From a virus, in the IMG/VR virus record IMGVR_UViG_3300028388_002801, positions 1 through 31,777 of that record: DNA of 31,777 nt, one strand, 5' to 3'. The notes below the pieces were generated by a model, which saw nothing but the letters and a program-made list of their open reading frames with translations, did not search any database and had not been told where the DNA came from. Both the position numbers and the translations under genes were made by a program. Shown here piece by piece: positions 1 through 31,777 of this stretch (positions are counted from its first letter, which is position 1; the number at the start of each line of letters is the position of its first letter).

Positions 1-8
1 ACACAGAG

Positions 9-398
9 ATGGTGACCACAGCTAAGCAACTGATCGAAGCCGTCAAGAGCGAGCGAGCGGCCGCTAAGGACCGAGCAGATCGCAGGTGGGCAGTGGCGCG
101 CAGCCGCGGCGTATTCGTCACCGTGTGCGATGACTACGACGCCGTGATCAGCGAAGGCGACTACCACCGCGTTGAAGGCACGCTGACTCAAGCCAATGTC
201 CTGCGTGAGCTCAAGGCTGCTCGCGACTACGTCAACGCCAAGGCCAACGACGGTTGGGTCAAGGTACGCGGCGAACTGCAGTTCTACCTGCAGGGTGGCA
301 TCGATGGAGCGGACAGTGTTCGTGACTACAACGATGGCTGCTACGAGCCGCTGGTTGAAGAATGGGCCGTACAAGTACCTAGCGAGTTGTTGTCTTAA
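9..398 (+). CDS. hypothetical early protein, 129 aa
   Basis: I do not recognise this protein. It is hydrophilic and soluble-looking, with an N-terminal helix rich in Lys, Arg, Ala and Glu (about residues 5-30) and no signal peptide, membrane segment or cysteine pair. The ATG at 9 is preferred because the preceding bases (acacagag) match the last bases of the leader cassette found before the genes at 1033 and 1346. The gene therefore probably has its own copy of that cassette just left of the window. It is the first of a run of small early-type genes. Confidence 0.7.
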   Translation: MVTTAKQLIEAVKSERAAAKDRADRRWAVARSRGVFVTVCDDYDAVISEGDYHRVEGTLTQANVLRELKAARDYVNAKANDGWVKVRGELQFYLQGGIDGADSVRDYNDGCYEPLVEEWAVQVPSELLS

Positions 399-460
399 TA
401 GCTCGGTTATGTGATAATGTCCCTGTTGAGTTAATAACCACCCGAAAAGGAGAACGACAA
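390..460 (+). promoter_or_regulatory. leader cassette copy 1 with sigma70-like promoter
   Basis: A TTGTCT box (390-395) is followed after 16 bases by an extended -10, TGTGATAAT, with its hexamer at 412-417. The core TGTTGAGTTAATAACCAC follows (424-441), then an AAGGAG ribosome binding site (447-452) before the ATG at 461. GGTTAT (405-410) and ATAACC (434-439) form a small inverted repeat across the element. The core recurs before the genes at 1033, 1346 and 1696. A promoter role is inferred from the boxes. Confidence 0.6.
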
Positions 461-958
461 ATGAAAACATACGCAACCAAGTCCAACGCCAAGCGTGCAG
501 CAGTCGCCTACTACAGCAAGATGGTTAACGGCGCTCCTGTCGACCGCAACTCCCTGGTAGTCCGCGAAATCGACGGCAAGTATGTCGCTTTTGGTGAGCG
601 CGACGCTTACCTGTTCGATAACTACGGCTACACTGAGTGTCCTCACTGTGGCATCCACCTCGACAATGGCGTCGGCGCGCACGGCGACGAAGTCAACGGC
701 AACGCAGTCAAGCACGACAAGTACGAGTTCGAGTGCCTGGCATGTGGTGGTGAGTTCGGTCCTGAGATCGTCAAGCACGAAAACCGCAAGGCACCGTCGT
801 CTACTACCAAGAACATGACGCTTCGTCCTAAGGCGCTGCGCGAGTTCGCCAACGGCGCTTCGGTGATCGAGGTGCGCGACACGTTCAACATCACGTACGG
901 CAACGCACACTACTACTTCCGGGTGTTCAAAAAGGAGAACGCTGCCGCGGCAGCGTGA
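461..958 (+). CDS. zinc-ribbon protein of unknown function, 165 aa
   Basis: Residues 60-63 (CPHC) and 92-95 (CLAC) make a two-knuckle zinc ribbon separated by about 28 residues. This points to nucleic-acid binding or a structural zinc. The C-terminal part (about 126-158) could be a small helical DNA-binding segment, and the protein ends in an alanine run. The start has a strong AAGGAG site. The gene has its own promoter-bearing leader, so it is probably an early gene expressed independently. I do not recognise a specific family. Confidence 0.75.
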   Translation: MKTYATKSNAKRAAVAYYSKMVNGAPVDRNSLVVREIDGKYVAFGERDAYLFDNYGYTECPHCGIHLDNGVGAHGDEVNGNAVKHDKYEFECLACGGEFGPEIVKHENRKAPSSTTKNMTLRPKALREFANGASVIEVRDTFNITYGNAHYYFRVFKKENAAAAA

Positions 959-961
959 TCC

Positions 962-1032
962 GTTGTTGCCTAAAACAGGGACATTATCGCAATGTCCCTG
1001 TTGAGTTAGTAACCACACACGAGGACACAGAG
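962..1032 (+). promoter_or_regulatory. leader cassette copy 2 with a 12-bp hairpin
   Basis: AACAGGGACATT (974-985) and AATGTCCCTGTT (991-1002) are perfect inverted repeats around a 5-base loop. The right arm runs into the shared core TTGAGTTAGTAACCAC, then CGAGGACACAGAG before the ATG at 1033. No T-run follows, so this is not a typical intrinsic terminator. The -10 seen in copies 1 and 3 is missing. It may be an RNA processing site, a protein-binding dyad or an attenuating hairpin. Confidence 0.5.
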
Positions 1033-1095
1033 ATGACCAACACCGACAGCGAAATCATGGAAACGGTCAAGATGCGCCGTAGGTGGGTGTTGTGA
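1033..1095 (+). CDS. possible 20-residue leader peptide
   Basis: A 20-codon frame begins at the ATG that follows leader cassette copy 2, in the same position relative to the cassette as the starts at 461, 1346 and 1696. Its TGA overlaps the ATG of the next gene (TGATG), which suggests translational coupling. The peptide is Met- and Arg-containing with no recognisable motif. It could be a true tiny protein, a coupling leader or the remnant of a longer gene. Confidence 0.4.
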   Translation: MTNTDSEIMETVKMRRRWVL

Positions 1096-1271
1096 TGGAT
1101 ATCGAACAACTGAAACGCGAGCTGCGCGAAGAAATCGAAGCTAGCACCGCCAAAGGCAACTGGTACGGTGCTAGCAACCTCGAAGGCCCTGCCAACTACG
1201 CGTACGGTCGTGCATCGTACGCCAAAGAGCTGCTGATTAAGCTGGAGTTACTCGAGCTGCCGCGTTTGTGA
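1095..1271 (+). CDS. hypothetical small protein, 58 aa
   Basis: A short acidic, mostly helical protein of no recognised family. The N-terminal 20 residues look like an amphipathic helix (EQLKRELREEIE), and a second helix ends in a leucine-rich tail. The ATG at 1095 overlaps the stop of the 20-residue frame upstream, so translation is probably coupled to it. A GTG at 1083 would add four residues but has no ribosome binding site of its own. Confidence 0.6.
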   Translation: MDIEQLKRELREEIEASTAKGNWYGASNLEGPANYAYGRASYAKELLIKLELLELPRL

Positions 1272-1277
1272 TCGCTG

Positions 1278-1345
1278 TTGTCCCCAAAGTCACTTTATGT
1301 GATAATGTCTTTGTTGAGTTGATAAACACACACGAGGACACAGAC
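1278..1345 (+). promoter_or_regulatory. leader cassette copy 3 with sigma70-like promoter
   Basis: TTGTCC (1278-1283), a 17-base spacer and TGTGATAAT (hexamer 1301-1306) form the best promoter among the four copies. The shared core TTGTTGAGTTGATAA and the CGAGGACACAGAC leader end directly before the ATG at 1346. The leader after the hexamer is close to copy 2 in sequence. This supports a common early promoter and 5' untranslated region used for several small genes. Confidence 0.6.
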
Positions 1346-1654
1346 ATGGCACTTTCCACTACCACAGTTTACAAGATCACGGTTCACACTAAGGCAGGTC
1401 GCCGCTACGAGTTCGACGACGTGGTTCGCTCAGCTGAACTGTTCCTCGAGCATCGCGGCGTTAACGGTACTAGCTTCGACGAGTACGACTGGGTTCACAC
1501 CAGCGATGCTGAGCGAATTTACAGTGTACTGCGCCGCGACGTTACCAACACTACAGCTCTGTACTATGTGTTCGGAGGCGACCGCGACCTGATCGCCAAG
1601 TTCGCAGCCCACCTTACGAGCTGCGTGTGCTGCTCATATCTCAAGGCCGCGTGA
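1346..1654 (+). CDS. hypothetical early protein, 102 aa
   Basis: Not recognised. The N-terminal half (TVYKITVHTKAGRRYEFDDV) looks like a beta-hairpin followed by an alpha/beta domain. Three cysteines (SCVCCSY) lie near the C-terminus, about residues 92-96. The ATG at 1346 was chosen because it sits at the fixed distance behind leader cassette copy 3. An upstream in-frame start at 1268 would run through the promoter. Probably an early host-interaction gene. Confidence 0.65.
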   Translation: MALSTTTVYKITVHTKAGRRYEFDDVVRSAELFLEHRGVNGTSFDEYDWVHTSDAERIYSVLRRDVTNTTALYYVFGGDRDLIAKFAAHLTSCVCCSYLKAA

Positions 1655-1658
1655 GCGG

Positions 1659-1695
1659 TCTTTGTTGAGTTGATAACCACCCCGAGGATTGAGAC
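1659..1695 (+). promoter_or_regulatory. leader cassette copy 4 (core only)
   Basis: TCTTTGTTGAGTTGATAACC and then ACCCCGAGGATTGAGAC repeat the cassette core and leader before the ATG at 1696. There is no upstream GATAAT box. Keeping the untranslated core without the promoter suggests the core acts in the RNA, for example in translation start control or processing, and not only as promoter DNA. Confidence 0.5.
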
Positions 1696-1932
1696 ATGAG
1701 CACAGAGATTGAGAACGTGGTTCGTGACGATCGATGGAACGAATCCCCGATCGCATTGACCCAGTTCGGCGGCGCCAGTCGCGGGCTGATGGTTCAAGTC
1801 ACGATGCGCAACACCGATGGTCGTACTGGGTTTGTCCAGTTAACCAAAGGCGAAGCTGTCCGCCTTGCTAACCGGCTGACGGAATGGGCGAACGGACACG
1901 CTGTTATGGGAGATGGTTGCAATGAACAGTGA
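1696..1932 (+). CDS. conserved phage-type small protein, 78 aa
   Basis: The segment IALTQFGGASRGLMVQVTMR and the later GFVQLTKGEAVRLANRLTEW resemble a small family seen in many phages: a beta-rich N-terminal half and a C-terminal helix. Its biochemical role is unknown. The start follows leader cassette copy 4 at the usual spacing. The 3' end overlaps the next gene by 11 bases, so the two are probably co-translated. Confidence 0.65.
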   Translation: MSTEIENVVRDDRWNESPIALTQFGGASRGLMVQVTMRNTDGRTGFVQLTKGEAVRLANRLTEWANGHAVMGDGCNEQ

Positions 1933-2311
1933 TCAATATGATGCGGCGCTTGAATACGTCAACCGCCAGTCCAAGATGGTACGAGACGCCAAGAGACGTC
2001 AGCAAGGCGACATGGCTCACATTGTTGAGCGCGAAGCCAAACTCAAGGACCACCTCGCTCGCATGCCGGCCATCAGGTACACGTATGTGCGTGAGTTAGG
2101 CGGCAACCATCACAAGGTTGAGATCTACCACGGTTACAGCTGTGTGCGAGGGTTGATCGGTCCTGCGACAATGACCAAGCGCGATCCACGCGCGAGGCGG
2201 GCGTCAGCCAACCTCAAGATCACATCACTGCAGCGCCGGTTGCTCAAGCAGTTGATGAGGCAAAAACAAGACATGATAATTGACGGCTTTGGCCGTCTGC
2301 ATATGCGATGA
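1922..2311 (+). CDS. hypothetical basic protein, 129 aa
   Basis: A strongly basic protein with a helical N-terminal half (about residues 5-45, many Arg, Lys and Gln) and a C-terminal helix KITSLQRRLLKQLMRQKQDM. The charge suggests nucleic-acid contact but no motif confirms it. The ATG at 1922 lies about 8 bases behind GGGAG. A second ATG at 1913 overlaps that site and is less likely. It overlaps the previous gene by 11 bases and the next by 4 (ATGA). Confidence 0.65.
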   Translation: MNSDQYDAALEYVNRQSKMVRDAKRRQQGDMAHIVEREAKLKDHLARMPAIRYTYVRELGGNHHKVEIYHGYSCVRGLIGPATMTKRDPRARRASANLKITSLQRRLLKQLMRQKQDMIIDGFGRLHMR

Positions 2312-2595
2312 AATATCCACACCGATGCAAGGACTGCGGCAAGCACTTCGTGCTAAGACAGCCAGAGGGTCATTATACACGTAAGCGTAAGTGTCCCAAC
2401 TGTCGGTCGAGTCGTATTAGATTCGACCTGTACGAGCTAAACCGCAGACTCGCCAGGCGCAAGCACACGTGCTTTTGTAATGGCGTTGGGTTTCCTCATC
2501 GCCCTGCATCAACACCATTTTGCGTTGAGCATCCAACCGGCCCGGACGATGATGATTGGGCTCAACTTTACGGACACAAACCAAGCTGGGGATGA
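2308..2595 (+). CDS. double zinc-finger phage protein, 95 aa
   Basis: C7/C10 and C29/C32 form one zinc ribbon. A second cluster (C55, C57, H64, C72, H75) lies in CFCNGVGFPHRPASTPFCVEH, a layout I associate with small conserved proteins of T4-like and other large phages. Arg and Lys between the two sites suggest nucleic-acid binding. The tail is acidic (DDDDW). ATGA overlap with the preceding gene and with the next implies one operon. Specific function unknown. Confidence 0.7.
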   Translation: MKYPHRCKDCGKHFVLRQPEGHYTRKRKCPNCRSSRIRFDLYELNRRLARRKHTCFCNGVGFPHRPASTPFCVEHPTGPDDDDWAQLYGHKPSWG

Positions 2596-2780
2596 CCAAA
2601 ATGGACAAGTACACTAATCAAGAGCTGCGCGACATGACTGCACTGGTGCGTCAAGCTCGCAACAACGCACCGCCACAGCAGTACATGCAGTTCGTGGTGA
2701 CGCTCGCTAACGCAACACGCATTGATCCAAAAGAACTCGATCGTAGGATCGTACAAGGAGACTTACCGTGGATGAGGTAG
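2592..2780 (+). CDS. hypothetical small protein, 62 aa
   Basis: A helical soluble protein of unknown function. The ATG at 2592 overlaps the previous stop (ATGA). A second ATG lies three codons later. Its 3' end contains the ribosome binding site of the next gene (AAGGAG, 2755-2760), and the two frames overlap by 13 bases, indicating coupled translation. Confidence 0.6.
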   Translation: MTKMDKYTNQELRDMTALVRQARNNAPPQQYMQFVVTLANATRIDPKELDRRIVQGDLPWMR

Positions 2781-2962
2781 AAGATAACGCAATACTTGAG
2801 TACAACAAGCAGCGTCAAAAGCTGTGGCGTCAAGTGTACAGCGCCGCCATTAACGAACACGGACCTGTGACCAGCAGCAAAAAAGCCGACGACGCTGTAC
2901 GCATGATGGACAGTCAGTTTGTTGACGACTACAGCGGGCGAATCTTCATATTCGGATCGTAA
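2768..2962 (+). CDS. hypothetical small protein, 64 aa
   Basis: The GTG start at 2768 is supported by AAGGAG seven bases upstream. The protein is hydrophilic, with a segment INEHGPVTSSKKADDAVRMM that looks like a conserved phage helix-loop-helix, but I cannot name the family. It is the last gene of the first cluster and is followed directly by a terminator. Confidence 0.65.
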   Translation: MDEVEDNAILEYNKQRQKLWRQVYSAAINEHGPVTSSKKADDAVRMMDSQFVDDYSGRIFIFGS

Positions 2963-2976
2963 CATGATCATCACAA

Positions 2977-3008
2977 CACCAGCGATAGCATGATCGCTGG
3001 TGATTTTG
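2977..3008 (+). terminator. intrinsic terminator of the first gene cluster
   Basis: CACCAGCGAT (2977-2986) and ATCGCTGGTG (2993-3002) form a perfect 10-bp stem with a 6-base loop, followed by ATTTTGT. It begins 15 bases after the stop codon at 2962, as expected for a Rho-independent terminator. Confidence 0.8.
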
Positions 3009-3237
3009 TACCATCTCGCGCCGCAATCAAGCAAACCGACACCACTGCAGCTGTGTATACCGTGATCCTCCGGTCGTATTGGTAGTGATCTCAAATCCAA
3101 TAGCCGCATAAAACGTGGGACCGAGGTCGATTTGCCCCCGGTCTCAACGACCAACTTCACTCGTTGAACTTACGCAAAACACGAGCTCGTCGCCCCATTT
3201 TCACATGTTTTTCCACTAAAGTCAACAAGTTACCGTG
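3009..3237 (+). other. noncoding stretch with an imperfect structured copy
   Basis: No convincing gene. GGTCGT (3072-3077) and ACGACC (3147-3152) can close an 81-base element that contains CCGCATAAAACGTGG (3104-3118) and CGAGGTCGATTTGCCCC (3122-3138). Both motifs recur nearly unchanged at 3339-3353 and 3386-3403. GGGACCG and CGGTCTC form an inner stem. I see no canonical T-arm (TTCGANY), so it is not called a tRNA. Confidence 0.4.
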
Positions 3238-3266
3238 TTGCCAACCCAATGTCACCATAGTATAAT
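3238..3266 (+). promoter_or_regulatory. strong sigma70-like promoter
   Basis: TTGCCA (3238-3243), a 17-base spacer and a perfect TATAAT (3261-3266). The predicted start, about 3272-3274, coincides with the first arm of an 8-bp inverted repeat (3273-3280), which suggests the promoter drives a structured RNA. No start codon with a ribosome binding site follows until 3515. Confidence 0.65.
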
Positions 3267-3272
3267 GAAAGG

Positions 3273-3346
3273 TTATGCGGTTTCGCCCCGGGGTTAGACA
3301 AACGAGATACGGCTCTATGATTGTCACATATATCTTACCCGCATAA
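3273..3346 (+). ncRNA. structured RNA candidate, 74 nt
   Basis: TTATGCGG (3273-3280) pairs perfectly with CCGCATAA (3339-3346). Inside, GACAA and TTGTC can pair around a GAG/CTC hairpin. The 5' arm lies at the predicted start of transcription of the promoter at 3238. The size is close to a tRNA, but no T-arm or anticodon arm is convincing. Motifs in it (GCCCCGGGGTTAGAC at 3285-3299, CCGCATAAAACGTGG) recur nearby. It could be a phage small RNA or a decayed tRNA. No folding energy was calculated. Confidence 0.4.
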
Positions 3347-3443
3347 AACGTGGTGGTCAACGGCTATCATGGTGTATACTAGCGACGAGGTCGATTTTGC
3401 CCCGGGGTTAGACTCCTGGTGGTTGAAATCCCCCATTAGCCGT
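3285..3443 (+). repeat. duplicated GCCCCGGGGTTAGAC motif and outer inverted repeat
   Basis: GCCCCGGGGTTAGAC occurs at 3285-3299 and again, identical, at 3399-3413. ACGGCTA (3360-3366) pairs perfectly with TAGCCGT (3437-3443), closing a second element of 84 bases that holds the second motif copy. The closing stems differ in sequence from the elements at 3072 and 3273 while the inner motifs are shared, as expected if the RNA fold is maintained. Confidence 0.45.
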
Positions 3444-3514
3444 GGTACGTTGGTCACCAATGTACACAGACAACAGATATCAATCCAGCATTGAGACGAC
3501 CGGAGCAGCATACA

Positions 3515-3712
3515 ATGAGTGAAGTAACACCGGACAAATACATCAGTGACGACGACAAAGATGCAGAGATCCGCAGATTACGTGCAGCTTTAGATGTCAT
3601 GACGTTCCATGTAGATCAGGCACTACTAAATGCGACAGATAGTAGTGTTTGTAGGCGGCATTTACGTCTAGCACTGTCTACATGTATCACAAAATTAGTA
3701 GATCGTAGCTAA
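3515..3712 (+). CDS. hypothetical small protein, 65 aa
   Basis: Start at the ATG at 3515, with CGGAG about 9 bases upstream. The N-terminus is acidic (SDDDKDAEIRRL) and the middle is a leucine-rich helix likely to form a coiled coil (about residues 15-40). Two cysteines flank a basic segment. No family recognised. It is transcribed downstream of the noncoding region with the promoter at 3238. Confidence 0.55.
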   Translation: MSEVTPDKYISDDDKDAEIRRLRAALDVMTFHVDQALLNATDSSVCRRHLRLALSTCITKLVDRS

Positions 3713-3772
3713 TAAAAACACGATCCCAACCACGATTTCGCGTTTTCAGATCATTGATTTTCAGGGACCAAA

Positions 3773-3962
3773 CTGGATGATACCCGGGACAATTTAGACG
3801 ATAACGTTGTGTTTGTTCGCACAAAACGTAGGCGGATACGTGTTAACTACGCAATTGCAGTTTGTTCCCTACTTGTGTTTTGGAATCTATAACGTGGCCT
3901 ATCCAGTGTGGCAGTCAGATGACATTGTCGCTAGGTTTATATTGACCATAGTGTTGTGTTGA
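3773..3962 (+). pseudogene. frameshifted small membrane protein remnant
   Basis: One frame (about 3773-3892) reads like a membrane protein N-terminus with KRRRIRVNYAIAVCSLLVFW before a stop. The +1 frame continues with GIYNVAYPVWQSDDIVARFI and LTIVLC to the TGA at 3962. Joined by a single +1 shift near 3882, the two parts align by eye with the intact protein at 4139 (RRWRINTAWGFVMMYGLIAW, later RLLGLVVFVILTG). No good start codon is seen. I infer a decayed tandem copy; the region otherwise holds no gene. Confidence 0.35.
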
Positions 3963-4004
3963 GCTGCGGGTCAAGTACCTGGATGGTGCGTTGGTATGAT
4001 TGAT

Positions 4005-4011
4005 TATAAAT
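4005..4011 (+). promoter_or_regulatory. late-type promoter candidate TATAAAT
   Basis: TATAAAT followed by TGCCC lies about 130 bases upstream of the membrane-protein gene at 4139 and resembles the T4 late promoter box TATAAATA. Related boxes occur at 5157, 9740 and 15401, and a gp33-type late co-activator is encoded in this window. Assignment by similarity only. Confidence 0.3.
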
Positions 4012-4138
4012 TGCCCAAAGGGGCTCGCGTTTTGTTGACACAAGAGCGGCAAGTTAATATTTGAACGACAAAGCGGCGGATCAACAACATACGGGCGACG
4101 ACATTATTCGACCGAAGGCAGGCAAGGACGGTATCTAC

Positions 4139-4384
4139 ATGACGATACAACAAGAACAACGTAGGTGGCGAATCAACACAGCGTGGGGGTTCGTTATGAT
4201 GTATGGTTTGATCGCGTGGGCGGCGTGGGATGTGAGGTGGGTGTCTGTATTGGGTGATGTTGCGCCGTGGAAGCGTTTACTAGGGCTCGTAGTGTTCGTC
4301 ATATTAACAGGTGTGGCGAGCGTCATTGTTGAGGGGTTGAGGATTGTGTTTTTTGATGGAGAACTTGATCAACGAGATGGTTGA
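4139..4384 (+). CDS. two-helix small membrane protein, 81 aa
   Basis: Two hydrophobic helices (about residues 13-32 and 47-66) follow a basic N-terminus, giving a small inner-membrane protein. Aromatic residues dominate the first helix. The ATG at 4139 has AAGGA ten bases upstream. A TTG at 4061 would add 26 hydrophilic residues but lacks a clear ribosome binding site. A possible broken tandem copy lies just upstream. Role unknown; holin-like or envelope functions are possible. Its 3' end overlaps the convergent gene at 4323-4637. Confidence 0.5.
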   Translation: MTIQQEQRRWRINTAWGFVMMYGLIAWAAWDVRWVSVLGDVAPWKRLLGLVVFVILTGVASVIVEGLRIVFFDGELDQRDG

Positions 4385-4637
4385 AAAACAAGCGGCGGTC
4401 GACGTGGTCGTATAGATCGTCGTCGCGCGCGGGGATGGGAAAGTGTCCTTGTTCGATTTTCGCACGTGCAATCGATGAAATGATCAGCGCGAACGTACGT
4501 AGTTCGCTATCGGCGATGGTCGCCCTGAATCTGGTTTGATCGAGATTGGCAAGTTGAGCCGCGTGATCGAACGTATACCCTGCCGCAACCCAATGTAACC
4601 AATCAACGAGATCATCGTGTGAATATGGTTTCATCAT
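4323..4637 (-). CDS. hypothetical protein, possible helix-turn-helix, 104 aa
   Basis: A lone minus-strand frame overlapping the previous plus-strand gene by 62 bases tail to tail. The segment AGYTFDHAAQLANLDQTRFR (about residues 19-38) has the spacing of a helix-turn-helix, followed by a helix with SELRTFALIISSIARAKIEQ. This would fit a small regulator, but it is not a recognised family. Two adjacent ATG codons start the frame and no strong ribosome binding site is seen. The opposite strand orientation makes it less certain. Confidence 0.45.
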   Translation of the reverse strand: MMKPYSHDDLVDWLHWVAAGYTFDHAAQLANLDQTRFRATIADSELRTFALIISSIARAKIEQGHFPIPARDDDLYDHVDRRLFFNHLVDQVLHQKTQSSTPQQ

Positions 4638-4717
4638 GGTACTTATTAATGTGTAATTGAGGGGAGTGTTAATGACGTTGCGGGGATTGTTTGCAATGAC
4701 GACGAATAAATACGGTA

Positions 4718-5164
4718 ATGGTGATCGTTAGCAGTCCCCAACGCAAGTACATTAATCGGTTTGCGGTGTCATGTGCAAACGAGTTGGGCATTGCCAAGAG
4801 ATCGACGATGGTGATCGTTCGTCAGGTTCGATCAATACCATCAAAAGATGACGATGATCATTATGTCGGTTTGTGTGATTATTGTGCAAACACCGACATT
4901 GTGACGATCAAGCTTGCCACGCATCAAGGCGACGGTAAGCGAATCGCACGTCAACAAATCCTACAAACGCTAGCACATGAGATGATTCATGCCAAACAGT
5001 ACATCAAACGCCAAATGGTAGATCTGCCAGACCATGACGATGGAAGGTGGAGAGTGAGATGGGGGCGAAAGGTGTACTGTGACAATCCAAACAGGCTGCC
5101 TCCATGGGAGTTGGAAGCGTATCGTGACGAAAAGGCACTGTACGAGTCGTGTTATAATAAATAG
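4718..5164 (+). CDS. SprT-like zinc metallopeptidase, 148 aa
   Basis: HEMIH at residues 87-91 is an HExxH zincin motif inside LQTLAHEMIHAKQYI. PPWELEAYRDE (about 128-138) supplies a conserved acidic residue (E131 or E133) as likely third zinc ligand. I associate this layout with small phage metallopeptidase or SprT-like proteins. A cysteine pair CDYC lies near residue 53. The substrate is unknown. The start codon has no clear ribosome binding site. Its stop overlaps a late-type promoter for the next gene. Confidence 0.65.
   Translation: MVIVSSPQRKYINRFAVSCANELGIAKRSTMVIVRQVRSIPSKDDDDHYVGLCDYCANTDIVTIKLATHQGDGKRIARQQILQTLAHEMIHAKQYIKRQMVDLPDHDDGRWRVRWGRKVYCDNPNRLPPWELEAYRDEKALYESCYNK
5153..5163 (+). 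promoter_or_regulatory. late-type promoter candidate TATAATAAATA
   Basis: ATAAATA (5157-5163) inside TATAATAAATAG overlaps the stop codon of the metallopeptidase and lies about 33 bases before the ATG at 5196, leaving a short leader. It resembles the box at 15401 (TAAATAGCC follows in both). T4 late genes use TATAAATA with gp33 and gp55. Inferred. Confidence 0.4.
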
Positions 5165-5195
5165 CCATTAAACCAATTGATTACTGGGACCATTG

Positions 5196-6005
5196 ATGGC
5201 ACGTGGCAAGAGTGCGAAAGCTCTCGCAGCAGAACAGGCAGCTTTTCGCGAACTCAATCGTAGAATTACAGCAAAGCCAGTCGTTCGCCCCAAAGGGCAT
5301 GACGAAGGATTCCCCGACTTTGCTGTGCGTATTGAGTTGAGTGATGGGTTCGTGATCGATTGTCATTTTGAGTACAAGATGGACGATCGTGCTCAGCATG
5401 GTGGCATGCGCGACTGGCGGTTCGATGGGTCATCATTCTCATCCAACGAGCCCAACAACGAGCATAAGAATGAGCTGCTCGCTATCATGAACGGCACCCG
5501 TGTTGCTAAGACCAATGGCAAACGTCTGCTCAAAGACCTACGCACATACGTGTCTCCTAAGATCAAGCATTTGTACGGCGGATCGTTCACCGTAATACGT
5601 GACATGAAAGAGCGTAATATCAAAGCCAAAGCATTCGCTGAGGCAACAGACAACTTCACAGTGGCGTACATCAATAATACCAACAACGGCGCCAATCTAA
5701 TCAAGCACTACAAGACCAAGTTCCGCAACAATCTGCACGGCGGAGCCAACGCAAGTGTATTGATACTAATGATTGCAAACCGAATGTGGATTATCGACAG
5801 CGATCGTCCTGTTTCACCCAAACACAAAAAGGAGCTCGCATCGGTATTCGGTACCGAGCGGATAGATTCGATTCCACCAATCAAAGCCCAGTTAGAAGTT
5901 CGCGTGTCACCCAAATACATCGACCAGCCAACACCAACGACGCTCGACATGGTAGCCAACTATCGATTTACCCAACGGTTACAAGGCGGTACGGTTGTCA
6001 TATGA
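5196..6005 (+). CDS. putative PD-(D/E)xK-type nuclease, 269 aa
   Basis: Near the N-terminus, P40-D41 is followed by a hydrophobic strand and D55-x3-E59-Y-K61 (FVIDCHFEYK), matching the spacing of PD-(D/E)xK nuclease cores. After it comes a conserved-looking segment with H68, R72, W74 and R75. The rest is alpha/beta with many Lys and Asn. This could be a DNA-cleaving or DNA-processing enzyme, but the fold is inferred from a short motif only. ATG 5196 has GGGA upstream. ATGA overlap with the next gene places it at the head of a long late operon. Confidence 0.5.
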   Translation: MARGKSAKALAAEQAAFRELNRRITAKPVVRPKGHDEGFPDFAVRIELSDGFVIDCHFEYKMDDRAQHGGMRDWRFDGSSFSSNEPNNEHKNELLAIMNGTRVAKTNGKRLLKDLRTYVSPKIKHLYGGSFTVIRDMKERNIKAKAFAEATDNFTVAYINNTNNGANLIKHYKTKFRNNLHGGANASVLILMIANRMWIIDSDRPVSPKHKKELASVFGTERIDSIPPIKAQLEVRVSPKYIDQPTPTTLDMVANYRFTQRLQGGTVVI

Positions 6006-6328
6006 TCGATGAAGCAATGACGTTGGCTCAACGACGTGCGCGTTCTCGTCAGATGAAACGTCTTGCACCCCGTATCAAGCAAGCGCGAAAACGTGCTATG
6101 CGTAAAGGCGCCTCCAATCAAGTAATAATGAGGCGAGCAAAGAGACAAGCTCGCCAACTGATGTTCGATCGCCTGGCTCGCAAGGACAAGGGCGACATGA
6201 CGTATGAAAGACGTGCTAACATCGAGAAGCGCCTCGACAAGATGCAAGACCGAATTGACAGGCTTGCACGCAAATTGATACATAAAGTTAGGAAAGATCA
6301 ACGCGATAGGCTTAGTAGACGGTCATGA
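6002..6328 (+). CDS. conserved T4-like basic protein, 108 aa
   Basis: A very basic, all-helical protein with three Arg/Lys blocks (RRARSRQMKRLAPRIKQARK, then RAMRKGASNQVIMRRAKRQA, then KRLDKMQDRIDRLARKLIHK). This pattern is a recurrent family of unknown function in marine T4-like phages. It may bind nucleic acid or assist head assembly. The start ATG overlaps the previous stop (ATGA), and its own stop overlaps the next ATG. Confidence 0.65.
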   Translation: MIDEAMTLAQRRARSRQMKRLAPRIKQARKRAMRKGASNQVIMRRAKRQARQLMFDRLARKDKGDMTYERRANIEKRLDKMQDRIDRLARKLIHKVRKDQRDRLSRRS

Positions 6329-7296
6329 CAAGACTACCATCGTTCTGTAGATTTATTACAGAAGACAAATCGACAACGTACATCGCTTTGATGCGTGGCA
6401 ACCCGCCAACGTATGCACACGGCATGGCGATGGACCAGTTAAAAGAAATGGCACGCGACCAACGCTATCTGATAATGTTGTCGCGTGATGGCGACGACAA
6501 TGCGCTGCCATACAAGACTCGTCTCAAAGAGATGCGTAAAGCATTTCCCCGTCACGCTCGCAACATCATGGAAACCCCCCAAGGCGTGTCGTCTTTGGTC
6601 GAAGTTGCTAAGTGGGTTAACGAACGAACCAACGACAATCTTGTCGTATTGACGAACAACAATGACGTTGACGTAACACGTCAAGCGCTACAGTCATGTC
6701 TGGCTGAAGGAACGATGCAATTCAATGCCGTTGCGGTTGAGAGTGCAGCAGTCGATTACGATGATGACATACAGCTAGTCAATGCTCGTAACAACGACTT
6801 TACAGCTTTTAGCCAAAACGCTCCAACGTCAATGACGACAGAAGACACCAAGGCAATGTTTGTCGCTGTTCGCGATTCGCTAGGCTTGACACATCACTCG
6901 TTTGCCAACCATGTACAACTCAAGCCTGTGTCCGAGACACGAGAGCAGTATGTACGTGGTGAGCTATTTGACGTTGGTGATCGGGTGATACTATCCAAGT
7001 TACAAATCGAAGGAACGATCACACATCTTGGTGCCAATTTTGTCACTGTAGATGACGATCGAGGCAACAGCCACAGAGCATGGCTAGAGGATGTTGAAGA
7101 GGCTACGGCAGTTGACAACAAACGACCGCAGACACCAGTCGACAAAATGCGTGATCGTATAGAGAATGAGAAGTCCAAAGACAATGCTCGCTATGATCGT
7201 ATGATGGACCTTGCTCGTCTTCGCGCCGCGCGTAAGCGAAACGCACGTACGCGTCCTAAGAAAGCTGCAGTGTATAGATCACCGAGTGTCAAATGA
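6325..7296 (+). CDS. nucleotidyltransferase-like phage protein, 323 aa
   Basis: Residues 20-33 (ALMRGNPPTYAHGM, shortened) resemble the T/HxGH signature of the cytidylyltransferase fold, although the usual second motif is not obvious. The first 190 residues look like a Rossmann-type domain. A C-terminal SH3/KOW-like segment (about 210-258: FDVGDRVIL, EGTITHLGANFVTV, RAWLEDVEE) precedes a basic tail. I associate this pair of domains with conserved marine T4-like proteins. Loss of a strict HxGH makes real transferase activity uncertain. Confidence 0.55.
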   Translation: MTRLPSFCRFITEDKSTTYIALMRGNPPTYAHGMAMDQLKEMARDQRYLIMLSRDGDDNALPYKTRLKEMRKAFPRHARNIMETPQGVSSLVEVAKWVNERTNDNLVVLTNNNDVDVTRQALQSCLAEGTMQFNAVAVESAAVDYDDDIQLVNARNNDFTAFSQNAPTSMTTEDTKAMFVAVRDSLGLTHHSFANHVQLKPVSETREQYVRGELFDVGDRVILSKLQIEGTITHLGANFVTVDDDRGNSHRAWLEDVEEATAVDNKRPQTPVDKMRDRIENEKSKDNARYDRMMDLARLRAARKRNARTRPKKAAVYRSPSVK

Positions 7297-7466
7297 TCAC
7301 GTTTAAGCGATTTTTCAGTGAAAAACTCAAGGTGTCCGATGGTCCCGGCGAGTGGGTTCGCGACTTCCGTAAATCTGATGCGCCACAATTCAAGGGCAAG
7401 TCCAAAAAGAAAAAGCAGCAGATGGCAATTGCTGCATACCTATCAAAGAGAGATAATAACAAATGA
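7293..7466 (+). CDS. conserved 57-aa protein, DAPQFKGKS family
   Basis: A short gene fitting exactly between its neighbours with ATGA overlaps at both ends. The sequence DGPGEWVRDFRKSD and then APQFKGKSKKKKQQMAIAAY matches a motif I recognise as widespread in marine T4-like phage structural or assembly proteins. It often occurs as a domain of a larger protein; here it stands alone. Function unknown. The exact fit and conserved motif make it a real gene despite its size. Confidence 0.75.
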   Translation: MITFKRFFSEKLKVSDGPGEWVRDFRKSDAPQFKGKSKKKKQQMAIAAYLSKRDNNK

Positions 7467-8434
7467 AACCTCTATCACTAGTCATCGATGAGAATCTTGG
7501 CACTGCCGTTAAGCGCATGGAAAAGAAACGACAAAGTGCTATCAAGCGTGCGCAGCGTTTGATGAAGCGAACGGGTTGTTCGGCCGAGAAGGCTGGCCGT
7601 GAATGTGATCTGTTGCCTGGCGACATTGAGAAACTCAAACAAACCTACGAAAACATCGATGAGTCGCGTTCTTCCGATCGTGGATATCCACACGATGCGC
7701 GCTCGATGAAAAAGATGGATCAGAAACACATCACACGCCATCTGCAGAACTATGGGTACAGCAAACGCAATCTCCCTCACCTTGCGCAGCGCCTCACTAA
7801 GATCCATGGCAAGGAGCACATTGCACGTGGCAATGACATTTACGTGCGGGAGGGATATGACGACGGGGGTGCTGGCGACTATGAGACGATGAAGGGTGAC
7901 GTCAAGACAATGAGTGCTTACTCATTCCGCAACAAACACGGCATGAGTAAACACTCGTTCAAGAAGGCTGACAAAGAACACAACAGCGACCCACGCAAAG
8001 GCAAGTACGGTAACTACCTCAGTACGATGAAGCGCGAAAGCAACGACCTCGAATGGTACAGCGACAAGGACAAGTACTACGATAAAAGTGGTACTATGAA
8101 AGTACGCGCTGGCGCCAAGCGTCTAAGTAAGCCCAAGAGACGCGATTACGATACGCGACAGTATCCAAATGGCTTTGGCCCTACCAAAGCGAGGGTGAGA
8201 GAACAGGATCGCATGCGCAACCGACAACATGTCAAAGAATACAGTGACAATCCTGAGTTTAATGACGACATTAAGCCTGGCAATGTTGAGCTAGGCAATC
8301 GTCGTGTTAAGCGAGCGATCATCGACGATGTACGCTCTGCAGATAAGAAACCCGAAAAGTACATTGGTCCTGATGGCAAGCCCCGTATCCGCATGGTTCC
8401 TGTCGATCGCACCGTTGTCAAGTCGGAGAACTGA
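7463..8434 (+). CDS. hypothetical hydrophilic protein, 323 aa
   Basis: Highly charged throughout, with Lys/Arg-rich and Tyr/Asp-rich stretches (YDDGGAGDYETMKGDVKTM; SKPKRRDYDTRQYPNG) and few hydrophobic runs. A helical, Lys-rich N-terminus (residues 15-70) contains CSAEKAGREC. It looks like an extended or scaffold-type protein. No domain recognised. ATGA overlap with the preceding gene places it in the late operon. Confidence 0.6.
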   Translation: MKPLSLVIDENLGTAVKRMEKKRQSAIKRAQRLMKRTGCSAEKAGRECDLLPGDIEKLKQTYENIDESRSSDRGYPHDARSMKKMDQKHITRHLQNYGYSKRNLPHLAQRLTKIHGKEHIARGNDIYVREGYDDGGAGDYETMKGDVKTMSAYSFRNKHGMSKHSFKKADKEHNSDPRKGKYGNYLSTMKRESNDLEWYSDKDKYYDKSGTMKVRAGAKRLSKPKRRDYDTRQYPNGFGPTKARVREQDRMRNRQHVKEYSDNPEFNDDIKPGNVELGNRRVKRAIIDDVRSADKKPEKYIGPDGKPRIRMVPVDRTVVKSEN

Positions 8435-8435
8435 T

Positions 8436-8807
8436 ATGTTCGACATAAGAGACCAACCTCAGTCCGATTACTATTGTGGGTCGTACCTATATCGTTGGTA
8501 TGGGCGCACAGCCGATCAGCCCAAGCGATGGAGTCGGTATCCATTCGACGTTGATGTCGAAGTTCTGGTGAATCAAGGTTGGAAGTTGGTGCTGGATGAT
8601 GGCGATGAGTATCCTCTTTATACTCATCAACATGTTTTCATTCCAAAGGGAACAGGGTATCGTCTTGTACGTAGCTCCCCTGACGGGGAGCTTCTCGTTA
8701 AAATTGATGGAGGAGTGTCAACAAATGCTCGTACAAGCCCCAAACCACACGTCCAACAACAAAGTAACAGCGCGCAAGACGAATCCCGTTACGAGCTCGC
8801 GCACTGA
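8436..8807 (+). CDS. cupin-like small protein, 123 aa
   Basis: The C-terminal half has the pattern HQHVFIPKGTGYRLVRS followed by GELLVKIDGG, reminiscent of the second motif of the cupin beta-barrel. The expected metal-binding histidine cluster is incomplete, so it may be a structural barrel. The N-terminal SDYYCGSYLYRWYGR segment is aromatic-rich. The start at 8436 has GGAG upstream. The last 83 bases overlap the next gene in another frame. Confidence 0.5.
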   Translation: MFDIRDQPQSDYYCGSYLYRWYGRTADQPKRWSRYPFDVDVEVLVNQGWKLVLDDGDEYPLYTHQHVFIPKGTGYRLVRSSPDGELLVKIDGGVSTNARTSPKPHVQQQSNSAQDESRYELAH

Positions 8808-9003
8808 CGATCACATTGTGATGCAGTTGCGCAAAGCACAAGATCTCGAGGGGGAGATGGATATTCGTGTTGCATTCAATAAAACTGTTCGCTTGCCGCT
8901 CGCACGTATCGACCGTCTTCTAGCGGTACATGATGTACTGAAACCAGTAGATAAGCGCGCGTTTCGCGTCCTACTGCTACGAAAACTACGCATGGCAACG
9001 TAA
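8725..9003 (+). CDS. conserved T4-like small protein, 92 aa
   Basis: The start ATG has a strong GGAGGAG site about 9 bases upstream, although it lies 83 bases inside the previous gene. The C-terminal two thirds (DDHIVMQLRKAQDLEGEMDI, then LPLARIDRLLAVHDVLKPVD) fit a conserved module of T4-like marine phages of unknown role. That module has a beta strand, then a helix ending in a KPxDK motif. It may be a virion or DNA-binding component. Confidence 0.65.
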   Translation: MLVQAPNHTSNNKVTARKTNPVTSSRTDDHIVMQLRKAQDLEGEMDIRVAFNKTVRLPLARIDRLLAVHDVLKPVDKRAFRVLLLRKLRMAT

Positions 9004-9008
9004 TCTAT

Positions 9009-9419
9009 ATGGGGTCATTAATCGCACAAGGCGCACGTGCCTTAGCAATTCCAGTAGTTGCTGGAATTGCTCTGTGGCTTGGGTACTGGTATGTCACCGG
9101 ATTACAGCAAGACAACAGCGCTTTGCAAGCAGCTAAAGCTGAACTCGAAGCAGCACAAATGGCCAACGCAGCCACTATCGACGAGTTGCTGCGCGATCGC
9201 CAACAGCAGGCAGAAAACGAACGTCTGCTCAAACGACAGCTCGCCAACGCGTCTACATACAATGATCAACTCGCCGCCAAGCTACAGCGTCACGACTTAA
9301 CGCGTCTTGCGGCAGCCAAACCACAGCTGATCGAGAATCGTATTAATGCAGCAACACTACAAGTTTTTGAAGAGATTAGTGCTATCACTGTTACTGACGA
9401 TTCCGCTGATAAACACTAG
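9009..9419 (+). CDS. inner-membrane spanin (Rz-like), 136 aa
   Basis: An N-terminal transmembrane helix (about residues 9-29) is followed by a long periplasmic coiled coil rich in Ala, Leu, Glu and Gln (33-95). The C-terminal pattern LQRHDLTRLAAAKPQLIENR is typical of T4-like phage i-spanins. With an outer-membrane partner it fuses inner and outer membranes in the last step of lysis. The 3' 74 bases overlap the partner gene in a different frame, the classic Rz/Rz1 arrangement. Confidence 0.8.
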   Translation: MGSLIAQGARALAIPVVAGIALWLGYWYVTGLQQDNSALQAAKAELEAAQMANAATIDELLRDRQQQAENERLLKRQLANASTYNDQLAAKLQRHDLTRLAAAKPQLIENRINAATLQVFEEISAITVTDDSADKH

Positions 9420-9729
9420 CGGTTGTCAAAGTGGAGCATTGGATGTAGTGCAGACGCAGTACGTAGTTCCTCTACTCACTATCCAGGATCGTCCTCCTCC
9501 GATCACACTTGACCCCGTTACCTTTTATACTGTCACAGATAGTAACAAGGCACAGTTTGAACAGCGATTTCGCGATAACAACGGCGGGGAATACACATTT
9601 GTCGCTCTGTCAATAGTGGATTATGAAACACTCGCGCTTAACATCGGCAAAATGCGCCAATACATCGAACAGCAACAGGCTGTGATTGAGTATTACGAAA
9701 GGCTGATCAAAGCCGTTGAGGTCGACTAG
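9346..9729 (+). CDS. outer-membrane spanin lipoprotein (Rz1-like), 127 aa
   Basis: The N-terminus has Lys/Arg, a hydrophobic stretch (11-22) and a lipobox-like TSGC with C27 as the lipidation site. The body (PPPITLDPVTFYTVT; FVALSIVDYETLALNIGKMR) matches a recurrent phage family found directly after i-spanins. It starts inside the i-spanin gene in another frame. The -3 residue of the lipobox is Thr instead of Leu, a small departure. Confidence 0.7.
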   Translation: MQQHYKFLKRLVLSLLLTIPLINTSGCQSGALDVVQTQYVVPLLTIQDRPPPITLDPVTFYTVTDSNKAQFEQRFRDNNGGEYTFVALSIVDYETLALNIGKMRQYIEQQQAVIEYYERLIKAVEVD

Positions 9730-9739
9730 ACGCCTAATC

Positions 9740-9746
9740 ATAAATA
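9740..9746 (+). promoter_or_regulatory. late-type promoter candidate ATAAATA
   Basis: CATAAATACTCT in the short gap after the spanin genes resembles the T4 late box TATAAATA. It is the only spacer between 5196 and 10520 wide enough for a promoter. The leader to the ATG at 9763 would be about 10 bases. Inferred from the motif only. Confidence 0.35.
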
Positions 9747-9762
9747 CTCTAACAATAATAAC

Positions 9763-10002
9763 ATGGTGCCATACAAGTCCAATCTCGACCGCCGTCTGGA
9801 AGAAATGGATCATCGTATCAATAAGTACATGGCCAAAATCGATATACTCGAGCGTCGTGTGTTGGACAACGAAGCAATTCGTGCCGCCGCTATGAGAATT
9901 TTTTGGGTTATTGTAACAGCCGCCATCACTGTTGCGATAAGTAACTTTTTTACCTGGGATTTTGCAGCCGCTGCTGCCCCGTTTGGAGACTTTCTACAAT
10001 GA
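9763..10002 (+). CDS. XhlA-like coiled-coil membrane protein, 79 aa
   Basis: An amphipathic coiled-coil N-terminus (residues 7-42, with RRLEEMDHRINKYMAKIDIL) precedes one transmembrane helix (about 45-65). This is the layout of haemolysin XhlA-type holin accessory proteins. Its place just after the spanins fits a lysis role. No ribosome binding site is visible. The stop overlaps the next start (ATGA). The lysis role is inferred. Confidence 0.5.
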   Translation: MVPYKSNLDRRLEEMDHRINKYMAKIDILERRVLDNEAIRAAAMRIFWVIVTAAITVAISNFFTWDFAAAAAPFGDFLQ

Positions 10003-10520
10003 CAGATAACAGCAAGATCATTGACGCATACCGTCAGGTGATCGAACAACCGATCGATGAGGCCAGCGATCCTACCGGTATCAAGGTTCATCACAAATCT
10101 AAGGATGGTAAGGACAAAGAAACCATCGTGTTCACAGCGAACGATGCTAAGCGTTTCCACCGTCAAGTTAAATCTCAAGGCGGCCAAATCACTGGTCACA
10201 CGCTAATGCATGGCACAAAGCCTGGTAAGTACCGCGCATACAAAGAGGATGTTGATCTCGAAGCTATCGAAGAGCAGCTTGCACCAGCTACACCGATGCG
10301 TGAAGCCCTATTGCAGATGTGGAGCGAAGCGTCTCGTGACGACCACATCAAAGGTGCAACAGCACCCGAAGACGTCAACGATCGCTATAGCGAGCGTACC
10401 AAGCAGATGTTCAAGGATCATGAACCCAAGGTTGTTGTTGATCCTCAAAAGGGGGTCGACGACGTGGCTGCAGCTGGTCGTGCCACCAGTATTACGACTA
10501 GTCGTCACAACAACAAGTAA
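9999..10520 (+). CDS. hypothetical T4-like protein, 173 aa
   Basis: Two parts are visible. Residues 25-80 look like a small alpha/beta module (GIKVHHKSKDGKDKETIVFT, then the FHRQVKSQGG region). A helix follows with MREALLQMWSEASRD (about 96-110) and a polar tail. A helix of the form ALLxMWxEA recurs in marine T4-like structural proteins. The function is not known. Confidence 0.55.
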   Translation: MTDNSKIIDAYRQVIEQPIDEASDPTGIKVHHKSKDGKDKETIVFTANDAKRFHRQVKSQGGQITGHTLMHGTKPGKYRAYKEDVDLEAIEEQLAPATPMREALLQMWSEASRDDHIKGATAPEDVNDRYSERTKQMFKDHEPKVVVDPQKGVDDVAAAGRATSITTSRHNNK

Positions 10521-10531
10521 CGGAGATCGTT

Positions 10532-10867
10532 ATGGATAGTGTCAATATGGGGTGGTTACAGATATTACTCGTAGCCATGGTACTAGGGGCTTTATGGCTA
10601 GCGGTACGTATGGAAGACGATGAAGACGATGAAGACGATGGCATTGAGACGACAGCCATCCAAGATGTCACTCCAACATCTACCACAGTTGACGTTGATC
10701 AGTACAAAGACTTCGAGGCCAAGCTGCGCAGACGAACCAAAAAACAAATCGAAGAGCTAGCTCGTCTTCACTACAACGTCGAGCTCGATCGCCGCAAAAC
10801 AAAAACCAACATGATTAAAGATCTCGTGACAGCAGTTAGTGGTGATGACGCAACCAACCATAAATGA
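10532..10867 (+). CDS. membrane-anchored protein with SAP/LEM-like tail, 111 aa
   Basis: One N-terminal transmembrane helix (about residues 7-25) is followed by an acidic run (EDDEDDEDD) and a Thr-rich linker. The C-terminal helical module (KLRRRTKKQIEELARLHYNV, then KTKTNMIKDLV) resembles the short helix-extended-helix fold of SAP or LEM-type DNA-binding modules. This would place a nucleic-acid-binding tail at the inner membrane. CGGAG lies upstream of the ATG. Confidence 0.55.
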   Translation: MDSVNMGWLQILLVAMVLGALWLAVRMEDDEDDEDDGIETTAIQDVTPTSTTVDVDQYKDFEAKLRRRTKKQIEELARLHYNVELDRRKTKTNMIKDLVTAVSGDDATNHK

Positions 10868-11228
10868 TTCTAACTTTGAAATAATTGCGGCCAAACTGTA
10901 TAGCAATCCAAAATGTATTGATGCACAAGAATTCTATCAGGACCTCAACAGGTTCAAATACATCAAAAAGCTAGTCAACCGCTATCAGCAATCTGGCATA
11001 CTTACACCACAGTCAGTTCGATTGATACTTAATCACCTGACCATCGTGTTTAATTCTTTTTCGATGCCAGGAGGCGTAGCGATGCTACGTCATAAAATGA
11101 CCGATGAGCACATGACGATCATCAAGCCCTTTTTAGTGTATTTGAAGGCAATCCAAGTTACTGATATGACCGACATCGACATGGATCCTATTGTCGTTGA
11201 GGCACTACGAGAAATTAGGAATCAATAA
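10845..11228 (+). CDS. conserved phage protein (DUF7207-like), 127 aa
   Basis: The helical pattern FYQDLNRFKYIKKLVNRYQQ, then LILNHLTIVFNSF and IIKPFLVYL is one I recognise from a phage family of unknown function, often near head or tail genes. The ATG at 10845 is preferred. GTG at 10839 or 10842 would add one or two residues. The gene overlaps the previous one by 23 bases and the next by one (TAATG). Confidence 0.65.
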   Translation: MTQPTINDSNFEIIAAKLYSNPKCIDAQEFYQDLNRFKYIKKLVNRYQQSGILTPQSVRLILNHLTIVFNSFSMPGGVAMLRHKMTDEHMTIIKPFLVYLKAIQVTDMTDIDMDPIVVEALREIRNQ

Positions 11229-11947
11229 TGTCAATACTAACGCGTGCGGGCGACCTCGTATACACGTTTAGATTTCTCAAGCTGCTCGTAACACCATTTG
11301 TAGAAACGCAGGCGTATCAGCTTGGTATCATCGATGGGGATGGTAACAAGCGCAGAGACTATCCAATGAACTCTGCGCAGGCTAGGTCAGACTACCGCAC
11401 TCATTACTCACCATTCCACCGTTTGGTGTTCAACATAAAACAACTGATCAACGCAACCTCCTTAGGTGCTCGCCGTACAGCATCATACGCAAGCGCGTTG
11501 TATTTGATCAAAGAGCGTTACGGCGTTGATCTTAAATATATTCAAGACAACGGCGTGAGTTTTGATCTCGAACGACCGTTGCGGGAGAGTTCCGATCCGA
11601 TAATTCCGGGGCGATTGTACCGAATATCAGCGGATTTGACGGCGTTTGACACTAATGGTGGGCTGCAGGTACCACAAGACAGTGTAGTGCATCTTGAAAG
11701 GGAATTACCTTGTGTACTTGGTATTGCCATGGTCGAATGCACCGACCAACAAACCGGTAGAACTTTTGCCATTCCTCGTGATATACTATCGGGTATAGTA
11801 GAAGACGCTCCTGCTGTAAATACAGCATCAGTCGGCGTGACTGCTAGTGACGTGAGTAACATCGGTCCACGTAACAAGCGTAATCGATATCCTGTTACTC
11901 GTCGCTACATCGAAGTACTTGGAAGACGCAGAAAGCAGATTCGTTAG
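11228..11947 (+). CDS. conserved marine T4-like protein, 239 aa
   Basis: The N-terminus (GDLVYTFRFLKLLVTPF) and the segment FHRLVFNIKQLINATSLGAR with ASYASALYLIKERYGV are characteristic of a family found in marine T4-like phages near structural genes. Function unknown. The C-terminal part (about 115-239) is beta-rich and ends in a basic tail. It closes the operon that begins at 5196; small inverted repeats follow. Confidence 0.65.
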   Translation: MSILTRAGDLVYTFRFLKLLVTPFVETQAYQLGIIDGDGNKRRDYPMNSAQARSDYRTHYSPFHRLVFNIKQLINATSLGARRTASYASALYLIKERYGVDLKYIQDNGVSFDLERPLRESSDPIIPGRLYRISADLTAFDTNGGLQVPQDSVVHLERELPCVLGIAMVECTDQQTGRTFAIPRDILSGIVEDAPAVNTASVGVTASDVSNIGPRNKRNRYPVTRRYIEVLGRRRKQIR

Positions 11948-12006
11948 TGCAACACTAACTTGGCTCTTCCACAACCCTAATTTTTACATTGGCGGGGATC
12001 CCTGCC
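11943..12006 (+). promoter_or_regulatory. two small hairpins before nrdA
   Basis: GTTAGTG (11943-11949) and CACTAAC (11953-11959) form a 7-bp stem overlapping the upstream stop codon. GGCGGG (11991-11996) and CCTGCC (12001-12006) form a second stem around GATC with one G-T pair. No T-run follows either, so termination is doubtful. They may shape the nrdA leader. Confidence 0.35.
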
Positions 12007-12032
12007 GTTAAAATCCAGTAAAGAGTGCGTAT

Positions 12033-13832
12033 ATGTCAAAACAACAGTACCTTGGAATCGCCATCGATTACACTCGCGATTCACTTTTCGATCCTCTTGG
12101 GCTTCAGAGGATACGAGAGAGTTATATGAAAGATGACGAGATGTCCCCCCAACAACGTTTCGCCTTCGTATGCAAACAGTTCGCAACAGATGACGAACAT
12201 GCCCAACGACTGTATGAGTACACCAGCAAGCACTGGCTGTCCCTTTCTACACCAATTCTTTCTTTCGGACGATCTTCAAAAGGACTGCCGATTTCGTGCT
12301 TTCTCAACTATATCGACGATACAGCCGAAGACCTAGTAGACAATCTATCTGAGACCAACTGGCTGTCAATGAGCGGCGGCGGTGTTGGTATCGGTCTTGG
12401 GATACGAGCAAGCGATGACAAGTCAACAGGAGTGATGCCTCACCTCAAGACGTACGATGCCTCATCGCTTGCGTATCGTCAAGGCAAAACACGTCGAGGG
12501 TCATATGCGGCTTACCTCGACATCTCTCATCCAGACATCATGTTGTTCCTCGAGATGAGAAAACCAACAGGCGATCAAAACATTCGATGCCTTAACCTGC
12601 ACCATGGTGTCAACATTACAGACAGTTTCATGCAGATCATTCAGCGATGCATGAAAGATGGTGATGCCGATGATGGGTGGAACCTACGAGACCCACACAG
12701 CGGCGAAGTAAGAGAGACAGTTAGCGCCAAGGCATTGTGGCAACGAATCCTAGAGCTGCGTATGGAGACAGGTGAGCCGTTCCTCCATTTCATTGACACT
12801 AGCAACAAAGCACTGCCTAAGCACCTTGCTGACCTTGGGCTGAAAATTCACCAGTCTAACTTATGCAGTGAGATCATCCTACCAACCAGCAGCGAACGCA
12901 CTGCCGTGTGCTGTCTTTCTTCTCTCAACCTTGAGTACTACGATGCGTGGAGTCGCGATCCAATGTTCCTCCGTGACGTTGCTGAGATGCTAGATAATGT
13001 GCTGCAGTTCTTTATCGACAATGCACCCGAACCGATAGCACGAGCCAGATTCTCTGCGATGCGGGAGAGATCAATAGGGATTGGTGCACTTGGTTTTCAT
13101 GCTTACCTGCAGCGCAAAGGAATTGCGTTTGAAGGCGTGATGGCCAAGAGTGCCAACAATCGCATGTTCAAACATATACGTACACGTCTCGATGAAGTCA
13201 ATCTCGAGCTCGGAAAGATAAGAGGTGAAGCACCAGATGCAGTCGGAACTGGACTTCGATTCAGCCACCTTATGGCTGTGGCTCCTAACGCCAGCAGTTC
13301 AATTATCATGGGCAACACATCACCCTCCGTTGAGCCATACCGAGCTAATGCTTATCGGCAAGACACATTATCAGGTGCATACCTCAACAAAAACAGATAC
13401 CTAGATGCTATAATTAAAAAAATGGCACAAGACAAGCCCGCAGGTTGGTATGACGATACGTGGAGCTCGATCATTGCCAACGATGGTTCGATCCAGCACA
13501 TCAACTCATTCGACGAGCAAACCAAATACGTATTCAAAACAGCGATGGAGATCGATCAGCGATGGGTAATAGAACACGCAAGCGATCGACAACAGTACAT
13601 TGATCAAGCGCAGTCGATCAATCTGTTCTTCCGACCCAACGTCAACATTACATACCTCCATGCAATCCACTTTATGGCTTGGACCTCAGGATTGAAAACT
13701 CTGTACTATTGTCGCAGTGAGAAACTCGGCAAGGCAGACCGCGTAGCCAATCGTATCGAGCGTCAGGTAATTAAAGAGCTGGATTTAACGGCAGTTGCAG
13801 AAGGCGAGGAGTGTTTAGCGTGTCAGGGTTAG
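12033..13832 (+). CDS. nrdA: class Ia ribonucleoside-diphosphate reductase, large subunit
   Basis: Reduces ribonucleoside diphosphates to deoxyribonucleotides together with NrdB. All catalytic elements are visible: redox cysteines C89 (PISCF) and C293 or C294 (AVCCLSS), the thiyl-radical site N276-L-C278-S-E280, the radical-relay pair Y558-Y559 and the C-terminal reductant pair C594/C597 (CLAC). At 599 residues it lacks the N-terminal ATP-cone of the usual enzyme of about 760 residues, so dATP feedback inhibition is probably absent. That suits a phage needing unchecked dNTP supply. nrdB follows after 57 bases. Confidence 0.95.
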   Translation: MSKQQYLGIAIDYTRDSLFDPLGLQRIRESYMKDDEMSPQQRFAFVCKQFATDDEHAQRLYEYTSKHWLSLSTPILSFGRSSKGLPISCFLNYIDDTAEDLVDNLSETNWLSMSGGGVGIGLGIRASDDKSTGVMPHLKTYDASSLAYRQGKTRRGSYAAYLDISHPDIMLFLEMRKPTGDQNIRCLNLHHGVNITDSFMQIIQRCMKDGDADDGWNLRDPHSGEVRETVSAKALWQRILELRMETGEPFLHFIDTSNKALPKHLADLGLKIHQSNLCSEIILPTSSERTAVCCLSSLNLEYYDAWSRDPMFLRDVAEMLDNVLQFFIDNAPEPIARARFSAMRERSIGIGALGFHAYLQRKGIAFEGVMAKSANNRMFKHIRTRLDEVNLELGKIRGEAPDAVGTGLRFSHLMAVAPNASSSIIMGNTSPSVEPYRANAYRQDTLSGAYLNKNRYLDAIIKKMAQDKPAGWYDDTWSSIIANDGSIQHINSFDEQTKYVFKTAMEIDQRWVIEHASDRQQYIDQAQSINLFFRPNVNITYLHAIHFMAWTSGLKTLYYCRSEKLGKADRVANRIERQVIKELDLTAVAEGEECLACQG

Positions 13833-13889
13833 AAATATCATCAAACATGAAAGATCCATCTTTCTTTGACAACAAGTGGAGAACTAATA

Positions 13890-14870
13890 ATGGCGAGTAA
13901 GTTGACTGACCCTCGAACATACTTCAAGCCGTTCAACTATCCATGGTGTTATGACACGTGGTTAAAGCACGAGCAGTCTCATTGGCTCCACTCTGAGGTC
14001 CCGATGGCTGAGGATATAAAGGACTGGACGTCGAAGCTAACGCAAGAAGAGAAGTCGTTCCTCACCAATATCTTTCGGTTCTTCACTCAAGGCGACATTG
14101 ATGTATCAGAAGGATACGTCACTAACTACATTCCGTATTTTCCACAACCAGAGGTACGGATGATGTTGCTTGGCTTTGCAGCGAGAGAGGCTCTTCACGT
14201 TGCGGCGTACTCACACCTAATCGAAACACTGGGGATGCCAGAGTCAACGTACAACGAATTTCTTGAGTACGAAGCTATGGCCGACAAGCATCAGTACTTC
14301 ATGGACCTATCCATGACAAATGGAACGCGAGAATCCGTTGCAACCAACATTGCGGCATTTTCTGCTTTCACTGAGGGGATGCAACTGTTCTCTTCTTTCA
14401 TCATGCTGCTCAACTTTCCACGCCACGGTAAGATGAAGGGTATGGGTCAGATCGTCACGTGGTCGATCGTTGATGAGACCATGCACTGTGAAGGAATGAT
14501 TAAACTGTTCCGCCAGTACATCGAGGAGAATCTCGACATTTGGAACGATGACCTCAAAAAGCAAATCTATCAGATAGCTGAGGACATGGTAGCTCTCGAA
14601 GATAAGTTTATCGACCTCGCGTTTGCGATGGGGCCTATGGACGATCTCAATAGTGAAGACGTCAAAAAGTATATCAGATACATAGCTGACCGCAGATTAA
14701 TAAGTCTTGGTCTCAAAGGAATCTTCAAAGTGAAACGTAACCCACTGCCATGGGTCGAGGAGATGATAAACGCTCCAACACACACAAACTTTTTCGAAAA
14801 CAGAGCGACAGATTATGCACGTGGAGCATTGAGTGGTGACTGGACTGATGTATGGGGTAAGGCGTCATGA
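13890..14870 (+). CDS. nrdB: class Ia ribonucleotide reductase, small subunit
   Basis: Carries the di-iron tyrosyl radical that activates NrdA. Iron ligands are visible by position: D69 or D71, E100 and H103 (AREALHVAAY), E162 (AFTEGM), and E196 and H199 (VDETMH). Y107 sits four residues after H103, where the radical tyrosine is expected. The length, 326 aa, is normal. ATG 13890 has GGAGA upstream; a TTG at 13866 is less likely. The 3' end overlaps the zinc-ribbon gene by 4 bases. Confidence 0.95.
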   Translation: MASKLTDPRTYFKPFNYPWCYDTWLKHEQSHWLHSEVPMAEDIKDWTSKLTQEEKSFLTNIFRFFTQGDIDVSEGYVTNYIPYFPQPEVRMMLLGFAAREALHVAAYSHLIETLGMPESTYNEFLEYEAMADKHQYFMDLSMTNGTRESVATNIAAFSAFTEGMQLFSSFIMLLNFPRHGKMKGMGQIVTWSIVDETMHCEGMIKLFRQYIEENLDIWNDDLKKQIYQIAEDMVALEDKFIDLAFAMGPMDDLNSEDVKKYIRYIADRRLISLGLKGIFKVKRNPLPWVEEMINAPTHTNFFENRATDYARGALSGDWTDVWGKAS

Positions 14871-15019
14871 ACGACGACTACATATACAAGGTTGAATGCA
14901 CCATGTGTGACTCGATAACAGTGGTGACCTGTGACGTTGATGAACGTCCAGGATTCTGTTGCATGTGTGGAGATCAGGTAGAAGACGATAATGTGGTACT
15001 ACAACGGGGAGATGTTTGA
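14867..15019 (+). CDS. small zinc-ribbon protein, 50 aa
   Basis: C11-T-M-C14 and C31-C-M-C34 make a two-knuckle zinc ribbon in a 50-residue acidic protein. Similar tiny zinc ribbons occur beside nrdB in marine T4-like phages. It could serve as a redox or structural partner in the reductase operon, but that is only context. The ATG overlaps the nrdB stop (ATGA), and the 3' end overlaps the next gene by 29 bases. Confidence 0.75.
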   Translation: MNDDYIYKVECTMCDSITVVTCDVDERPGFCCMCGDQVEDDNVVLQRGDV

Positions 15020-15407
15020 CCCCCTCTATGAAGATCTTGCTCGGTGGGCTGGATTCGTTTATCTGGTCACCAACACAGACACCCAACAGAAATACATTGG
15101 TAAAAAGACGTTTCACCGTCAGACATGGCTCCCGGCCAATAAAAGTCGCAAGCGACGCAAAAAGGTACTGCGGGAGTCCGACTGGCGATCATACGCTGGT
15201 TCCAGTCCTGAGGTACTACAACTGGTTGAGGACCACGGCGTACGGCTATTTGACAGGAAAATTCTTCACTTATGCGAAAGTAAAGGGATGATGTCGTATC
15301 TGGAAGCCAAAGAACAATTCGATAGGGACGTGCTGCTAGATGACACGTATTATAATGCAATCATTCAATGCCGCATTCATCGCAGACACGTCATTTCTTC
15401 TAAATAG
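14991..15407 (+). CDS. GIY-YIG family endonuclease, 138 aa
   Basis: The GIY-YIG signature is present as G21-F-V-Y24 and K34-Y-I-G37, followed by a basic region (NKSRKRRKKVLRESDWRSYA), a likely metal-binding glutamate (E105 in SYLEAKEQF) and a conserved YYN near residue 122. The whole protein resembles single-domain phage endonucleases that sit next to nrdB in T4-like marine phages. It could be a free-standing homing endonuclease or act in host DNA degradation. No DNA-binding add-on domain is seen. Confidence 0.75.
   Translation: MWYYNGEMFDPLYEDLARWAGFVYLVTNTDTQQKYIGKKTFHRQTWLPANKSRKRRKKVLRESDWRSYAGSSPEVLQLVEDHGVRLFDRKILHLCESKGMMSYLEAKEQFDRDVLLDDTYYNAIIQCRIHRRHVISSK
15401..15406 (+). promoter_or_regulatory. 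late-type promoter candidate TAAATA
   Basis: TTCTAAATAGCCCC overlaps the stop codon of the endonuclease gene and lies 36 bases before the next ATG. It shares TAAATAGCC with the box at 5157. A related TTAAATAAGG lies at 16124, before the terminator at 16156, where it has no obvious gene to drive. Confidence 0.4.
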
Positions 15408-15441
15408 CCCCATATGTAATAGTATTTGATAAGGAACACTA

Positions 15442-15879
15442 ATGATTACTGCAAACCAACCCACTCGTAGTCTTGAATTGTACGAAGTCATTGACATGGT
15501 CGACAAAGAGAGATCGAGGCCAAAGAAAGTGAAAATACTGCAGCAACACAACAGTGTTCCTCTTCAAGACTACCTACGATGCGTATTCGACGATCGGGTG
15601 CAGTTTCTTCTCCCCGACACGCCACCACCATACACACCAAACAAAGAGGAGTCGGCGCCAAGCTCATGGCGCCGTCAGAACACAAAGCTTCAGTATCTGG
15701 TCAAGGGCCCTGGCAACAAAGTACAGCAGATTAAACGCGAGTCGATATTCATTCAAATGCTCGAAGCGGTCCACCCCAAAGATGCCAAACTGCTGTGTGA
15801 AATGGTCAACAAGAGAACACCAGCTCGTGGTCTCACTAAGAAGCTTGTCCAGGAGGCTTTCCCTGACCTCATTTCGTAA
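15442..15879 (+). CDS. DUF6433-like phage protein, 145 aa
   Basis: The segments LYEVIDMVDKERSRPKKVKI, FLLPDTPPPYTPNKEESAPS and VHPKDAKLLCEMVNK through LTKKLVQEAFPDL are the hallmarks of a family of unknown function conserved across T4-like phages, to which I assign DUF6433 from memory. The protein is mostly helical and soluble. ATG 15442 has AAGGA upstream, and a terminator follows 26 bases after its stop. Confidence 0.75.
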   Translation: MITANQPTRSLELYEVIDMVDKERSRPKKVKILQQHNSVPLQDYLRCVFDDRVQFLLPDTPPPYTPNKEESAPSSWRRQNTKLQYLVKGPGNKVQQIKRESIFIQMLEAVHPKDAKLLCEMVNKRTPARGLTKKLVQEAFPDLIS

Positions 15880-15905
15880 CATTTCCTTCTGTACCGAATT
15901 CGATG

Positions 15906-15940
15906 AACGCCAGTACTCGCGAGGGTCTGGCGTTTTGTCG
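15906..15940 (+). terminator. intrinsic terminator after the DUF6433-like gene
   Basis: AACGCCAG (15906-15913) and CTGGCGTT (15927-15934) form an 8-bp stem with a 13-base loop, followed by TTGTCGTTTT. It ends the nrd transcript region. Confidence 0.7.
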
Positions 15941-15967
15941 TTTTACCCAGCCACACAGGAGACATTT

Positions 15968-16126
15968 ATGGTCTACGCTCAAGTCAATCAACTTCAACGC
16001 GATATCAAGGAGACGAAGCATTACGTCGCACGTCTGCGAAAGCAAGGACGTGGCGATTTGGCTTATAAGATGGCTCGTAAACAACAATACCTCCAGGGGT
16101 TTATCGACCACCAAACAAAACATTAA
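15968..16126 (+). CDS. small basic helical protein, 52 aa
   Basis: Strong AGGAG site six bases before the ATG. The peptide (QLQRDIKETKHYVARLRKQG, later AYKMARKQQYLQGFI) is a basic helical hairpin. No family recognised. It lies alone between two terminators (15906-15940 and 16156-16184), so it depends either on readthrough or on a promoter within the 27-base gap before it. A nucleic-acid-binding role is possible from charge alone. Confidence 0.65.
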   Translation: MVYAQVNQLQRDIKETKHYVARLRKQGRGDLAYKMARKQQYLQGFIDHQTKH

Positions 16127-16155
16127 ATAAGGCAGGTGATCAAAAGGTATCTACT

Positions 16156-16184
16156 GGCCCGGCATCACGCCGGGCCTTTTATTT
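16156..16184 (+). terminator. strong intrinsic terminator
   Basis: GGCCCGGC (16156-16163) and GCCGGGCC (16169-16176) make a perfect GC-rich 8-bp stem with a 5-base loop, followed by TTTTATTT. The best terminator in the window. Confidence 0.9.
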
Positions 16185-16200
16185 CACATCGGAGAACATA

Positions 16201-16431
16201 ATGCCGCTATACACATTGAAGAACAAACAGACACAGCAAGTCCACGAGATGCTGATATCATATGAAGCGAAGGTTAATATGCTAGACACGGGCGAGTGGG
16301 AGGAAATCATCGGGTCTCCGATGATCGTTGCAGGTCAGGGGTCGACTATCGCCAAGACGTCTGATGGATACAAAGATTTGCTCAAAAACATCAAGAAGCA
16401 CAGTGGGCGAGATAACACGATAAATGTCTAA
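16201..16431 (+). CDS. conserved phage protein of the FmdB-like type, 76 aa
   Basis: MPLYTLKNKQTQQVHEMLIS at the N-terminus and the C-terminal DGYKDLLKNIKKHSGRDNTI match a widespread small phage family related in start to FmdB regulators but lacking zinc-binding cysteines. Function unknown. GGAG lies six bases before the ATG. The gene overlaps phoH by 8 bases, so the two are co-expressed as the first genes after the terminator. Confidence 0.65.
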   Translation: MPLYTLKNKQTQQVHEMLISYEAKVNMLDTGEWEEIIGSPMIVAGQGSTIAKTSDGYKDLLKNIKKHSGRDNTINV

Positions 16432-17128
16432 CAACAACGTCAAGCACATCAAAATTGATCATTTGCTGACATTTCAACCATTGACTAACGCCCAACAAAC
16501 AGCCTATGAGGCTTGGTCCAAAGGAGACAACCTAGTACTCGACGGTTCGGCAGGCACCGGCAAGACTTTCGTTGCATTGTATAAGGCCTTGGAAGTTGCG
16601 TTGAATCGTAGTACAATACCCGATCGTGTAGTGATACTACGCAGTACTGTCCCGTGTCGCAATATGGGGTTCTTACCAGGCACAGAAGAAGAGAAACTTG
16701 ATCCGTACATCGAACCGTACCGAGCTATATGTCGTGAGCTTTTCGACCATAGCACAGCGTACGATGTATTGGAATCGGTAGGACGTATTGAGTTCCACAG
16801 CACGTCATTTTTACGTGGGATCACATTTGGCGATGCGGTAGTGATTTGCGATGAGATCCAAAACATGACTGGGGAAGAACTGGATACGTGTTTCACGCGT
16901 TTCGGTAACAACACCCGTTTCATTCTGTGCGGCGACTATGAACAGAGTGACCTTAAAGGGAAAGATAAGCAAGGCATCATCGATTTCCTCAAGATCATGT
17001 CGTTGATTAATAACACCACCACTGTGTCTTTTGGTATCCATGATATTGTGCGTGGTCCTTTAGTGAGAGATTATCTCGTGTGCAAGAAGATGCTACGAGA
17101 AAACGGCGAAATACGGGCAGAATGGTAA
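16424..17128 (+). CDS. phoH: PhoH-like ATPase, 234 aa
   Basis: Walker A GSAGTGKT at residues 41-48 and Walker B VVICDEIQNM further on, followed by RFILCGDYEQSDL, are diagnostic of the PhoH domain (the SF1 helicase-like N-terminal half). PhoH-type proteins are common in marine phages; their role is unsettled, with RNA or phosphate metabolism proposed. Only the ATPase domain is present. The stop overlaps the endolysin ATG by one base (TAATG). Confidence 0.9.
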   Translation: MSNNNVKHIKIDHLLTFQPLTNAQQTAYEAWSKGDNLVLDGSAGTGKTFVALYKALEVALNRSTIPDRVVILRSTVPCRNMGFLPGTEEEKLDPYIEPYRAICRELFDHSTAYDVLESVGRIEFHSTSFLRGITFGDAVVICDEIQNMTGEELDTCFTRFGNNTRFILCGDYEQSDLKGKDKQGIIDFLKIMSLINNTTTVSFGIHDIVRGPLVRDYLVCKKMLRENGEIRAEW

Positions 17129-17589
17129 TGTTCAATTATTGTGTAAAGGTCATACTCGAGTACGAAGGCGGATTCGTTAACCATCCTGACGATCCCGGCG
17201 CCGCAACTAACATGGGGATCACTACTAAAACTTTGTCGCGGTGGCTACGGCGGCCTGCGACAGAAGACGACATACGCAACTTAAATGTTGGTACCGCTAA
17301 GGTAATCTACCAAGAGTACTATTGGAACCCCATTGATGGGCACAACTTGCCACCTGGTGTTAACCTTGTTGTGTTTGACATGGCCGTCAACGCAGGAGTA
17401 ACGAGAGCTATCAAAATGCTGCAAGAGTGTGTTGGAGTCACTGTCGATGGTATCATTGGCCCCAACACCCTAGCTGCCGTTACAAACCACGGATGGGGGT
17501 CTCTTATAGATAGATATTCCGATTTAAGGTTGGAAGTGCGCTCAGGCAGCCAAACGTATGTTGTAAATGTAAGTGAAGCTCGGCGATAG
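17128..17589 (+). CDS. GH108-type endolysin with peptidoglycan-binding motif, 153 aa
   Basis: YEGGFVNHPDDPGAATNMGI (from residue 12) contains the conserved catalytic glutamate E13 of glycoside hydrolase family 108 lysozymes. ECVGVTVDGIIGPNTLAAV (about 96-114) is a peptidoglycan-binding repeat. There is no signal peptide or SAR helix, so release needs a holin. The usual end of the family (an FYRSL type helix, then FGRGW) is not readable. The last 20 residues after LIDRYSDLRLE look unrelated, so the C-terminus may be divergent or damaged. Confidence 0.8.
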   Translation: MFNYCVKVILEYEGGFVNHPDDPGAATNMGITTKTLSRWLRRPATEDDIRNLNVGTAKVIYQEYYWNPIDGHNLPPGVNLVVFDMAVNAGVTRAIKMLQECVGVTVDGIIGPNTLAAVTNHGWGSLIDRYSDLRLEVRSGSQTYVVNVSEARR

Positions 17590-17983
17590 TGACGGTACAA
17601 TAACAATACCAACGACCTCAGGTCCTCGTCATTTCCGTGGTAATCTAAGCTCTAATGAAGTACAGATCGATCTCAGCAAGTTTGTTGAGATGCTGGAGAA
17701 TGAGAAGAGACTAGAAGAACGAATTCGAGTACTCGAAGAGGAGCAGGGTCGACGTACATACAAGTGGATTGAAGTAGCCAAGGTGGTAGACGCTTGGCGT
17801 GTCATTCCTCGTGCGCTGATGGCAGTATACATATACGTGTTCCTCAATAGTATTGAATGGTTTACTTCTCTTGGCGATCCAACAACACAACAAGCGTCGC
17901 TAATCAGCGTTGTGGTTGGGGCGGGAAGTGCGTGGTACGCAGCTTACGTTGCTACAGGCGGCAACAAAAACAACAAAGGTTAG
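17573..17983 (+). CDS. holin-like membrane protein, 136 aa
   Basis: A coiled-coil segment (about residues 35-60) precedes two hydrophobic helices (79-98 and 108-127) in WRVIPRALMAVYIYVFLNSI and SLISVVVGAGSAWYAAYV. I associate this pattern with phage holin or membrane proteins beside endolysins. The GTG at 17573 is the first codon after an in-frame stop and has no clear ribosome binding site, so the exact start is uncertain. The overlap with the endolysin gene supports a shared lysis role. Confidence 0.6.
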   Translation: MKLGDSDGTITIPTTSGPRHFRGNLSSNEVQIDLSKFVEMLENEKRLEERIRVLEEEQGRRTYKWIEVAKVVDAWRVIPRALMAVYIYVFLNSIEWFTSLGDPTTQQASLISVVVGAGSAWYAAYVATGGNKNNKG

Positions 17984-17985
17984 TT

Positions 17986-18628
17986 ATGAAGCGATTGATT
18001 TATCAGGTGTCGATCGGACAGGGATCGGCTCTATACGACCACTGCATTGCATCTGTTGGGTGCTACTGTGATGCTCATGGATTTGATCATATAGTACAAA
18101 CCACCCCCAAGCTATGGATCCGACCGGATCCGTTCACAAGCAACCGCAGTAAAGAATGTCTGTCCCGTCCTTTACCTCTTCCAATCTTCGAGAAAGAGAA
18201 CGCGTTTCGTAAACTACAGCCGCATGCAGTATACTTCGCTGGTTAATGAAGGCAGCTACACTCGCGATAATCAAAACGGCATCCACTTTAGAAACATGGG
18301 TGTGATGGTGTTCAACAAATCTCTCAAGCAGTACCTTAAAGGGCAGACGCCATTGCAATTTATTCAGCGGCCTGAGTTCAAACGGTTTGTTGATGGGGAA
18401 GGTGCTTGGAAGTGGTCGACAGATCAAACGTTGTTGAACCACTGGCTGGCAACGACAGACATCAAGGTGGTCGATCTCGATTGGAGGTTCAACGCTTTGT
18501 TTACTGCGGTTGAAGATCAGTATTTGAAGCAGGCCTATTTCATACACTTCTTCTTAAAGGACAAACTGCCCAACAGAGGAGAAGACGTCCCTCAATTGAT
18601 GGCAAAGGTTCAGCAACTCATATCATGA
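17986..18628 (+). pseudogene. glycosyltransferase with internal deletion and frameshift
   Basis: The first frame (17986-18246) reads YQVSIGQGSALYDHCIASVG through PLPIFEKENAF, the N-terminal part of a marine phage glycosyltransferase family. The second frame (open through 18628; ATG at 18224) resumes with VNYSRMQY, NMGVMVFN and KWSTDQTLLNHW to HFFLKDKLPNRGEDV. In intact relatives, as I remember them, roughly 50-60 residues with the DxD motif lie between the two parts. Here they are missing at about 18203-18212 and the frame changes. The two pieces could be translated separately but would be inactive as a transferase. Confidence 0.65.
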
Positions 18629-19311
18629 TCAAAAAACTTTTCATACATATCCCCAAATGCGCAGGAATGACGATTCGACGCAGTCCGCAGCTAGCGGACA
18701 AAATCATTATCGCTAGTGCTAACAACCACAAGTCTACTGCGTATAGTCAAGCTGTGCTGCAGCATATGAAGTCGATCGGCGATCACCATGGGTTTGAACA
18801 CGCACGGTGGCGTGACCTCAAGCCGTCGATACAGAATGGCTACAATGCATTTGCGGTAGCTCGCAATCCTTGGGATAGAGTGGCATCACGTTACTTTTTT
18901 GCAAAGAAAGTGATCGAAGTCGAAAAGAAAGAACCAGTTGGTAAGCATTGCATCGACAGCTTCGAGTCGTTCCTTGAAGAACGATTTGAATGGGGCGGCA
19001 TGGAATATATGTGGCATCGAGCCATTCGGGGATGGTTTCCAGCTGTCGATCACGTGTGCGACATCAATGGCAATCTCAGGTGTGACATGCTGCGTTTTGA
19101 GAACCTTAACAACGATTTGTGTCGCTACTTCAACCTTTCTGGCATGTCACGAGCGCGTAACGTCACAGGCCTCAATAAGGGGTCATACATGGACATTTAC
19201 ACCCCCGAGACGATTCAAATCGTCGCTGACTGGTACAAAGCGGACATTGATATGTGGGGGTATGATTTTGATACAGGCGCACAACGAAACTACTGGGGGT
19301 ATGTACAATGA
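18625..19311 (+). CDS. sulfotransferase (Sulfotransfer_2 type), 228 aa
   Basis: Transfers a sulfuryl group from PAPS to a sugar or other hydroxyl. LFIHIPKCAGMTIRRS (residues 5-20) is the 5'-phosphosulfate binding loop. AVARNPWDRVASRYFF (77-92) is the 3'-phosphate binding motif with R80 and S88. MLRFENL further on is also typical. The length is normal. It sits in a gene run with glycosyltransferases and methyltransferases, so the acceptor is probably a glycan. PAPS would have to come from the host. ATGA overlaps on both sides. Confidence 0.85.
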   Translation: MIKKLFIHIPKCAGMTIRRSPQLADKIIIASANNHKSTAYSQAVLQHMKSIGDHHGFEHARWRDLKPSIQNGYNAFAVARNPWDRVASRYFFAKKVIEVEKKEPVGKHCIDSFESFLEERFEWGGMEYMWHRAIRGWFPAVDHVCDINGNLRCDMLRFENLNNDLCRYFNLSGMSRARNVTGLNKGSYMDIYTPETIQIVADWYKADIDMWGYDFDTGAQRNYWGYVQ

Positions 19312-19916
19312 TGTTCGGTAGAGGGGTCAACAAAGACTCCAAACACATAATGCATTTGATTAAGCCCGGCACGGTTGGTGCAGAAATAGGAGTGTGGAAA
19401 GGCAATACAAGTTCGCAGTTTCTCTGGAAAGCCCCGAAGATGTTACACCTGGTTGATTCGTGGAGTTTGTCGGGGTATGACGAAGCTATCGCTGCAGGCG
19501 ATAAGACACATGACCACCAGCACTTTCTCAACAAGTATCAAAAGGTGTGTGGCAATCGTACGTTCGAGCAGACATACGATGACGTATACAACGAGGTGGT
19601 GATGAGGTTTGGTCCGTACGACAACATTACGATCCACCGCATGACCTCCACGCAATGGTTTCAACAGTACGATGAGCCGTTCCTCGATTGGATATACATT
19701 GATGGCGATCATTCATTTACCGGTTGCTACAATGACCTACGCAGCGCTTTGGATGTAGTCAAGCCAGGTGGAATGATTCTCGGTGACGACTATGGTTGGG
19801 AACGTCCTAATCACAAACCAGGCGTTCGACTAGCAGTCGATCAGTTCCTTCATGAAAACAAACTGTGCCACAAAAGGTTTGGCGAAGTGCAGTACTGTAT
19901 CGATGTCCCACAATAA
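19308..19916 (+). CDS. class I SAM methyltransferase (Methyltransf_24 type), 202 aa
   Basis: Motif I is VGAEIGVWKGNTSSQF (about residues 23-38). The catalytic-site region is LDWIYIDGDHSFTGCYNDLR, followed by KPGGMILGDDYGW. This family methylates sugar or small-molecule hydroxyls, often metal dependent. A paralogue lies at 20577. Start ATG at 19308 or 19311; the former overlaps the sulfotransferase stop. Probable O-methylation of a glycan is inferred from context. Confidence 0.8.
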   Translation: MMFGRGVNKDSKHIMHLIKPGTVGAEIGVWKGNTSSQFLWKAPKMLHLVDSWSLSGYDEAIAAGDKTHDHQHFLNKYQKVCGNRTFEQTYDDVYNEVVMRFGPYDNITIHRMTSTQWFQQYDEPFLDWIYIDGDHSFTGCYNDLRSALDVVKPGGMILGDDYGWERPNHKPGVRLAVDQFLHENKLCHKRFGEVQYCIDVPQ

Positions 19917-20580
19917 CATCATACTGCAGCATTGGACTGGTCCGCTTGGCGAACTGACTCAAGCGTCTAGCGATGCGTTCAAACAATACGCCGGGCGCAT
20001 TGGTGCTGACTATTGTCTGGTACAAGGCAATGCGTTTCGAGAAGACGGGTTCGATCCTCCATGTCAGAAAATGTGTATACTGAACGAGCAGTACGATGAG
20101 TACGACAACGTGCTGATGGTAGACTGCGACCAGTTGCCTGTTCGTGGTCTAACTGACAATGTGTTTGAAGCACAGGGCATTGGCATCTTCAACGAGTGGT
20201 GTCGTACGCATGCGTACGCTCGATACAAGGCTCGTGTTCCTCATTTGTTCAGTCCGTTTCATCCTTACTTTGCAGGATCAATATACAAGCTAGATCGCAG
20301 CACAAGAATTAAGATGCGCAACGCAATTGTCGAGCAAGAGATACGTACGTTCGCTCGCCAGTTTCACGATGAAGGGATTATGCATCGATTAGCGACATTG
20401 GCCAACGTGCCACTGCAGGGAGCACACCTTGATGCGCGGTGGAGCTTGTGTAGCTACTACCCCATCACCGATGACACCAAGATGATACACATCAGGCCAA
20501 AGATACATCCACGACCCAACTCGCCACGCCGCCCCAAAGAGCAAACGCTACGACTACTACAGCAACAAGGAGTGTTGTGA
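19903..20580 (+). CDS. glycosyltransferase, GT-A fold, 225 aa
   Basis: DNVLMVDCDQLPV places a DxD motif at D74-C-D76, for metal and nucleotide-sugar binding. AFKQYAGRIGADYCLV before it and the HPYFAGSIYKLDR region after it fit a GT-A enzyme of the galactosyltransferase-like type in large phages. The ATG at 19903 lies 14 bases inside the previous gene. It ends in a basic tail. Donor and acceptor sugars are unknown. Confidence 0.75.
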   Translation: MSHNNIILQHWTGPLGELTQASSDAFKQYAGRIGADYCLVQGNAFREDGFDPPCQKMCILNEQYDEYDNVLMVDCDQLPVRGLTDNVFEAQGIGIFNEWCRTHAYARYKARVPHLFSPFHPYFAGSIYKLDRSTRIKMRNAIVEQEIRTFARQFHDEGIMHRLATLANVPLQGAHLDARWSLCSYYPITDDTKMIHIRPKIHPRPNSPRRPKEQTLRLLQQQGVL

Positions 20581-21167
20581 TTACGATGCCCCATTACTGG
20601 CAAAAGGTGCCAGGATACATTAACAACAAGCACTTACCTCTATTCAACCAGATGATCGACCACATCCCACAGCAGTGCGTGTGGGTTGAGATTGGATCGT
20701 GGATGGGTAAGAGCGCTAGCTACTGTGCCGTTGAGTTATTCAATCGTGGCAAGCAGTTTGAGTTCCATTGCGTCGACACGTGGGAGGGGTCTGAAGAGCA
20801 CAGTGACATAGCAGCTGTAAAGCAAGGTCGGTTGCTACAGGAGTTCAAAACCAACACGCGGCCGATCAGCCATCTGATCCGGATGCATCACATGACGTCT
20901 CAACAAGCGTCGGTGTTTTTTCAGCCAGAGTCTATCGATGCTATTTTCATTGATGGCGATCACTCGTACGAAGGAATGAAGACGGACCTTGAGCATTGGA
21001 TTCCTCTCGTAAAGGGCGGTGGCATCGTTGCGTACGACGACTATCCCCGAGATGGTTGGCCCGGCATACGCCAAGCTGTAAACGAGTACCACAAACAACA
21101 CAACTACCCTAATCCTGAAAAGCTCGGGCAGGTAATAGGTCGCTGTGGATGGTGGGTTAAGCCATGA
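20577..21167 (+). CDS. class I SAM methyltransferase (Methyltransf_24 type), 196 aa
   Basis: VWVEIGSWMGKSASYCAVEL (about residues 35-54) is motif I. IDAIFIDGDHSYEGMKTDLE and KGGGIVAYDDYP match the same family as the enzyme at 19308, with which it is probably paralogous. The GTG at 20577 has AAGGAG four bases upstream and overlaps the previous stop. An ATG three codons later (20586) is also possible. A predicted sugar O-methyltransferase. Confidence 0.8.
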   Translation: MITMPHYWQKVPGYINNKHLPLFNQMIDHIPQQCVWVEIGSWMGKSASYCAVELFNRGKQFEFHCVDTWEGSEEHSDIAAVKQGRLLQEFKTNTRPISHLIRMHHMTSQQASVFFQPESIDAIFIDGDHSYEGMKTDLEHWIPLVKGGGIVAYDDYPRDGWPGIRQAVNEYHKQHNYPNPEKLGQVIGRCGWWVKP

Positions 21168-21904
21168 ATAGGCCATGGCGCGTATTTGTGTTAACGGCTT
21201 ATAGCGGAGAAAACGAACGTGAATTAGCATTTGCAAAGCTGCAAGCACAAACTAACGTTGAAATCGATCATTTTGTCGTGAATCATAAGCCGATTCTTGA
21301 AGCTTTCAACACGTTGTATCAAAAGTGGGAAAGTGTTAAGCACGACTACGACTTCGTCTTGCAGCTTGACGCCGACATGGTCTTTAAGCACAACGCAGTG
21401 CTACAGCATTATGGCGACTTATTATTTCAGCACCCGAAGTATAATGTGTTAACCTCTCCAGTGTTTGATTTCTTCACGTATTCAAACATATGGGCTATCC
21501 ATTGCTACAAACCATCGATCAAGTTCAACGTGCTCAAAGATAAGTACCAACCCGACGAAGAGTACGACAAAACAGCACGTGTTCGGGTTCCGGGCATTAC
21601 GCTCAACACTAAGGCGTTGGTCGACCACGCTCCGTTACCAAGTCTCAGCCAATCTTTTCATTTTGGGTGGCATCGCGAACTGCGCGTCAGAGTTAAACGT
21701 GGACAGCGCGACAATATAACTAAACTTGACCAAGCCCGTAAAAAGTACCCCCACCCGATGCGCGACGCTGCGTGGGCGGGCGTACTAGCTGCTAGGCAGT
21801 ATATTGACGACAATGATGGTGACTTTTCACCTATTGAGTATCAAGCAGAAGGATACAAGCAAGCACTGCACAAGTATAAGGAGCAAATCGGTGACAAGCA
21901 GTAA
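21164..21904 (+). CDS. glycosyltransferase, GT-A fold (GT2-like), 246 aa
   Basis: The N-terminus VFVLTAYSGENERELAFAKL begins a nucleotide-sugar binding domain, and FVLQLDADMVF gives the DxD motif D69-A-D71. The C-terminal half contains FHFGWHRELRVRVKRGQRDN, possibly acceptor binding. The stop lies 14 bases inside the radical SAM gene, whose ribosome binding site is within this gene. Donor and acceptor unknown. Confidence 0.75.
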   Translation: MNRPWRVFVLTAYSGENERELAFAKLQAQTNVEIDHFVVNHKPILEAFNTLYQKWESVKHDYDFVLQLDADMVFKHNAVLQHYGDLLFQHPKYNVLTSPVFDFFTYSNIWAIHCYKPSIKFNVLKDKYQPDEEYDKTARVRVPGITLNTKALVDHAPLPSLSQSFHFGWHRELRVRVKRGQRDNITKLDQARKKYPHPMRDAAWAGVLAARQYIDDNDGDFSPIEYQAEGYKQALHKYKEQIGDKQ

Positions 21905-22991
21905 CGATAAAACGCAGCAGTATAGTACGTGGGGCGACAAGCTATTGCAGCACACCGATGTATTGTATGCCATTCAGCACGATCGCAAGTTCAAGCCAAT
22001 CACCATCCAGCTGGCACCTTGTGAGGTATGCGATAGCGATTGTCCTTTCTGTAGCGTAGCTGCTCGCCCTCTCAAAAGCTACATGCCGTTTGAACAGATT
22101 GAAAGTATGTTAGTGCAGTTCAAACGCCTCGGAGCTAAAAGTGTCGAAATCACGGGCGGAGGCAATCCGCTTCTTTATCGCGACAAGGCTGCCAAGAAGA
22201 ATATCAATGATGTGATCGAGCTGTGTGGTGAGCTGGGATTCAATGTGGGTATTATCACCAATAGCGAGAACCTCGAGCGTCACCTTGATCCCAAAGTGTA
22301 TCACCACATCAACTGGATCCGCATCAGCTTGATCAAGTTGGATGAGGGTAAGGATCCAGAGGATTACGATTTTGGGTCGTTCCCCGTCGACAAGATGGGA
22401 CTCAGCTATATCATCTATGATGGCAGCGACACGCCTGATGAGCTGAGCCGCACCAACAAGATATACACGGGAACGACAGCAGAAACGATTCGTCGCATCG
22501 CCAAGGTCGTTGAGCTCAACCCCGAGCTCAAGTTTGTACGTCTTGCAGGTAACTGTTTAATCAAAGGCAACAATGCTGCGACTCGTGACAAGTACAAGGA
22601 CGTTGTGGCTGAAGTTGACCGTCTTGATAAGTTTTTCATCAAAGACATTGGTTACGACGATGGCCCCTTTGACGATGGGTGCTACGTCGGGGCCATACGG
22701 CCATATATAGCTCCGCATCCTGATGGTGGCAATTACCAAGTGTACACGTGCACGAGTCATGTACTTAACCACAGAACGTACGACATGCAGTACTCGCTGG
22801 GTTCGGCTGATGATGTGATGAAAATCTGGGAGCAGATGAATCATAATTACCAGCAATTTGGCGCGCCATATTCGATCAAACACAACGATGGAAGCAATTG
22901 GTGCCGTACCTGTAAGTACTGTTATTACAAATTCAACAACAAGTTGCTACACACTGTTGCTCAAGAAATGCCGGACAAAGACTTTCCATGA
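21891..22991 (+). CDS. radical SAM enzyme with SPASM-like C-terminus, 366 aa
   Basis: C47-x3-C51-x2-C54 (in CEVCDSDCPFCS) is the radical SAM 4Fe-4S motif. EITGGGNPLL (86-95) is the SAM-binding glycine motif. C264, C287, C338, C341 and C344 form a C-terminal set consistent with an auxiliary cluster of SPASM or twitch type. The GTG start is fixed by AAGGAG seven bases upstream. Such enzymes modify peptides or sugars; within this cassette a sugar epimerase, dehydrogenase or deoxygenase role is one possibility, peptide modification another. Expression implies the host can build Fe-S clusters. Confidence 0.85.
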   Translation: MTSSNDKTQQYSTWGDKLLQHTDVLYAIQHDRKFKPITIQLAPCEVCDSDCPFCSVAARPLKSYMPFEQIESMLVQFKRLGAKSVEITGGGNPLLYRDKAAKKNINDVIELCGELGFNVGIITNSENLERHLDPKVYHHINWIRISLIKLDEGKDPEDYDFGSFPVDKMGLSYIIYDGSDTPDELSRTNKIYTGTTAETIRRIAKVVELNPELKFVRLAGNCLIKGNNAATRDKYKDVVAEVDRLDKFFIKDIGYDDGPFDDGCYVGAIRPYIAPHPDGGNYQVYTCTSHVLNHRTYDMQYSLGSADDVMKIWEQMNHNYQQFGAPYSIKHNDGSNWCRTCKYCYYKFNNKLLHTVAQEMPDKDFP

Positions 22992-23626
22992 TGCAAGCAG
23001 CGTACGACGAAAAATATTTCACCACGGCGAATTACGAAGATTACCTTGCACGAGCAGAGCGCTACTACCGCACCGCAAGGCACCTCAATATGCTGTTAGC
23101 TATGCTTGGCCGTAACGCAGGGCGATACGTCGATTATGGATGCGCCGTTGGTCACCTCGTCAAAGGGTTTCAACTTTGTGACGTCAACAATATTGAGGGG
23201 TACGACATCTCTCATTGGGCTGTTGAGCAGGGGGTCAGAAATGGATTGCCACTTACCACGAACTATCGTAAAGTGGTCCAACCGATCTGCAATGTGTTGA
23301 CTGCTTTGGATGTGTTTGAACATATGGAAATTGACTCCGTTAAAAAGGTGTTAAGAGCATTTCATCCAGAGACTTTGATCGTACGCATTCCCATCTGCGC
23401 CAACGAGGGGGAAGATTACGTTCTTAAATGTTCACGAGACGACCCTACTCATCTGATTCGCTGGACTAAACAACAGTGGAGCGATATGTTTGAACAGCAA
23501 GGATATCGTATGGTATCCCTTGCTCTGCCAACAATATACTGTAGCGAAGGCGTCTACAGTGCTATAGGATTCAGAGATGAAGGCTTTTATAATCACTTTA
23601 GGCGACAACGAAGTCTCACAAGCTAG
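22988..23626 (+). CDS. class I SAM methyltransferase (Methyltransf_23 type), 212 aa
   Basis: YVDYGCAVGHLVKGF is motif I, IEGYDISHWAVEQG motif II and NVLTALDVFEHM motif III. RDDPTHLIRWTKQQWSDMFE near residue 165 is a common C-terminal signature of this family. It differs from the two Methyltransf_24 enzymes upstream, so the cassette has at least two methylation chemistries. ATGA overlap with the radical SAM gene suggests coupled expression. The 3' end overlaps the next gene by 50 bases. Confidence 0.8.
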   Translation: MMQAAYDEKYFTTANYEDYLARAERYYRTARHLNMLLAMLGRNAGRYVDYGCAVGHLVKGFQLCDVNNIEGYDISHWAVEQGVRNGLPLTTNYRKVVQPICNVLTALDVFEHMEIDSVKKVLRAFHPETLIVRIPICANEGEDYVLKCSRDDPTHLIRWTKQQWSDMFEQQGYRMVSLALPTIYCSEGVYSAIGFRDEGFYNHFRRQRSLTS

Positions 23627-24320
23627 TGCTCGCAGGTGTGTGCAATCAATAGAGCGCCATCGATGTGAGCTTGATGTTACGATTTTTCCTGCTGCTACCC
23701 CAGACACCAACGCCGAAGCAATGTGGTTGGTTTTTGATGGTCCCGTACAATGGACGTGGCCAACTCATCCACAATTCAATAGACATGATCCCGATAGTGG
23801 TTTGTATCTATCCCACTATCCTGCGGTGGATAACAATAGGGTCGTAGCCTGTGCTCTGAGTCATGCTTTACTATGGAAGTTGTGCATTAAAATGCAACAG
23901 CCCATTTGCATTTTGGAGCATGATGCCGTCTTCATGAGGCAGTTCCGTGAACAAGACATCAGGGACGTTTCATACACAGCGTTAGCTCTAAACGACCCAA
24001 GAGGAGCTACCCGCCGAGCTAGTTTGTATCACAAACTAGTCAGCGAATCTGTACAACGTCTTTCACGAAATATGACAGTTGGTGTTGATGTGCCCGACAT
24101 TGATGGGGACGCAATCCAACAACCTCCTCAGGGCCTGCCGGGTAACAGTGCATATATAATGACTCCTCGTCTCGCTGAACAATTGTTGCGACGGATTGCT
24201 CAATGTGGGTTATGGCCGAATGACGCTCTAATGTGTCGACAACTGTTCGATGGATTAAAGATCGCTTACCCGTACTACACTACAATACAGGACATATCTT
24301 CGACAACAACCAAACTATGA
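23577..24320 (+). CDS. glycosyltransferase family 25-like, 247 aa
   Basis: FIITLGDNEVSQASARRCVQ at the N-terminus, VVACALSHALLWKLC (89-103) and ICILEHDAVF (110-119, with E114-H-D116) are the signature of LPS-type GT25 transferases. AYIMTPRLAEQLL is the conserved C-terminal motif. The next gene is a second, shorter family member. The start lies 50 bases inside the methyltransferase gene. Probable beta-galactosyl-type transfer; donor unknown. Confidence 0.8.
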   Translation: MKAFIITLGDNEVSQASARRCVQSIERHRCELDVTIFPAATPDTNAEAMWLVFDGPVQWTWPTHPQFNRHDPDSGLYLSHYPAVDNNRVVACALSHALLWKLCIKMQQPICILEHDAVFMRQFREQDIRDVSYTALALNDPRGATRRASLYHKLVSESVQRLSRNMTVGVDVPDIDGDAIQQPPQGLPGNSAYIMTPRLAEQLLRRIAQCGLWPNDALMCRQLFDGLKIAYPYYTTIQDISSTTTKL

Positions 24321-24985
24321 ACTACCCTGCCTACGTAATAACTATTGAAGACAACCCATCAAGCCAAGAAGCCGCACAAAGTTGTGTCGATAGCGGTAAA
24401 AAGTACGGACTCATGATTCAAAAGATGTGGGCAACAACGCCAGCCCACGATTGGGAGAAGGAGGTTGACAAGTACGAGATCTCTACTGATGCTTTTTATG
24501 ATCAATGGTCGCGACCTCACAACGCTATTTGCTGCTTCTTATCACACGCCAGGCTGTGGAAACATAGTGTCGACCATCAAACCCCCCTGTACGTGTTCGA
24601 GCATGATGCAGTGATGGTAGATCAAATGCCGACGATAGTCGTCCCTCCAAAGGCTTTGATCACGTTTGGTGCTCCTAGTTATGGGGCATTTAATACGCCA
24701 CCCAGTCTTGGTATAAATCCCTTGACGAGCAAGCCATACGTACCAGGAATGCACGGGTACCTTGTAACACCTCTTGCAGCTCAAGAGATGCTCGACAAAG
24801 CTAAGACGCAGGCTTGCCCCGCTGATGTGTACGCTCATCGTGATCGGTTTGACTTCATATATGAATACTATCCGTGGCCTGTTGAAGCGCGCGACACGTT
24901 CACGACAGTGCAAGCATACATGGGGGTGCAAGCGAAGCACAGCTACCGTAAAAATAAACAACAGTATGAGATCATTGACCCATGA
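24317..24985 (+). CDS. glycosyltransferase family 25-like, 222 aa
   Basis: The same signatures as its neighbour: AYVITIEDNPSSQEAAQSCV, ICCFLSHARLWKH (71-83), LYVFEHDAVM (91-100) and GYLVTPLAAQEMLDKA. It probably arose by tandem duplication and then diverged, since identity to the upstream copy is limited to the motifs. The ATG overlaps the upstream stop (ATGA). Confidence 0.8.
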   Translation: MNYPAYVITIEDNPSSQEAAQSCVDSGKKYGLMIQKMWATTPAHDWEKEVDKYEISTDAFYDQWSRPHNAICCFLSHARLWKHSVDHQTPLYVFEHDAVMVDQMPTIVVPPKALITFGAPSYGAFNTPPSLGINPLTSKPYVPGMHGYLVTPLAAQEMLDKAKTQACPADVYAHRDRFDFIYEYYPWPVEARDTFTTVQAYMGVQAKHSYRKNKQQYEIIDP

Positions 24986-25695
24986 GAACGAGAGTCTTAG
25001 TGACGGGGTGTGATAGCAACACCGAGTGGCAATTGCCGTGGTGGCTCACAAACACGACCAAACACGTTGACCCCGATAAGGTTCGCATCGTTGTAGCAGA
25101 CTTTGGTATGACGCCTTCGATGCGCAAGCGTATTGAAGAAACGCGAGAATGGAACGTACATATGATTGTGGATCCACGAACGGGCCCACAAACCGATATC
25201 GCTGGTTGGATGTTGAAACCGCGCACTATGATGTATGTTGCAGAGCGTGGGGTTACAGTTCTGTGGATGGACACGGACTGCGAAATCGTCAGTAACATCG
25301 ATGAGATTTTCTCACGCGTAGAGCTTCATAGCGACCTACACGGCACCAACAAACTGCATATGGTTTGCGACCATCCGTGGACGACACGGCGCCCCCAACT
25401 CGGTCGATGGTATAATAGTGGCGTTGTTGGGTTTGTTGACAAACCTTTGGTTTTATCACAATGGGCCACTGCGTGCACTCAAGGCGATCACCGTGGCGAT
25501 CAAGAAGCTCTTCACGCACTGATCAACGGCAATGACATTATGCGAACCACGATGATTGAGGAAATGCCCCACCGATACAACGTACTACGTCTCGATATTT
25601 GTGATCAAAATGTCCCTGACGATCCACTTGTTTATCATTGGACTGGGGAAGAGGGTAATAAACACATTAGAGTTTTGATTAATGCGAGTAGTTAA
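24982..25695 (+). CDS. glycosyltransferase, GT8-like GT-A fold, 237 aa
   Basis: TVLWMDTDCEIV gives the DxD motif D97-T-D99. RWYNSGVVGFV, then GDQEALHALI and VYHWTGEEGNKH are typical later motifs of this fold (acceptor loop and nucleotide-binding His/Gly/Lys). This is a retaining-type transferase by resemblance only. ATGA overlap upstream and a 14-base overlap downstream. Confidence 0.75.
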   Translation: MRTRVLVTGCDSNTEWQLPWWLTNTTKHVDPDKVRIVVADFGMTPSMRKRIEETREWNVHMIVDPRTGPQTDIAGWMLKPRTMMYVAERGVTVLWMDTDCEIVSNIDEIFSRVELHSDLHGTNKLHMVCDHPWTTRRPQLGRWYNSGVVGFVDKPLVLSQWATACTQGDHRGDQEALHALINGNDIMRTTMIEEMPHRYNVLRLDICDQNVPDDPLVYHWTGEEGNKHIRVLINASS

Positions 25696-26293
25696 TGTAA
25701 TAGGCAACGGCGACAGTGCTGTTATGTTTAACGCAGCCAAGGACACGGGGCTGCGTGTGATCTGCAACGTTCCTCCCTTTGAAGTAAACAACGTATATGC
25801 CTGCTGTATTGTCGATTTCAAAATGATGCAGGCGTTGACAGAGGGATCGATAAAGTTGGATAATTACCAATGGGTGTTGGGAACACGTCCACAAATGTGG
25901 ATGCAAAAACACCACCAGTTCTATCTCAAACATAGTGCACATATCAGAGAGTTTTACACTACTGTGCCTGAGTACGCAGAGAACGCCACTAACTTCAATT
26001 GCGGACATATGGCCGTTCATTATTCCTGTGTGCGCCTTGGGGCCAATAAGGTGCGGATGTTTGGGTTTGATAGCATCTTCGATCACAATATGAGGAGTCT
26101 TAGCGATTTGATATTATCGAGCGATCGCACCGACACCAACAACTACCGCCTACTCAATAACTGGCGTCCAATCTGGCACAACTTGTGGAAAGAATTCCCA
26201 CAAGTTCAATTCGAGTTGTTTCATCGACACGATGCTAGTAAAGTTCCTCTTCTTCCCAATGTTAAAGTAAACACATCGCGAGGTACATCATGA
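25682..26293 (+). CDS. conserved marine phage protein, DUF115-like, 203 aa
   Basis: NVIGNGDSAVMFNAAKDTGL at the N-terminus resembles the glycine-rich start of DUF115 or MptE-like proteins. The central block ENATNFNCGHMAVHYSCVRL with VRMFGFDSIFDHNMRSLSDL is highly characteristic of a family in marine T4-like phages that travels with glycosyltransferases. The activity is unproven; DUF115-type enzymes include flagellin-modifying transferases. It closes the modification cassette. Confidence 0.65.
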   Translation: MRVVNVIGNGDSAVMFNAAKDTGLRVICNVPPFEVNNVYACCIVDFKMMQALTEGSIKLDNYQWVLGTRPQMWMQKHHQFYLKHSAHIREFYTTVPEYAENATNFNCGHMAVHYSCVRLGANKVRMFGFDSIFDHNMRSLSDLILSSDRTDTNNYRLLNNWRPIWHNLWKEFPQVQFELFHRHDASKVPLLPNVKVNTSRGTS

Positions 26294-26559
26294 TTACAAC
26301 ACAACAACTCCGGGATGACGCGCGGCAGGGCGTCGTAAGCTTAACATTCATTAAACGTGACGGTACACTCCGTCACATGAACTGCACTCTAACAGGTGAC
26401 GCCGTACATGATTACGAATTCAAAGGCGGAGCTCATGCGCGTCAACCTGATTCGACTGTGGTGACGGTTTTTGACGTAGATGCAAACGGCTGGCGTTGCG
26501 TTGACGTCGATAAGATTCAGACCTACAACGGGATCGTCGATTATGACGTCTCGTGCTAG
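26290..26559 (+). CDS. SH3-like beta-barrel phage protein, 89 aa
   Basis: VSLTFIKRDGTLRHMNCTLT (16-35) followed by TVVTVFDVDANGWRCVDVDK is the pattern of a small beta-barrel family common in large phages, usually annotated as SH3-fold or WYL-like. Role unknown; RNA or protein binding is possible. ATGA overlap with the previous gene shows the transcript continues out of the glycan cassette. Confidence 0.65.
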   Translation: MITTQQLRDDARQGVVSLTFIKRDGTLRHMNCTLTGDAVHDYEFKGGAHARQPDSTVVTVFDVDANGWRCVDVDKIQTYNGIVDYDVSC

Positions 26560-27088
26560 CAAAGCTCGGGCTACCAAGGCCCGTAAACAAGCTGCTGCAC
26601 TTGCTGACCTTGGCTACAAGACTCCCAAGAGACGTCGTCGCCGCCGCCCTTTAACAGAAGAACAAAAACAGGCAGCTCGCGAACGCCTAGCAAAGGCTCG
26701 TGCAGCCAAGGCGGCCAAGCGCAAGGGGATGCAAGAAGCATCCATTCCTTACGGCGTTGATCCATCTGTTGCGGCGTTGCCAGATGACAACGAGTTGTCA
26801 CTCAAGAATGTGCGATCTTGGATCAAGCACAATCAGCAGATCCTGAGAACGCTTTCTGCCAACAGCTCTGAACGTAGAGAGCGCATGCAGTACCAGGTGA
26901 TCGACACGTTTATCACTAATCTCAAGACCTACATTCGTACAGGGGTGTATCTTGACCATCGTTGGGGTATTGATCATGATAAACCGATGATGCAACGTTG
27001 CTTGCACATGGCTTATGATGCAAACGGCAATGTCAAGCGTCAGCGTGGTGTTTGGTACCCTGATATCGGTCTTTGGGAGGGGCAGTGA
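26543..27088 (+). CDS. basic T4-like protein upstream of gp33, 181 aa
   Basis: The N-terminal 60 residues are extremely basic (RKQAAALADLGYK, KRRRRRRPLTEEQKQAARER), followed by a compact helical domain with DNELSLKNVRSWIKHNQQIL and a C-terminal segment VWYPDIGLWEG. I recognise this organisation from conserved T4-like phage proteins that sit near gp33. The basic tail suggests DNA binding. The ATG at 26543 overlaps the preceding gene by 17 bases and the gene shares GTGA with the next. Confidence 0.6.
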   Translation: MTSRASKARATKARKQAAALADLGYKTPKRRRRRRPLTEEQKQAARERLAKARAAKAAKRKGMQEASIPYGVDPSVAALPDDNELSLKNVRSWIKHNQQILRTLSANSSERRERMQYQVIDTFITNLKTYIRTGVYLDHRWGIDHDKPMMQRCLHMAYDANGNVKRQRGVWYPDIGLWEGQ

Positions 27089-27339
27089 CAGCTGATCAAC
27101 AACTAAAAGAACGGTTCGTTAATAAAGCGAAGTTTAGTCGCATGGTAGAAGCTAACGTGCGCGCTAAGCGACAGCCTTATCTCGACGCAATACTTGAGGT
27201 GTGTGAACACACAGGTATCGACGTACTGGATGTTCGTCGATACCTTAACGCCCAGATAAAAGACAAGCTGTACCACCAGGCAGCAGCGCTGAATTTGGTG
27301 GAGCAAGACAGCTCAAATAATCCTTTAACTTTAGGATAA
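27085..27339 (+). CDS. 33: late-transcription co-activator gp33 homologue, 84 aa
   Basis: The pattern FSRMVEANVRAKRQPYLDAI then LEVCEHTGIDVLDVRRYLNA and YHQAAALNLVE matches T4-type gp33, which bridges the sliding clamp and RNA polymerase at late promoters. The length is typical. GTG start with GGGAGGGG four bases upstream. In T4 the order is 33-59-32; here gp32 follows directly with no helicase loader gene between. It supports the ATAAATA boxes in this window as late promoters. Confidence 0.75.
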   Translation: MTADQQLKERFVNKAKFSRMVEANVRAKRQPYLDAILEVCEHTGIDVLDVRRYLNAQIKDKLYHQAAALNLVEQDSSNNPLTLG

Positions 27340-27355
27340 ACCTGTATAAGTACGC

Positions 27356-27373
27356 ATGCAGCTTCGGTTGCAT
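27356..27373 (+). promoter_or_regulatory. UUCG tetraloop hairpin in the gp32 leader
   Basis: ATGCAGC (27356-27362), loop TTCG, and GTTGCAT (27367-27373) form a 7-bp stem with one G-T pair closed by C(UUCG)G, the exceptionally stable tetraloop. It lies 44 bases before the gp32 ATG. C(UUCG)G hairpins are known from T4 messages, including near gene 32. It may stop or stabilise transcripts, or take part in autogenous control. Confidence 0.6.
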
Positions 27374-27417
27374 ACACTACGAATACGCAGCATATACGAA
27401 ACATACGGAGTATACAC

Positions 27418-28326
27418 ATGGATCTCAGTCAATTCAAAAACAATGTCGCTTCAATCACAGATCTGGTTGAAGCAGCACAAACCTCTTCCCGCCCCGGCGA
27501 TGATGATCGTTTCTGGCGTCCTACTCTTGACGCAGCTAAGAACGGCTTTGCAGTCATCCGCTTTCTCCCTTCTCCTGTAGCTGATCAGCTACCATACGTA
27601 CGTTACTGGAATCATGGCTTCCAAGGACCCACTGGTCGTTGGATGATTGAGAACTGCCCAACGTCGATTGGTGGCAAGTGCCCTGTGTGCGAAGCCAACA
27701 GTATGTTGTGGGCTAAAAACACTGACGAAAGCAAGAAGATTGTTCGTCAACGTAAGCGCAAGCTGAGCTACGTCGCCAACATCATCGTACTTGAAGACAG
27801 CAAGAATCCCGAAGCTGTTGGAACGGTTAAGCTGTTCCGTTTCGGTAAGAAAATCTTCGATAAGCTGATGGACCGCATGCAGCCTGAATTCGCTGATGAG
27901 CAACCTCTTAACCCGTTCGATATGTGGTCTGGCGCAGACTTCGCTTTGAAAATTCGTGAGGTCGACGATTATCGCAACTACGATAAAAGCGAGTTTCGAG
28001 CGCCATCAGCACTGTTTGATGGCGACGAAGGGCGCTTGTCGCAGGTTGTCGACCAGCTTCACTCGATCGAAGAATGGAGTGATCCTAGCAACTACAAGTC
28101 ATATGATGAGTTGCAAACGCAGCTTAACATGACGCTTGGTGCTGCTCAGCCTACTACGGCACAAGCTCGTGACAACATTCGCGAGCAACTGGCGGCTCCT
28201 CCGGTTGGTCAGGTAGCTCAGCCTACTGCCCCGCCGAAAGCTTCTGCGCCCGAAATACCTGCGCCAGTTGAGAGCGACGATGACGACATGGCGTATTTTC
28301 AGCGCCTTGCGAATCAGAGCGAGTGA
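27418..28326 (+). CDS. 32: single-stranded DNA binding protein gp32, 302 aa
   Basis: Coats single-stranded DNA at replication forks. The zinc site is H66, C80, C88 and C91 (NHGFQG, ENCPTSIGGKCPVCEAN), matching the H/C/C/C set of T4 gp32. The N-terminal segment (1-20) would mediate cooperativity, and the C-terminal acidic tail (ESDDDDMAYFQRL) is the usual partner-binding tail. GGAG lies seven bases before the ATG. The gene ends 3 bases from the end of the opposing tail gene. Confidence 0.95.
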   Translation: MDLSQFKNNVASITDLVEAAQTSSRPGDDDRFWRPTLDAAKNGFAVIRFLPSPVADQLPYVRYWNHGFQGPTGRWMIENCPTSIGGKCPVCEANSMLWAKNTDESKKIVRQRKRKLSYVANIIVLEDSKNPEAVGTVKLFRFGKKIFDKLMDRMQPEFADEQPLNPFDMWSGADFALKIREVDDYRNYDKSEFRAPSALFDGDEGRLSQVVDQLHSIEEWSDPSNYKSYDELQTQLNMTLGAAQPTTAQARDNIREQLAAPPVGQVAQPTAPPKASAPEIPAPVESDDDDMAYFQRLANQSE

Positions 28327-28329
28327 TTA

Positions 28330-30642
28330 TCACCCACCAAAAAGACCTCGATACTCATCCATTCTATCAGTAGCCATTAGAGGACCTGCTCCTTGAATGG
28401 TCGTATTTGACACAGTAGTGTTAGAGGTCTGCGAAGGCGCCACAATTGTTGGCGCCTTCGCCATATTTGCAATCCGCATTATTTCCATTGTTTCAGAGCG
28501 CGAGGACATGCGACTAGTAGCGTCCATCGTAGTACTAGTCGCACTGATCTTAACGGCTTTATTGTCAACAGTAGACAATGAAGTAGAAGCTCCTTTTGTT
28601 ATCTGCTGCTGAACATCATTTGAAATGCCAGTGATAATCTGGGTCACACTTTTTTCAGCTAATTGTTGTGGCTGATCAACGCCCAACAATTGGTTTCTAA
28701 TGGTAATGGTGCGTTGCAGATTTTGTACTAACGAACTATACTTGGTATCCAGCGCTTCTTTAACATCTCGATCTTTTGACGCGAATGCAAGTGTACGGTT
28801 CTCGACAATTTGATCGTGCAGTGTGATCTCATTGCGGTCCAGACGTCGAAGAGCCGTGTCTACTTGCTGAGTAGACATCGGAACGGTCATGTCGATAATC
28901 GCAACGCTACGAGCAGTAGTTGATGTCATGTCATTGCTACTGCTGCTCGTAGTTGATGTCATGTCATTGCTACTGCTGCTCGTAGTTGATGTCATGTCAT
29001 TGCTACTACGAGCAGTAGTTGATGTCATGTCATTGCTACTACGAGCAGTAGTTGATGTCATGTCATTGCTACTACGAGCAGTAGTTGAGATACGATTATT
29101 CACAATGTGGTCGATCTGCTTACGCAGAATCTCTTTACTCTCCGTTGCAACGCGGCTGTCTGCGACAAGAGCTTTGAGCTGCGTCAAAGACAATTCTGAA
29201 ACGCGACTGCGGTCGACAGTCAGTTCTCTACCAAACCGGCCCGACTCGACGATCCCTTGCTCTCTTGCAAGACGAACTTGTCTCTTATTCTGTTGACGAA
29301 TGGACTCATCCAATGTTTCGTCAAGGGTTTTGTCCCCAATACCTGGTATCCATCCTAACAACTTATTCTTCATGTTGAGGACCCAGTTTTTGAACGCATC
29401 ATATACCTCGTCGAGATCGATGCCCTGTAGGAGGTCGAAGTCCAGTACTCTTTTACCGAGATCGTTGGCAAACTCAATAATTTTTCGTGGAACGAAAGTA
29501 AGCACATCGAGCAATGTGGTGGTGACAGAGTCGGTGAGGGTTGCGATCAGTTCACTGTAGTCGGTGTTTCTGATACGCTCGAGTTGCTTACGCCCAAAAT
29601 CTAAAAACATTTCGATGGGATTGTTGACAAACTGATGCATCACATCAAGCACTTTATCGAACATCTCTTCAAACGAGAACGACTCCAGAGCATCGACGAG
29701 TTTGTCCGCCCCAAACTTTCCTGTGATCCAGGAAAGCCCCGCTTTCAGCATATCGAGAGGGAGAGCGATCAGTCCCTTCAGTACACCACCGATCGCTCCT
29801 AGAGCACTATGGATTATCTTCTGGGTCAATGACCCGTCACGCTTAAACCCTTCCAAACCACCGACGACACCATCCCATATTGACATAATCACAGCAATGG
29901 GGTACGCCAACTTACCAATTACCCGCCCAACAGCCTTGGAAGCACTGAAGAATCGATGCAATCCATCAATGATAAAGTCGAACGCGTCGACAACATTGTC
30001 ACCCCATGTTAACAGCCCTCTGAACGCGTCTGTGCCCTTTGTCAGCCAACCAAAATGCCCTTTGATGGTGTTTACTATTCCTTGTATTCCAGTTGTCAAT
30101 CCGTCGAATAGACTAAGGATAGTTTTTCCAATCACGCCAGTTTTTGCATGTGCTCCACGTAGCGCCTTTCGCAACGAAACACGAATAACACGGATAGTGT
30201 CTTCGAGTCCTCGTGCAAAGGTGTTGCTCATGGTGTCGAGCGCTTTTGAAATGCGTCCATTGTTGAACACGAATTCAACCAAGCGAGTTATTCTGACAAG
30301 TCCTTGTATTACACCCTCAATGAAACCCGTTACGGCACCAGATATACCAAGTAAGGCCGCCGCCAAAAGCGGCGGGCGGAACCCTTTGCCAGAATTAGTA
30401 TCGTCTTGCTGCAACACTTGTTCTGGTGCACTTACATCTCTACGCTCAGCAGTCACCTCAAGCATGTCCATCTGCCACAGCTCGAAATTACGATTAAACT
30501 GAATCTGCAACGTCACCAATTGTGCAAGACGATCAGCAACTACCTTTACAGTTTCTTCGATGTCAAAAACAGCAGTCTCTAAAGAGCCATCGTCATTAGC
30601 TGCTCTCAAATCTTGCGTTGCTTGTTGAATTGGCGTTATCAT
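28330..30642 (-). CDS. tape-measure-like tail/baseplate hub protein, 770 aa
   Basis: A long helical protein with several hydrophobic segments (ISGAVTGFIEGVIQGLVR, AYPIAVIMSIWDGVVGG, ALGAIGGVLKGLIALPL), amphipathic helices between them and a repetitive Ser/Thr linker (about residues 518-580). Its place directly after the gp26-like gene and its frameshift extension is where a tape-measure or gp29-type hub protein would be expected. No catalytic motif is seen. It could alternatively be a tail component injected with DNA. ATGA overlap couples it to the preceding frame. Confidence 0.6.
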   Translation of the reverse strand: MITPIQQATQDLRAANDDGSLETAVFDIEETVKVVADRLAQLVTLQIQFNRNFELWQMDMLEVTAERRDVSAPEQVLQQDDTNSGKGFRPPLLAAALLGISGAVTGFIEGVIQGLVRITRLVEFVFNNGRISKALDTMSNTFARGLEDTIRVIRVSLRKALRGAHAKTGVIGKTILSLFDGLTTGIQGIVNTIKGHFGWLTKGTDAFRGLLTWGDNVVDAFDFIIDGLHRFFSASKAVGRVIGKLAYPIAVIMSIWDGVVGGLEGFKRDGSLTQKIIHSALGAIGGVLKGLIALPLDMLKAGLSWITGKFGADKLVDALESFSFEEMFDKVLDVMHQFVNNPIEMFLDFGRKQLERIRNTDYSELIATLTDSVTTTLLDVLTFVPRKIIEFANDLGKRVLDFDLLQGIDLDEVYDAFKNWVLNMKNKLLGWIPGIGDKTLDETLDESIRQQNKRQVRLAREQGIVESGRFGRELTVDRSRVSELSLTQLKALVADSRVATESKEILRKQIDHIVNNRISTTARSSNDMTSTTARSSNDMTSTTARSSNDMTSTTSSSSNDMTSTTSSSSNDMTSTTARSVAIIDMTVPMSTQQVDTALRRLDRNEITLHDQIVENRTLAFASKDRDVKEALDTKYSSLVQNLQRTITIRNQLLGVDQPQQLAEKSVTQIITGISNDVQQQITKGASTSLSTVDNKAVKISATSTTMDATSRMSSRSETMEIMRIANMAKAPTIVAPSQTSNTTVSNTTIQGAGPLMATDRMDEYRGLFGG
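28431..28461. repeat. perfect 12-bp inverted repeat inside a gene end
   Basis: GCGAAGGCGCCA (28431-28442) and TGGCGCCTTCGC (28450-28461) are perfect complements around a 7-base loop, inside the 3' end of the tail gene and about 105 bases past the end of gp32. No T-run on either side. It could block or stabilise converging transcripts. Confidence 0.6.
28911..29090. repeat. 33-bp tandem repeat, five full copies
   Basis: Five 33-bp units (28911-29075) and a partial sixth encode an 11-residue repeat, STTARSSNDMT in three units and STTSSSSNDMT in two, in the tail protein linker. Units differ in one block, gagca versus tgctc, which are reverse complements of each other. Copy number is expected to vary by slippage in steps of 11 residues. 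Confidence 0.85.
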
Positions 30643-30827
30643 TGTTTGTTTTGCTTTGCGATTTCTTCGTTTTGTTTAGTGATCCACTCATTCAGCAGAC
30701 CAACATAAACAGCTCTTTCCCAAGGCAGCATCATTTCCAACTCATGCAAACTGTAATTGTGGTGTTGCATCATAGCAAAATTGGTGCGATAGTGGTTGAT
30801 GACGCTGTCATTGGAAAGAGCTATGTA
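30639..30827 (-). CDS. -1 frame extension of the gp26-like protein, 62 codons
   Basis: Starting at the slippery run, the -1 frame reads YIALSNDSVINHYRTNFAMM, then QHHNYSLHELEMMLPWERAV and YVGLLNEWITKQ to a TGA overlapping the next gene's ATG. It looks like a conserved T4-like assembly protein. No start codon occurs before ATG 30773, and that ATG has no ribosome binding site, while the protein-like sequence extends 18 residues upstream of it. Frameshifting would make a 297-residue gp26-like fusion. Independent translation from 30773 (44 aa) is the alternative. Confidence 0.6.
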   Translation of the reverse strand, partial: YIALSNDSVINHYRTNFAMMQHHNYSLHELEMMLPWERAVYVGLLNEWITKQNEEIAKQNKQ

Positions 30828-30833
30828 AAAAAA
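30711..30833 (-). promoter_or_regulatory. candidate programmed -1 frameshift site
   Basis: Seven T's (30833-30827) give codons GAT-TTT-TTT-ACA-TAG, the canonical X-XXY-YYZ heptamer T-TTT-TTT. From four bases later, AGCTCTTTCC (30822-30813) is perfectly complementary to GGAAAGAGCT (30720-30711), extendable to 12 pairs with one U-G. ATGAC/GTCAT forms a small hairpin in the loop. The loop of about 92 bases is large for a stimulator, and spacing is slightly short. Confidence 0.55.
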
Positions 30834-31531
30834 TCCGACATGCCCTCCAGGTGAACTTTGTTATTGTGCTGGCACTTCGGACAGCGAAATTCCAGATCTT
30901 TGACTAATTTCGGTTGACTCTCAACGAAGTCTACGATTGCTTTGAATTGCGCAGACGTCATCGATTCTACAAACTGCGTAAGTTCTTCTTGAGTCGTAGA
31001 AGTAGTGTCAATTCGTTCAGCGTCCGTTAACACTGCCACAATACAGTTAACGATAATGTCAAACGCTATATCGCTTGTAATGGTGCCATCGACCGCACCC
31101 TTTTCTATCAAGGTGCGATAACGAGGGTATTGTAGCTCGACAGCCAGCTTATCAGTTAGTTGAATTGTTTGGTTTGAAGCATCGCCTTGCAAAGTGATAT
31201 CTGAAAGATCGATCTTGATGGGGATCTCATGGTCACACTGTTCTCCGGCACACTTGAATCTGAGATCGGCTGTTTCGCCTACAGATTTAGATCTAATCTG
31301 TAGGAACAAATACTCAATATCAAAAGCTGCAAGGGCGTCAACGTTGATATCAGGAACACAAGACGCTATAGTCGATGCAACGGCTTCCAACGCTGTCCGC
31401 ACATCTTGCGACTCGAACGCCAGCATCATTACTTTCTCTTCTTTTACGAGGTATGGACGAAACCGAACCATCTGACCCGTCGAGGGCACTTTTATTTGAT
31501 ATTGAGGGGTGTCATTCAATTTGGGCAACAT
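30821..31531 (-). CDS. 26: T4 gp26-like baseplate hub protein, 236 aa
   Basis: MLPKLNDTPQYQIKVPSTGQ, RFRPYLVKEEKVMMLAFES and FDIEYLFLQIRSKSVGETAD are diagnostic of the T4 baseplate gp26 family (T4_baseplate in Pfam, from memory). C94, C99, C217 and C220 (RCPKC) may bind a zinc between the core and the C-terminus. GGAG precedes the ATG. The end carries the slippery site described separately, so two products of 236 and 297 residues are expected. Confidence 0.8.
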   Translation of the reverse strand: MLPKLNDTPQYQIKVPSTGQMVRFRPYLVKEEKVMMLAFESQDVRTALEAVASTIASCVPDINVDALAAFDIEYLFLQIRSKSVGETADLRFKCAGEQCDHEIPIKIDLSDITLQGDASNQTIQLTDKLAVELQYPRYRTLIEKGAVDGTITSDIAFDIIVNCIVAVLTDAERIDTTSTTQEELTQFVESMTSAQFKAIVDFVESQPKLVKDLEFRCPKCQHNNKVHLEGMSDFFT

Positions 31532-31575
31532 CGTTTATTCTCCATTCATTACTTAAAAAATATCGTCCAATACGT

Positions 31576-31584
31576 CATTTATCG
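31576..31584 (-). promoter_or_regulatory. late-type promoter candidate, minus strand
   Basis: On the minus strand CGATAAATG lies about 45 bases before the gp26-like ATG and resembles the ATAAATA boxes on the plus strand. It would drive the tail block. The final base differs from the other boxes. Confidence 0.3.
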
Positions 31585-31624
31585 TATCGTCAATTGTGCT
31601 ATTGTCGAATATCCCATCAAGGGT

Positions 31625-31777
31625 TTAGTGGCTGAAGAAATCACTAGGGCACTTTCCAAACTGCCCGATGATTTTGAAACCGACGTGCTCGAGCGCCTGA
31701 AACAGATCCGAGTCACTTCGCTCCGGGCCGCGTAGTGCAAGGCCGTAGCGCAAATTTTCAAGCGGCGATTGTAGCAA
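31625..31777 (-). CDS. C-terminal end of a tail-block gene (partial)
   Basis: From the right edge of the window, a minus-strand frame is open for 50 codons to a TAA at 31627-31625: SPLENLRYGLALRGPERSDS, then DLFQALEHVGFKIIGQFGKC and PSDFFSH. Composition and direction fit the tail operon, and the gp26-like gene starts about 90 bases on. I cannot name the family. A plus-strand 35-codon frame from GTG 31628 overlaps it and is less likely. Confidence 0.45.
   Translation of the reverse strand: MLQSPLENLRYGLALRGPERSDSDLFQALEHVGFKIIGQFGKCPSDFFSH

Follow-up and report, generated by a model that had tools for sequence, protein, structure and literature searches.

The 2022 abstract of Vladimirov et al. 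reportedly describes slippage as conserved in several groups of T4-like phages and T4 as using genes 26 and 51. In bacteria, the three-part dnaX cassette of E. coli consists of an upstream SD-like run, a slippery run (A_AAA_AAG, of high efficiency) and a downstream stem; the slip site of phage lambda is G_GGA_AAG. Vladimirov, Gautam and Davidson (2022, Virology 566:9, PMID 34826709) identified gp26 and gp51 of T4, together with their relatives, as tail assembly chaperones. Poly-T is given as a known -1 signal in T4-like TAC-N genes, credited to Vladimirov et al., in one article (PMC12846349), and some T4-like phages are described as having one short and one fused gene instead, with reference to the same authors, in another (PMC10885494). 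A 2016 review had described lambda-type slippage as a widely conserved property of long-tailed phages, 'except T4' (PMC5009743). In lambda gpG/gpGT, -1 slippage at a low level, close to the 3' end of the gene that lies upstream of the tape measure, yields a C-terminally extended chaperone (PMC5009743), and the chaperone genes of Pakpunavirus/Vandenendeviridae and Andersonviridae carry a conserved GTTTTT, with a poly-T -1 slip where TAC-N ends and an unannotated extension (PMC12846349). The slip mechanism in T4-like phages is, in principle, already published.

The window analyzed here, from a marine T4-like phage, covers positions 1 to 31,777 (31,777 nt) of the viral IMG/VR record IMGVR_UViG_3300028388_002801, and in it the minus strand at the end of a gp26-like gene reads ...GGC ATG TCG GAT TTT TTT ACA TAG (Table 1). 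The heptamer lies in the phase X_XXY_YYZ, two codons ahead of the gp26-type stop, and the -1 frame continues as TAC ATA GCT to a TGA at 30641-30639, which overlaps the ATG (30642-30640) of a 770-aa ORF. The residues of the extension are YIALSNDSVINHYRTNFAMMQHHNYSLHELEMMLPWERAVYVGLLNEWITKQNEEIAKQNKQ, and gp26 together with the -1 extension would make a 297-aa fusion (TAC-NC, 'GT' form). The initial annotation had pointed to the heptamer in this position and phase, to the 62-codon frame lacking a start in its first 18 residues and reading like a conserved protein from the outset, to the ATGA overlap, and to a 10-12 bp complementary pair just past the slippery run. Direct reading confirmed the heptamer and the overlap, the first start is indeed residue 19, the pair comprises 12 base pairs, and the protein conservation is seen in relatives. 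Its heptamer and downstream pair stand as parts of the signal, which nevertheless begins further upstream, with an SD-like run.

Table 1. Coordinates of the features at the gp26-51 locus of the window.
Feature	Position	Strand	Basis
gp26-like ORF, 236 aa, predicted short tail assembly chaperone (TAC-N, 'G' form)	30821..31531	-	PF12322, phrog_150, T2 gp26 alignment
SD-like GGAGGG, 9 nt upstream of heptamer, proposed 5' stimulator	30843..30848	-	conserved purine run -15..-9
Slippery heptamer T_TTT_TTT, putative tandem -1 slip site	30827..30833	-	in phase; T6 kept among relatives
TAG stop, zero frame	30821..30823	-	sequence reading
-1 extension, 62 codons, TAC-C domain, gp51-like	30642..30827	-	phrog_634, phrog_150, codon periodicity
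Long-range stem, 5' arm, starting 2 nt past heptamer (core 6 nt past)	30813..30824	-	fold, register, covariation
Long-range stem, 3' arm, inside WERAV codons	30709..30720	-	fold, register, covariation
770-aa ORF, positionally tape-measure-like, overlapping the extension at ATGA	28330..30642	-	ORF, weak similarity

The gp26-like ORF matches PF12322 (T4_baseplate, T4 bacteriophage base plate protein; 1.4e-57) and the baseplate hub profile phrog_150 (2.9e-60), of whose 282 positions it covers 7-233, and its closest gp26 relatives are those of a marine single-cell virus and of Kyanoviridae-type cyanophages. For the extension the match is to phrog_634 (5.7e-23), the 'baseplate hub assembly catalyst' family of T4 gp51; it aligns as well to positions 236-278 of phrog_150, the C-terminal part of that profile, so phrog_150 already treats both frames as one protein. 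A Pfam search returned no model covering the extension. AlphaFold2 modelled gp26 with confidence (pLDDT 93); Foldseek with this model gave no significant PDB match, and a PDB sequence search by the gp26 profile found none. Among the Foldseek PDB matches was the HK97 chaperone 2ob9, with E values of 0.54 and 1.8; these are non-significant, and common ancestry with the siphophage chaperones is therefore not established.

Phage T2 and Krischvirus MIZ3 both carry 26 and 51 as two separate, divergent genes. When aligned to the fusion profile, gp51 of T2 matches from 12 to 279 (probability 97.9, E 3e-13) and that of MIZ3 from 12 to 289 (E 1e-17), while the gp26 proteins of T2 and MIZ3 align only from 10-11 to 236, the T2 protein starting at 11. 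PHROG matches of the same proteins follow this division, with gp51 covering positions 13-280 of the 282 in phrog_150 as well as phrog_634, and gp26 covering 14-235. Within MIZ3, gp26 and gp51 also match one another (8e-14). Because gp51 aligns to the whole fusion and gp26 to the part before the shift, gp26 corresponds to the short and gp26-51 to the long chaperone, and T4 thus has two genes for the one slipped gene of this phage; the protein families and the existence of a short and a long form are the same in both. The predicted long form is a gp26 domain joined to a gp51-type C-terminal part (phrog_634).

Loci containing both parts were collected from two IMG/VR scans and 18 annotated phage records, giving 157 loci, or 57 after removal of near-duplicates. 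Across these very diverse relatives the extension lies in the -1 frame in all 157 loci, and in 155 of them (55/57 dereplicated) T6 sits close to the gp26 stop in one and the same phase; over the remainder of the gp26 genes, in-phase T6 occupies only 10 of 12,728 codon positions. In all 55 dereplicated T6 loci, T closes the codon ahead of the first Phe and TTT encodes that Phe, for which the chance, calculated from codon usage and assuming independence, is about 1e-21. The base after T6 varies (T, C, A or G), the second residue therefore being Phe or Leu; with this base free and the TTT/T codon choice fixed, it is the nucleotides that are kept and not the residues. The gp26 stop comes directly after the heptamer in 11 of the 55 loci and one codon later in 38. 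A chance origin of the heptamer and -1 frame arrangement is excluded. The heptamer, T_TTT_TTN, differs from the GTTTTT of Pakpunavirus/Vandenendeviridae and Andersonviridae, which are other phage families.

Two Ackermannviridae loci (L159 2600-2750 and L162 2600-2720) keep the -1 extension with GTTTTC or ATTTTC in place of T6, and therefore may use a different slip site. In a marine contig (L048 2492-2525) and in Pelagibacter phage Mosig (L149 1492-1525) the gp26 stop lies eight codons past the heptamer, and the short and long proteins therefore diverge over a longer stretch.

The break falls within a T run, as it would if a homopolymer error of sequencing or assembly had split one gene into two frames. 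However, the same -1 break recurs in 157 loci that include IMG/VR contigs and isolate genomes from many labs, which rules this explanation out; we consider its probability negligible. The T run is also what RNA polymerase could slip on, giving mixed mRNAs of which some encode the fusion, and it reaches T7 or longer in about half of the dereplicated loci, the window included. Yet the other half have just six T (followed by C, A or G, and never preceded by T), which is short for polymerase slippage, and its first T is invariably a third codon position, a phase needed only by tandem tRNA slippage.

Coding in the -1 frame was followed through codon-position entropy in 44 aligned, indel-free dereplicated sequences. 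Ahead of the heptamer the zero-frame third codon position is the most variable, and past it the -1-frame third position (column entropies, in the same order, of 1.70/1.42/0.89 bits before and 0.76/0.51/1.36 bits after). In the window the -1 frame has no ATG, GTG or TTG ahead of residue 19 of the extension, and the start found there has no ribosome site, while conservation of the protein reaches back to its first residues. Upstream of the slip site, -1-frame ATG codons are absent from all 55 loci, and GTG or TTG codons occur in just two. The second ORF is in the -1 frame, lacks a start of its own and is conserved as a protein.

Public records of annotated relatives (L151, L152, L153 and L154 among others) omit the extension or begin it at an internal start, and no record among the annotated relatives examined joins the two frames. 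Such records, for example those of P-RSM4 and phiN3, often annotate gp51 from an internal start just past the gp26 stop, as would be appropriate if the extension were a separate gp51-like gene translated from its own internal start, through re-initiation or through coupling with the gp26 stop, and the heptamer were incidental. The first possible downstream start, which ranges from extension codon 1 to codon 31, could be counted in favor of such a gene; however, these positions are not conserved and ribosome sites are rare, and in no relative is a start convincing as that of a separate gene. In most loci, as in the window, the conserved protein begins right past the heptamer and ahead of any start. 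A separate gene would also leave the T6 phase and the TTT codon choice without a role, and the homologous T4 gp51 is itself a full-length fusion with the gp26 domain. On these grounds we regard an independent gp51-like gene as very improbable and favor a -1 slip into the extension.

Upstream of the heptamer a purine run occupies positions -15 to -9, ending about 9 nt before it. The mean best energy of pairing with the 16S anti-SD sequence is -6.1 kcal/mol at this run versus -4.6 after synonymous codon replacement (z -7.5, with 0/1000 replacements as low), and -0.8 elsewhere in gp26. The 5' side of a dnaX-type cassette is characterized by a selected SD-like run at a distance of about 10 nt from the heptamer, and such a run is present here.

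The sequence downstream of the slip site also folds stably. A 136-nt fold of the window, of the kind suggested in the initial annotation, reaches -39.3 kcal/mol (z -3.3, with 2/200 shuffles as stable). Against synonymous variants, the 122 nt past the heptamer give a mean z of -2.6, with 28 of 44 sequences below -1.64 (window alone, -3.3), compared with gp26-internal control windows in which the mean z lies between -0.6 and -0.9 and between 6 and 12 of the 44 fall below -1.64. A hairpin in the first 57 nt alone is unremarkable (z -1.2). The complementary pair of the initial annotation belongs to a long-range stem whose register (offsets summing to 119) outdoes every other by far, with 0.73 paired against 0.55 for the runner-up and a mean of 0.36 over registers. 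Double changes in this stem occupy 34 cells versus 16.9 +/- 5.0 in shuffles (0/500), and its pairing exceeds that obtained when codons for the same residues are redealt (z 4.0 to 4.5), both comparisons retaining the relatedness of the sequences.

In the long-range stem, pairing reaches at least 90% in roughly one third of the dereplicated sequences, and the others have different hairpins. RNAalifold gave no consensus structure over the 44 sequences. A single universal stem was rejected on this account, the long-range stem covarying in part of the family only. As the hairpins are lineage-specific and there is no RNAalifold consensus, the claim that follows is one of a selected structure whose architecture differs by lineage: a stable structure lies 5-9 nt past the heptamer and is under selection. 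The locus resembles dnaX in having an SD-like run, a slippery run and a downstream structure, and is unlike dnaX in that the structure differs between lineages. An SD-like element and an RNA structure at ribosomal spacing fit slippage of the ribosome, which further lowers the case for slippage of the polymerase; we consider polymerase slippage very improbable, slightly more so than a separate gp51-like gene.

Taken together, we place a probability of about 0.92 on a ribosomal -1 slip on T_TTT_TTT that gives a short gp26 (TAC-N) and a long gp26-51 (TAC-NC) chaperone. Most ribosomes would stop at the TAG and release the 236-residue gp26-type TAC-N. A minority, paused by the SD-like run upstream and the RNA structure downstream, would slip back one base on the heptamer and complete the 297-residue gp26-gp51 fusion, the low rate of slipping setting the ratio of TAC-N to TAC-NC. 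We infer both the slippage in the cell and its rate. By analogy with lambda G/GT, the two proteins would act as chaperones in this phage: many short copies may coat the tape-measure protein, a few long copies may recruit tail-tube subunits, and both would leave before the tail is completed.

That analogy had been drawn in the initial annotation, and rightly so. The likeness is that of a gene whose chaperone product is extended at its C terminus through a -1 slip close to the 3' end; unlike in lambda, gp26 is a larger protein with a weak zinc-ribbon-like match towards its end, and no similarity of protein sequence to the lambda proteins is claimed. The further suggestion that T4-like phages use such a slip at gp26 is supported, with the conserved heptamer and -1 frame, the want of a convincing separate start and the downstream RNA structure all in its favor, yet it is not new, the mechanism being published in principle according to the sources cited above (PMID 34826709, PMC12846349).

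The gene that follows had been called tape-measure-like, a description that may hold, chiefly by position: the 770-aa ORF weakly resembles its positional counterparts in four relatives (best E 3.9e-12, within a 55-sequence set), and a family-model search gave no model that names it. In most relatives the extension is closely followed by the next ORF. Inside the 770-aa ORF is a 33-bp tandem repeat of 5.5 copies (28907-29088) encoding TTARSSNDMTS-type repeats, possibly an adjustable tape length. Three bases from the 770-aa ORF and convergent with it lies a gene for the gp32 single-strand DNA binding protein (27418-28326, plus strand). The window also carries ribonucleotide reductase genes on the plus strand, for the large (12033-13832; phrog_84, 1e-156) and small (13866-14870; phrog_86, 4e-89) subunits.

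The two cis elements, namely the SD-like run and the selected downstream RNA structure, may be undescribed. A literature search for these stimulators in this setting found none, which is weak evidence because most subscription papers were missing from it. More tentatively, and with the odds in our estimation somewhat against the proposal as a whole, T4-like marine phages may share a three-part -1 cassette in gp26-51, made up of the SD-like run, the T6 heptamer and a lineage-specific RNA structure within the conserved LSHD and PWERE codons. Both stimulators would then be undescribed and would set the chaperone ratio, and the two-gene state of T4 would be derived by duplication and loss of the slip.

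The arrangement explains a gene that is mis-annotated, with gp51 taken from an internal start, or absent in the public records of many cyanophage and pelagiphage genomes. What T4 encodes in two genes, its marine relatives would obtain as two products from a single slipped gene, and these relatives offer natural variants for studying the way in which the ratio of two tail chaperones is set by an SD-like run together with an RNA structure.
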